Shown: positions 1 to 64,000 of the stretch, in pieces
Layout: each line of letters opens with the position of its first letter
Numbering within the stretch: the stretch's first letter is position 1
NCBI GenBank assembly: GCA_949152475.1
Contig: OX424562.1
Span: 18,104,209-18,168,208 of the forward strand
Length of the DNA: 64,000 bases
DNA from: Terebella lapidaria
Taxonomy: Eukaryota > Annelida > Polychaeta > Terebellida > Terebellidae
Direction: 5' to 3'
Made by a program: the position numbers and the translations under genes
Notes under the pieces: generated by a model
Seen by the model: only the letters and a program-made list of their open reading frames with translations
The model's database searches: none
What the model was told of the DNA's origin: nothing

Positions 1-1244
1 GCAAAAGTTTAAGCTTCAGAGGCCACTTTACAGATTTCACATCTGACATTTAGCACTCAAGGTCATCCAAGGTCAAGATCAAGGTCATCATTAGTTGTTC
101 CATATATGACTTCCTATATGTTTATAATGCAAACTGAAGCTCTATCTGCATGCATTTCATCTGTAGAGGCAAATTTGGGCTTTTTTTAAATCCAAAAAAA
201 GTTGTTTTGACCTTCCAAGATCATCAAAGGTCAAATTCAAGGTCACCTCCCAAATCGCCATATATGACTTCCTATTTGAAAGTGCCAGTATCTAAGCTCT
301 ATCTTCAAGCATTCTATAAATACAATCCTGGAAGCTCCCATTATGAAGGAAAAAAATGTTGAAAATTTTCCAAGTCCAAAATTTTTTCAAAGGGTCAAAA
401 AATTTTGACCCGCCAAAAATTCAAAATGGCCGCCACACGGAGACCGGCGATTCAAGGGCAACAAAACTGAGCAAACATCATAAGGGGGTACATAAAGGGA
501 ATCTTTTGAAATTAGTCTCAAAACTGATCAGACAGTTTTCGAGAAAAGACAGACAGGTGCAAATTTGAGCATTTTTTCTACCCAAAAATGGCTGTTATGA
601 CCTTTCAAGTTCATCCAAGGTCAAATTCGAGGTCACCACACAAGTCGCCATATATGACTTTCCATTTGAAAGTGCCAATATCTAAGCTCTATCTTCAAGC
701 CTTCTATGAGTACAGTCTGGGCAGCTCCCTTTATGAAGGAAAAAAGTGTCGAAAATTTTTTTCAAAGGGTGAAAATTTTTTTTTGTCTAGAAAATGGCCC
801 AAAATGGATAAGTAACGCGATTTGAGCCAAATTTTTTTTTTTCGTCGACCCGTCAAAAATTCAAAATGGCCGCCATACACAGACTGGCGAGTCAAGGGCA
901 ACCAAACTTATACACATCACAGAGGTGTATAAGGGGAACCTTTTGAAACAAAAATCTCAAATCTGATCAGACAGTTTTTGAGAAATTGGCCGCCAAAGTC
1001 CAAAATTGACCGTTTTTCGACGAAAACGGCCGCCATTTTGAAAAAAATTGAAAAATAAAAAAAATAATAAATACCCCCTTCTCGAATTATATTAAGGTAT
1101 CTTTTCCCAGATTTTCAGAAAGATTGGACCGTAAACTTTAAAGATAAAAATGTGGACGGACGACGACAACGGCCAGACGGACGGACGGACGCCGGACGCA
1201 ACCCCACGCCAATAGGTTATCGGACCATAGGTCCGGTAACCTAA
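1..1244 (+). mobile_element. Helentron-like non-autonomous repeat, copy 1 (5' end outside window)
   Basis: This is the 3' part of a dispersed family also seen near 7.9, 10.25 and 27.0 kb. It holds two tandem core units of roughly 430 bp. Each unit runs from an AGGTCA-rich segment (AAGGTCATCC, AGGTCAAATTC, AGGTCACC) through 'CGCCATATATGACTTCC' and poly-A/poly-T tracts to 'AAAATGGCCGCCA'. A CGGA/GACGG microsatellite near 1,150-1,200 follows. The end is a hairpin, AGGTTATCGGACC / GGTCCGGTAACCT, closing with CCTAA at 1,244. Short ORFs inside it are translations of the repeat and are not genes. Assignment to Helentron-like HINEs is inferred from structure only; no helicase or Rep gene is present. 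Confidence 0.75.
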
Positions 1245-1892
1245 AAAGTGCAATTGGCCGAAAAGGGACGTGGTGTTTACTTTGGCATCCGATGGTAAAA
1301 TGCAGAAACGAAATACAAGTCATAAACGTGTTTTTATTGATAAATTCATCATTCAAGTATTTACAACATTCCAGGTTGACAAATGTAATATCGAGGCCAT
1401 GAATCGATAGGATCCATACACTTTTAACAGTGTTCTAAATAGGATTACTTGCATGCAAGAATATTCATCGGCAAATAAACATATGATACAAGAGACGTTC
1501 GTATAGTTGATTTTACATTGTTGAGATATATAAGATACTTACTCAACAACATAAAGCTACCACAATATATACAGCATATTCGTGACCTTATTATTCTAAC
1601 TATACAATTATAAGCCAATTGAATTCTACAGAAGCGTATGAATATAATTGTAAGCAAGCAAAAATATTCAACGATTTGATTGAAAAAAAGACCCAGTGTC
1701 TATTTTGTCTCACAGTCGTTCACATCACAACGACTTTATAACAATTCCAAAACATGATGACATGTAAATCATATGAATTTGATTGTGTATGCATCACAAC
1801 ACATATGAAAAAATGTTTTCAAACATGTACGACTATTTTAATTTTCACTTTAAAGATAAGCGAGGAGAGGTTGACACACTTTGTTTGCTTTT
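1245..1892 (-). other. Probable 3' UTR of the cGAS/Mab-21-like gene
   Basis: No coding signal is seen. On the minus strand an AATAAA (plus-strand TTTATT, 1,333-1,338) lies about 555 bp past the stop codon, a reasonable place for poly(A) addition near 1,310. The extent of the UTR is inferred; no transcript evidence is available. Confidence 0.35.
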
Positions 1893-3842
1893 CTACATTC
1901 GTTCATCTTTGGCCAGCGAATCAATGATTTTCGCAATCTGCTTTGTGACCTTTGACCGTTTGTCTGCTGAGAGTGGCGAGCAAACGGCAGACGGGTAGTA
2001 CAGACTTCTCAAGTTTAGCCCATCTCCATACATGTGTTTGAAGTGGTCCAAGCTGAGAAGCACATACTTAGCCAAGTCCTCAGGCTGTGCCTTCCTGCGG
2101 AACACCTCTGGGAAAAAGCGCTCACTCAGTGCAAATGACATTGCCATGAACTTGATCTCGATTGACGCCACATACTGGCGTGCTCCGTAATATTCACCAG
2201 AGCCGGGCTCAGGCATGACACGTTCACGTCCAATATCATACGTCTGGTACTTTGAATGTTGGGATTCGTATTTTCGTTGGTATTCGACAGCAGAAAGTTC
2301 CTCAATCTCAGTCATGTCTGTTGTGAGTTGGTGTTCCAGTTTGGGAACCAAAGGATTCCCAGCGACTTGAATGGTTAGATCAAGAGGCCTTCTCTCGTCC
2401 TCGTATTGTTGCTTGTCAGTCTCAACTTGCACGTCATGTTTTCCTTCTATTTGCGTCTTCTTGCTGTCATGTGACTTTGTACAGTTCCCAAGTGTTGCAT
2501 CATTGCTATCGTGTGATTGTGCAGCATTCTCGAGGGTCACAATCGCTACATCATTGGTTTCTTCACCGTTCACGTCATTATTGCCACACTTGTCCGACGC
2601 GAAGGGCTGGAAAATTCCTTTCATGACCTCTGATACCTGAAGGCGGAGCTTCTTCATGCGATCATCAATCCACATCAGCTCTTGTGCACAATCTAGGAAA
2701 GGTTGTAATTGGGAACTCACTTCTGTGCTCTTGATCGTATCATCAGTAACGACAGGTTCAGTGGTGGCTTTCTGCCTTGTGTCCACACAATCGATTTCTT
2801 GATGGGATGAAGTTTCCCAATCGAATGATGATGTGGTGCGTGTACTTGGTCTTGTCGGTGGTTTCTTTTTGCGTCTGCGTTTCTGACGTTGGGTTTTCCT
2901 CTTGTAGTAGGTCAAGTGGTCATCTCGAATGATCTTCAGTGTGCGTATCAATGTCTTCAGTAGAGAGTCATCAGGGAAATGTTCCAGGAACTGCTGCTCA
3001 ATACGTGAGCAAGATACTTTCCAAGAATATTTCTTGTCACCTTTTCCCGTCGCTATCAGGAAGTTCGAGTAAAGTGGTATAATGGATAAACCTGGATCAC
3101 CATCGATCATAGCTTGAAGATCTGCAACTGCCCAGTTAGAAGACGCGAAACGTTTTTGGAAATCAAACTGGAATTTTTCAGTGCTTACTGATGTTGGGAT
3201 ACTGATGGCCATTGTCAGGTCCAAGTTAACTTTGATTTCTTTGCTGTGGTCCGGGGAAGTCCAAACAAACTGATACAGGGTTGCTGGTCCGTGTTTTCGG
3301 AAGCCACTGAAAGCAGGCCTGTTGAAACCACCATGGACCCAATTGTCTGGAAGACTCATATCTTTCAAAACCTTATCAGACAGTTCACGAAAGCGCTCTT
3401 GAACTGCTTCTGGGTTCATTACTTCAACAGCTTCATCACAGGTCATGCTGTCACCGTCAGACAGGTCAATATAATCCCAGTCCATTTCAGGTGGCTCTAT
3501 GCAGTTATGTTCGAGGCAGTAAGAATGAGTTGGCCATTTGGGTGATTTGTAATCAGGTACCATCACATGAGCGAACCCAGGCTCAGACTTCAGTAAAACA
3601 AGGTCACTGTAAGAAGCCTTCAACTGATCTCCTTCGAACCTCGAGTCGAGTTTTTGTATGCCTTTCAGAACTGTGTGGGCAATTTTCTGTACTCCGTGAT
3701 GGATATCTTGTATAGTCTCATCGTTGTAGTCACATTTCCGTGTCCTGTCAAGTTCGAGAAGTCGTTCACCAACGGCCAAAGTATGTCTAGGGTTAGATAG
3801 AATCCTTCTCACCTGAGGAGATGGATCGCTTGCTATATCCAT
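1893..3842 (-). CDS. cGAS-like / Mab-21 family protein, divergent
   Basis: A single open exon encodes 649 residues, far longer than neighbouring random ORFs, with an even, non-repetitive composition. Similarity to the nucleotidyltransferase fold of the cGAS/Mab-21 family is visible in order. HGPATLYQF (residues 184-192) followed by KVNLDLTMAI (204-213) matches the 'GPA-TL...VDL.LAI' strand that carries the third catalytic Asp (here D208). YSWKVSCSRIEQQFL (272-286) matches the 'WRLSFS..EK.LL' segment, and a 'LLKTLIRTLKIIRDDHL' helix follows (294-310). A basic stretch at 314-327 could be a nuclear-localisation or nucleic-acid-binding patch. Residues about 330-545 are acidic, Ser/Thr-rich and unlike the family; the last 100 residues are again ordered. 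The usual GS and E-x-D metal site is poorly matched around residues 66-84 (FEGDQLKASYSDLVLL): one Asp (D80) aligns but its partner appears to be Tyr. The family includes cyclic-dinucleotide synthases of innate immunity and non-catalytic Mab-21 proteins, so an inactive member is quite possible. The start is the first ATG; an AG about 10 bases upstream could be an acceptor for a 5' UTR exon. Confidence 0.7.
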   Translation of the reverse strand: MDIASDPSPQVRRILSNPRHTLAVGERLLELDRTRKCDYNDETIQDIHHGVQKIAHTVLKGIQKLDSRFEGDQLKASYSDLVLLKSEPGFAHVMVPDYKSPKWPTHSYCLEHNCIEPPEMDWDYIDLSDGDSMTCDEAVEVMNPEAVQERFRELSDKVLKDMSLPDNWVHGGFNRPAFSGFRKHGPATLYQFVWTSPDHSKEIKVNLDLTMAISIPTSVSTEKFQFDFQKRFASSNWAVADLQAMIDGDPGLSIIPLYSNFLIATGKGDKKYSWKVSCSRIEQQFLEHFPDDSLLKTLIRTLKIIRDDHLTYYKRKTQRQKRRRKKKPPTRPSTRTTSSFDWETSSHQEIDCVDTRQKATTEPVVTDDTIKSTEVSSQLQPFLDCAQELMWIDDRMKKLRLQVSEVMKGIFQPFASDKCGNNDVNGEETNDVAIVTLENAAQSHDSNDATLGNCTKSHDSKKTQIEGKHDVQVETDKQQYEDERRPLDLTIQVAGNPLVPKLEHQLTTDMTEIEELSAVEYQRKYESQHSKYQTYDIGRERVMPEPGSGEYYGARQYVASIEIKFMAMSFALSERFFPEVFRRKAQPEDLAKYVLLSLDHFKHMYGDGLNLRSLYYPSAVCSPLSADKRSKVTKQIAKIIDSLAKDERM

Positions 3843-5409
3843 GGCTTGTCACCTGGTCAGACATGGAATCGGAATTATGAGTTTGTAATTTACATCACAG
3901 TAAAACATTAATTCTCTTCTATCGTACAAAAATAAAAATACACTGGATACCGAAAACCGATAAATTTATATTCCAAAACCGAACATGGACGAATGCCACA
4001 AAATCGGTGCAAGTGCAAATCCGAGTGATACCAAAAGTAGAGAACATACATCAGTACATATTAGTTCAGTTAGTGTTAAAAGCTAAGGCGTCCACTGTGC
4101 TAATAATATTGCCTGTAAGTCTCGTTTCACATATGTCTTAAATTAAGTATTTAGGTACGTAGTGGTGACAAACATTGCCACGTGGTCATTTTTTTATGAT
4201 TTTGCTCGAATTCAGAAGCAACATACAAAAACATGATTACGAATATTGTTACAATCAATTATTTTATTTATTACACTTGCTCTGACCTACAGCATATCAC
4301 TGGTTAGAATAATGAGGGTATATTTTTTCATAGTCAAATTGCCCCCGATCTATGTTGTGTTTCACAGCATGTTTTTGGACTCCATATTCCAATATAACAA
4401 GATTATTTTTGTGATGTTATAACAAAAAGTGTACAGAACATATGCCACATCATATATATAGTCACAAACACCACCGACGGTTTGGGTACTAGTCACGTAT
4501 AGTTTCAAGGGAATGAGCTTTTTCTCCCGTCAAGGTCATGACCTTGGAACGTAAAAACATACGTTTTTCATCCCTTTTAAATGGAATGAAAGGCTTATCA
4601 AAAATGCATATTTAGATCGTTAGCGATCGCAGGAATGGGTCATGATCAAAGTACGAACATGAGATAATTTTCCGATAATTTCCGTGTTAGTTTCAAAAGT
4701 TTGAATATGTAGAATAATGTCACCAGAAAGGTCAAATCACGTAAAATAACCTGACGTTGCAAATCTCACTTACACGCCCTATAGATCTAGTTCTACTCCA
4801 ACGCGTTAGGCGAGAAATGTACATGTGTGTTTACTAGTATGCCATAGAGTCATGGTAACGTTTAGAAAAGAAAAATAAAGTGATCTAATCTGTGGGACAA
4901 ACAAGTTTCTATGTGGTCTGCATTTAGCTCTATAATTATGTTGTAGCTCGAGATTCAAGTGCCATGAACTGTTAGTATCAGATATAGGCCTAATATGGAA
5001 ATAGATCTACATACCTCGTTATAACAGCGCAATTCTATCTACGCATCCAGCACTGTTAAACTGATGATAGACACGGGAGTATGCCACAACTGTGTGTGCG
5101 ATGAAAACTCGACAGACCTACGCACGTCTACATGCACTAGATACTGTAGGTTTGACTCCAGTCCAGAGCTTCCTCGATCGACTTATGTTGTGGCAACGAC
5201 ACGTACATGTGTACAAAGGTCTGGATGTGGCGTGACTCGATCAAACCACCCAAGAACTTTCTAGATCATGGAGGTAAAATTCCCGTACATGTGGGTTTTC
5301 CCCAGTTTCGAATAACTCTGTAGACAGTAATATACGTATGTACCCAAGGTGGTGGATTCCACCAAGTAAAGTTGGTAGGCCTAAACCCAGTGAAACTCCA
5401 GAAAGATGA
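3843..5409. other. Upstream region without recognised gene
   Basis: This is AT-rich sequence 5' of the minus-strand cGAS/Mab-21-like gene, so it should contain that gene's promoter and any 5' UTR exon. I cannot place either. The one distinct site is a perfect 16-base palindrome at 4,531-4,546, listed separately. Confidence 0.4.
4531..4546. promoter_or_regulatory. Perfect AGGTCA inverted repeat (TREpal-like)
   Basis: CAAGGTCATGACCTTG is a perfect palindrome of two AGGTCA half-sites with no spacer. That is the classical palindromic thyroid-hormone/retinoid receptor element, and each half is also an extended CAAGGTCA monomer site as used by ERR/SF-1-type receptors. It lies about 690 bp upstream of the minus-strand cGAS/Mab-21-like start codon and outside the clear copies of the dispersed repeat. 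Function is inference. Confidence 0.35.
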
Positions 5410-5690
5410 AAAATAACGAACTGAAAAGTTTGCCCAAGGGCTAAGATTGGGTTAAATCTATTTCCAGGCGTTCTAGAAGTACAGTTGTGACAGCTCCCAT
5501 GTCAAAGAAAAAAGTGCCGATTTTTTTTTACTAGATGTTTTCAATTTTTTTTTCAAAGGGAAGATTTTTTTGCTTAGAAATGATCTGAAATTGATGGACA
5601 GTTTTTTACCGACCCGTCAAAAATTTATACTAGTAATAGGCGCCACGCGCAGACCGGTGCGAAACCTTCAAGGGGACACAATCGTGACTG
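5410..5690 (+). repeat. Degraded fragment of the Helentron-like repeat
   Basis: It begins with a decayed copy of the terminal 'CCCAAAGGCTAAG' hairpin (here CCCAAGGGCTAAG) and jumps directly into the core ('GACAGCTCCCAT...', 'AAAAAGTGCCGA', 'CGACCCGTCAAAAATT', 'GCGCAGACCGG'). Most of the first core unit is missing. Divergence from the 27-kb copy is visibly higher than between the other copies. Confidence 0.6.
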
Positions 5691-5694
5691 AAAA

Positions 5695-5830
5695 AAAAAA
5701 CAATGCTTTCGCTTCCTCTCACGATCTTTTCGCGTTCAAACGCGATTTTTTCGTGTTCCTTTGCGATACCATAGCATTTCCTTTCGATTAATTCGTGTTC
5801 TCTCACTATAAATTCGCACTCCCATGTGGT
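5695..5830 (+). repeat. Diverged short-period tandem array (GTTCC/TCGCG type)
   Basis: Units of about 21 bp are built on 'TCGCGTTC...CGCGAT' and 'TTCGTGTTCCTTTGCGAT'. They are similar in wording and period to the GCGAGGGAACGC array near 54 kb but more decayed. On the minus strand one frame reads as a loose heptad of R/E/K-H-E-K-I type, which follows from a period divisible by three and is not evidence for a gene. Confidence 0.55.
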
Positions 5831-5837
5831 CGTGTAA

Positions 5838-6240
5838 CAAAACTTCAAACTCAGCTCTGCGCCTCACAAAATCAACACCAGGTCCAGCACCATGTCTCTG
5901 GTCATTCCCCGTGTCCGGTCCTTTCGGGCTACCAGTTTTTATACTGGCGCCAAACTTCTTAACAGCCTGCCTAGTCATATCAGGGTTTGTGAATCCAAGT
6001 CAATTTTTAAAAGCTCAGTTAAACACCTTTTATTTCAACAGTTGGACCAACAAACTGAAAATCAATTTGTGTTGTATTAGCCAATTTCTTATGTTATTCT
6101 ACATAATTATTTGTCTAGTCATATTATTCTACAGTTTCTATTCCATATTATATTATTTTCAGTCCATACTTCCTTTTTTTTTGATATTTTCACATTGTAA
6201 TATTCTACAATTTGTACATTTAAACCTTATGGTTTTGTCA
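5838..6240 (+). mobile_element. LINE 3' stub (end of ORF2 plus 3' UTR)
   Basis: Reading from just after a TAA at 5,835, the frame to 6,080 gives the typical C-terminal tail of a non-LTR retrotransposon ORF2: 'VIPRVRSF', 'TSFYTGAKLLNSLPSHIR', 'FKSSVKHLLF', then a stop. This GAK-L-NSLP-IR...FK..VK..LF signature is shared by CR1/L2/Jockey- and RTE-like LINEs and lies downstream of the reverse transcriptase domain. No reverse transcriptase is present upstream, so the copy is 5'-truncated, the normal outcome of target-primed insertion. AT- and pyrimidine-rich sequence to about 6,240 would be its 3' UTR; the exact end is not visible. Confidence 0.75.
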
Positions 6241-6269
6241 GAATTCTTTTTTCTCTCTCTTTCTTTTTC

Positions 6270-6572
6270 TTTTTTTTCACTTTTCGGTTTCCGGACGATA
6301 ACTCAAGAACGCCTTGACGAATCTTCGCGAAATTTTCTCCAGTTATCACATATATTACATAGATGAACCCTATTGTTTTGGAGCCGGCTCCGAGGTCCGA
6401 TTAGTCCGTGAGGATGAATTTTGTGTCAAATGGTTTTCAGATGATAACTCAAAAAGTACTTGCGCCACCAGTCTGAAACTTGGCATATATGTTGATATAG
6501 TGTCCCTATCGATTTCGGGGTCAATCCCTCAAACGACCTTTGACCCAGGGGCCGAAAACAATTTTGGTTAGT
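6270..6572 (+). repeat. Unclassified repeat ('GATAACTCAAGAACGC' type)
   Basis: This holds two related segments, 'CGGACGATAACTCAAGAACGCCTTGACGAATC' near 6,291 and 'AGATGATAACTCAAAAAGTACTTGCGCC' near 6,438, spaced about 150 bp apart. They precede the minisatellite. The resemblance suggests an old tandem pair, possibly the flank of the same composite element. No coding capacity is seen. Confidence 0.35.
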
Positions 6573-6574
6573 CA

Positions 6575-7907
6575 TCCTTAAGCCTCAATGCATATCTCAG
6601 AAACGGTGCATCGTAGAGCGAAACGGACGTAATTTTCGGACTCGTGACACTAGACAAACATGTCTTAGGGGTATGTTGGGTGAATTTGGCCCTGGGCCAA
6701 ATTTTTTTTTTGCTGAGTCGGCGTTTTTCATTTTCGGCCATATTTCGGAAACGGTGCGTCGTAGAGCGAAACGGACGTTATTTTCGGACTCGTGACACTA
6801 GGCAAACATGTCTTATTTGTATTATGGGTGAACTTGGCCCTGGGCCAAATATTTTTTTTGCTGAGTCGGCGTTTTTCATTTTCGGCCATATCTCGGAAAC
6901 CGTGTGCGTAGAGCGAAACGGACGTTATTTTTGGACTCGTGACACTAGGCAAACATGTTTTAGGGGTATGTTGGGTGAACTTGGTCATGGGCAAAATTTT
7001 TTTTGCTGAGTCGGCGTTTTTCATTTTTGGCCATATCTCGGAAACCGTGCATCGAAGAGCGAAACGGACGTTATTTTCGGACTCGTGACACTAGGCAAAC
7101 ATCGTTTCTCATTTTCGGCCATATCTCGGAAACCGTGCGTCGTAGAGCGAAACGGACGTTATTTTCGGACTCGTGACACTAGGCAAACATGTCTTAGGGG
7201 GGGGGGGGGGGGGGGGGTAATGTGGGTGAACTTGGTCATGGGCCAAATTTTTTTTGCTGAGTCGGCGTTTTTCATTTTCGGCCATATCTCGGAAACTGTG
7301 CATCGTAGAGCGAAACGGACGTTATTTTCGGACTCGTGACACTAGGCAAACATGTCTTAGGGGTATGTTGGGTGAACTTGGTCCTGGGCCAAATTTTTTT
7401 GCTGAGTCGGCGTTTTTCATTCTCGGCCATATCTCGGAAACGGTGCGTGTAGAGCAAAACCGACGTTATTTTCGGACTCGTGACACTAGGCATACATGTC
7501 TTAGGTGTATCTTGGGTGAACTTGGCCCTGGGCCAAATTTTTTTTTGCTGAGTCGGCGTTTTTCATTTTCGGCCATATCTCGGAAACGGTGCGTCGTAGA
7601 GCGAAATCAACGTTATTTTCGGACTCATGACACTAGGGAAACATGTCTTAGGGGCATGTTGGGTAAACTTGGTCCTGGGCCAAATTTTTTATTTGCTGAG
7701 TAAGCGTTTTTCATTTTCGGACATATCTCGGAAACGGTGCGTCGTAGAGCGAAACGGATGTTATTTTCGGACTTGTTACACTAGGCAACCATGTCTTAGG
7801 TGTATCTTGGGTGAACTTGGCCCTGGGCCAAATTTTTTTTTGCTTTCTTGACATTTTTCATTTTTGGCCATATCTCGGGAACGATGCGTCATTGAATGAA
7901 ACGGATG
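6575..7907 (+). repeat. 147-bp minisatellite, about nine units
   Basis: Each unit reads 'CATATCTCGGAAACGGTGCG', 'TAGAGCGAAACGGACGTTAT', 'TCGGACTCGTGACACTAGG', 'CAAACATGTCTTAGG', 'GGTGAACTTGGCC', then a poly-T run and 'GCTGAGTCGGCGTTTTTCAT'. Anchors recur near 6,746, 6,894, 7,037, 7,126, 7,290, 7,434, 7,580, 7,728 and 7,874, giving a period of 143-148 bp apart from one short unit. A 21-base G run (7,197-7,217) interrupts one unit. The array stops at 7,907 where a Helentron-like repeat is inserted and resumes at about 9,357. ORFs of 70-150 aa on both strands are translations of the repeat. Confidence 0.85.
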
Positions 7908-9358
7908 TTAGGTTACGGGACTTTTCGTCCGATAACCTATTGCCATGGCGTTGCGTCCGTCGTCGTCGTCGTCTGTCGTCCGTCGTCGTCCATCGTCGTC
8001 ATCTGTCAACATTAATATTTTTGAAGTTTATGGTCGAATCTTCCCGAAATTTTGCACAAAATTGCCTAAAAATATTTCGAGAGGGAGGTTTTTTTTAGTT
8101 TTTTTAATTTCGCATTTTTTCCAAAATGGCGGCCATTTTTGTCGAAAAAGGGCCAATTTTGAACTTTGGCAGCCATTTTCTCAAAAACTGCCTGATCAGT
8201 TTTGAGATTTTTGTTTGAAAAGATTCCCCTTATGTATCTTTATGATGTGTATAAGTTTTGTTGCCCTTGAATCGCCGGTCTCCGTGTGGCGGCCATTTTG
8301 AATTTTTTAACAGTCGGCAAAAAAAAATGTTTTCGCCTCAAACCGCATTACTATCCATTTTGGGCCATTTCTAGGTAAAAAAAAATTTTCACCCTTTGAA
8401 AAAAATTTTGGACTTGGAAAATTTTCGGCACTTTTTTTCTTCATAATGGGAGCTGTCAGGACTGTACTCATAGAACGCTTGAAGATAGAGGTTAGAAATT
8501 GACACTTTCAAATGGGAAGTCATATATGGCGACTTGTGTGGTGACCTTGAATTTGACCTCGGATGACCTTGAAAATTCAAAACAGCCATTTTGGGGTCGA
8601 AAAAAACTCGAAAACTCTTTTTGGGGTGGAAAAAATCTCGAAAACTCTCTGATCAGTTTTGAGATTTTTGTTTAAAAAGATACCTCTTATATACCTCTGT
8701 GACGTGTATAAGTTTTGTTGCCCTTGAATCGCCGATCTCCGTGTGGCGGTGTGGGGCGAAAAAAAATTTTTTGCCCCAAATCGCATTACTATCCATTTTG
8801 GGCCATTTCTAGGCAAAAAATAATTTTCACCCTTTGAGAAAAATTTTGGACTGTACTCATAGAACACTTGAAAATACAGCTTAGAAATTGGCACTTGCAA
8901 ATGGGAAGTCATATATGGCGATTTGTGTGGTGACCTTGAATTTGACCTTCGATGACCTTGAAAGGTCAAAACAGCCATTTTGAGGTCAAAAAATGCCCAG
9001 ATTTGCCTGTATAGATGAAATGCTTGCAGATAGAGCTCAAGTTTGCATAATGAACATATAGGAAGACATATATGGCACCACTAATGATGACCTTGAACTT
9101 GACGTCAGATGACCTTGAGTGCCAAATGTCTGACTCGGAATGTGTAATTTGACCTGGGCGGCTTAAACGATTCCCCCCAGATATATCTTTGTATTATGAA
9201 CATATAGAATATCAAACGCCGCACACATACATGTAATGGTGACATCGAAGTTCACACGGATGACCTTTATTGGTACATCTCAAGGCCTGTTACCTGCCAA
9301 TGCTGCCATAGCCATACCAAAATTGTCCGGTAACCTATCCTAGCCTTTGGGCTAATTT
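7908..9358 (-). mobile_element. Helentron-like non-autonomous repeat, copy 2, inside the minisatellite
   Basis: This copy is in reverse orientation. It begins TTAGGTTACGGGACTTTTCGTCCGATAACC (the 3' hairpin) with a GTCGTC-rich microsatellite just inside. It then has two core units and ends GTCCGGTAACC...AGCCTTTGGGCTAATTTT (the 5' hairpin). Minisatellite sequence flanks it on both sides: left 'GAAACGGATGTTA', right 'ATTTTTGAACTCGTGG', against the uninterrupted 'GAAACGGACGTTATTTTCGGACTCGTG'. The join shows no target-site duplication longer than about 2 bp. Confidence 0.8.
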
Positions 9359-9545
9359 TTATTTTTGAACTCGTGGTAGTAGACAAACATGTCTCAGGGG
9401 GATGTTCAGTGAACTTGTCCCTGGGCCAAATTTTTTTCTGCTGAGTCGGCATTTTTCATTTTCGGCCATATCTCGTTTATTTCCATTTATATCTCAGAAA
9501 CCGTCGTCTTAGAGTGAAATAGATGTATTTACGTAATCATTTTGG
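9359..9545 (+). repeat. Right-hand remainder of the 147-bp minisatellite
   Basis: It resumes in mid-unit ('GAACTCGTGGTAGTAGACAAACATGTCTCAG...GCTGAGTCGGCATTTTTCAT...CATATCTCG') and ends in a diverged partial unit ('TATCTCAGAAACCGTCGTC...'). It is more diverged than the left part, consistent with an edge of the array cut off by the insertion. Confidence 0.7.
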
Positions 9546-9719
9546 TTGCAGAGTTGTCAGAAATTAACAGTTCATCTGTGATTGTGTTGTGTATCGAAAT
9601 GCCCCAAGGCCTCTAGGCCTTTACGTCTAGTTTGTTTCACATTTCTTGGTTTTTGTGTATACATGCATTTTTGTCTCCAACATTATCACTATGTTGGGCC
9701 ACATCGGAAACAAGTATTT

Positions 9720-9985
9720 TTGAAACCAAAATCTCAAAACCTACCGAACAGTTTTTGAGAAAACGGCCGTCATGCAATGTCCAAAAGTGGCGGTTTCTCG
9801 TCTAAAACGGCAGTCATTTTGAAAAAAAAAAAAAAGCGAGAATCAAAGAGCTAAAAAAAAATTCTCCCCTCCTGGAATATTTGTATGTACTTTTGTGCAA
9901 AATTTCAGGGAAAAAATCAGGCTAAACTTTAAAGATAAAAATGTGTACGACGGACGCAACGCATTGCCAATAGGTTATCGGACCA
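9720..9985 (+). repeat. 3' fragment of the Helentron-like repeat
   Basis: Only the last core segment is present ('TTTTTGAGAAAACGGCC', poly-A, 'CTAAACTTTAAAGATAAAAATGTG', 'GACGGACGCAACGC'), with the first half of the terminal hairpin 'CAATAGGTTATCGGACC'. The outer half is missing, so the fragment is truncated at both ends. Confidence 0.6.
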
Positions 9986-10249
9986 GAATCCTAACAATAG
10001 CAAGCTACACTCTACGGTTACTCTAAATCTAGACACTTGAGAGTAAATGTACGTACGTGTACAATTTTATTCTCGATATATCTAGAACCATTGGTTAAAG
10101 AATTTGTTAGGCGATTGCTGCACACATTCTTGTGAAAATGTAACTCGAGGCCCCTCGAAAAGGCGTTCTGGGGCGTTATGATTGTAATCTCACTACGACG
10201 TGAGCACAATATGAACTCGGAGATACATTATGATAGGCGGCATATGTTT

Positions 10250-11120
10250 TTAGGTTACCGACCCTTTGGTTTTATAACCTATTGACATGGCGTTGCGTCC
10301 GGCGTCCGTCCGTCCGTCCGGCGTCCATTGTCCGTCGTCCGTCCACATTTTTATCTTTAAAGTTTACAGTCGAATCTTTCTGAAATTTCGCACAAAAATG
10401 GCAAAAAAATATTCCAAGCAAAGGTTTTCTTTCGTTTTTTGATTTTCGCATTCTCCTCGAAATGGCGGCCATTTACGTTGAAAATTGCCCAATTTTGGAC
10501 GACCATTTTCTCAAAAACTGTTCAGAAAGTTTTGAGAATTTTGTTTCAAAAGATTCCCCTTATGTACGTCTGTGATGTGTATAAGTTGCTTTGAATCGCC
10601 GGTCTGCGTATGGCGGCCATTTTGAATATTTGACGGGTCGACGAAAAAAATATATTTTGGCCCAAATCGCATTACTATCCATTTTGGGCCATTTCTAGGC
10701 CCGAATTTTTTTTCACCTTTTGGAAAAAAATTTGGAATTTGCCTCTATAGATGAAATGCTTGCAGATGGAGCTTATGTTTGCATTATGAACATACAGGAA
10801 GACATATATGGCAAAGCTAATGATGATCTTGAACTTGACCTCGGATGACCTTGAGTGCCAAATGTCTGACTCGGAATGTGTAAATTGGCCTGAGCGGCCT
10901 ATACGCTTGCACCCAGATGTATCTTTGTGTTATGAAAATCAAATACCGCACACGTACACGTATTGGTGACATCAGAGTTCACATGGATGACCTTGATTGG
11001 TAAATCTCCACTTCATATGCTCACACTTATAACCTTGATTGGTAAATCTCAAGATCTGTTACCTGCCATTATCCAACCCAAAATTGTCCGGTATCCTATC
11101 TTTGCCTTTAGGCTAATTTT
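10250..11120 (-). mobile_element. Helentron-like non-autonomous repeat, copy 3 (single-core form)
   Basis: In reverse orientation it starts TTAGGTTACCGACCCTTTGGTTTTATAACC, then TCCGTCC microsatellite, one core unit instead of two, and the family's distinctive 5' segment ('CTTGAACTTGACCTCGGATGACCTTGAGTGCC'). It ends AATTGTCCGGTATCC...GCCTTTAGGCTAATTTT. At about 870 bp it is an internally shorter form with both termini preserved. No obvious direct repeat flanks it. Confidence 0.75.
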
Positions 11121-11217
11121 CTACTGAGAGGGTTGTATTATAAGCGTAACGCAAATGTGGATATTTCAGTGACTTCGAAGTTGACCTCAGATAATTTTGC
11201 GGGAAAAAATCTTAGGT

Positions 11218-12532
11218 GTAAAGCCCCAGTTCCACCTGCCCAGTAAGTCTCTGCTCGGGCCAACCCATGTGCTCCCACACCACACCGCAAGGTCACGGTG
11301 TCTGTCTGCACCCACACCGCACCGCCTCACCGCAGAGCCCAAGTTATAGGCACTAATGTATGTTTTATTTTGGTCAAGTATCAGCATGACCTTTCCTATC
11401 AAAATATATATGGTAAGATCGATTGCTATGACAAACCTCAAACACAGTTATATGCCACATATTCATTATTATTAATAAACCATGATGACTGCCCACAGCT
11501 GATCCATGCCATGTACATACAGAAATACACACACACTACTTATTTATGGATCTGACGTTGTATCAAAACAAATCCTCCACAATTTTATTCATCAACTCAA
11601 TTATATTCCATAAATTTGGATGCGTGCCACAATACAGTCCCACACAGTCCTTCAACAAAAACTGAACCCGTACCACGCCGCACTGCACCACATCACAGCT
11701 CATTTCAGATTGCCCGACCGCTCTGCGCCGCAGTCTCCAAAAGTCAGGACCGCCCTGCACCGCACTGCAACGTTGAGATAAATGTCTGCCAAGCACCGTG
11801 AGCTGCGGAATCTGTGGCCCACACGGACAAAGTCACCACACGCAGAGCCTTAATACCACCCGAATATGGACCCCCACATTTTTACTGGATAAAATGGGCT
11901 AGATCGAGTGACCCGGATAACCCTGGAACTAACATAAAAAATAAACATACACCAAGATTACTCATGTATTTTTCACGGACAAGCCACATAATTTATGTTT
12001 TATATGGAGGCCGCTCAAAAAAATTGAATAGGTGCTAATTATTCTTGGCCCTGTATTCCCAGGTGAGCTACGGTTCAACCCAAATACATGTAGCTGTGGT
12101 TTAGCCATAGACTACCCGAACAACCCCTGGTCCACACCCGGACTAGCCGGACTACCCACGGAACATCACGGAGTAGCCATTGATAGAACATACACCCCCG
12201 AAGCAGTCCAGGACGTGCCAAGGACCACCATCAAGGACCACCACTACCCCAGGATCATACCAGTCAGTTGCGGAAAGACTCGGATGATCCTGTGTCAACA
12301 CTTTTTGACCTCGTCTTCCCGGATCTTCCCGACAGTTTAAAAAAAAGTGCTGGGAAGCTCCCTGGACTAACCCGCACCGAACATCTCATTTTGAAACTGA
12401 CAAGGACGAGCCACGAATCGTCCCAGATCACTCACGGATTGTGTTCCGGACAAGCACCAAGACTGGTCCGTGTTTAATCCGGCCATTTTTTATCCGGGGT
12501 CCTAATCCAGGATAGTGTGACTGGGGCTTTAC
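11218..12532 (+). mobile_element. DNA transposon-like element with short TIRs
   Basis: The left end GTAAAGCCCCAGT-CCAC (11,218) is inverted at the right end GTGTGACTGGGGCTTTAC (to 12,532), giving a terminal inverted repeat of about 17 bp around 1.3 kb. The interior is GC-richer than its surroundings and full of CACACCGCACCGC-like short motifs. It has no long ORF and no transposase signature, so it is non-autonomous. I see no convincing target-site duplication, so I cannot assign a superfamily. Confidence 0.6.
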
Positions 12533-14640
12533 TCTGTTAATTAATAAGGCTGACATGAAATATGTCGACCATAATCGAACCTCTAATGATAACCGCTCCA
12601 AAACAATTTACTTTTTGTAGCCTAGAATTATTGTGAGCATATATGGCTATAATATGGAAATTTATCAATGGGGGGTGTCTCCAACGGCCTTGAACTTGCC
12701 TTCATGTGGTCTAATGAAGAGTGTTAAATGCCACTACCATTAAATGCATGAATAAACGGGCGTCTTCAGACAGAATGCTTGAGATTTGAGTTTAGGTTCG
12801 TGATATGTAAATATGCGGAGTCGCAAATATTGTGGATCTGTTGATTATCTCGAATTTATACCTCATATGACCTGGAGCGGCGAATCTCGATGTCGTATTC
12901 TGAAATGTAAAAATTTACTTCTACAAACAATACGCTTCATTGTACATGTAGATAGAATGTAGGCTTCCCGTGATATGGCCCATGCTTTGGGGTTTTTCTT
13001 TTCAGTGACGTGAATTTTTATGAATCGTAAATGTATCATACTTTTCATTTAAGGGCATGAATTATATCTAAACGGATAGGCATACCATTAGTACAAGAAG
13101 CAAGATCGAGAAAAGTTCTAGTGAATTATAATTGATCACTTATCATCCCTATCATATCATGTCGCTCTGCCGCCGACGCATCATTATTTCGTGACGTACA
13201 TGTGTACTGCACTTTCCGAAGTTCGCCAACGGTCATAGAATCTATGAAGAAAAATTTGATCTTGACTCGAAAAAATTCACCTGATCTCGACTCTAATTTC
13301 ATGTTCAGTTTGGATACTGTAAAAAAAAAATCACGACACCTATACTCACAAATACGTGCGTTTTGGGGGTACAGAATTTTGTGGTCAAAGCCGTCTCAGT
13401 CGCATATCAATGATATTCTGCGAAAAATAAACAAAGCGAAAAGCAATTGCGATATTCTGAAAATATGTGGGCTGAGATGCAAATTCCCATCATGGTGTGA
13501 ATATTGATTGGGCCTACGTATATTGATTTTGTTCACATCAAACCCCATGTATGTACGTAAATTAAACTGCGTAAATGCAAGAGTGAAAATCAATAGAACA
13601 TCTGGTGGCATAATTAACGATAATGCATTCAACGGGTCCAAAGTAAGGAAGCGTGTTATCTTTCGACTTTTAGAATGATTCTATAATGAAAAAGACAACT
13701 CCATGATAAAATTTATGGAAAAAATGTACGGACAAATGATATTGATGATTAAGTTAATGTGAAATGGTAATCGAAGGTGAAATATAACCGAACATGAAAT
13801 ACAATGCTCTATAGACGTTTTACAAATTTTATAGTGAAGATTTGTTTTTGTTTACCATCAGCTCCCTCCCCTCAGCTAGATTAATACTTCTATGTACTGA
13901 TAAAATATATGTACAGTAAATAGTGATGTCAAATAATACTATACAATATTTTAGTACTGGGTATGCAAAATGTTAAATTGTATATTTTTGTACAGTCATA
14001 TATACACTTATAACTGTCATTCATAATTTTATTCATCATTTAAAACCTTTATAACGTCACTCGATGAAATTTATGACACGGAATATACAACATTCGTGTG
14101 TTAATATAAGAATAAGAGATGTACGTATTCTAATTCAAAACCCGTCACATTCACAATTACGTGTATGTGCATGTAGGGTCAATCGGTACAAAATGAACAC
14201 ACCTTTATTCAATGAATTCATTCTACAGGAATATTGTCACTATTAGAAATTGAGTATATACAGTGGACTTCTCGAAATGCTTGCTCATGTTAAGATAGAA
14301 GCGATCAAGTGACAAAAAACAACGTTTTCAAGTTGATACCGGATATATATATATATTGGAGTTTCATGGCTACAGTGTACATATAATGTCGACGATAAAT
14401 CATAGGTATTTATTTTATTTTAATGATACCCATGTCTTGCTATGCATGTAATGTGTTTTGTCAAAATGTACTGGAATCAATTAATTCTCCTGGGCATTCC
14501 CAATTAAAATGTTCGATTTGACCAAATAATATTATTTAGATATTTTCGTTAGGTAAAAACTTAGGTTTAAATGGCAAAGTAATTCTAGTAAAACACATAG
14601 AAAATAATCGCCCATGAAATGTAGAATGTATAAACTGAGA
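12533..14640. other. No gene seen
   Basis: AT-rich sequence with only short random ORFs. Weak echoes of the dispersed repeat's 5' segment occur around 12,640-12,900 but are too diverged to annotate. Confidence 0.4.
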
Positions 14641-15083
14641 ATGTATACAGGGTGTGTCGAAAAGGCATAATAACTCGGTTGAACAGTTACAGAAAGGTGT
14701 ATTAAGTTGGGAGAAGTAATGGGAGTCTTATTCATATGATGGCTTGAATTGGCTTCAGCATGGGCGTTGTCAGAGCCTATACTGTGTGGAACAAAATGTA
14801 TCAAAGCATAACAAGAATTTGACACACCTTTGAATAATGCCCTCGTGATGAACTTGAACGCAAACGACCTTTCATGATGACATCGGGGTTCTGCATGTTT
14901 ATGTCCCAGGTGTATGATCTTTATTGACAATCTATTCAAAACAACCCATTTGTCAGTCGGGCACACACCCCCGGAAATTAACAACGCAATTGGCTTGCCA
15001 CGTAGGCGAGGCCCCCACAAGGAGCCAATCAACACCGCCGAAACAAACACACCCCTTTCTCCAAGGTGAAGGTCGTTTGACAA
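14641..15083 (-). other. Unassigned 183-codon open frame region
   Basis: A minus-strand frame stays open for 183 codons (14,532-15,083), but the translation has no recognisable domain and its last third is hydrophobic from AT-rich DNA. The segment 14,644-14,760 contains 'ACAGGGTGTGTCGAAAAGGCATAATAACTC', reminiscent of transposon ends, while 14,990-15,060 is GC-richer with a CCAAT and a CACGTGG-like motif. I regard coding as unlikely. Confidence 0.2.
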
Positions 15084-15099
15084 TTTTGGCTGAGTGCCA

Positions 15100-18000
15100 G
15101 ACTTTATTTAAAGTGCAAAGAAAAATACGGACTCACGATGTGAATGAAAAATATTGCACAAATACCAGAGAATCAACGATAGAATGTCAATTGATCATAA
15201 CAACAGATCCCTCTTATCGTCATACAAGATTTGTTATTAATATAGTGAATACTTTAACATTGGACACAAGCCGCACGTACGAAACACGTTTTTTTACGTT
15301 GAGGAGTATTTTTGTTCTACATCCAAAACATGAATTAATCTATAAATATTTATATGGCATGTACCTGATAACGTGCTTACACACTGTACCACTGATAATA
15401 TGATTAATAATAATACATCAATTGACCCGAAGTGTGCTCAAAGGAGTAGAACTCAACGACGAGCATTATACATGTACATGTATGTACATTGTACATTCAT
15501 GAGTCAATCGTTTTATTTGTCGTTGTACCTATTTATTACAACCACTACCTATAGACTCGATGATCAATTACACAAGTCAATAGTATTTGGGCCAAAATAG
15601 CATCATAAACATATTGAACTCAATATGATCTAATAGGTCCATGCACCGATGAAAGCCCATGAAACGTGTTTTAGGTTTTGAGAGATCAGAATTGTTGTTA
15701 TCAATACATTTTTTGATTGACACAATTGTTCGCAAGTCTAGTTCACAGTATTAACTTTATTAAAATTATTGTCTGCATATTCTGGACAAATGATACGGGA
15801 TTTTTTCTTGATCCAAAAAGGATGAATAAAGATGAGCTGTTTGGTGCATAACAACTATTGTTCGTGTGCTGACATTGATACTAGATCTAGCAATGAGTTA
15901 TATCCATACGATGTCGCATCCCACAATGTTGACAATAAATTCAATAATGTAACTCGTCAACTTCACTCAAGTTAGCTTCATGTATAAAAAGCTGTACCAA
16001 CGTCAGAAAAGCTATTAATTTATTCCTCTTGGACTCGCATACAGGCATTTCTTACACGTGCGTTCCTTAATTGATCTAGATCTAGTACATGCATGGACCC
16101 ATAATTTCAAACCACACATTGATGATAACCGTGGACTGTGCTCAAGAGAAATGTGTCGAATATCGGTATTAAAAAGTAAATCAAGGCTTACGAAAACTAA
16201 GACCAATGTTCCTGCAGTTGTACTAGTATGCTGAACTGAGAGAGCAATAAAAAGATATTCAGGGGTCGAGTTCACTCAAGCTCATAAAACACACAAAAAG
16301 TACATGTATGCAAAGTCCTACCAAAGAAAACATCGCACCATGTTCACGCTGTAATCATTAGCTTTACCACGATATCTACAGTAGTTTGTACTCGTCAATG
16401 TGCTAACTTTGACAAGTCCACTTCGTGTCAAATACTCTGATTTTTTTTACTTGAGTTCTGAAGTTCATTAGCTTCCGGTGGGTCTTCCTCTATGACTATT
16501 ATTTCGAGCTCTTTTTGATGTCTTCCAGACTATTCTAGATGGTGATTCGTTTTCACGAATATCGCAGCACATCGTACTCAGGCAGTCCAAAATTACATCT
16601 TGATGACAGAGGATAGCAGTTACGTGCTACTGTAGGCCTGTATGCTTGTCTTAAAGACATCACTAGCGATCTGAAACGCTGATGGAGGCCGGTGGCTATG
16701 AACCATACAGTAGATCTGTCCACGAAACCATGACTCACCTCTGCAGGGGCAACATAATGTAGTTTATTTCCATCGGTGCGTTATGCCGGGGCGGTACTAG
16801 AGTCAGGATAGTGAAATGTTTTACAATGGTGCCGTGACCCGGATAATCCAAACGCCTGATCAACGATCCTCATTTCATTCGTCTCTTCCACGTCTACTGA
16901 AAATCATAACTTTCGCAAAACACAGACAATTATGTGGAGGTCGAGAAAACAAGCAGTACCAACCCGGTTCAGCTGGTTGAGGGCCATTATTGTCTCCCCG
17001 CAGGGGAGACTTCTTAAACGCTCTCTGAGATTCCCATGGGGGAAATACTCTTCGACTTGGGGGAAAAACCTTGTTTCGAAGAGGAAATACTTTGAACGTG
17101 TGTTATACAGATCGAGCTCGACGTAAATAATTCAGTTAATTAATATAATCTAACGAATATTTTGTCGAAGGGTGCAATTTTTTCGTCACTATCGCCAATT
17201 TATGTAAACATTACCGTCTCGGCTGGATTTGAGAATAAACTCAACTACGGTGTGCATTCATTCAACCGTGTATCACTTTTGTCCCTACTGTCGAGTCATC
17301 GCTCACTTCTCACGCTTATTCTTTATGTCAGTGCCCAACTTTCCTTGTTTTGGAGCAGTGAAACTAGCACATCTGTTACGTTCCATTTTCTGACTGCATC
17401 TCCACTTCTAATAATCATACGCATTTATTTTTCGCTGTCCTAAAACGAGCTAATTTTTCGCTGGCAAAGTGCGGAAGATTGAGTACCGTGCATTGGTCAT
17501 TGGCAATGTGTAAAAGTCTGAATGGGTTCCGAATTCAACACCACCGCCTTCAACATTGATATTTTAGTGCTTATAAATATTCCGACGGTACTCAAATTTA
17601 TTGGACACTTCTCATATGGCATATATTGTCGCATATTTGTACACTATTGACCAAAACAACTTTACGAATATATTGAATTTTGGGGCAAGTAGAAAACGGT
17701 GCTGAATTTTATTAACTTGCTATTTTTGATGGGCTTACTCGATCAGGGACTCGATTTTTTTATGGGCGTACTCGATCAGTGTTCCTACGAACTATACGGT
17801 ACCAGTTGCTTTCACATCGGTAGGCCTATTCGTCTGGCATGCCGGGCATGGACATCGTATGCCTACATGCGCACGGAATTAAATTGAAAACAGAAATGAT
17901 CGCGCTATTGACTTATGTCATCCGGGGAGATCTGGTGCTTTGCACCAGGTATGATTCTTGTCTATAGTAGCTGCAATCCTGGGCGCCGCCTCCTGTGCAT

Positions 18001-19470
18001 GGCGTATCTCTGACGTTGGACAATTTTTTCTCCAGACCTCTGGGTTCGCCACAATTTTTCCCCCTCCCTGTACGCAATCCAGGACCCGCCAGTCAACCGG
18101 ATGGGAAAAACAGTTCCCCAAGGGGCCGGATGACCTGGGTGTACCTGCCTCCTCCTGTCACAGAGTCACTGGAAGTCAACAAGTGAAGCAGAGCCTCCAA
18201 GCAGGCAATACTCAAGCAGCTATGTTCGTTCGCCAGCTGACTATGTCATTCACACCATTATGGACCTGTTTCACAAAGAATCTAAATGTACCTTAGCCGA
18301 CTAACTTTAGGATTTATCCTTGTAACTCTCATGCTAAATGAAAAAGTTAGTTTGTTATCAAACAATAATATCAACCATGGAGTAAGTGTTTGTGTTAATC
18401 TGCAACGTTAGTTGAACCCGTCAAAATCCCTGGACTTGTTCCGCTGGTAACACGTCCAAGTGCCTGGTCAGTATGGTAAACAGAAGAGCTGGGATGACCG
18501 GCTCCCCTCGCCGAGGCTCATGTCCCTCTGAGCAAGGGGAACAAAGTGAATGATGTAGCACATGACACCAGTATCTCACCCACTAGCAATTGGGAGCTCG
18601 GGGCTTGCACCGAGTTGCTGCTCTCCTGCCTGAACAGCTGCCACTGAGTGACGAAACCAACGCCTGCTTGCATTCAGGGAGATGTATAGATCCATTCTGA
18701 GAAGGCTATGTAGGCCAGGATGGAAAAGTCACGCTTGGAGAGCCCTAGATCCCTGGCATCCAGCCTCAGATCACCCACCGGCTTGGAATAGCGGAGACAC
18801 AGGACCTTAAACTGGCAGTCAAGGCTTTATCTATGACCCCGAACAACTACAGTTGTACTGCTTCCTGCCAGAGAGGCTGACAGAGCCCCTGCAATATGTT
18901 GCAGTCTCAGAGAACCCGGGCCTGACAACTGAGCTGGGTTTTCATGACCATCCCAACACATGTACCTGGGGCTGAAACTCAATCTGGAAGATAGTTAGCT
19001 GTTCCACTACCGCTACTAGATCCGCAGGAGCCCATCCCGTGGTACACATTTGATGCCCAGCTGTATGATCAGTCTAGTGCAAATAAAGACCTATCATGCT
19101 CGGCGGGTTTCAACACAAACTGTTGTGATCCCGAAAATGTCATAGTGTAGGCTCAGCATAGTGGTTCGCTGAGATGATGGCTGTTCCCTGTGGGAACGCT
19201 GTGTGTGCCTCCTAGACTGCATCATCACCAGGTATCCTGACTCAAGCCTGCTAACCCAATGCAAGCCATCAATGTCGTTCGCCACTCGTATGTCAATGGC
19301 AGAGACTGAGGCCACAATGGGTGGTCCGAATGGCCTACATCGACTACATGTATGAGCAGAATCTGTTGGATGGCAATGGGCATGGTTTGCGTAACTAGGT
19401 CACAGACCAGATCTTGAAGTCAAAACTTTGTGCTGGCCAGGACCTCCGTGATAGCAAACTAAGAGAGTCC
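15100..19470. other. No gene recognised
   Basis: 15.1-17.9 kb is AT-rich and featureless at this resolution. 17.9-19.4 kb is GC-richer and more complex, with many short open frames on both strands, none longer than about 112 codons and none recognisable. It could be an old degenerate element or pseudogene, or a flank co-amplified with the satellite. Confidence 0.35.
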
Positions 19471-22400
19471 ACGTAGGCGGCTCCTGCCACCTCGCCTGAG
19501 ATCTTCGAGCTGTGGGCCGACCTTGCTATTGCATGTTCATGAAGAAGTCGTTCAGCTCCTGTCACCTCGGCTGAGACCACTACGCTGTGGGCGGAATTTG
19601 AGCTGCTATTGTACCTTTGTGGCGACGCCGTTCAGCTCCTGCCACCTCAGATGAGACCACTGAGCTGTGGGCCGACCCAGAGCTACTATTGCATCTTTGT
19701 AACAAAACCGTTCAGCTCCTGCCACCTCGGCTTAGACCTTTGAACTGTTGGCCGATCTTGAGCTACTATTGCACCTTTGTGACAAAACCGTTCAGCTCCT
19801 GCCACCTCAGTTGAGACCACTGAGCTCTGGGCCGACCCAGAACTACTATTGTACGTTTCTGATGAGACTGTTCAGCTCCTGCCACCTCGACTGAGACCAC
19901 TGAGCTGTGGGCCAATCTTGAGCTGCTATTGCACCTTTGTGACAAGGAAGTTCAGCTCCTGCCACCTCGGCTGAGACCTCTAAGCTGTGGGCCGGCCCAG
20001 AGCTGCTATAACATTTCATGACAGAAACTTTCAGCTCCGTCGCATCTCAGCTAAGACCTTTGAGCTGTGGGCCAACCTTGAGCTGCGATTGCACCTTTGT
20101 GAAAAAGAATTTCAGCTTTTTCCACCTCGGCTGAGACCACAGAGCTGTAGAATGATCCAGAGCTACTAATGCACCTTTGTGACAAGACTTCAGCTCCTGT
20201 CAACCCAGCTGAGACCATTGAGCTGTGTATCCACCTAGTGCTCCTGTTGCACCTTTGTGACGACGCCGTTCATCTATTGTTACCTCGGTTGAGACCACTG
20301 AACTGTGGGCCCACTCAGATCTCCTTATGCATTTTTGTGACGAAGGCGTTCAGCTCCTGTCACCTCGGCTTAGACCTTTGAGCTGTGGGCCGACCTTGAG
20401 CTGCTATTGCACTTTTGAGGCAAGGAATGTCAGCTCCTGCCACCTCGGCTGAGTCCACTGAGCAGTAGGCCGACCTTGAGCTACTATTGCACTTTTGTGA
20501 CAAGACCGTTCAGCTCCTGCCACCTCGGCTGAAACCACTGAGCTGTGGGCTGAACTTGAGCTACTATTGCACATGTGTGACAAGATCGTTTAGCTCCTGC
20601 CATCTCGACTGAGTCCACTGAGCTGTGGGCAGACCTTGAGGTGCTATTGCACCTTTGTGATGAGGCCGTTCAGCTCCTGCTACCTCGGCTGAGACCATTG
20701 AGCTGTGGACCTACCTTGGGCTGCTATTGCACCTTTGTGACGAAGCCGGTCAGCTCCTGCCATCTCGGCTGAGACCATCGACCTGTGTGGCCGACCTTGA
20801 GCCCCTATTGAACGTTAGTGACAAGGCCATTCAGCTCCTGCCACCATAGAGCTGTGCACCAAACTTTAACTGCTATTGTACCTTTGTGACAGGGGCGTTC
20901 AGCTCCTGCCACCTTGGCTGAGTCCATTGAGCTGTGGGCCGACCTTGAGGTGCTTTTGCACCTTTGTGTTGAGGCCGTTCAGCTCCTACCACCATGGAGC
21001 TGTGGGCCAAACCTGAGCTGCTATTGCACCGTTGTGACAAAACCACTGAGCTTTGGGTCGATCCAGAGCTACAATTACATCTTTGTGACAAAGCCGTTCA
21101 ACTCCTGCTACCATAGAGCTGTGGGCCAAACCTGAGCGGTTATAAAACCATTGTGACAAACCCAATGAGCTCTGGGTCGATCCAGAGCTACTATTGCATT
21201 TTTGTGACAAGAACATTCAGCTCCTGCCACCTCGGCTGAAACCATTAGGCTGTAGGCCGACCTTGAGCTGCTATTGCACCTTTGTGACAAGAACGTTCAG
21301 CTCCTGCCACCTCAGATGAGACCACTGAGCTGTGGGACGACCCAGAGCTATTATTGCATCTTTGTGACAAGGCCGTTCAGCTCCTGCCACCTCGGCTGAA
21401 ACCATTAGGCTGTAGGCCGACCTTGAGCTGCTATTGCACCTTTGTGACAAGGACGTTCAGCTCCTGCCACCTCAGATGAAACCACTGAGCTGTGGGACGA
21501 CCCAGAGCTATTATTGCATCTTTGTGACAAGGCCGTTCAGCTCCTGCCACCTCGGCTGAAACCATTAGGCTGTAGGCCGACCTTGAGCTGCTATTGCATC
21601 TTTGTGACAAGACCATTCAGCACCTGCCATCCCGGCTGAGACCACTGAGCTGTGGGCCAACTTTGAACTCCAATTGCACCTTTCTGATGACGCCTCTCAG
21701 CTCCTGCCACCCCGGCTGAGACCGATGAGCTGTGGGCCGACCCAGAACTACTGTTGCATCCTTGTGACATGACTATTCAGCTCCTGCCACCTCGGCTGAG
21801 TCCACTGACCTGTAGGCCGAACTTGAGCTACTATTGCACCTTTGAAACAGAGACCGTTCAACTCCTGCCACCTCAGCTGAAACCACCGAGCTGTGTGGCT
21901 GACCTTGAACCGCTATTGGACCTTTGTGGCAAGGCCATTCAGCCCCTGCCACCATTGAGCTGTGCACGAGACTTTAGCTGCTATTGCATCTTTGTGATGG
22001 GGGCGTTCAGCTCATGCCACCTCGGCTGAGACGACTGAGCTGCGGGCCGAACTTGAGCTGTTATTGCACTTTTGTGACCGCTCAGTTCCTGCCATCATAG
22101 AGCTGTGGACAAACTTGAGCTGCTATTGCACCTTTGTGACAACGCCATTCAGCTCCTGCCACCTCGGCTGAGACCACTGAGCTGTGGGTCGACCCAGAGC
22201 TACTGTTTCATCTTTGTGACAAAGCCGTTCAGCTCCTGCCACCATGGAGCTGTGAGCCAAACCTGAGCCTCTATTGCACCGTTGTGACAAAACCACTGAG
22301 CTTTTGGTCGATCCAGAGCTACTATTGCATCTGTGTGACAAAGCCGTTCAGCTCCTGCTACCATACAGCTGTGGACCAAACCTGAGTGGTTATTTCACCG

Positions 22401-24630
22401 TTGTGACAAAACCAATGAGCTCTGGGTCGATCCAGAGCTACTATAGCATTTTTTTGTGACAAGACCATTCAGCTCCTGCCACCTCGGCTGAGACCACTGA
22501 GCTGTGGGCCGATCTTGAGCTGCTATTGCACCCTTGTGATGACGCCGTTCAGCTCCTGCCACCTCGGCTGAGACCTTTGAACTGTTGGCCGATCTTGAGC
22601 TACTATTGCACCTTTGTGACAAAACCGTTCAGCTCCTGCCACCTCAGTTGAGACCACTGAGCTCTGGGCCGACCCAGAACTACTACTGTACCTTTCTGAT
22701 GAGACTGTTCAGCTCCTGCCACCTCGACTGAGACCACTGAGCTGTGGGCCGATCTTGAGCTGCTATTGCACCTTTGTGACAAGGAAGTTCAGCTCCTCAT
22801 CTCAGCTGAGACCTTTGAGCTGTGTGCCAACCTTGAGCTGCGATTGCACCTTTGTGAAAAAGAATTTCAGCTCTTGCCACCTCGGCTGAGACCAAGGAGC
22901 TGTAGATCGATCCAGAGCTACTAATGCACCTTTGTGACAAGACTTCAGCTCCTGCCAACCCAGCTGAGACCATTGAGCAGTGTATCCACTTAGTGCTCCT
23001 ATTGCACCTTTGTGACGACGCCGTTCAGCTACTGTTACCTCGGTTGAGACCTCTGAACTGTGGGCCCACTCAGATCTCCTTATGCATCTTTGTGACGACG
23101 GCGTTCAGCTCCTGCCACCTCGGCTGAGCCCACGGAGCTGTGGGCCAACCCAGAACTACTATTGCACCCTTGTGACAAGACCGTTCAGCTCCTGCCACCT
23201 CGGCTGAGACCATTGAGCTGTGGACCGACCCAGAGCTACTATTGCAACTTTGTGACAAGACTATTCAGCTCCTGCCACCTCGGCTGAAATCACTGATCTG
23301 TGGGCCGAACTTGAGCTACTATTGCACATTTGTGACAAGATCGTTTAGCTCCTGCCATCTCGACTGAGTCCACTGAGCTGTGGGCAAACCTTGAGGTGTT
23401 ATTGCACCTTTGTGATGAGGCCGTTCAGCTCCTGCTACCTCAGCTGAGACCATTGAGCTGTGGGCCTACCTTGGGCTGCTATTGCACCTTTGTGACGAAG
23501 CCGTTCAGCTCCTGCCATCTCGGCTGAGACCATCGAGCTGTGTGGCCGACCTTGAGCCCCTATTGAACGTTAGTGACAAGGCCATTCAGCTCCTGCCACC
23601 ATAGAGCTGTGCACCAAAATTTAACTGCTATTGTACCTTTGTGACAGGGGCGTTCAGCTCCTGCCACCTCGGCTGAGTCCACTGAGCTGTGGGCCGACCT
23701 TGAGGTGCTTTTGCACCTTTGTGTTGAGGCTGTTCAGCTCCTACCACCATGGAGCTGTGGGCCAAACCTGAGCTGCTATTGCACCGTTGTGACAAAACCA
23801 CTGAGCTTTGAGTCAATCCAGAGCTACTATTACATCTTTGTGACAAAGCCGTTCAACTCCTGCTACCATAGAGCTGTGGGCCAAACCTGAGCGGTTATAA
23901 AACCGTTGTGACAAACCCCATGAGCTCTGGGTCGATCAAGAGCTACTATTGCATTTTTGTGACAAGAACATTCAGCTCCTGCCACCTCGGCTGAGACCAG
24001 TGAGCTCTGGGCCTACCCAAAGCTACTATAGCACCTTCCTGACAAGACCTTTCAGCTCCTGCCACCCCGACTGAGACCACTGAGCTGTGGGTCGATCTTG
24101 AGCTGCTATTGCACCTTTGTTACGATGCCGTTCAGCTCCATGAGACCACTGAGGTCTGGGCCAACCCAGAACTACTATTGCACTTTTCTGACAAGACCGT
24201 TCAGCTCCTGCCACCTGGACTGAGACCATTGAGCTGTGGGCCGACCTTGAGCTGCTATTGCACCTTTGTGACAAGGCCGTTCAGCTCCTGCTACCTCGGC
24301 TGAGACCTCTGAGGTGTGGGCCGGCCCAGAGCTACCATAGCATTTTTGTGACAAAACCGTTCAGCTCCTTTCCATCTCGGCTGAGAACTTTGAGCTGTGG
24401 GCCGAACTTGAGCTGCTATTGCACCTTTGTGACGAGGAAATTCAGCTCCTGCCACCTCGGCTGAGACCACGGAGCTGTGGCCCGACCCAGAGCTAATATT
24501 GCACCTTTGTGACAAGACTTCAGCTCCTACCAAACCCAGTTGGGACCTTTGAGCTGTGGACTAACCTTGAGCTCCTATTGCACCTTTGTGACGACGAGGT
24601 TCAGCTACTGTCACCTCGGTTGACATCGCT

Positions 24631-24824
24631 TACTGTAAAAAGACTAATTTTGGCGGTTGTGAACCCCACGTTATTTGGCGGAGATTTAATTTGGCGTTTT
24701 TGAAACCACTTATATTTCTTAACATATATCTAGTTAATTTGGCGGACAATTTAATTTGGCGGTTTTTCCCCTATCGCCAAATCCGCCGAATAAATCGTCA
24801 GCCAAAATTAGTAGTTTTACAGTG
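24631..24824 (+). mobile_element. MITE with 26-bp TIRs and TTTGGCGG motifs, copy A
   Basis: The left end TACTGTAAAAAGACTAATTT and the right end (read inward) CACTGTAAAACTACTAATTT form TIRs of about 26 bp ending in TTGGCGG/TTGGCTG. The 194-bp body repeats 'AATTTGGCGG' several times, so it is itself semi-palindromic. It interrupts the 80-bp satellite between 'CCTCGGTTGA' and 'CTGTGGGCCC'. A decayed copy lies at about 40,706. Confidence 0.75.
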
Positions 24825-25471
24825 TCTGTGGGCCCACTCAGATCTACTATTGCTCCTTTGTGACGACCGCTTCCAGCTCCTGCCACCTCGGCTGAAACCT
24901 CTGAGCTGTGTGCTGGCCCAGAGCTACTATAACATTTTGTGACAAAACCGTTCAGCTCCTGCCACCTCGACTGAGACCGTCGAGCTGTGGGCTGACCTTG
25001 AACTGCTATTGCACCTTGAGACAAGGAATTTCAGCTTCTGCCACCTCGGCTGAGACCGCTGAGCGGTGGGCTGACCCAAAGCTACTATTGCACATTTGTG
25101 ACAATGAAGTTCAGCTCCTGTCACCTCGGCTGAGACCACTGAGTAGTGGTCCGACCCAGAGCTACTATTGAACCTTTGCGACAAGACCGTTCAGCTCCTA
25201 CCACCTCGGCTGAGACCACTGAGCTGTGGGCTGACCCAGAGCTACTATTGCACCTTTGTGACTAGACCGTTCAGCTCCTGCCACCTCGGCTAAAATCATT
25301 GAGCTGTGGGCCGACCCAGAGCTAGTATCGGACCTTTGTGACAAAGCCATTCAGCTCCTGTCAACTCGGCTGAAACCACTGAGCTGTGGGCCGAACTTGA
25401 GCTACTATTTCACATTTGTGACAAGGCTGTTCAGCTCCTGCCACCTCGGCTGAGAATATTGTGCAATAAAG

Positions 25472-25787
25472 TGGAGTGAGTGGCGCAGTGGATAAGACGT
25501 CGGACTTGTAATCCGAAAATCATGGGTACGAGTCTCAAGCTGGGCTGCTGTGCTATTTCACTAGTGTCCTTATGCAAGACATTTACCACTAATGTGCCTA
25601 TCTTCAACCAGGATTAAAATGGGTATCGGTTGAGAATGGGTGTTGCACAAAGCGCTTTGAGTGTGGCTGCTCCAAGTACACACATGCACTCAGACTGGTG
25701 TTAAAGTGTAAAGTGTCTTTGAAAGCGGATTAAATTCGGCTGTCAAGAGCGCTATATCAAATGTAATAACTTTAACTTAACTTTATT
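25472..25787 (+). mobile_element. tRNA-derived SINE
   Basis: The head is tRNA-like. It has an A box 'GTGGCGCAGTGGATAAGACG', an anticodon-arm-like 'CGGACTTGTAATCCG' (loop reading TGT, so Thr-like), and a B box 'GGGTACGAGTCTC' (25,525-25,537). The body carries 'GCACAAAGCGCTTTGAGTG' and 'AGAGCGCTATATCAAATG', a tail type common to animal SINEs, and ends in a short ACTTTAACTTAACTTT run. The head is too degenerate to be a working tRNA gene. It sits inside the 80-bp satellite, so it is younger than at least part of the array; a short ATTG at both junctions may be the remains of a target duplication. Confidence 0.85.
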
Positions 25788-26094
25788 GAGCTGTGAGGCC
25801 GACTTTGAGCTGCTATTGCACCTTTGTGACGAGGCCGTTCAGCTCCGGCAACTTCGACTGAAACCATTAGGCTGAAGGCCGACCTAGAGCTGTTATTGCA
25901 CCTTTGTCACAATGCCGTTCAACTCCTGCCACCTCGGCTGAGACCATCGAGCTGTGGACCGACCTTGAGCTACTATTACACCTTTGTGACAAGGCCGTTC
26001 AGTTCCTGCCACCTCGACTGAGTCCACTGAATTGTGGGCCAATTAAACTTAAGATGCAATTGCACCTTTATGATGACATCGTTCAGCTGTACAT

Positions 26095-27010
26095 TGCAGA
26101 TAGAGAGGGACCAGCGCCAAAGCAAAGTTCGTGCTTCGGACGTTCAATTGACTACATAGTATGTTATGTTCCCCTCACTAACAGATTCTATGAAACTCGC
26201 ACCACTACTTCATGGATTGGATTGATTTATTTGATCATGGGTTCTACCATCACCCCGCATTGAAGTTTCTCCATCCCCTAAGTGATCCTGGAAGCCTTTC
26301 AAAAGACTTATAGTTACAGCTGTGTAAGCGGGGAAAAAGCTGGTCACGCCTGACATCGGGTTCCCGGTAAAGGAACTAAGGGTACCCAGTGGTTCTATCT
26401 GCATGGCTAATCTGGGGCTCCTGTCTGGTCGTGACTGCGACTGTATACAGCAAGAACCCTCTGCCTGACTGATGAGCCACGATCCATGCACACGTGACAG
26501 ATGTAGTTTTGATCCATTCCGGTGCTTGTCTTGGGACGGTCCCAGAGACTGAAAGCTTGGGACTGGAATCGATCAATATGGAAGTTGTCGATATACATGA
26601 AATCGAGATTTTCCTTGATCTGGAGCGTTGTTTGTTCACCTAAAAATTACCTTGAATGACCTCTAAGGTGTCCATATATATTTTACACAGTGGTCTGGAG
26701 ACAAGATGCTAAGATATACATAAAGTTATACATTTTGATGAGTATGCAACTCATACAGGTATGGTGGATATGTTGGTGACCTTTAACTCGTGTCACGACG
26801 TGTGATTATTCAAGAACAATATACATTTGTTTTGAAATATACATGTTGAAAGTGGCAATTGAATCAGATTGCTTGGAAAATAAACTTTACGTTTCGATGC
26901 ATGATTATGTGTGTTGTATATTTTGGTAAATGAATATTGTCTTAGTTAAACTTAAGCGGTCATGTTCAATTTGTACGTTCATCAAATATAAATATCTTAA
27001 TTTTGAAAAA
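26095..27010. other. No gene assigned
   Basis: 26,230-26,640 is less AT-rich and open for about 88 codons on the minus strand in more than one frame, but no domain is recognised and the frame ends without a clear donor. The rest is AT-rich and empty. Confidence 0.3.
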
Positions 27011-28518
27011 AAAATTAGCCCAAAGGCTAAGATATGGTTACCGGACAATTATGGTTTGGCCATGGCAGCATTGGCAGGTAACAGACCTTTTACCAATCAA
27101 GGTTCGCAGTGTAAACATATGACCTTGGGATTTACCAATCAAGGTCATCCGTATGAACTTCGATGTTACCATTACATGTATGTGTGCGGCATTTGTTATT
27201 CCATATGTTGAGTGGAATCGTTTAGGCCGCTCAGGTCAATTTACACATTCCAAGTCAGACATTTGGCACTCAAGGTCATCTGACGTCAAGTTCAAGGTCA
27301 TCATTAGTTGTGCCATATATGTCTTCCTATATGTTCATAATGCAAACATGAGCTCTATCTGCAAGCATTTCATCTATAGAGGCAAATCTGGGCATTTTTT
27401 TACCCCAAAATGGCTGTTTTGACCTTTCAAGGTCATCCAAGGTCAAATTCGAGGTCACCAACCAAGTCGCCATATATGACTTCCCATTTGAAAATGCCAA
27501 TTTCTAAGCTCTATCTTCAAGCGTTCCATGTGTACAGTCTTGACAGCTCCCATTATGAAGGAAAAAAGAGCCGAAAATTCCAAAAATTTTTTCAAAGGGT
27601 GAAAAAAATTTTTCCCCTAGAAATGGCCCAAAATGGATAGTAATGCGATTTGGGGCGAAAAAAAATTTTTCGGCCGACTCGCCAAAAATTCAAAATGGCC
27701 GCCACACGGAGATCGGCGAAGCAAGGGCAACAAAACTTATACACGTCACAGAAGTATATAAGAGGAATTTTTTTAAACAAAATTCTCAAAACTGACCAGA
27801 CAGTTTTTGAGAAAATACAGACCAAATGCAAATTTGAGCATTTTTCGACCCAAAAATGGCTGTTTTGACCTTTCAAGGTCATCCAAGGTCAAATTCAAGG
27901 TCACCACACAAGTCGCCATATATGACTTCCCATTTGAAAGTGCCAATTTCTAAGCTCTATCATCAAGCGTTCTATGAGTACAGCCCGGACAGCTCCCATT
28001 ATGAAGGAAAAAAGTGCCGAAAATTTTCTAAGTCCAAAATTTTTTTCAAAGGGTGAAAATTTTTTTTGCCCTAGAAATGGCCCAAAATGGATAGTAATGC
28101 GATTTGGGGCGAAAAAAATTTTTTTCGCCAACCCGCCAAAAATTCAAAATGGCCGCCACACGGAAACCGGCGAATTTAGGGCAACCAAACTTATACATAT
28201 CACAGAGGTATATGAGAGGAATCTTTTGAAACCAAAAACTCAAAACTGATCAGACAGTTTTTGAGAAAATGGCCGTCAAAGTACAAAATTGAGCGTTTTT
28301 CGACAAAAACGGCCGCCATTTTGAAAAAAAATCCGAAAATCAAAAAACAAAAAGATACCTCCTTCTCAAAATATTTTTAGGCATTTTTGTGCAAAATTTC
28401 AGAAAGATTCGATCGTTAACTTTAAAGATAAAAATGTTAACGCCGGACGGACGGACGGACGGACGACGGACGCAACGCCATGCCAATAGGTTATCGGACC
28501 AAAGGTCCGGTAACCTAA
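27011..28518 (+). mobile_element. Helentron-like non-autonomous repeat, copy 4 (most complete)
   Basis: This is the best reference copy, with both ends and two core units. The 5' end is AATTAGCCCAAAGGCTAA, a hairpin with stem TTAGCC/GGCTAA, followed by the subterminal GGTTACCGGAC (27,037). Two core units of about 440 bp start near 27,410 and 27,856, each opening AATGGCTGTTTTGACCTTTC. They are followed by a (GGAC)n microsatellite (28,445-28,475) and the 3' hairpin AGGTTATCGGACC / GGTCCGGTAACCT. The 3' GTCCGGTAACC is the inverted partner of the 5' GGTTACCGGAC. Hairpin, subterminal inverted repeats, a microsatellite near the 3' end and no coding sequence together resemble Helentron-associated (HINE) elements. 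Confidence 0.8.
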
Positions 28519-29700
28519 AAACTGGGGCACTCTTGAACATGTGAGCATCAAGAATTGAAGTCACCTATACACGTACATTTGTTAATGGTTGAAATATTGA
28601 CGACCATATGAGTATCGTAAGGTCATGTGCACGTTATATTGAAATTGAAATGGCCTTTGTATAGCAAAAAGATCCTTTTGAAGACCATATACAATTTATA
28701 TATGTGTACAATATGTACAATTTATCATATTTTCACCCCTCAAACTCAATATTGTTCATAATGCTGAATTCAGCTCTTTGGTTTGGTATCAATAATTCCC
28801 TTTTGCGTTTCTACTTTTAAAAAATCTCCTGTTTGGTTTTCACTTTGAAATGCCTCAATGCAAAAAAAAATTCATTAGGAAAATCATTTGTGAATTAAAG
28901 GACATTTAATTTTATTTTGTATGATATTATGATTTAAATTACTATAGTTCTTACAATAGAATTACCATGCAGGAATGCAGTGTCGAATATAGCTACTATC
29001 AAATTAGCAAAGAAGGATCTATATGTCAAACACTGCAATAGATCGACATGATACATGTAGATCGACAAGATGATATGTCGCGAGATCTCTCGATCGTATT
29101 TATTTTGCCTATATATACCCCATATGTACATATATATTGACATGTACTGCTGATGTGAAAACGAAAATAAATTCTATTCTATTCTATTCTATGCAATGGA
29201 CATGTTGATGATTAGGTCAGCCAGGGTGCATGCAGGTAATTATTCTACACGAGAAGCCTAATTAAATAGGCTGAATGGCTGATCATATATGTTCAGTTCC
29301 AGGTCGATTTATTAATGTAGACTTATAGGTTATACAGATTCACCTCTGACACATTCACATAAGCCTAGGGATATAATTATAGTTAAGCTATGTATTATAA
29401 AAATTAAACTTATTAATTCAACATCATGTAGTAATCGAAAATAATCTGTCATGTAGTTCCACCTGAATTGTTGGTTGTAATCCTTCTGTTTCCGACAGGA
29501 GGCTGTCAGATCAGGACCTTGCCTATAGCGTTTAGGGACAGTGAAAATATGTTTACCAGTTTGTGTGACTGTCGTCCTAGATATTAGCTGTTGTTGTTCT
29601 GTTTTGATATCACATAGGCTTTGTTTTCTAATTTAGACCAAGCGCAAATACAGGCTGAAATTGACACCATATAGACTATCAACAACTAGTCTCATCAAGA
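28519..29700. other. Intergenic; LINE-like pentanucleotide tail at 29,166-29,192
   Basis: AT-rich sequence. 'AAAATAAATTCTATTCTATTC' with further TATTC units at 29,166-29,192 is the kind of short pentamer tail that ends CR1/RTE-like LINEs, so the preceding few hundred bases may be a decayed LINE 3' UTR. No reverse transcriptase remnant was recognised. Confidence 0.3.
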
Positions 29701-29764
29701 ACGTTCCCGTCATGTCTCCCAGTGACAATGTTGTTTGCAGGTGCGCGCATGTGCTTGCTGATTA

Positions 29765-30017
29765 AATTTGTTTACTTCCTTCGTGACCGTACAGCAACGT
29801 CCGCGCAAGCACGTAAGCCACCAATCACATTGCCCTCCACGTACACACCCCCAAGCACGTGACTCGCTCGGCCAATCACAGGGCCCGTTACAAAAGAAAG
29901 GTGACCTTGCCCATTCGCTCAATGTCGAGCTGTTTATTTGTGCTGCACTTGCGTCATTTCGCTGCAGCAACAGAGGACGTCCCCTATAAATACCAGGCAT
30001 CTCCCGGTTCCACCCAG
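29765..30017 (+). promoter_or_regulatory. PEPCK distal (cytosolic-form) promoter
   Basis: A TATA box TATAAATA lies at 29,985-29,992. Upstream are two CCAAT boxes (CCAATCA at 29,821 and 29,873), an E-box CACGTG (29,857-29,862), a forkhead core TGTTTAC (29,769-29,775) and a second TGTTTAT (29,931-29,937). There is also a nuclear-receptor half-site in AAGGTGACCTTG (about 29,899-29,910) and a CRE/C-EBP-like TTGCGTCA (29,950-29,957). Vertebrate PCK1 is known to be controlled by FOXO/FOXA, C/EBP, CREB and nuclear receptors through such sites; that this set is used here is inference from sequence. Confidence 0.65.
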
Positions 30018-30138
30018 CACACATCACAACTTCGAGAGGAATTCAGTCAGATAAGTCACAGTGAATCGAGGTAGTCAGAAAAGTTCACCAAAACTGACTG
30101 AATAACCGTTTTTCAAAGGAAATCCGAACAGCGAAAAG
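30018..30138 (+). other. PEPCK non-coding exon 1 (5' UTR)
   Basis: It starts about 30 bp after the TATA box and ends at a consensus donor (GAAAAG|GTAAGA, GT at 30,139). The segment contains no ATG, as expected for a leader. Splicing to the acceptor TTTGCAG at 34,850 places the coding ATG five bases into exon 2. The transcription start is estimated from TATA spacing and may be off by several bases. Confidence 0.65.
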
Positions 30139-33100
30139 GTAAGATTTTTTTCTCGCATAGGGCATTTGGGGAATAAGCGGGGGCCAATCAACTGATTCGT
30201 ACCATAGATAAGCAGGTCCGCCCTCTTCTATCAGCTGATCGTGGCTTTGAGTGCTCTTGGATCTATCGAGTGTAATTTCTCGTCTTTGTACTTTGGACAA
30301 TTGAGGGTGCTTGATCAGTTGTTTATTTTCGATTATGTGTTATCAAAGTCACCCCAGTGGTTCACTTTGAAAGATCAATCATCGAATCGCACATGGCTAT
30401 TTTACTCTGCTAATTTTCAGTCTCCCAACCTGAAACACCTAAAGTTCCAATACACAAAAAGATTTCATCATCCAAAATTTCCATAATAGAGATTCTGTCG
30501 TGATGATTCATGGAATCTCTAAATTTATCATATTCGCATGCTTCAGTAGGGGTAGGGTAGGACATTTGCCTTGGCGAGATTCGAGAGTTTTTTGACGAAT
30601 AAGTGAGACAACACAACAGTTTGGGTTTCTATTATTCAAATTCATAGGAAGAATTCATGTTATATCACTGTCACTAAAGTGTCAATTCGTGTTCTAGCTA
30701 CCTGTAATATGTATCTTCTGACAATCAGAACAATGCTAGTGACCCGTTCACACAATGAATCAGAAATACTTGTACTGGCGTGTGGTCTATGCCTACAATT
30801 GTTGACTTTTCATCTCACAATTTCCATGCATTTTATGGTTGAATAGGCCTCTCGATTATGGGCTACTGAATGAACTATAATTAAGCATATGATTCTTATA
30901 CCGTATAATAGTTTTTACTAATTACTAGTGATTCATACCATTTATTTGAAGGATAGACATGACTGGAACAAGCATATTGTATTAATTACAGCAATACACA
31001 ACTTTATACATTAATCTGTGACAGCTGTTTAAATTGAATTGTTCCCAAGCCATGCTAACATTCCCAAACGTGTGATAAACAGTGTCCGTCAAGTAACTGA
31101 TCGTGTTGCCTGTGACTGCTGGAGTGTTAATGTTAATACCGGTATGTCAATAAGGTCATTTGTAGTGGCTAGCAACATCACGTAGGCTGCGTGGGATTTG
31201 ACCTGGTGTTGAGGTAATAGCTACCATGTATCTAGCCTATAATGTGACTTTTGGCTTTGTGTTGTAAATTATAGATATTACTATTCTTTCACTTTCTGAG
31301 AATGATCTTCGCTTGAAGGAAACAAGGTGTCGACTAATTCCTAGAATCTTTTCGCTATTGGGGATGGAATTTCCCGACGCCTTTCAAGTCAAAACAGAAT
31401 AAAACATCTATATTTCATTTTGATTGTACATGTTTGTTATATCGAGAAAGAAGCAGCCAGTTTTTATACCTGGAGTATTATTCTTTAGAAATGGTAGGTT
31501 GAAAGTCCTGGGTTCTTATAGGTTGTCTAGACTGAGCTAAAGAAAAATATCAAGCAAAAAATCTATGGAATATTCCATTGCTTGAGCAGGTGTGATAGGA
31601 GGTTATAAACATGTCGCAAAGAGTAGAAAAAAAACTTATTCCAATGGACAGTGTGATGGTAGAAATATTGGCCTCAACAACAGATTGACTAAATGCAACT
31701 GAGTAAGGTGCGGTATTCGACTTTCACCATGGTGATCTAACCCCCCTCATTGGTTAGATAGGACCCTAGCACCAACTCAAATATACCATAGCTCACTAAT
31801 GTGCTCATAGCGCACCTTAAACATGCAACTGCGGATAATTCAATACATGTACAAGTATTCCATTGATTTCTAGCAAGGGGCTGGCGAGGGTTGTGCATAA
31901 GTTCAGTGCATAGGTCTCGGCTATCGACCTTGCACCAAGTGACCTAGTTATGATAATAGATTACTGTCAGCTGACTAGTACAGCATACAGTATGAATATT
32001 GGTGGAGGAAAATAGGAGGGGGGGGGGATATGCTTGTCAGTATGGCAGCATCTATCATAGCCAACAACAGCATGTTCTTACTGTCCAAATTGCATATTAT
32101 TACCTAAGAGCTGGCAAGACAAGTATTGATTTTCTCAGTAACTAATTGTACTGCCAATAAAATGTTTCCTGAGGTTATCATGATGTTCATGATGTTGGTG
32201 TATTGCGTATTCATAGATATTACTACAGTAAGTAATACTCTTTGCGAGAGGGGGGGGGGGGGGGTGTCAGTTTGTCAGCAAAAAGAAAATTCAGCCAGAC
32301 TGTCCTGCATGCAACAAGAAAGCCAGGTGTGAGGAAATAATATATATGTACCGGTATATACTTTGTGTATACCAGTACGTATACAGTTTGAACATAGAAA
32401 GCCAATCCACAAGGCCTATTTATACATAACATTCAATTGAATTGGGGTGTATCTTCACAAAGGCCAACAGTCCCATTTAAATTCTTGAAGGTCAAAGGAG
32501 CTATAAGAAAGAAATATACATACAGTCATACAATCGTACATTAGTTCATTCAGCAGAGTGAGTTCAAATTCCGGTTCATTGAACTTTAGTGTTAGTTTAC
32601 ATTTATTGTCACATAGTGCTCGTTTGTCAAGTTGGGTGCAGTTATTTACAGCACATTATGATTATTGATTGTGATGAGTATTTAGTCCGATTAGCTGATT
32701 GCTGTTAATTGTTTTCACGATATGATACTCGCGGGTCCAAAAGTCAAAACTGCTGGCTATTTTGAGAGGTTTACGGTTTTTTATCTGGAAAACATTGAGA
32801 ATCTCAAGTTTGTTGATAATTTTTAGCTCTCACTATGCGCTCAATATGAGTGTTTTAGGGTCAATGATTGTGTCATGCAGTACCAATTATCACACATTTG
32901 TTTTCTGATTTAGGCTGGATGATTTTTATTGTTGTGGGAGTTCAGGACCTGAATAAGTACAGCAATATTGATACCAACTGAGTGCAGTTGTGGAAAATTA
33001 CATGTAATTGTCTTTTTAGGCTGAATCACTTTCATGACCAAACGAGAACAATAACTGCTTCAAATGAGTACTGGGAAACACATGAATCATAAATTCATAA

Positions 33101-33477
33101 TTTAAACAATAGATGAATGATGTACGTGTAGTACAGTTTAGTGAGTCATGAAACAGGAGTTACTAGATGTAAAATTTAGTAAACGTGGTGAATAAATGCT
33201 GCCTTATTCAGGCCCTAAACAGAACCCATCCTTTCCAGCTTTTTAATCGAGTATTTAATAATTCAATCATGATTATGTTAAGGTGCAATATTCGGCCTGA
33301 TTTGCAAATCGTCTAAACTCAGACGCATGTAAAAACGGCACATTCGATATAAACTTGCATATTGGAGAAAAAAGTAAATTAGAAGAATTGAAAAATATTG
33401 CCTGTCTTATACTGAATATATTGTTAAAAGTATGAGACAAAACATAGAACATTCCCAAAAACGTTCCAGGCCTAACA
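30139..33477 (+). other. PEPCK intron 1, first part
   Basis: AT-rich intron with no exon recognised until 33,478. It contains a 116-bp MITE (31,704-31,819) and poly-G runs (about 32,019 and 32,251-32,266). Confidence 0.6.
31704..31819 (+). mobile_element. 116-bp MITE, copy A
   Basis: The ends are TA-AGGTGCGGTAT and (inverted) AGGTGCGCTAT, bounded by TA on both sides, consistent with a TA target duplication of the Tc1/mariner type. The body includes 'TTTCACCATGGTGATCTAAC'. A copy of the same length in the opposite orientation lies at 55,917-56,032, about 93% alike by eye. Confidence 0.8.
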
Positions 33478-33668
33478 ATGCCGATCTTGGAAGCTTCCCT
33501 GACCCGATGTGTCCGCTCATTCTCGACTTCGACATGCGGCCGTGGGCTGTTGAGTGTCGCAAGCCATATGGCGCGAACTCGAGGTCCTATGGCCGCCAAC
33601 ACCGTGAACCCAGCCGTCCTCGGAGCGCCACCTGTAGGCCGGTGGCTGCACCAAGATATGTTTAACAG
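33478..33668 (+). CDS. PEPCK alternative first exon encoding a likely mitochondrial presequence
   Basis: An ATG at 33,478 opens a frame of 63 codons plus two bases ending at ...TTTAACAG|GTAATT (GT at 33,669). An in-frame TAG at 33,445 closes the frame upstream, so this ATG is its start. The two leftover bases AG join the first base of exon 2 (34,851) as AGG, and the frame runs AGT-ATG-GGT into the PEPCK coding sequence with no shift. The peptide begins MPILEASLTRCVRSFSTSTC. It has six Arg, six Ser and only two acidic residues, as in mitochondrial targeting sequences. The DNA is GC- and CpG-rich in an AT-rich intron. Predicted product: 715 aa before import. Known background: vertebrates use separate PCK1 and PCK2 genes. 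That one gene makes both forms here is inference from frame and composition. Confidence 0.6.
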
Positions 33669-34850
33669 GTAATTAGTAAATTGGTGTGTTTTTTTACTTA
33701 GGATGTTTTTTTTTTGGGTGTTTGATGTTTGGTGGACGCGGTGGAATGATGTATGTTGTAAATTCCGGAAGAGAAATCCGCTGGGTTTTCCCCAACAGGA
33801 CAGAAGACCACTCATGGCTGCTTCCCGTACCATTGAGTGGTCGTCTTCAAACTCCAGATTGTTGTGTGCAACTCCTCGACTGGTGTGAATCCTTCCCTTT
33901 TAAGGCCATTCAAAATAAGCATTGGTTTGCCACTTGCGATATTCCTCTGTTCACGACGGGTTTCTGTGGATACATTTTGCAATTTACGATAGGTCTGCAA
34001 TAGGTTCGGTGAAAACATAATTGATATTTAAATTTTTTTCCTTATAATTGAGTTTTGCTTCAAAAATGAGAGAGAGAGAGGGAAATCCAAGTATTTATTT
34101 TGAGTGGCCTGCTATGTGTGGTGAGCAGGCAGTAACTTGTGGGAAACTACACGTGTTCCTTTCAGCGCTGTTATTACATGTATGTGGAGCACCATTACAT
34201 ATTAACTGTTAATCACTTTTAATATAGCACTCGGCATAATGCCAATTTGATCGATAGATTTGGACATATCTGGATTTAACTAACCCTATGAACTCCCATG
34301 AACCAATGACCTTGGACAAGTTTCAAAGTGTTGCATAACTTGCATTCAAGTTTCTTATCTATCTAATATACTGGCACTTGAAGTATAATCGTACATAATG
34401 GAAATGTACGTGTACAGTTTTTAGGCATTTTCATTGATAGTTCACTATGTGAAATAAGACATTACCTGTTTCTGTGTATATCGATAAGTGATCGTAGTGA
34501 ATAAGTACCCAAAATACACGTGCGGGGACATGGATATTTAGTGAAATCTGCGTTTGGTAAACAACTGCGATGGCAAAATATGGTCACGGTTCCATGTTCA
34601 GATTTCGTCATAAATTATCGCAGGTTCTTTATATAAATTTTACATAAATTGGATCCGTCCGTGCATATTTGTTGTATCTCATGACACAGGTTTCGCTAAA
34701 CATCTAGGTGAACTTTGCTTTTGATGGATTAAATCTATCAGCATCCAAAGGAACTGGAAATAAACTATGAGATAATCGTCCTCGCGAACCGAAGGAGAAC
34801 CATCTTGCCCAAGACACTGTTCATCAATTCTCTCGTTTCTATCTTTGCAG
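33669..34850 (+). other. PEPCK intron 1, second part
   Basis: Intron between the putative presequence exon and exon 2, ending at the acceptor TCTATCTTTGCAG (AG at 34,849-34,850). No further exon seen. Confidence 0.6.
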
Positions 34851-34854
34851 GAGT

Positions 34855-37800
34855 ATGGGTAAGATTGAGGTGGCCAAACACAAGCCGATCGGGCCGGGGT
34901 GCCTGGTGGCACGCGCGGTGGACTTCACAACATCGACAACGACGAAAGCAAACACAACGACCGTGACGGTGCCCGCGATGACAAAGGGAAGCTTCGAGAG
35001 CCTACCAGCGTCTGTACAGGACTACATCATTGAAAACGTAAGGGCTAATGAAAAATGTTGTGTATACATTATTTTGATGTGATCATACTAAACATCAATA
35101 AACTCGCACGATCAAACTCAAACGGTCTAGATCGCTCATGCTGTGTCATGCAGTTTCCACGCATCTATTCTAAAGCAAGGTTATTACACAGTTTTGGTTC
35201 ACTTTGCAGGTGCGGCTGTGTCAGCCGAGCTCTGTGTATCTCTGCGACGGCTCTGAGGAGGAGGCCGAGATGTTGACTCAGGAGATGCTGGAGCAGGGAC
35301 TCCTGACGAAACTCGACAAATATGACAACTGGTAAGTATTGTGTCATTTTCCGTGTAAACCTTGAGAGCATAGTCTCCACTTGGAAGCCCTTCTCTGAGG
35401 GGCAGAAGAGGGGTCAAAGAAAGGTGGAAAGTATTCTACAAACAGATGAAGAAACAGAAGATACAGATGAAGATCGATAACTACCAGACTTTCCTTTTTC
35501 AGCTGTGTGTGTGTTGTGTTTTCTATTTTTCTTGTGCACCCCACAAGTCATGTGGTGGCTATTCTAGTATTAACTGCTGATGACTTGTGGGCTGACTTTG
35601 TTTTTGTAATTTTTGCAAATTCCAAATTTGATTGACAATTTTGGGAAATCCTTATACTCTTTGATGATGATGAATTTTGATAAAATAAAAGAAAAAAGTG
35701 GTAGTTTGTCAATTCAGCTGCCTGAATTCGCACAGAAAAATTCGGAAGAGTCATATCCATGTACACTCTCTCCAAAAATCTTTAGCTGAACAATCATGAT
35801 TTGCCAACTTGCGGCAGAAGAAAACAGATGAAGAGCTCCTCAACGAACAGATGAAGATTGCAAGGGACCAGCTGTCGAAAAAGAGCGGTAATGATTTAAT
35901 GTTTTGTCTCTCTGTGTCTACATCCTGTCGCTTCAATGAGTACGTAAAAGTCCAGTCATAAAAAACGGAGAAGGGTAAACTACATGTAAAGTCGCTGAGG
36001 ACGCCCGCTGCTTCCCGCTTTGCTGCGAATACGAAGGAATTCAACGACTCCTGCCCGCCTCGTCCAAGCATGTTTGACAGTCTTTCCACTGTGAAAATCT
36101 GACCGTTAACCTTCTGTGTTTTAGTTATGGTCCGTTTCAGAAGCTTTATATATTGTGTTCCCAGTTTTTGCAGCAAACGCAAAGCACTGGGTCTTCGAAT
36201 TCACACCTTTTTCGCCAGGCTGCCGTGTCATCTTTACAGATGCCGTTTCCCTTCCCGTGTCGAGTCATATTTGAGCCTAGCGAGAAAGGTTCACTGACAA
36301 AATATCTCTGTTGTTAGGTAAAAACGTTGCCTTTGCATGGCAAAATGCTTTCTGGTAATCGTGACAATAAATAATGCTGCACTGTACACTGTCCATTTTG
36401 TTGAAAATTATTGCAGGTGGTTTGTTTTACTTCGGGCATGAAAAAGCATGCAAAAAATGCTATATTTTTGTGCTATTTACATACATGTATGTGCAGGATT
36501 GTTTTCTCGAATCCGGACCAAATTCAGAGCACGTGTTGATCAATATTTGCCAGAGTTTGTTGACAAAAAAACTCAGATATATCCTAATATATCACCCTTT
36601 TGGTGCTCTTATTTATTATTTCAGTGTTGAAAGAAAAGCATTTTTTTTTCTGTTTTACGTACGTGTCATTTTGAAATTAGTATTGATCTTCTGAATTGAT
36701 GTGTTCAACCAAAAAGAGTTATCAAATCATTTATATCTTTCCCCAGATATATGATCTTCCACCCCGCATTTTTTTCGACAGATATATATCCCAAGTGTTG
36801 GGTTTGCAGAAAGGTACCGAAGCGACTGCCAACATTTATTTTCCAGTTGGCAAATAAGCGGCACCATTATTTCTGCAAACGCAAAATCGCAACGCACAAA
36901 TTCCTGTAACCACCACCTCTAACCGTCTTATCTTTGCCTTACACAGTTACCTGTGTAAGACCGACCCGGCAGACGTCGCCCGCGTTGAGGGTAAAACGTT
37001 CATCGTAACAGACGACCAGTACACGACAGTACCACACGTCAAGGAAGGGGTGAAAGGTATCCTCGGCCAATGGATGAGTCCTGAAGATTTCGACAAAGAA
37101 AAGGAACAGAGATATCCGGGATGTATGAAAGGTAAGGATCGTGAGTGTAATGACACATTTGAGAGAAAAAACAAATCAGACGCAAAAAACTTCTCTGATT
37201 AAATGTAGCTGTGAACTGTAGTTTGCTCTGAAGTTCCTCAGTAAAATTTTCAAACCACCGAATGCTGTGTATCGTACTAAATTTTTCTCAAAATTATGGA
37301 ATACTAGCTCCAGAAACTTTGTCAGTTCGAATTGTATGATTCAATTATAGTAGCTATATTATTGACACGGTTTTATCTACATTGCAGGTCGCACAATGTA
37401 TGTGATCCCGTTCAGTATGGGCCCAGTTGGAGGTCCCCTGTCCAAGGTCGGCGTCCAGATCACAGACTTCAACTACGTTGTTCTCAGCATGCGAATCATG
37501 ACCAGAGTCTCACCGTCTGTTTACAATGTCATCAACGGAACTGGCGAATTCGTGCAGTGCATACACTCAGTCGGAGCTCCTCGACCTATCACAAGTGAGT
37601 ATGCAAATTAGGTGGTGACTCCAAAAGAAAAATTCATGTTTACGCATTGACTTGAACCTTGAGGTATCATATTGATGGATCAGTCTTTGACATGAATTGT
37701 TGTTTCTATCAACAGGAAAACTGGTGAACCACTGGCCATGCAATCCAGAGAAGACCCTGATCACACACTTCCCAGACGAGCGAAAGATCATGTCCTTCGG

Positions 37801-39099
37801 AAGCGGCTACGGTGGCAACTCCCTCCTCGGCAAGAAGTGCTTCGCCCTCCGCATTGCCAGTCGTATCGCCAAGGACGAAGGCTGGATGGCCGAGCACATG
37901 TTGATCATGTCTGTCACTAACCCTGAAGGCCAGGAGAAGTTCATCGCTGCAGCATTCCCAAGCGCCTGCGGAAAGACAAACATGGCCATGATGAAGCCAG
38001 CCTTGCCCGGCTGGAAAGTCGAATGCATCGGTGACGATATTGCATGGTTACGCTTCGACAAAGACGGCCAACTCAGAGCCATCAATCCCGAGTCAGGGTT
38101 CTTTGGCGTCGCCCCAGGAACGAACAAGAAAACCAACCCAATTGCTATGGAAACCTGCAGCAAAAACACAATCTTCACAAACGTTGCCATGACAGAAGAT
38201 CGAGGGTTCTACTGGGAGGGTTTGGAAAAGGAGACAGATAAGAGTATGAAGATCAAAACATGGAAGGGTGAGGACTGGAAGATTGGTGACGAGGGCAAAG
38301 CTGCACACCCTAACTCACGGTTCTGTACGCCAGCTGGCCAGTGTCCAATCATCCACCCTAAGTGGGAAGACCCTGAAGGTGTACCCATTGATGCTATCGT
38401 CTTTGGTGGCCGACGACCTCACGGCGTACCACTCGTCTACGAAGCTTACAATTGGGAACACGGGGTAATGATGGGAGCTGCCCTCAAGTCAGAAACCACA
38501 GCTGCTGCAGAGTTCAAAGGTATTTGCCTATAGATGAGCGAGTTTATTCGAACCTTTTGTCTGTTGATATATTTTTCGTTCGTTGATGAATTTGACTTCC
38601 AAGGCTTCACAGATTTACTGACTTTCTGTATTGTTTTCCCCTGTCAGGCAAGACAATCATGCACGACCCGATGGCCATGCGTCCATTCATGGGCTACAAC
38701 TTCGGTGACTACTTGCAACACTGGCTCAACCTCAACACGCCAGACCATCGCATGCCCAAGGTGTTCCACGTCAACTGGTTCCAAGTCAACGAGGAAGGCA
38801 AGTTCCTCTGGCCCGGCTTCGGTGAGAACATCCGCGTCGTCGACTGGATCTGCAGGCGGATCGATGGTGAAGATATCGCGGAACCCAGTGCCGTCGGTCT
38901 GCTGCCCACGGAGGGGACCTTGAACACCTCCGGACTGGGCGAGATCTCCTGGGAGGAGCTGTTCCACTTGCCCAAAGACTACCTAGTCGAGGACATGAAA
39001 GAAACCAAGAAGTTCCTCACCGAGCAGGTCGGCAGTGACCTCCCAAAGAAGGTCTCAGAACAGTTGGACTTGCAGGAAGAGAGAATCAAGAATATGTAA
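34855..39099 (+). CDS. PCK1: Phosphoenolpyruvate carboxykinase (GTP)
   Basis: This enzyme converts oxaloacetate and GTP to phosphoenolpyruvate, CO2 and GDP, the committed step of gluconeogenesis and glyceroneogenesis. Coding exons are 34,855-35,037, 35,210-35,331, 36,947-37,131, 37,388-37,594, 37,716-38,519 and 38,648-39,099. All introns are GT-AG and phases are consistent, giving 650 residues against 622 in human PCK1. Visible signatures are [12 protein letters not shown] (exon 5), Mn-binding H293 in GWMAEH, the P-loop FPSACGKTN (313-321) with the reactive Cys317, GDDIAW (338-343) with the metal-ligand Asp, and [14 protein letters not shown] and FLWPGFGEN of the nucleotide site. The first 30 or so residues ([13 protein letters not shown]...) are extra relative to vertebrate PCK1 and Thr-rich. 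Every key residue I checked is present, so the gene looks functional. The gene symbol is for the family; orthology to PCK1 versus PCK2 predates the vertebrate split. Confidence 0.97.
35332..36946 (+). other. PEPCK intron 3
   Basis: The longest internal intron of the coding part, running from ACTG|GTAAGT to ACACAG|TTAC. No element recognised; a 70-base exon-like stretch near 35,818-35,887 would break the reading frame and is not included. Confidence 0.7.
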
Positions 39100-40670
39100 T
39101 CTGTCGCTCGAGGATGTGTGTGTTCATGGAAGGGAGGGCAGGGGATTCTGAGTATTTGCAAGCTGAATTTCAAAATGAGTGTTTTTGAGAGGCAACTTTT
39201 CAATCGATGAAAACTTGAGTTGTGATACATGTGCAAATGATTTTCATTCCGTCTTCGTGTGTGTACGTGCAATTCCGTGTATTAGTAGTAATATTGTGTT
39301 GTATATTTTCAGCTTCCTTTTTTTTTTGCTAAAAAAATTATGTGTGAATATTTCCACTGCTTAAATGATACACTTTAACTTTTTTGGCATTCGCCGAATT
39401 TTGCACTGCAAATAGAGAGCATTACAGTCAATGCTCCTGTACATTATCGACTCCAGCTGATGTATTGGATATATCTATTTATATCTTGTACATTTTGATC
39501 TGATGTGTGGCAATACTGTAATGACATTGACTATTGTGCAATGTTTGTGCTTGCCGGGGCCTGACTTTTACATTTTCGTAAACTGCGGCACAGGCTGCTC
39601 TGCGGTTTTGTAACTTGTATTGTATGTAGTGTTCACATATCAGAAATTCAGTTGCTACATCAACATTTTTATACTCGGCAGGGTGTCGCTGTGATTAATA
39701 TCGCAAGACATGTACAGGGTTTTTCATTTTCTGTACAGAATAATTACCTTGTGCTGGGTTGAAATTGTATTTTGCAATATAGTATTTATATATTATGGTG
39801 ATTCATCGATTGCCTGTGACATTACAAGTTTAGAGGACGAAACACAATGCAAGTCATGTGTAATATTCGTTTAGATAGGGAGTTTTAACATTTTGTATAC
39901 CGGTAAACGGCAAATGAATTGAAAATCATGCACTGAAAATTATGACAAACACATGATGTATATGTATATGATTAGGAAATTATATGTATTTTAAACCATA
40001 TACACTTTATAAGTGTGTATTTAGATCATTGCATGATCAATGCAGATTATGTCGGATCAGGTCGAGTGAAAATTTGGTATGAAAGTTTTATGTGATTTGT
40101 GTGTGCTTGCATCAAAATGTTCATCGAAGGTCAGAGACACGTGAAAGAGATTATGTTCATACAATCATGTGGAGTACACAGTCAAGGTGTTGATTGAGCG
40201 ATGCTAGTGGTGAGTGAATGAATTAAATTTATACGACCGTTTCCCATTGTTCTGTATCTCGATTGCTTACTAATTTATGATGCAATTGTGTGAATTTTTC
40301 GCATAATTTCGAGAATTGAGAATACCAAAGTATGTTTGCATCCATTGCTCTATCTCTAATAATTAGCATATAGTTTTGTTTCATTCTCAATTTGCTTGTC
40401 AGTGTGTGTTTGTGCCCAATATATATCACTGCCATCGAAAAATAATCATAACATCTTAGAAAATTAAGGCATCTTCATTATTTTTCTCAAGTCGAAGGGA
40501 GTTGAATGGAACCATCGAAAACCGACTCAAGAATAGCTGTGTGATATGTAAATAAATATCTGGTGTCAGAATTTGTGCATTCGGGAAACTGCTACTCTGA
40601 AAGGAAATACATTTTATTGTCTACTGTTATAATATGCTGCATGTAAAGAATAAAAGCAAAGAATATCTGA
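39100..40670 (+). other. PEPCK 3' UTR
   Basis: AT-rich sequence after the stop. AATAAA occurs at about 40,551 and again at 40,649-40,654 (GAATAAAAGC); the second is followed by ordinary intergenic sequence and a MITE. A 1.5-kb 3' UTR is inferred. Confidence 0.45.
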
Positions 40671-40705
40671 TGTTTGTGTTCAAATTTTTAGCTTTAGGAA
40701 AGTAG

Positions 40706-40895
40706 TTACCATAAAAGACTAATTTTTGTGGCTATCAAATTTGGCGGTTGTGAGATCTTTATTTTTCGGCGGAAATTTAATTTGGCTGTTTCAAAACCAC
40801 TTATATATTTATTAACATTAACAGTTAATTTGGCAGACAATTTGGCGTTTTTTCCCCTACCGCCAAATGAATCATCCACCGAAATTAGTTCTATG
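40706..40895 (+). mobile_element. MITE with TTTGGCGG motifs, copy B (decayed)
   Basis: Same family as 24,631-24,824: 'ATAAAAGACTAATTTTTGTGG...AATTTGGCGGTTGTGAG...TTCAAAACCACTTATAT...CCCCTACCGCCAAAT...CCGAAATTAGT'. The outer TIR bases are lost. It sits immediately after the likely PEPCK poly(A) site. Confidence 0.7.
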
Positions 40896-42479
40896 CATAG
40901 ATAATGGTGTGTTTGTTAACTTTTGTAGCATTTTCGATTCTCAGACATACCCACAGCTATATGTATGTACTCAAACGAAATATCTGAAACTTTCCTGCGA
41001 TTTATTGTACCAAAAGAGAGATTTCATGCATCTAACCGGCTTCAATTCGCATTTTATCGAAATGATACATGGAACCTTATACGACACATTGCGACCATGT
41101 TCATACACAATGTCAAAGCACATGGCAGAGTATATTTGATCCATGGAGTAAAGATGACTGTAACAAGTCTGAAGGAACGATACAAGAAAACTTAATTAGC
41201 TCAAAGGACCTTAGACATCGCATGAAAGACACAAATTGATAAACGTCATGCGCACAATATTCGAATCTGTGTTATATTTTGTGCACAACACACACTCGAT
41301 TCAATTCTTCAAGGAAAAACATGAAACTGATGTCATGTAAGGTAACTTGTAGGATTCACATGTATCACAAGATGATGTATAGAAAACATAACTACATGAT
41401 GTATATGTACTCTACGATGTACAAAACAGAGTCTGAAGGTAAACATGGCTACGTAAACTTGCTTTTAACACCAATTGGTACTGATTTCATATGTAGTTGA
41501 CTTGAGCAAGGTGATAGAAGTACAATGCAAGTAAACTATACACACAAACGCTCACACAAACCATTCAACCAAATTATCATAACATGGCCATAAAGCTCAT
41601 ATACGCTCAACAGACTTATTATGTGTAAACTGCAGTTTGAACCGAAATATAAATACCAGTACCAATCGACACTAAACTAAATACATGTACAAACTGACAC
41701 GATTACATATATTTAAATTGTTATATAGACATAGAATTCCTGGTGAACTTGAAAAAAGTTTGTTCCCTGGTATATTTCAGAGTATTTCGACATGTAGGCC
41801 TAGTATCAATACGGAAGTAATACTGTTGCTAATAACAGTGTATCAACTTTAATGATGTCTGTCGTGACATCACGTATGGTATCTAGAGGCAAATGTGTAC
41901 TTCAACAGAAGATTAAAATGGAATATACATGCATCTCTTGAAGCGTTTTGAGCTTCAATATAATAAACACGTAATAATAAGATTTACCTGCATAAGGTAT
42001 GCTACATATATGAAAAACACAAAATACATCCAAATTTGCATGTATGCAAATTTCTACAGCATTTATCACAGATGCAGTACTGAAAATCTTTATATAAATG
42101 AGAGTGTGAGTTCACCAAATACAACCAGAATCATTGAATTACACTCTGAAGGCCTGTTCGCTTGGGCCATTCTTTTAAATCTACTCATTCTACATGTAGA
42201 TTTGCATTTCCTTGTTCGATTGACTTCGGAATGTCATTTCAGGAATTGACAGAATGGTATTCTGCTATTCGGTCTTTTCAGAGGAATGCGCAGAATAGCA
42301 ATTCTGGAATTAGCAAAACAGTTCTAGAATTTGCGGTCCTGATCGATAAGCCGATGATTCTGGTTGAAATGCGCATGCGAATCTGTTCCCGAATATAACA
42401 TTCAGAATACACTATAGCACCAAACGAACAGGGCTCCATTCACTCCAGACGAAATCTTCTATTCCACTAAACACTCAAG
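40896..42479. other. Convergent intergenic space and GLMP 3' UTR
   Basis: AT-rich, with no gene recognised. The part next to 42,480 must hold the GLMP 3' UTR; I do not see a convincing minus-strand AATAAA and leave its end open. Confidence 0.4.
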
Positions 42480-45400
42480 TTAGTTGATTGCCGAATATTC
42501 CGAGCTGACCGCACCATCGCGATTCTTCCTCCCGCGGTGAACACACACGCCCACCCCGCCGAAGAGGATCAGGAGGACGGGAATACCGAAACCAACGGAG
42601 ATCACGATGAGGACTAGGGAGGACACTTCCTCGATGGGGGCTTGTCCATAACCTGCAGTCATCACCCTGGGTGAATAAACAATGTGTGGATAAAATACAG
42701 GCAAAAATTTTTTCTTATCAACTACACATGGATATGTATAACGTACATGGAAATTTTCGCCTACACATCTAAGAACTTGCAATGTATTACCAATCACTGG
42801 TATTTCTTTTATTCTCGAGGGATTCAAGATTTCAAGATCTCAGTTCTCAGTTCGACTTTGGGTAAGCCCTCCTCACTCACCATATCGTGTAGTTGGAATG
42901 CATGTAGAACTTATCCTGTGATAGGCCGAATGACACGTTTAGCCCCATCCTCGTTACCCCAGATATCAAACTATCTCCAAAGTAAGCACTCGCCAGACTC
43001 CCATAACTGGTCAGTGTATCTTTGCTGATGGTGCCGATAGGGTAGTGCTTCGCCCGGGTCGTGCTTTGAACCTTTTTGCTAGGGGCCTTGTACGCCACTG
43101 GCTTCCACTGCAAGTAAGCTCCTGTGACCTGGTCTGGATCTCGGGTCGTGACGTCGACCACCTGCAATTGGGATTTAGTTAGGAGCAGTGGTGATAATCA
43201 AGTAAATATACATGTACATCATAAATTTCCCAAATTTTAATTGTAAATTTGCCGTTTATTGTTATTACTCACCTCTAAACTACTACATGCTCCTTTTCGA
43301 TCCTTTGGATCGTTCTGGATAGAAATTCGCGTACTGAAAGCAAGGCACGATCGTCTGCCTGCATGACTCGAGCGCTCCTTTTGCCGCCAAAACCGCCGCG
43401 CATATGCGCGCGCAGCTGCGCAGAAGCTTCCCTTTTCTGTCCAAAAAACGACAAAAGGAAGCCCCTAGCACACAACTGGCGGGGATGGATGGGAGGGCCT
43501 TTACTGTAGTAGTTTAGAGGTGAGTAATAACAATAAACGGCAAATTTACAATTAAAATTTGGGAAGTTTATTTTATACATCACCAATCTAAACTACTACA
43601 TGCTCCTTAGAATCAAAGGATAGGCGGTGGAGCAGTAGTGCTAGAGAGTCATGAAAACAGACGATAGTCTTGATTTCAAGCGAATCGCTAAAATGCTACA
43701 TTTTCGATATATCTTTAGTAATATAATAAAGATACTCACCTAGCGGTGCGATCGCTTGCCTCCGACATGCACGAATTTCTTCTTCACCCATCGGTGGAAA
43801 ACGGAACTCTACTTGAGACCGTAACATAAAGAAACTCAAACACAAACACAAAGTGTTGCTTATATACACGTGCACATTAAAACCAAGACTTTTCTGTCCA
43901 GCTGGTTCAAACAACAGCTTGCGCTACGACCAGCGGACCCAGTCTAAATCTGGACGACTGGTCCTGAAGTTCGGCAGCATTGGACAGATAGAACCCGATG
44001 AATGTCGTAGAATTAGTCCACATTCCAGCCCTCACGATATATTCCAACAGAATATTCGACCTGGCCGCCAAAGACATTGAGATGTGTCGGATTTGGTGGG
44101 ACGATATTTTGTAAGTGACTCGATCGTCAGCACCTGATTCCGCATAGACAGTCCTCACTACAACCTTCACCCATCGGGATAGTGTAGCTGTGGAGATATC
44201 CGTAGCCCTATTAGGCTGATAGGAAATAAATAATCGCTTGCGATCTTTCCTGATCGATCTGGTACGATCGATGTAGATTTTCAGCGCTCTTACCGGGCAC
44301 AATAGAGCGTCCGGCTCATTCCGTCCTACGTAACCGCCCAGTGACGGAATTACGATAGGGGAGAACGCTTTCCCGCCCTCAACTGCAGCACGTGTTTTAG
44401 GCATAAAATCACGTACTGGGTATAAGGAAACGGACCCATCCGCGCCAAATGCGACTCGCGATACGTCGATCGCCGCGACATCTGAGCGTCTTCGACCACT
44501 TGCTAGCATAACTAGCAGGAAGGTCTTAAGAGTTAACCTCTGCAAGGAAACTTCCTTGAGAGGCTCCCAAGGTGTTTTAGTAAGACAATATAGCACAAAA
44601 GCCATGTCCCAATCCGGTAGAGTAGGAACTCCGCGTGGCCTTTGCGTCCTAAAGGACGCCAAGAGATCAGCAAGGATACGATTATTAGTTAAATCGATCC
44701 CCCTAGCACGGAATACAGGGCCCAGCATGGACCTGTATCCCTCGATCGTAGTAGGCTTCAAATTAAGCCTATCAAAGAGATAGCAGAGAAAGTCTAGCAC
44801 TGCATTCAGAGGGGCAGAGAGCGGATCAATGCGCCTTCCGTTACACCAACGTACGAATACTCTCCATTTAGCCTCATACGTTTTAGAGGAGGATCTCCTA
44901 TTCTTTCTCGCGAGATGTACGGACACCTGCTGAGAAAATCCTGCCTCCTGGAAGGATCGCTCGATAGCCTCCACACGTGTAATTTGAGCACGTGGACGGA
45001 ATCGTGAAATATATCCCGCCCCGGTTGCTTCAGCAACCTGTCCTCGATCGGGAGAACCCGTGGTACATCGATCAGGAGGGACAGTAGCAGGGGGAACCAC
45101 GCCTGCATCGGCCAGCATGGCGCCACCAACAGAATCTCGCACTGAGACCTGGCTACTTTGTGCAGCACTTCTGTTAGGAACCGAGTTGGCGGGTACGCAT
45201 ACCCGAACATCCCGTCCCACGACTGAGACATCGCGTCCACAGCCAGTGCCTCGCTCTCTGGCAGAGGTGAGAAGTAGACCGAGAGCTTGTGATTCCGAGA
45301 GGTTGCGAACAGGTCTATGTTCGGTGTCCCGAACGCCTGACAAACGCGCCGAAACACCCCCGGATGCAGACTCCACTCCGTGCCTATGATCTTGTCCGGT

Positions 45401-48400
45401 CTCGACAGAGCGTCCGCTAGGACATTCCTGTGACCCGGCAGGTGCCTCGCCCTGATAAACAGACGGTACTTGAAGGCAAACCTGATCAGACACTCGGCCT
45501 CCAAACAAAGCTGACTCGACCGAGTTCCACCTTGTTTGTTTATGTGCGCCACTACTGTGCTGTTGTCTGTGAAGACCAACCACTTCGTCCCTGGGGGACT
45601 CTGAGGCCCCCAGATCTCGAACGCACGTCTCACCGCTCGCAGCTCTAGGACATTGATGTGCAACGCCCTCTCGCTCGTGTTCCACACAGCAGAGAGTTCG
45701 TGCTCGTCCATATGAGCTCCCCAAGCCAATTCTGACGCATCGGTGAAGAAGGTCCGATCGGGCAGATACTCCGCGAGTGGCATCCCTCGGAAAAGATTCC
45801 GATGGTCCCGCCACCAATGCATTGCTTCCCGAGCACGATCGTCCACCGATACGACTTGGTCTAGTCGATCGGTGACGATCCGCCATTGCAACGCTAGACA
45901 CCATTGAATGGGTCTGAGGAAGCACCTGCCGAACGGCACCTGTTTCTCCATCGACGCCAACAGACCGATGATGGACAGAAACTGTCGAGCTGTGATCGAC
46001 GACTGCGTCAGCGCGACCTCCATCGCCGCAATCGCCTTGAGAACTCTCTTCCGCGGAGGAAGAGCTACTCCTCGCTCTAGATTGTAATCTACCCCGACAT
46101 ACTCGAACCTCTGTGTCTGGGACAGATGAGACTTCGCCCAATTGGGGATCCAGCCGAGGCTGGTCGCCAACCTGAGGACGAACCCGGATTGCTCTATAGC
46201 CTGAGACGGGGAGTCGGCTATGATTAACCAATCGTCGATATAATGGTGGAATTGAATTCCAACCGATCGAAACCTGGCTGCCATCGTCCTTACGATACGG
46301 GTGAACACGTAAGGGGCGGTGGCTACTCCAAAAGGAAGTACCCTGAACTGATACACCGAACCTTCGAAGGCGAACTTGAGGTATCGCCGATCGGCTGGGT
46401 GTATTGGCACATGTAAGTACGCGTCCTTGACGTCGATACTGACTGCCCACTTCCCCTTGGACAGAGCTTTCTGGACGGAAAGCGCCGACTCCATCTTGAA
46501 CCTGGGTATGATCAGGAATTTGTTGAGGTTTGACAGATCGAAAACGGGACGCCACCCGCCTGTCTTTTTCGGCACTAGGAAGATGAGAGAATAGAATCCT
46601 CTCTCGTCCTTGACCACCTCGATCGCACGTTTCTCTAGCAACTGCTGCACCTCGTGCTGCAGAAGCTGAAACTTTTCCCGATCGCCGGGCACAGGGAAGA
46701 ACCACGCTTTGGGTCTGATCGGTGGTTTTCCAGCCTCCCATCTGAAGGTGAGACCGAACTTCACCCATGCCACGACTGAATTGTCTGACGACGCCAGATC
46801 GCTCCAGTTCTGGACGAACTGAGCCAGGCGTCCCCCGACTGGACCAGGTTGTGGAAGATCGAATTCCGACAGAACTGAACCTTCCACAGAGCCTACGCTT
46901 TCCAGCAACGAGTCACTTCTTACCAGAAGCTTTCCCTTTGCCCTTGAAGCGTCCACCCCCTTTGCCTCCGCGCTTGCCATCCCCCTGGGGAGGGGGAGGC
47001 TGCGCCCCCCGAAAGGGCGGCTGCGTAGAAGCGGGTGCATGTGGTGCCTGAGGTTGGGCAGGCTTCTGACCCTTGGTCTTCTTGCCTGTCCCAGACCCCG
47101 CCGACTTCCCAAGCAAAGCCTTGGCCATAGCCTCATCCCGGAGATGTTCCCGCATGACGGAAATATCCGATCGAGAGAGGTTGGCGTAGGTATAGCCTGA
47201 GAAAAGCGGCCTCCCACGTAGCTCAGCGACGTCCGTAGCGGACACGTCAAGCAGACGGAGATCGGCATCACGCATGGTGAGATCCAATTGTGCGCCCAGG
47301 TGCGCACTGTCACGCTCAGCAGCATGGACCACTCCGGCCAAGACGCCGAGTGCTGCATGAATGTTGGCGCGACTCCCCTCCTCCAGATCCGCTTGGTCCA
47401 CAAACTCCTGAACCAAAGTGGTCAGGTGATCTGTCAACGAGAGCTGCCCCATCAATTGATGAGACAGCGTCTGCCAGTGAGAAAGGCGAGCCTTTTTCAC
47501 ATAAGCTGACCAGACCGTACCCTGCTTCCGGGAAAGCAGGTGAAGGTTAGGGTCTTCGACCGGGACGGAAGTCTGATGTCCACCCTCGGACTCTACAGTC
47601 CGATAGGTGTCGATCGACTCAGGTCGAACACGGCTAGTCGGGAATGTCGACTCCGTACGAGCCACATCCTTCTTAGCCGTAACTCCCTTGTTGATCTTGT
47701 CGAAGGACTTGACCAACGCGGGAGCCACAGGGAGCCGGATCGGCCGACGAACTGGCGCCGACGCGAACCTACCGGTTCCCCGTGAGGGCCCTGGAGCATC
47801 GATCGGCAAGTCCATTCGCCTTGCGACCGACTCCAAAGCCCACCGGAAGTTAGAACCCCCGGCCTGATCGGAAGTCTCATCCTCCGAGGAGGACGACTCC
47901 TGATCAGCTTCCACTCGACCCCCCCGATCGTTGGACCTCACAGGTCCGATCGAAGACCTCGATGACCCCAAGGGTACATCAAAGGACGGGCGAGGGAATG
48001 CCTGCTCAGCGATCGCGCCCGTCCGGCGACTTACATCCGCGTACACAGGACTTGAGTGGCCCTGAGGAACGACCCCAGCACCACCCGCCCGATCGTGCCC
48101 TGATCGAGGACCAGGAGCACGACCGCCAAGTGAAGACTCCCGATCGCACGAACGATCGAGAGCCTCACCCCCAAACAAAGGGAACTCTCCCCCCTCGAAC
48201 CTCGAGACCGAGGACCCAAATGAGCCATCCAAGATGCTCCGCCGATCGAAGCCCGAAGCCTGATCGTCGCCCACCGAGAGGTCGGACGAAGCCTGAGCCA
48301 CATCGAAAATCGATGTGGTCTCAGCACCACGGCGCTTAGAGGAAGCACGCTTCCTCTTCTTGGAAGGCCCCGGGGAAGAGACGACGGACCCCTCCACCTC

Positions 48401-51400
48401 GATCGGCCCCGACTGAGGGACGACGAAGGTGGAGTGCGGTTCCTTGGCTGCTTTCGCCTTGGCAAGAACTGAAACCTTCTTCTTAGAAGATTTCGACTTC
48501 TTGCCAGCAGGGGGAGCAAGCTCTCCCTGCGACGAAGGGGCAGCCGAAGAACCGGCCGGGACTCCCTGTCCAAGCAGGGAAGAGAGACCCGGCAGGAGGG
48601 GACCCTGAAGGGACGATAACGACTGTGCAAAGAAAGATTGCACAGCCGCGTTGACCATGTCCTGTGTTAGCCCCAGGGGCTGGCTAACACCGGACGCAAT
48701 CTGTGCCGTCACAGGCGGAGTCTCCACCTCCATGGGCGACTGGCGGACTTGCGGAGCCGAAGCTTCCGCAAGCCTCAAAGCATCCCGACGAGCCAACGAG
48801 GCTTCGGAATACTTTGCAGTCGCCTGCACGAAGGAAGAGGGACGCCAGAAACGACACAGATCACACCTCAAATCCTCCATAGATACCGGGCCATGGTCTA
48901 AACAGTCGAAACACAAACTGTGTTTCTCCCCTCCTCGGAGGGTATTGACCAGACACTTCGGGCATGGACGTTCGTCCATGGCACCGGTACCAAGGGAGGA
49001 TTGTGAAGTCATGATCACACAAGGGAACTAACCACACACAGTAACAGGGCGGGCAAAATATGCAAACCTGAGACCGCGCTGAAAAAAGAACCCTAAGAGG
49101 ACTACGAATATATAAACTACAGTATACGTATACACAATATATACAGTAGAAATTTAACGTAGAACTATTGATAGATGTAAACAACAAGTACACTATCAAG
49201 TACGACGGATGGACGATAATAGGGTGAACTGGCTATACAAATCGCTGACGATCTAGCAAGTAACAAACTATCGACCAATACTTATCCAAATAGACACAAA
49301 ACGATGTCTATGAACGTGGCAGGTGAAATTCCGTAAGAATATATCGCAAAAGTCTAGTTTGCAGACTAAATTCTACGAAGTCACCGGGAACCAAAAACCA
49401 AAGCTGCCAAGCAAAAATGGCGGTGGACAGAAAAGTGAAGCTTCTGCGCAGCTGCGCGCGCATATGCGCGGCGGTTTTGGCGGCAAAAGGAGCGCTCGAG
49501 TCATGCAGGCAGACGATCGTGCCTTGCTTTCAGTACGCGAATTTCTATCCAGAACGATCCAAAGGATCGAAAAGGAGCATGTAGTAGTTTAGATTGGTGA
49601 TGTATAAAATAAACACATGTCATATGTGAAAAGCATTTGTCTGTATATATGTGTATCAGTATTACAAACTTTACTGTAAGACTACAATGTCATTTTTGTG
49701 TATTTTTGTATATATAAATGCATAATCTACAAAATGTGTATCACTGATTTCAAAATAAGATAAGCATCATAAACATGATAAATTTTCAAGGTTGGACTCA
49801 GCATGGATTGAGAACAGTATCTGAGTTCCAGTACATGGATTACACACTTATCAAAACCTCACCTGGAATGATCCGGGAGTGTGCTCATCGTCTATACTGC
49901 GAGACACGCTGACATTGACCTTGCTCTTCGTCGGTTTATCACTGGTAACGAGGAGCAACTCCACAGCGAACCGGGAGTCATCAAATGCGGTGATCATGTT
50001 GTCTATCGTGAACTGGAAGAGACTCGTGTTAGCAGTGTATTGTAGATGTGGAAGGTGCTCAGTTCGACTTGAATCACCCGTGATGTCAATCTACAAGAAT
50101 GGGAAAATATACGTCTATGTGTAACCATATGCATGCATGTCATTGTCATTTGGCATTAAAAATTGTTTTTATATCATGTACCAGTACAGTATAGTTGTTC
50201 AATAGCATGGTGAAATAAATGACCTCAATATATATACAGTGGTCCCTGTAAGATAAGACCTCACCTTTTGCAGGAAAAATAAGGTCTTGTCTTACAGGAA
50301 GTCTTTTTTCACAGGTTCATTTACATGTTGAATTGATCTTTGGGGAATACAAAAAAGTCTTTACAAACAGGGAAGTCTTATTTCGGAGGGGTCTTATCTT
50401 ACAGGGACCACTGTATGTGAACGATGAACTTTTGCACATTGTTGCACATAGAATCTTTCAAATCTAACACGGACATATATATACAGGCAATACTTATAAC
50501 TTCCTGTGAAAAAGTAAATAATGTTGATTTGGAGTAGATTTATAGCCCGGAAGTAAAACACTTAGTTGAATGGTTTGTGTCTTATGTTGAATTGCTCACA
50601 AACCTGAAATGATAGTGAACCATTTCCTTGAAAACTGAGTTGACTGCCATTATCGTGATTATTGGTCGAGTTTTGTATGGTGAACACAATGTGGTTGTTT
50701 TCGGCACTGGTCTCGATGGAACTGTTTGACCAAGTCACTGACTCTCCGAGGTTATGAAATCTCCAATATTTTTCATCGGTGCTGATTTCTGACAGATTGT
50801 CCGTGTCGTTGACATCGTTATATTCAATTAGCTGAAAGCAAACAAAAATAAAAATACTCTTTGATATGAAGTGTACACATATTTTATATGCAAAGGTTAG
50901 AAAGTATAGAAATTCTTGTTTATTTTTAATGAGGTAACATACTTTTGAGCACACAGGGTCACAAAATTCTCAATATCACTTACAAGTAAAAAGTTTACAT
51001 GTAGATATTGGAGAACTGTAGACAAGATTGAAGATTTGGAATAAAAATATTTGTTTCTTGTTTGGCAGTCTAGTTTCAGCATGGTTAGTGAAAATTCATA
51101 CCTGCAGAAAATGAAAAGCGTAGACATAATGGGCGTCAGGTTCGAATGTCACACTCCCTTCCATATCGTCCGTCAGAAACTTCGTAAGGTTCAGATTGAA
51201 TGTTGCATTGAGCGATGTTCTTGCAACGAGCATTCCTGGAAATCCCCAAGTTGTCGTAATGTAGTGCAGTACATCGTTTGGGCCAGTGGCGGTTGTGTGG
51301 TAGAGGTTGATGAAAGTGCCATTAGTTGAGTTGGCACATTCTGGTGTCGCTGGGCAAATACATTCTGTATCCACCTGAAAATATCATAATTGTTACATTC

Positions 51401-52347
51401 ATAACTGTAGGCCAACACTAGCCTTAAATGTGGGATATTTCAGATTCATACCTATTCTCATGAGATAAGAATGATGTCAGTGCTGATGGAAATAGAATAT
51501 AAATAGGTTGATGGGTTGATATCACAAATTTTTTTCTGATTCTACAGCTACAGGCTGTGCCATTCGCGGTGGCATAACATGCATACTCGCCTTTGACAGT
51601 TTGAAAGAGGCAAGCACTAATGGGGCCTTGTCCCACCAATATGAGACATCCTATTGCAGCTTTTCGGAATCATCTCGTGTTTACTCGCGACATTAAACTC
51701 AAAACCGAGACGCTTCTCTGAATACAATGACTAAATTGTGGTAACAAAACTCCCCGGTAATAAAGACAGCTTCCGCAACCACAGTCGTAGATAGAACTAT
51801 GTTGATGCATAAGCAAAAAATGACTGAAATTTGGACAGTTGAATTATCACACACTATAAACTGCAATGCTAGAGCACTCCGAAAGGTTTGAAAACCTTTT
51901 CTGTATCACCCTACTTTGAATTAATCTGTATCACTCGCTAGTTTTTCACTGCGGATTACGTAAAGACCATTATTGCGTAAAAGAACAATTAATCTAATGT
52001 CGTATGAAAATGATTCGTCCTTCGGACTCGTGCATCCTGAATTCATCCGCCAGACAGACCAAACTCGACCGATATTTTTTTGCGGAAAAGTACACTCGCA
52101 TGGTTTTATATATTTATCACTGGTTATGATACAGCGCATCCTGAAGCTGAATCAGTGATTCGAGTGAGTGACTGAGTTTTATTTAGAATTTTAGATAGAA
52201 CATAAATATATCAGCTAGGCTATGTTCATTTGACTGTTATGAATACTGGAAATCAATCTTCACCTTTCTTTCGAACGATGATATCCCAGAAACTGCACAA
52301 ATCGTACACAAAGTGTGCAAAATCACAAACTGTTTTTGTCCGCCCAT
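42480..52347 (-). CDS. GLMP: Glycosylated lysosomal membrane protein (GLMP)
   Basis: Six coding exons on the minus strand: 52,347-52,264, 51,374-51,102, 50,831-50,604, 50,090-49,863, 43,161-42,881 and 42,666-42,480. All junctions are GT-AG, phases fit, and the sum is 1,281 bases, or 426 residues (human 406). Exon 1 encodes a signal peptide (MGGQKQFVILHTLCTICAVSG). The lumenal part has about a dozen N-x-S/T sites. SIDDEHTPGSFQ at the end of exon 4 matches human SIDDEYAPAVFQ, and the exon 5 segment YLQWKPVAY matches FAQWRPVAY. A single membrane segment (about 382-407) is followed by a short tail ending EYSAIN, matching human EYQSIN; YSAI fits the YxxPhi lysosomal sorting signal. GLMP is known to partner and protect the lysosomal transporter MFSD1. 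Intron 4 is swollen to 6.7 kb by a DIRS retrotransposon in the same orientation; without it the intron would be about 300 bp. It lies tail-to-tail with PEPCK. Confidence 0.93.
43275..43445 (-). repeat. DIRS right inverted terminal repeat
   Basis: 'CTACTACATGCTCCTTTTCG...' to '...GCGCAGCTGCGCAGAAGCTTCCC' is the reverse complement of 49,430-49,600 over about 170 bp with few differences, indicating recent insertion. It includes the palindrome GCGCATATGCGC and several GATC motifs. Confidence 0.85.
43506..43608 (-). repeat. DIRS internal complementary region
   Basis: The first half (43,506-43,565) is complementary to the outer right end of the element (about 43,226-43,290). The second half (43,566-43,608) is complementary to the outer left end (about 49,578-49,613). 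The two halves meet at GTTTAT, as expected if this region templates the circle junction in the DIRS replication cycle. Confidence 0.85.
49430..49600 (-). repeat. DIRS left inverted terminal repeat
   Basis: Inverted partner of 43,275-43,445; it precedes the Gag-like frame on the minus strand. Confidence 0.85.
50237..50413. mobile_element. 177-bp MITE, pogo/Tigger-like TIRs
   Basis: CAGTGGTCCCTGTAAGATAA (left) is matched by the same sequence inverted at the right end; the TIR extends to about 26 bp with one or two differences. TA flanks both sides (50,235-50,236 and 50,414-50,415), the Tc1/mariner target. CAGTGG ends are typical of the pogo/Tigger branch. It lies in GLMP intron 3, between exons 3 and 4, and has no coding capacity. 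Confidence 0.85.
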
Positions 52348-52352
52348 GTTGG

Positions 52353-52385
52353 TCACATGATCCGGTGGATATCCTGATCACATGA
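52353..52385 (-). promoter_or_regulatory. Two TCACATGA boxes at the GLMP 5' end
   Basis: TCACATGA occurs at 52,353-52,360 and again at 52,378-52,385, 25 bp apart, 6 and 31 bp upstream of the GLMP start codon. In reverse complement this is TCATGTGA, the M-box bound by MITF/TFE factors, and the first copy sits in GGTCACATGATC, one change from the CLEAR core GTCACGTGAC. TFEB/TFE3 control of lysosomal genes is established; binding here is inferred. Confidence 0.5.
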
Positions 52386-53435
52386 TAAAGCTTTATTACA
52401 CGAGTTCAATAACTACAGCGAGTTATAAGGTTTTCCAATTTCCACTATAAAACTAAAGTTCATCTGTCAGTGAAACACGCTTTTTGGCCGTAGTTTTGTT
52501 TTGGATAATCGAATCAACTTGAAATTCGTTGTGTCTTTATTGGGTATCATGCCGTAATTTTTGACATTAGAGCGTTGGGGGCGAAGCCCCCAACCCTCTA
52601 CATGTCTATGTGCTGGCTTTTTCATGGAGGTTTCATGCCAACCTATCGACGCCCGTTTTGGCATGTAAACGTTTAGAAACCTACTTCAAATGAGAATTTT
52701 CTTCGTCCTTGACATGAAATCTCTCGAATTGATGGTAAACTTTGAATATTCCACACATGTATAATGCATAAATCGATGTGTTAGGTTTGAGAAAATTACG
52801 CAAAATGCTGAGATTGTTTGGAAAACGTCAAAATGGCGGAGCCGATGAAAATTGACGTTCCCAGAATGCAAAGCAAATTTTACCGCAATGACGCGTATTT
52901 TGGAGCACACAATCTCCTGTGCAGCATCCATGTAAGGTTGCGTGTGCCGTGTGGCGAACACAACGATTCGTCTGCGATGCCACGGCTACATCTACCATAA
53001 TTTGACGTATTTTATATGTCAAGGTGTTGGGTTTGCGAAGCCTTCAGAAAATCCTTTATATTTTAAACTGGTCTTTTCATTAACCCAGTGGGCATATATG
53101 TTAATTATCATGATATCAGATGCAGATATTCCTCATAGTTTAAAATATTTTTAAGGATATTTCATTAAGGTTCAATACCATTTTAGCAGGAGTATCTGTT
53201 TCATTGAGTTCAAAATGAATGTTTACTTATTAGAAAAATATGAATGAAGTAGGCCTATGCTTTCATCATAATATACGGGAATGAATTGGAATCATTCAAG
53301 GGAGGATATCATCATGGTAGTATTTTTATTTGGAGGGGGGGGGGGGGGGGAGGTTACGTTGAGTAGAATACATTCCGCTGTCTAGGGTGCTGATGGTGTG
53401 CTCGAGCTCTAATGTCGACTCTCACAGTTAGCTGT
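52386..53435. other. GLMP upstream region, no other gene seen
   Basis: It holds a strong hairpin at about 52,567-52,597 (GTTGGGGGCGAAGCCCCCAAC) and an 18-base G run at 53,333-53,350. Short ORFs are random. Confidence 0.45.
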
Positions 53436-53806
53436 ATTTTCTTGTTCACCGAATTTCAGAGTTCTATCTCAAAAATTGAAAAAGTTAGGCATAGTAATCT
53501 ACCCCCAATGTTAAATTTCAGCCCCACAATGGAATTTCAGGGTCTGCACACAAAAACGACTTTTATTTGATGTTTGAGTTATATACTGATTCAAAATAAA
53601 CATGTTTACTTAATATACACTGCGACTATGCTTACCGACTTCAAATCGAAGCAATACATTCATTTTGTACTGGCATAAACATCATAAAAGCCCTGAATTT
53701 GTTGGAATTTGTTTGATCCCATTTTGAACTGAAATTTAACATCAATTGGGGTAGATTGCCAACTTTTTCATTTCTTGAGATAAAATTCTGAAACTCGGTG
53801 AAAAAT
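53436..53806. repeat. Foldback element with about 85-bp arms
   Basis: The left arm, 'TTCACCGAATTTCAGAGTT', 'TATCTCAAAAATTGAAAAAG', 'AATCTACCCCCAATGTTAAA', is repeated in inverted form at about 53,717-53,800 with around 85% match by eye. The loop includes a tract on 'GTCTGCACACAAAAACGAC'. No coding capacity; a non-autonomous foldback/MITE. Confidence 0.7.
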
Positions 53807-53852
53807 TACAGCATGATACCCAATTAAAACACACAAAATTTCAAGTTGATTC

Positions 53853-54200
53853 GATTCCCTCGCAATCCGGATCGCGTTCCCTCGCAATCCAGATCGCGTT
53901 CCCTCGCGATCTTATTGCGTTCCCTCGTATTCTGGATCGCGTTCCCTCGCATTGTGCTGACGCCAATGACTTCTGAGAAGGTTATTCTACAAGATCGCGA
54001 GGGAACGCGATCCGGAATGCGAGGGAACGCAATAAGATCGCGAGGGAACGCGATAATATCACGAGGGAACGCGATCCGGATTGCGAGGGAACGCAATACG
54101 ATCGCGAGAGAACGCGATCCGAAATGCGAGGGAGCGAGATAATATTGCGAGGGAGCGCAATATTATTGCGAGGGAACGCAATAATATTGCGAGGGAACCC
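53853..54200. repeat. Palindromic array of 21-bp GCGAGGGAACGC units
   Basis: The left arm (53,853-53,960) has five units reading 'GCGTTCCCTCGCRATCYRGATC'-like. After a spacer of about 30 bp, the right arm (53,993-54,200) has ten units in the opposite orientation ('GATCGCGAGGGAACGC', 'GATCCGGAATGCGAGGGAACGC', 'AATAAGATCGCGAGGGAACGC'). The period is 21-22 bp. The whole can fold into a long imperfect cruciform. Open frames through it (repeating RGNAIRS/ARERNTI heptapeptides) follow from the 21-bp period; no start, splice or flanking coding signal supports a protein. Confidence 0.88.
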
Positions 54201-54233
54201 AAAAACAATGTGCTAAAAATATTTCTTCCATGT

Positions 54234-54268
54234 CCTCTCAGAGGCTCCGTAAAGGCCTTCTGAGAGGA
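54234..54268. repeat. Short hairpin (CCTCTCAGA / TCTGAGAGG)
   Basis: CCTCTCAGAGGC and GCCTTCTGAGAGG are near-perfect inverted repeats around an 8-11-base loop, 30 bp after the 21-bp array. It may be its boundary. Confidence 0.5.
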
Positions 54269-54717
54269 GCAAAGATGTTAACAGTAGAAAAATATGGCGT
54301 AGGGATAAACTTCATTGCTGATACCCTTGGAAAACCGGTTCCCCCGAACACATCTTTCGTGAATTACATATACTCACTCAAATTAAGGGGGGATATTCGG
54401 TAAATAGCCTATAGTGTCGGTCTCATAGCACTGGTCGATACAAGGCATATAACATTGGAATGAGCATTGAATTGCCTATCCAGTGATGTCTTCAAACCTG
54501 ATCTGTATAGTATATTTGTCTGTTTATGGTCATTTGGATGAAAAAAATCATGGACAATTCTGACATAATCCCTTGGGTCGCCATCATCTTGAGTGGATTC
54601 AACCTATTAATTTTCCCCTTTTTCTGATCTGAAAGAGTATCGTTCAATTGGTTCTTCTATATAAAACACACAAATTCGAATGAAGATGATACGAGATATA
54701 CTATCTGTGTAAAGTTA

Positions 54718-55230
54718 TTGACTATCGTCCGCTCTTCGGGATCCTCGAGGATAGTCCTCTCACCGCGAGTCCTTGCGGACGCGCATCCGCTATTCCGGAT
54801 CCTTGCGGCGGCGCCGCTCACCGGAGGTCACTGCAGACACGGTAACCACTCTAGCATTAACGGTAACCAGGTAACAGCCCACCCGACACTCCCAGGCCTA
54901 CGGACACCGTTCAGAAACTGGTTCATTACCACGGTGTTAACTGGAGGGGCCTGGCGAGCCGCGGTCTGCCTCGGGAACGGAACCCCGTACAGTCCGACAT
55001 GCTGGCCAGAGCCTATGTCACACGTCCCGGGAAGGGAGAGAACTGGCGATCCACAGGGCTTGCGCCCCCGAGTCAGCAACTTGTCTCTCCCAGCCCGGGC
55101 CTCCCCATGGAAATCGTCCCCAGGGCTCTAGGAGCCCACTACTCGCAACTAGGGAACACAAAGCTCATGGCGAGCCTCGTGTGCGTCCCAGTTACTCTCT
55201 CTCGGACAATCCCCTCGATCGAGTAGCTTC
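54718..55230. other. GC-rich island of unknown origin
   Basis: About 500 bp of roughly 60% GC with several CpGs sits in AT-rich surroundings and is followed by a TATA-like 'GTATATATAATACCC' at 55,232-55,248. One plus-strand frame is open for 137 codons (54,718-55,131), but the translation has no recognisable domain and is Pro/Arg/Gly-rich as expected from composition. It could be a CpG-island promoter, a transferred GC-rich element, or part of an unrecognised repeat. Confidence 0.35.
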
Positions 55231-55248
55231 CAGTGTATATATAATACC

Positions 55249-55916
55249 CGGTACACCACAAGCTGTAGGACGCACGCGAGGTATAATCAAACCATTGTTA
55301 TAGTTTACTGGACCGTTTATTACAATGGGCATTATTACAACGCACGCTCGAACGGAGCGTGTCAAAACAAGGCCAAGAACGAAAAGGCCACATAAATGGC
55401 ATGTATGTTTACAATCACCTGCCGCGTGCTTAGGGCAAAATCGCCACATCTGTTCACAAACAGGTAAAAGTGCATGATTTTCTGAATCAAATGGCTCTAG
55501 TAAGTTGCTAACGTGTACATGTTGAACTGAATATTTATTGTCATGCGTTGTAATCCACGAACGAAAACTTCAGAAACTGTATTTTCTGAGTGTCCTGGAC
55601 TTCAAATGAAATGACAACATTGCCAACATACTTCTTATCACGAATATATACCTGATAATGCCCAAGTATGTTGTACATAACGTGTAGTATGCTAATGTAC
55701 TACAGTCCATTTGTGGACTTTCAAGCTGGACGTTACCCAATATGCCTAATCATCATCGTTTTTGCCACCATCATATTTTTTTAACAGTCACTGTCATCCT
55801 CTCGTGAAACATCTTACCCTCATGTATCAGTAATTGACATGCTTGATGCAGGACTACCAGGACTTGGAAGAGGCTAACTGCTGTCAATGTAGTGTTTGAT
55901 CCCACATCTTTTCGTT
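55249..55916. other. No gene seen
   Basis: AT-rich, with only short random ORFs. Confidence 0.4.
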
Positions 55917-56032
55917 TAAGGTGCGGTACGAGCACATTAGTGAGCTATAGTATATTTGAGTTGGTGCTAGGGGCCTCTCTAGCCAATGAGGGGGGTTAGA
56001 TCACCATGGTGAAAGTCAAATACCGCACCTTA
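55917..56032 (-). mobile_element. 116-bp MITE, copy B
   Basis: Reverse-orientation twin of 31,704-31,819, with the same length, TIR AAGGTGCGGTA and flanking TA. The TIRs are better conserved here than in copy A. Confidence 0.8.
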
Positions 56033-58020
56033 CTCATCTTTTGGTTGTGCTGAAGACTTTGGTGGCAATGATGCAAATGATGATGGTGGTTAGGCATCAT
56101 TGGTGAAGGGTAGCTTGAGAGTCTGATTGAACCTCATCTATATGTACTGTTGAATTGTTTGATGTTTCCACACGTTATGGTTGTCCAGTGTGATTTGTAC
56201 TCTGGTTTGTGTTGTCTGAAAAAAGGTTGAGAATACTGTGGAATCAGATATATTTATAGATATACTGTTGCGACCTAAATTCCCATAACATATTCACGAG
56301 GCTCCACAAAATGTTGCTGCCTATGAATTTGATGTATTCATCTTGTGTATACTTAACTCTACTAGCATATATGTTTTAGAGTTTCATTTGCTGTTGTTCA
56401 TGGTGCAAATATATCATGGGCCCAGATAGGTTATGCTGCCTCTCAGCACTGCAAATCCTCTGAATCCTCATTTTGAATGGAAACACTGTGTTTCCGAGAA
56501 AGTACTGGAAAGGGGACAGAATACCGTTTCAGGTGGATTACAATGCATGACAATAAACATATTCAGTTTTTTCTTATTCGAATGACGATAAACAGATAAA
56601 TATTCCATACATATAAGACCTGAAGACTTCAATGGATAGTTAATTCAATTCCCATTCCAATGGTGTATAACATGTACCGCTCAGTGTTATGAAATCGACA
56701 CATATATTGAGATGTGGTTTATTTGGCGATCGGACTGTGATACTTGTAACGGTAATTTAGCCCAGTAATCCGCCGGCGGGGTATAGGACCCTCTATTGGT
56801 CATACGTTTGGATTTTGTGGCACATGAATTAGGTTGTGTTTCTAAATTTTGCGTTGATTTCTCTTCTGTACGACCTCATATCTGATGAATTTATCAATTT
56901 ATATAATGCTCTCCAAATAGTGGGCCCCACCACACTTACTAACACTAAACATAAACTGTTTCACCAAGTAGTATCCACATGTATTTATCTACCGTATCTG
57001 TATGTAATATGCGTATGATTCCAAATTAACGGACTTAGCGGAATCCTTTCTTGGAAACTATTATGTGAAATATAGTGATGTCTATAGGGCTACTCACTAT
57101 ATTTCAGTGGAAAACGTCGGTTTCTGATAACTATATGAACGCATTTATTTAATCATCCGCAATGTGGCTGGACATAATATGTCCATTGACCTTTTTTCGT
57201 ATCTTATGATTCAGAGACCTCAAATAGTTCCATTATGAAATGGATGATATTAGTTAAGTATTCTCAGTTTAAGCTACAGCTACAACACTTGCCAAAGGAA
57301 ACCATGGCGTATACAGAACAACATCCTCGTTTTCAGAATAAATATTTGACAAGACCTGCGTTCGAACCAAAATGTAACAGCAGCAAAAATATCAAATATA
57401 AAATCAACGCCCTACATAATTGTATACATCAACACAATCGTCTCTTGATGATCTGCAATACTACACGCCCAACGATGCCACATGCCGAGCATGAATCTTT
57501 ATAGTGTTACGATGAAGCCTAAAATCTCGTTATGTATTTCTGCTAACATGTACGCGTATTCGACGAAAGCGTAAAAAAAAAACAAGTTCACAGCTCCAGC
57601 AAAACTAGGTTCCATTTAAATAGATTGGCGTGAAGAGAAGGAATGAAAACATGTTATTCCAAAAGCATTGAATGAATGCACTTTAAGTATGGTATGCCTA
57701 GCTTGCTATTGAGAAAAGGCTGAATTTTAAAGTGGGTCGAAAACCAATGACCGAATGACAAAACCTATGATTGACAAACACGTTCGCACCGTTCCAGCAT
57801 ACTGCAGATAAAAAGTGTCCCCATTGACACCTTTCCACGAATACTTATTGCAAGTTCACCCTCTTCAATTTTGTTCACACACTTCAATAAAGAAAAAAAA
57901 CACGTGACGAATTAGGCCTAGTCCAAGAGCCAAATGGCCCTTATTTGGGCCCTATATTTACTTAGGAATCTAAACATTAGCTTCTGACACGTGACAAGAA
58001 TCTCTCTGAATAAAATACCC
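56033..58020. other. No gene seen
   Basis: AT-rich intergenic sequence; the longest frame (89 codons near 57,235) has no recognisable feature. Confidence 0.4.
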
Positions 58021-58024
58021 AGTT

Positions 58025-58290
58025 AGCATGGAATCAGTGGCCCCCTGGCTCCCCACCATTGGCCAAAACAGTGGCCCACCAAGGGCTCTAGCTGGGGGGG
58101 CCACAGTACTTTTGTCCAGCTGATAGCATGCTATTCACCATGGGCCAGCCCACAATCAGTGGGCCACCGGGGGACCACTGGTTATATAAACAACGTCTCC
58201 AGTGGCCCTCTGAGGGTTCATGAAGGGATACACCAGTGGTCCAACCATGCTCATTGCTGGCCACTGGTGGGTCAATGGGGGGCCACAATC
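58025..58290. repeat. GTGGCCCAC-rich segment
   Basis: It is dense in short inverted and direct motifs: 'CAGTGGCCCCCTGGC', 'CAGTGGCCCACCAAGGG', 'ATCAGTGGGCCACCGGG', 'CCAGTGGCCCTC', 'GGCCACTGGTGGG'. Related wording recurs at 60,398-60,425, 60,845-60,885 and 61,165-61,225. This may be the subterminal repeats of one 3.2-kb element bounded near 58.0 and 61.2 kb. A 166-codon minus-strand frame (58,088-58,588) crosses it but looks like repeat translation. Confidence 0.45.
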
Positions 58291-58699
58291 TACAGAAACA
58301 CAAGAAAATAGTTCTGTCCCCAGAAACTTTATTCAGTGGGAAAATACAGTATTTGTAAAAAAAAAAACATTGTATGTGATATTGTAAAAATGAAATAATT
58401 GATTGATTGACAGTTGCTCTGTTGGGTTGCATCATCGGCTTCGTCAGAGCTGTCTTGAACCAAAACATCTCTTCGTTCTGTAAAAAACATAACATGTAAG
58501 TTTTCACTGAACATGGAAAGTGAACACACTTAATCATGGTATAGATGCATGTATGTAACTGACAAATGTGTGTAATGTAGATTATCAATTAGACGCTTGC
58601 GGTCGCCTACGACCGTTTGGGTGTAACTCCCATAGCCCTATCATCCCTGTTACCACCAAAAACTAGAGCAAGGGCTAAAAAAAGATAGAGAAATGTAAA

Positions 58700-58815
58700 A
58701 TCTTAAGACACAACAGTTTTTTTTTTCACCAAAATTGCTGCATTGACCTTTCAAGGTTATTGAAGGTTGGATTCAAGATCACCACTGAAATCACTGCATA
58801 TGAATTTCCATTACT
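58700..58815 (+). repeat. Ancient fragment of the Helentron-like repeat core
   Basis: 'TTGACCTTTCAAGGTTATTGAAGGTTGGATTCAAGATCACCACTGAAATCACTGCATATGA' follows the family core (TTGACCTTTCAAGGTCATCCAAGGTC...) base by base with many changes. It is the most diverged member seen here. Confidence 0.5.
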
Positions 58816-58829
58816 ACATGCTCGATAAA

Positions 58830-59290
58830 ATAACGAAATTACAGCCAGATCAAACTTTTCACCTAAATTGAATCTTGAATAAGAATATTTGACAAACTTG
58901 GTTTCAAGTTGAAATTCAAAGTAAAAACTGACCAAAACTGCATTTCAAGATGACAAAATAGGAGCTAGATCGAACTCTTCACCATAAGTTATATTTTTAC
59001 TCTAATATGTGCCAAACTTAGTTTCAAGTTGAAATTAAAAATAAAAATTGATCAAAAATGCATTTCAAGATGACGAAATTGGAGCCAGATCGAACTTTTC
59101 ACCATACATGTAAGTTATATTTTCACTCATATATGTACCAAACATGGTTTCAAGTTGAAATTCAAAGTAAAAGTTGACCAAACCCGCATTTCAAGATGAC
59201 AAAATTGGAGCCAGATCGAACTTTTCACCATAACTTATATTTTAATTCATAATATGTGCCAAACTTGTCTCAAGTTGAAATTCATTGTAA
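58830..59290 (+). repeat. About 120-bp tandem repeat, nearly four units
   Basis: Each unit contains 'GGAGCCAGATCGAACTTTTC', 'ACCATAAGTTATATTTT', 'TGCCAAACTTGGTTTCAAGT' and 'TGCATTTCAAGATGAC'. 'AGATCGAAC'-type anchors fall near 58,845, 58,965, 59,085 and 59,212. Confidence 0.75.
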
Positions 59291-60530
59291 TAAGTTAGTC
59301 CATTAACTAATTAGCAATTAATTTTTATTTGATCATTCTGAAAAACAATAGGTTTCGTACGCCGGTCTTTCTCATCGAGGCTGTGCGATTTCATCAACAA
59401 TACATTCATCAAAACTCATCAACATTCATCATGTTCATCAAAACCTCCCACTCGTAGAGCGTTCACACGCCATGTGTGTTAAACAGGCTGATTTGAGCAC
59501 AAAATGTGTCGTCAATCGGCCCATTTGGTTGCTATGGCAGGTTGGCAATCAAAATTGATAGGTGTCGTACCCTTACCACATTATATGTTCGTATGAAAAA
59601 TTATCAAAATCGGACTAGAAATGTGACCTGTAGAGCGATCACAAGAAAGTGTGGCGGCGGCGCGACGATCACAAATCCATAGTATCCGCCGACCTTCGTT
59701 CGGGGGATACAATAAGTAACTTACAGTTTATTTTCTCGACGTAATTTATATCCACCAGCGCAGTCCCGGGCATTCTTAATTCATCACCTGCCCCTCAGTC
59801 TCCGCTTCCTTCAGATTACTAGCTTTTCATGCCACTGTAAAATTCGATGATCAGACACGAATTATGTGAAGGATAAGCATAAAATTCTCTGTCGCAAACT
59901 CTACAAGTTATTTAAATTCATATATTTAATGTGCCTTTTATTAAATTCATCAAAGTCAAGACTCTTAAGGCCTCCTCACGACTGTTCCCACCCTAGTTAA
60001 ATTTGCAGGCAAGCCCAGTAGTCAATACTGCATACATTATATCCCACCACATCCTTCAAGGGGAGGCATCCAAGGCAGGAGATGTAACCAACCTACAAAA
60101 GAAATGGTTTCATTTAATATCAACATTCAACAAGTACAATTTCAACATAGATCTAAAGGATTTAGGTTAATTTTATCCTATATTTGATAACATTGTAATT
60201 TAATTTAGATCAGAACCAAATAGAGTATGGTTCTGCTTTTACCATTTATGTCATGATAAAAATGAGTAAATGCTTAGGCAAGCTCCATACATTATTGGTG
60301 AATTTTAATAATGTATTCCCAGAAAAAAGAAAAAATACACAAATGAGAAAGACTACCAACACCAGTCTAATCCAGCATGTGTCAGTCGCAGAGCGACCAC
60401 TAAAATGTACCACCGGACCACCAGAATCGGTGTTGGCTTATGTCTCACCGGCTGGTCTGATCTGAGGATGCGGTTGGTTCAGTTGTTCTGTCCCGTCTGT
60501 ACTATTATTGAGTAGATCTAGAAACTAAAT
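59291..60530. other. No gene seen
   Basis: AT-rich sequence with a short GCGGCGGCGCGACG patch near 59,652. No gene recognised. Confidence 0.35.
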
Positions 60531-60554
60531 CACGAATTCGAGTATCAATATTAA

Positions 60555-60800
60555 TATTAATGTCAAATTCAACACAAAACCTGATATGATTATTCGCCAC
60601 AACTTTGTTTAAGATTGTTTGATCAATTTGAAATTTTGTTGTTTTCCATTTGGCATAAAACCGTATTTTTCACCAAATTTCAGACTTTTTGTGTCAAATG
60701 GAAACAAACAAAATTTCAAATGATCCGACCAGACCTTATGGCCAGTTACGGTAAAAAATCATATCAAGTTTTGTGTTGAACTTGAATATATCTCCTACTA
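60555..60800. repeat. Foldback element with about 100-bp arms
   Basis: The left arm, 'TTCAACACAAAACCTGATAT' ... 'TTTGAAATTTTGTTGTTTTC' 'CATTTGGCATAAAA', is inverted at about 60,690-60,790 ('TGTGTCAAATGGAAACAAAC', 'AAAATTTCAAATGATC', 'ATCAAGTTTTGTGTTGAA'). The loop is only about 30 bp. No coding capacity. Confidence 0.7.
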
Positions 60801-60844
60801 TTAAGAAATCGGAAACACAATCTAGATCGACTGTCTTCGTGCTG

Positions 60845-61222
60845 CCCCCAGCTGGCCACCAGCGGCTAGCCGCGGGTAACCGTGGGCAAACACGTGCGCC
60901 AAGAAGGCCGAAAGTAAAATTCCGTTACACACTATATTTTCTGCTTTGAATTGACTGTAAATTAGTTCTCAAGATAGGAAATGCACTAAACGCGCTTCTT
61001 ACCCGAAGATTTCCTATCCATGATAATGTTCAACAAGCCTCTACGATAAAATTTCGCTGATTCTGTCGTCTGCGTCTTCCGTCATGTGAAGAAAGCAGAA
61101 GCGCGATATGGCGCAACAAGCAAATCTTCGGTTCATTCACAAGATGGCGCAACGGTCGCCTAATTATGCCGCCAGTGGTCCACCGGTGGCACACCGAGGG
61201 CAAACACATGTTTGTGGCCCCC
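60845..61222. repeat. CCACC/GGTGGC-rich segment
   Basis: It contains 'CAGCTGGCCACCAGCGGCTAGCC' near 60,848 and 'GCCAGTGGTCCACCGGTGGC' near 61,170, related in style to 58,025-58,290. It ends exactly where the 1,662-bp duplication starts. Confidence 0.4.
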
Positions 61223-62884
61223 AGGTATACGAACACATATAGGATTGCCATTTAACTCCATTATAACGTTTTATGAGAGAAATCACTTTCAAAATGTTTC
61301 AATTTTCATAAAATTTCAGTATGTTGAAGCAATATATATAACTTACAAAATATTAAAAAATCAGCACATGTTGTTGGAATAGATCAAACGCTACAAGCAT
61401 TTGACTGTTAGCTGCTGACACCTGGCGAATTCCTCAGAAAGCAAACTCCCAGAAAGGGCCGGTTTGCTTATATGTATTCATGCGCACAGTAACAGCTCCA
61501 ATCAACATGAAAATTCACATGTACATAGAGGAATACCCATAATACCACTATACAAACCAAAACAGAGACATTTTAAAGTGATACATGTGCATTTGGAGGA
61601 GAAACTGGGAGTTTTTAAATAATATAGTACTTTGATGCCTCATTTTGACCATATAAGGAAATCAATACAGGTCCATAACCTAAATAATGGCAATTTTCTT
61701 CACATTTTACAATTATAACACCCCACATACAGAGGTGATAATCCCCAATTATTGAGCTCTTATGTGAAAAGGGAAGACTTGTAGAGAAGAAATAAAACAG
61801 TGATTTTTGCACTTAAGAAAGGAAATATTTTGAACAAAAAAGTGAGATTTTCTTTGGAAATTTTGATTTGACGCCCGATCAAACATGCTCAAGGACAATT
61901 TGGGGTTTGTTTCAGATAAATGTATTATTCACCCATATATTACCATCAGTTTGATTCCCCTTGGACTAAATATGTCAAAATTTTAAAAGAGTTGGTAGTC
62001 CTACCCCGCTGCTTAGCACCAAACACTTTCTACCATACTGCTGTCTACACCAATAGTATTCAAATGTCGCCAAATGCTACCACCACACTCTCAATATAGT
62101 ATATTTCTAAATTAAGCAAAAATTCCAAGGTTTTAATCTTGACAAAACACAAAAACGTAGACAATTTGTTGAAAATATGGTTTCTGTAAGCCAGAGATCA
62201 CCGACATTAGGTCACATAGGTGCCTTGTACAGGGGACTAATTTATGTGCTGTATGAAATTTATTTATAAAACACATTTATATGATGGACTGCAATCGATC
62301 AAACGGCAAGAGACACATATGGGGTAAAAAATGTGGTTCTACGGCAATATCGAAAAAAAAATATGGTAAAAAAATCGGAAAAATGCGTACTTGACCAGAT
62401 ATGGTGCCAAAATTGCAAATAATATACCAAATGCATTCTGCAATGCCTAACCTAGCTTATTTATGATCGACTATATAGGTTGTGGTGATGAATTTCAGAG
62501 ACACCTAGTATTATCCACCGTTCAATTTTTGGTGGCCATTTCGACACCTTTTTCGGTTAGGCTGTGTCTGAGTCCAGTAGTCCTCAGTGAAAGTGTATAA
62601 TATTTTACAGTGATTTGAAATATTGGTTACTATATGAAAATAAAGAAAATAAAAAGGCACTAACTCCATGTCTTTAGCATTCAAGGGGGGGGGGGGGGAT
62701 AAACACCGCCGCTATTAGCATGTAGATATAATCCTACATATGTAATAAAAATCCACGTGAACGAAAACTATGGTTGCAATGGTGAAAAATTCATGAATAC
62801 CGCACACTATCCACACACAAATTAAAGAAATGCCACAAAACCTGCTAAAAATCTATAATACACAAAATTCCATGTCCTCGGTTT
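61223..62884 (+). repeat. 1,662-bp tandem duplication, copy 1
   Basis: It starts AGGTATACGAACACATATAGG and runs directly into copy 2. It is AT-rich with a G10 run near 62,687 and no gene. The 65-codon minus-strand frame at 61,615-61,812 is found again at 63,277-63,474; its AT-rich translation is not recognised. Confidence 0.95.
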
Positions 62885-64000
62885 AGGTATACGAACACAT
62901 ATAGGATTGCCATTTAACTCCATTATAACGTTTTATGAGAGAAATCACTTTCAAAATGTTTCAATTTTCATAAAATTTCAGTATGTTGAAGCAATATATA
63001 TAACTTACAAAATATTAAAAAATCAGCACATGTTGTTGGAATAGATCAAACGCTACAAGCATTTGACTGTTAGCTGCTGACACCTGGCGAATTCCTCAGA
63101 AAGCAAACTCCCAGAAAGGGCCGGTTTGCTTATATGTATTCATGCGCACAGTAACAGCTCCAATCAACATGAAAATTCACATGTACATAGAGGAATACCC
63201 ATAATACCACTATACAAACCAAAACAGAGACATTTTAAAGTGATACATGTGCATTTGGAGGAGAAACTGGGAGTTTTTAAATAATATAGTACTTTGATGC
63301 CTCATTTTGACCATATAAGGAAATCAATACAGGTCCATAACCTAAATAATGGCAATTTTCTTCACATTTTACAATTATAACACCCCACATACAGAGGTGA
63401 TAATCCCCAATTATTGAGCTCTTATGTGAAAAGGGAAGACTTGTAGAGAAGAAATAAAACAGTGATTTTTGCACTTAAGAAAGGAAATATTTTGAACAAA
63501 AAAGTGAGATTTTCTTTGGAAATTTTGATTTGACGCCCGATCAAACATGCTCAAGGACAATTTGGGGTTTGTTTCAGATAAATGTATTATTCACCCATAT
63601 ATTACCATCAGTTTGATTCCCCTTGGACTAAATATGTCAAAATTTTAAAAGAGTTGGTAGTCCTACCCCGCTGCTTAGCACCAAACACTTTCTACCATAC
63701 TGCTGTCTACACCAATAGTATTCAAATGTCGCCAAATGCTACCACCACACTCTCAATATAGTATATTTCTAAATTAAGCAAAAATTCCAAGGTTTTAATC
63801 TTGACAAAACACAAAAACGTAGACAATTTGTTGAAAATATGGTTTCTGTAAGCCAGAGATCACCGACATTAGGTCACATAGGTGCCTTGTACAGGGGACT
63901 AATTTATGTGCTGTATGAAATTTATTTATAAAACACATTTATATGATGGACTGCAATCGATCAAACGGCAAGAGACACATATGGGGTAAAAAATGTGGTT
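62885..64000 (+). repeat. 1,662-bp tandem duplication, copy 2 (cut by window end)
   Basis: Offset exactly 1,662 bp from copy 1. Stretches compared across the visible 1,116 bp show no difference, and the last visible bases (TGGGGTAAAAAATGTGGTT) match copy 1 at 62,320-62,338. This implies a very recent duplication, gene conversion, or an assembly artefact. Confidence 0.95.

Follow-up and report, generated by a model that had tools for sequence, protein, structure and literature searches.

A PEPCK gene of the annelid Terebella lapidaria with a predicted alternative first exon for a mitochondrial presequence

In the Lepidoptera Colias and Bombyx, the compartment-specific PEPCKs are described as differing only in their first exons, which are joined to the common exons by alternative splicing (Watt et al., 2013, PMC3556304). 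Each of these first exons carries its own 5′ UTR, and in the available part of that report the case is backed by TargetP and, in Colias, also by shared polymorphisms (PMC3556304). The accessible portion of another source gives only the mitochondrial PEPCK for Bombyx and assigns a separate gene to each form (PMC12837266). Separate paralogues for each compartment are reported, in the excerpts at hand, for vertebrates (PCK1 and PCK2) and for Drosophila (Pepck1 and Pepck2) (PMC3556304, PMC11390995), and the N-terminus of C. elegans PCK-2 is characterised as unlike a standard presequence in the corresponding extract (PMC7115159).

Here we describe a PEPCK gene from the annelid Terebella lapidaria that lies in a window of 64,000 nucleotides (C8:18,104,209-18,168,208; the assembly comprises 761.6 Mb in 438 contigs). 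A first-pass annotation of this window had proposed that the animal makes both the cytosolic and the mitochondrial enzyme from one gene by means of alternative first exons and promoters. Searches of a library of openly licensed papers gave no annelid PEPCK that we recognised as having alternative first exons.

Gene model and the candidate exon in intron 1

The exons of the window gene were modelled from sequence alone. From the ATG in exon 2 (34,855) the model encodes 650 residues, of which residues 42-650 match 2qew_A, a cytosolic PEPCK of solved structure, with 909 bits; two exons match Pfam PF00821 (GTP-dependent PEPCK) with scores of 363 and 163.9 bits. The catalytic motifs, FPSACGKTN and four others, are intact in this gene as well as in a second PEPCK gene described below. 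Exon 1a contains no ATG, thus translation of an upstream-promoter transcript would begin at the exon 2 ATG and its product would be cytosolic. The features of the locus, in window coordinates, are as follows.

29985..29993, forward strand: TATA box TATAAATAC belonging to the upstream promoter, read from the sequence
30015..30138, forward strand: exon 1a, non-coding, with the 3′ end AAAAG/GTAAGA and an approximate start placed from the TATA box
30139..34850, forward strand: intron 1 of the exon 1a transcript, 4,712 nt
33417..33430, forward strand: weak TATA-like stretch TATATTGTTAAAAG, which could set a start near 33,447-33,455
33478..33668, forward strand: coding part of the candidate alternative first exon 1b, a mitochondrial presequence predicted from its sequence features
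33669..33674, forward strand: 5′ splice site of exon 1b, GTAATT, donor score 5.33
34851..35037, forward strand: exon 2, common, with the cytosolic ATG at 34,855
35210..35331, forward strand: exon 3
36947..37131, forward strand: exon 4
37388..37594, forward strand: exon 5
37716..38519, forward strand: exon 6, with the PEPCK nucleotide-binding motif FPSACGKTN
38648..39099, forward strand: exon 7, coding part, with the stop at 39,097-39,099

The first-pass annotation had pointed to an ATG exon within intron 1, closed upstream by an in-frame TAG and ending at a GT donor that brings it into the PEPCK frame, and each of these elements could be located. The ATG lies at 33,478-33,480 and the frame stays open to 33,668, giving 191 nt or 63 codons plus 2 nt; the TAG occupies 33,445-33,447 and the donor at 33,669 reads CAG/GTAATT. 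Joined to the exon 2 acceptor (TTTGCAG/GAGTATG, 34,851), the junction reads AG/G AGT ATG and the PEPCK frame is kept to the stop at 39,097-39,099, with the addition of 65 residues before the exon 2 Met (63 codons, the split Arg codon and Ser). The score of the exon 1b donor falls inside the span of the gene's other six donors (2.58-7.4), and an A is found at position -3 of the ATG. When all ATGs of intron 1 were scanned for at least 15 codons running to a phase-2 donor of at least 2.5, the three matches were nested ATGs of the exon 1b ORF, which under these thresholds is the sole candidate in the 4,712-nt intron.

The GC-rich character ascribed to the exon in an AT-rich intron was likewise confirmed, exon 1b having 59.7% GC compared with 38.4% across intron 1 as a whole. 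The best GC segment there (33,480-33,652) has nearly the same bounds as exon 1b, and an equally strong segment occurs in 9 of 40 other pieces, the ninth being equal after rounding. Neither a protein search nor a DNA search, the latter of which ignores very common words, returned a second genomic copy of exon 1b. A repeat or mobile origin was rejected on the same searches, in which its own locus alone was matched, so that exon 1b bears no sign of a repeat. Its 63 residues matched no Pfam family at 0.01.

Presequence-like features and chance expectation

The exon 1b peptide, MPILEASLTRCVRSFSTSTCGRGLLSVASHMARTRGPMAANTVNPAVLGAPPVGRWLHQDMFNR, contains 2 acidic residues and 6 Arg/Lys in its first 63 positions, in keeping with the scarcity of acidic residues remarked on previously. 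Its net charge is +4, its start is amphipathic, and it has an R-S-F-S motif like that of human MDH2; the acidic residue E5 sits in the N-terminal helix, and the amphipathic moment was equalled in 336 of 5,000 shuffles. Presequence character was scored by a home-made rule, set post hoc, which asks for a net charge of at least 3, no more than 2 acidic residues and at least 2 Arg within 40 residues, and a moment of at least 0.40. Exon 1b passes this rule and has an R-3 motif in addition, and the exon 2 start, the start of the paralogue and the other forward frame all fail it. The rule is crude, passing 9 of 15 human presequences; of 20,000 random peptides matched in GC, 2,566 pass and 496 also have the R-3 motif. 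Among genomic ORFs of at least 40 aa, 47 of 751 pass and 5 also have the motif; only 2 of the 751 pass a stricter rule set at the values of exon 1b itself. For a GC-rich open frame, the rarity of the exon 1b peptide is thus of the order of 2-3%, and the remaining case consists of the frame, the donor and the position.

These were assessed by chance tests that were picked after the peptide had been seen. In a same-genome control of 200 kb (20 random 10-kb pieces, both strands), none of 1,272 ATG-ORFs of at least 30 aa reached an equally good phase-2 donor after at least 63 codons. The length-matched control took 40 stretches of 4,712 nt, each read on both strands to give 80 pieces, with candidates of at least 30 codons. 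For phase-2 donors of at least 2.5, a candidate was present in 32 of the 80 pieces, the rule was passed in 1 and the rule together with the R-3 motif in 0; at a donor score of at least 5.3 the corresponding numbers were 6, 0 and 0. Allowing any phase gave 51, 10 and 1 pieces at the lower donor threshold and 14, 2 and 0 at the higher one (all out of 80).

Codon usage was considered as support for coding by exon 1b and set aside as unsupportive. On a score trained on both PEPCK genes, the synonymous codon usage of exon 1b lies below zero (-1.08 in its own frame and -0.18 in another frame), and 189-nt pieces of the window PEPCK have a mean of 5.57 with an s.d. of 3.29, a flattering value as these pieces belong to the training set. 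GC content is also flat over the codon positions of exon 1b. Since presequences change quickly in evolution and exon 1b offers a small sample of 63 codons, codon usage is not decisive against it. The open frame alone is unremarkable in GC-rich DNA; also open at the same place are a further forward frame, with 77 codons counted from the out-of-frame ATG at 33,432, and an antisense frame (208 codons from stop to stop, 186 from its ATG). An alternative first exon with a putative presequence is a plausible reading of exon 1b.

A second PEPCK gene in the genome

The genome contains two PEPCK genes, thus the wording "one PEPCK gene" of the first-pass annotation is inaccurate. A genome search with Pfam PF00821, in which five of five candidates were scored and four gave matches, found two loci, namely the window gene and a gene on contig C1 near 39.778 Mb. 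In its gene model the C1 PEPCK is intact with 620 residues, and it is identical to the window PEPCK at 445 of 612 aligned positions (73%); the single TAG inside its Pfam match is the end of the intron before exon 6.

A dedicated mitochondrial PEPCK gene elsewhere in the genome had been named beforehand as a finding that would refute the proposal. The search for it produced the C1 gene, whose start, MASHKRRSNIPCMIKGDW, fails the presequence rule; genome-wide, no dedicated mitochondrial paralogue was found, the visible start of the C1 gene being devoid of presequence features, so that this gene is not established as such a counterexample. Its ATG has an in-frame TAA 12 nt ahead of it, which means that only two later AGs could join an upstream presequence in frame, and these (exon starts 6,489 and 6,495 of locus L005) are preceded by 7 of 16 pyrimidines each. 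The 12.5 kb upstream of the C1 gene hold two phase-0 candidates, one of which passes the rule but lacks the R-3 motif. The C1 gene may still have an upstream presequence exon.

Further observations were made in the same genome. Contig C438, of 15,973 bp, carries a mitochondrial genome (invertebrate code). The protein genes that could be named share one strand and run nad4L-nad4-(gap)-nad1-nad3-nad2-cox1-cox2-(gap)-cox3-nad6-cob-atp6-(AT-repeat)-nad5, which is the annelid ground-plan order. ARAGORN found 0 tRNA genes in this contig, and the gene order is therefore based on protein frames identified by eye. Two nuclear genes, located as candidate presequence controls, are presumably MDH2-like and SOD2-like: in the former the mature protein begins a few codons past an acceptor, and in the latter a part of the likely presequence is in the same exon as the mature start.

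Proposed mechanism, alternatives and comparison with known systems

We regard it as probable that mitochondrial PEPCK is made with exon 1b and that exon 1b is a true alternative first exon. The locus would then be a GTP-dependent PEPCK gene with two alternative first exons. Transcription from the upstream TATA promoter would give exon 1a spliced to exon 2, with a start at the exon 2 ATG and a cytosolic enzyme of 650 residues. A putative second promoter inside intron 1 would give exon 1b spliced to the same exon 2 and translated from 33,478, and the product would be that enzyme carrying an Arg/Ser-rich extension of 65 residues, which is predicted to direct it into the mitochondrial matrix for use there. 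The extension would probably be cleaved near R-S-F/S-T-S, and leaky scanning past the exon 1b ATG could yield some cytosolic enzyme too. The original proposal is thus supported in part: alternative first exons as the source of both forms are favoured by the frames, the splice signals, the presequence features, the missing presequence at the visible start of the paralogue and the published arrangement in Lepidoptera, and the description as a single PEPCK gene is not right.

The same stretch could instead be a GC-rich non-coding intronic element, such as an enhancer or a CpG-rich promoter, in which long frames arise by chance and the peptide is never made. Such an element would account for codon usage that is not coding-like, for the two additional open frames, one forward and one antisense, for the equally strong GC segments in 9 of 40 random pieces and for the 496 of 20,000 GC-matched random peptides that pass the rule with the motif. 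It would, however, require four things to coincide, namely an ATG near the onset of the GC segment, a good donor close to where the segment stops, the correct phase and a peptide resembling a presequence, as they do in 0 of 80 pieces, and we consider it unlikely, though with a chance worth weighing. That exon 1b is transcribed and spliced, and that the extension is not a presequence and alters the regulation or stability of the cytosolic enzyme, appears very improbable. The acidic E5 in the N-terminal helix would suit an extension of this type, as would the fact that targeting is predicted from the sequence alone by a rule passing 2,566 of 20,000 GC-matched random peptides, whereas the R-3 motif, the positive charge and the amphipathic start argue for a presequence, and the same exon choice is compartment-specific in Lepidoptera in the available part of the report (PMC3556304).

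Within the preferred reading, in which exon 1b takes part in making mitochondrial PEPCK, a variant would have it as a cassette exon between exons 1a and 2, transcribed from the upstream promoter. Four AGs lie in the 48 nt before the exon 1b ATG, among them the AG at 33,468-33,469 (ACGTTCCAG), 8 nt before the ATG, which could provide the acceptor; its tract has 9 of 16 pyrimidines, equal to the best of the four, whereas the 12 acceptors of the two PEPCK gene models have 11-15 of 16. Such poor acceptors favour an own promoter for exon 1b, making promoter choice the likelier form and the cassette exon quite improbable. Because of the overlapping ATG at 33,432, transcription of exon 1b should start downstream of this position. 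TATA-like words at 33,417 and 33,424 would suit an exon 1b start, and a start from another such word at 33,348 would lie ahead of the out-of-frame ATG; as TATAA occurs 9 times in intron 1, these words carry little weight.

If confirmed, alternative use of exons 1a and 1b would place the first-exon strategy for PEPCK outside insects. Many annelids live through hypoxia, and the location of PEPCK bears on whether mitochondrial oxaloacetate is turned into PEP or PEP is instead carboxylated in the cytosol. Confirmation would also imply that cytosolic-only gene models, or assignment to a cytosolic class by clustering, can miss a mitochondrial product in invertebrates.

Among the systems described, the vertebrate and Drosophila pairs serve the same two enzyme locations according to the excerpts available, whereas the second Terebella gene has no presequence at the start found. 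The mollusc Chlamys farreri has two genes, CfPEPCK1 and CfPEPCK2, encoding 658 and 634 residues, compared with 650 and 620 here; location was inferred by clustering, and the accessible portion of the report mentions no alternative first exon (PMC11084901). KARS1, as far as the material at hand describes it, resembles the present proposal in serving two compartments from one gene by choice of the N-terminus, in a different enzyme. The cases in the available part of PMC12718117 likewise concern other enzymes, with alternative N-termini produced by start-codon choice, in contrast to the first-exon choice proposed here.

The closest likeness is to Lepidoptera, where alternative first exons of one PEPCK gene serve two compartments in the part of the report available (PMC3556304). 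There, both Colias first exons are coding, with 22 and 11 codons (PMC3556304), whereas exon 1a of Terebella is non-coding, the cytosolic ATG lies in the common exon 2, and the 63-codon presequence exon would sit inside the intron that follows exon 1a. The second PEPCK copy of Bombyx is described in the same portion as decaying (PMC3556304), in contrast to the intact second gene here. As the mechanism is already published for Colias and Bombyx, the arrangement is not a new kind. It is tempting, if decidedly speculative and in our view rather unlikely, to suppose that animals came to place PEPCK in two compartments through alternative first exons rather than duplication, either long ago or more than once, as in annelid and moth, and that vertebrate PCK1 and PCK2 divided an ancestral gene that had served both compartments. 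Judged by its sequence features, the Terebella gene is most likely a further member of the Lepidoptera-type PEPCK arrangement, in another phylum.

Further open frames and repeats in the window

Besides the PEPCK gene, the window holds the following features:

33273-33899 (-), antisense open frame of 208 codons spanning exon 1b, the candidate alternative first exon
1893-3848 (-), open frame of 651 residues
6617-7703 (+) and 6728-7090 (-), open frames built of repeated units
43907-49027 (-), retroelement-like block of three long frames, overlapping or adjoining

The antisense frame seems to be a side effect of the high GC content at this place. The 651-residue frame gave no Pfam match at 0.01; judged by eye, it resembles Mab-21/cGAS-like proteins. 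The units of the repetitive frames (NGRYFRTRDTRQTCL and similar ones) point to a diverged tandem repeat. Within the retroelement-like block, the 871-aa frame matches the reverse transcriptase family RVT_1 (Pfam), the 1001-aa frame gives a phage-integrase match under the family cut-off, and the 704-aa frame is without a Pfam match, which suggests a DIRS-like element.

Contigs possibly derived from other organisms

Three contigs of the same assembly (G000) are considered here:

G000:C417:35001-55000 (L014-L016), stretch read from an AT-rich contig of 61 kb
G000:C203:12154-12594, malate/lactate dehydrogenase-type match, 7 stops inside
C250:5344-5598, malate/lactate dehydrogenase-type match, 2 stops inside

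C417 has 19-21% GC within the 20 kb read, and its COX1, split by an insert, shares just 35-42% identity with the COX1 on C438, the contig with the mitochondrial genome of annelid-type gene order. C417 looks like the mitochondrial genome of a different organism, perhaps a ciliate associate. The dehydrogenase-type matches are candidate pseudogenes or other-organism contigs.

A second PEPCK gene and likely presequence exons elsewhere in the genome

G000:C1:39,776,495-39,779,546 (L005:6495-9546), second PEPCK gene, intact
G000:C2:60162401-60163000 (L038), MDH2-like gene stretch
G000:C4:13492401-13492940 (L039), SOD2-like gene stretch

Compared with the window gene, the PEPCK gene on C1 carries an additional intron in the nucleotide-binding region. 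In the MDH2-like and SOD2-like genes, an intron acceptor lies shortly before the mature start or within the likely presequence, placing the presequences partly or wholly on an upstream exon.
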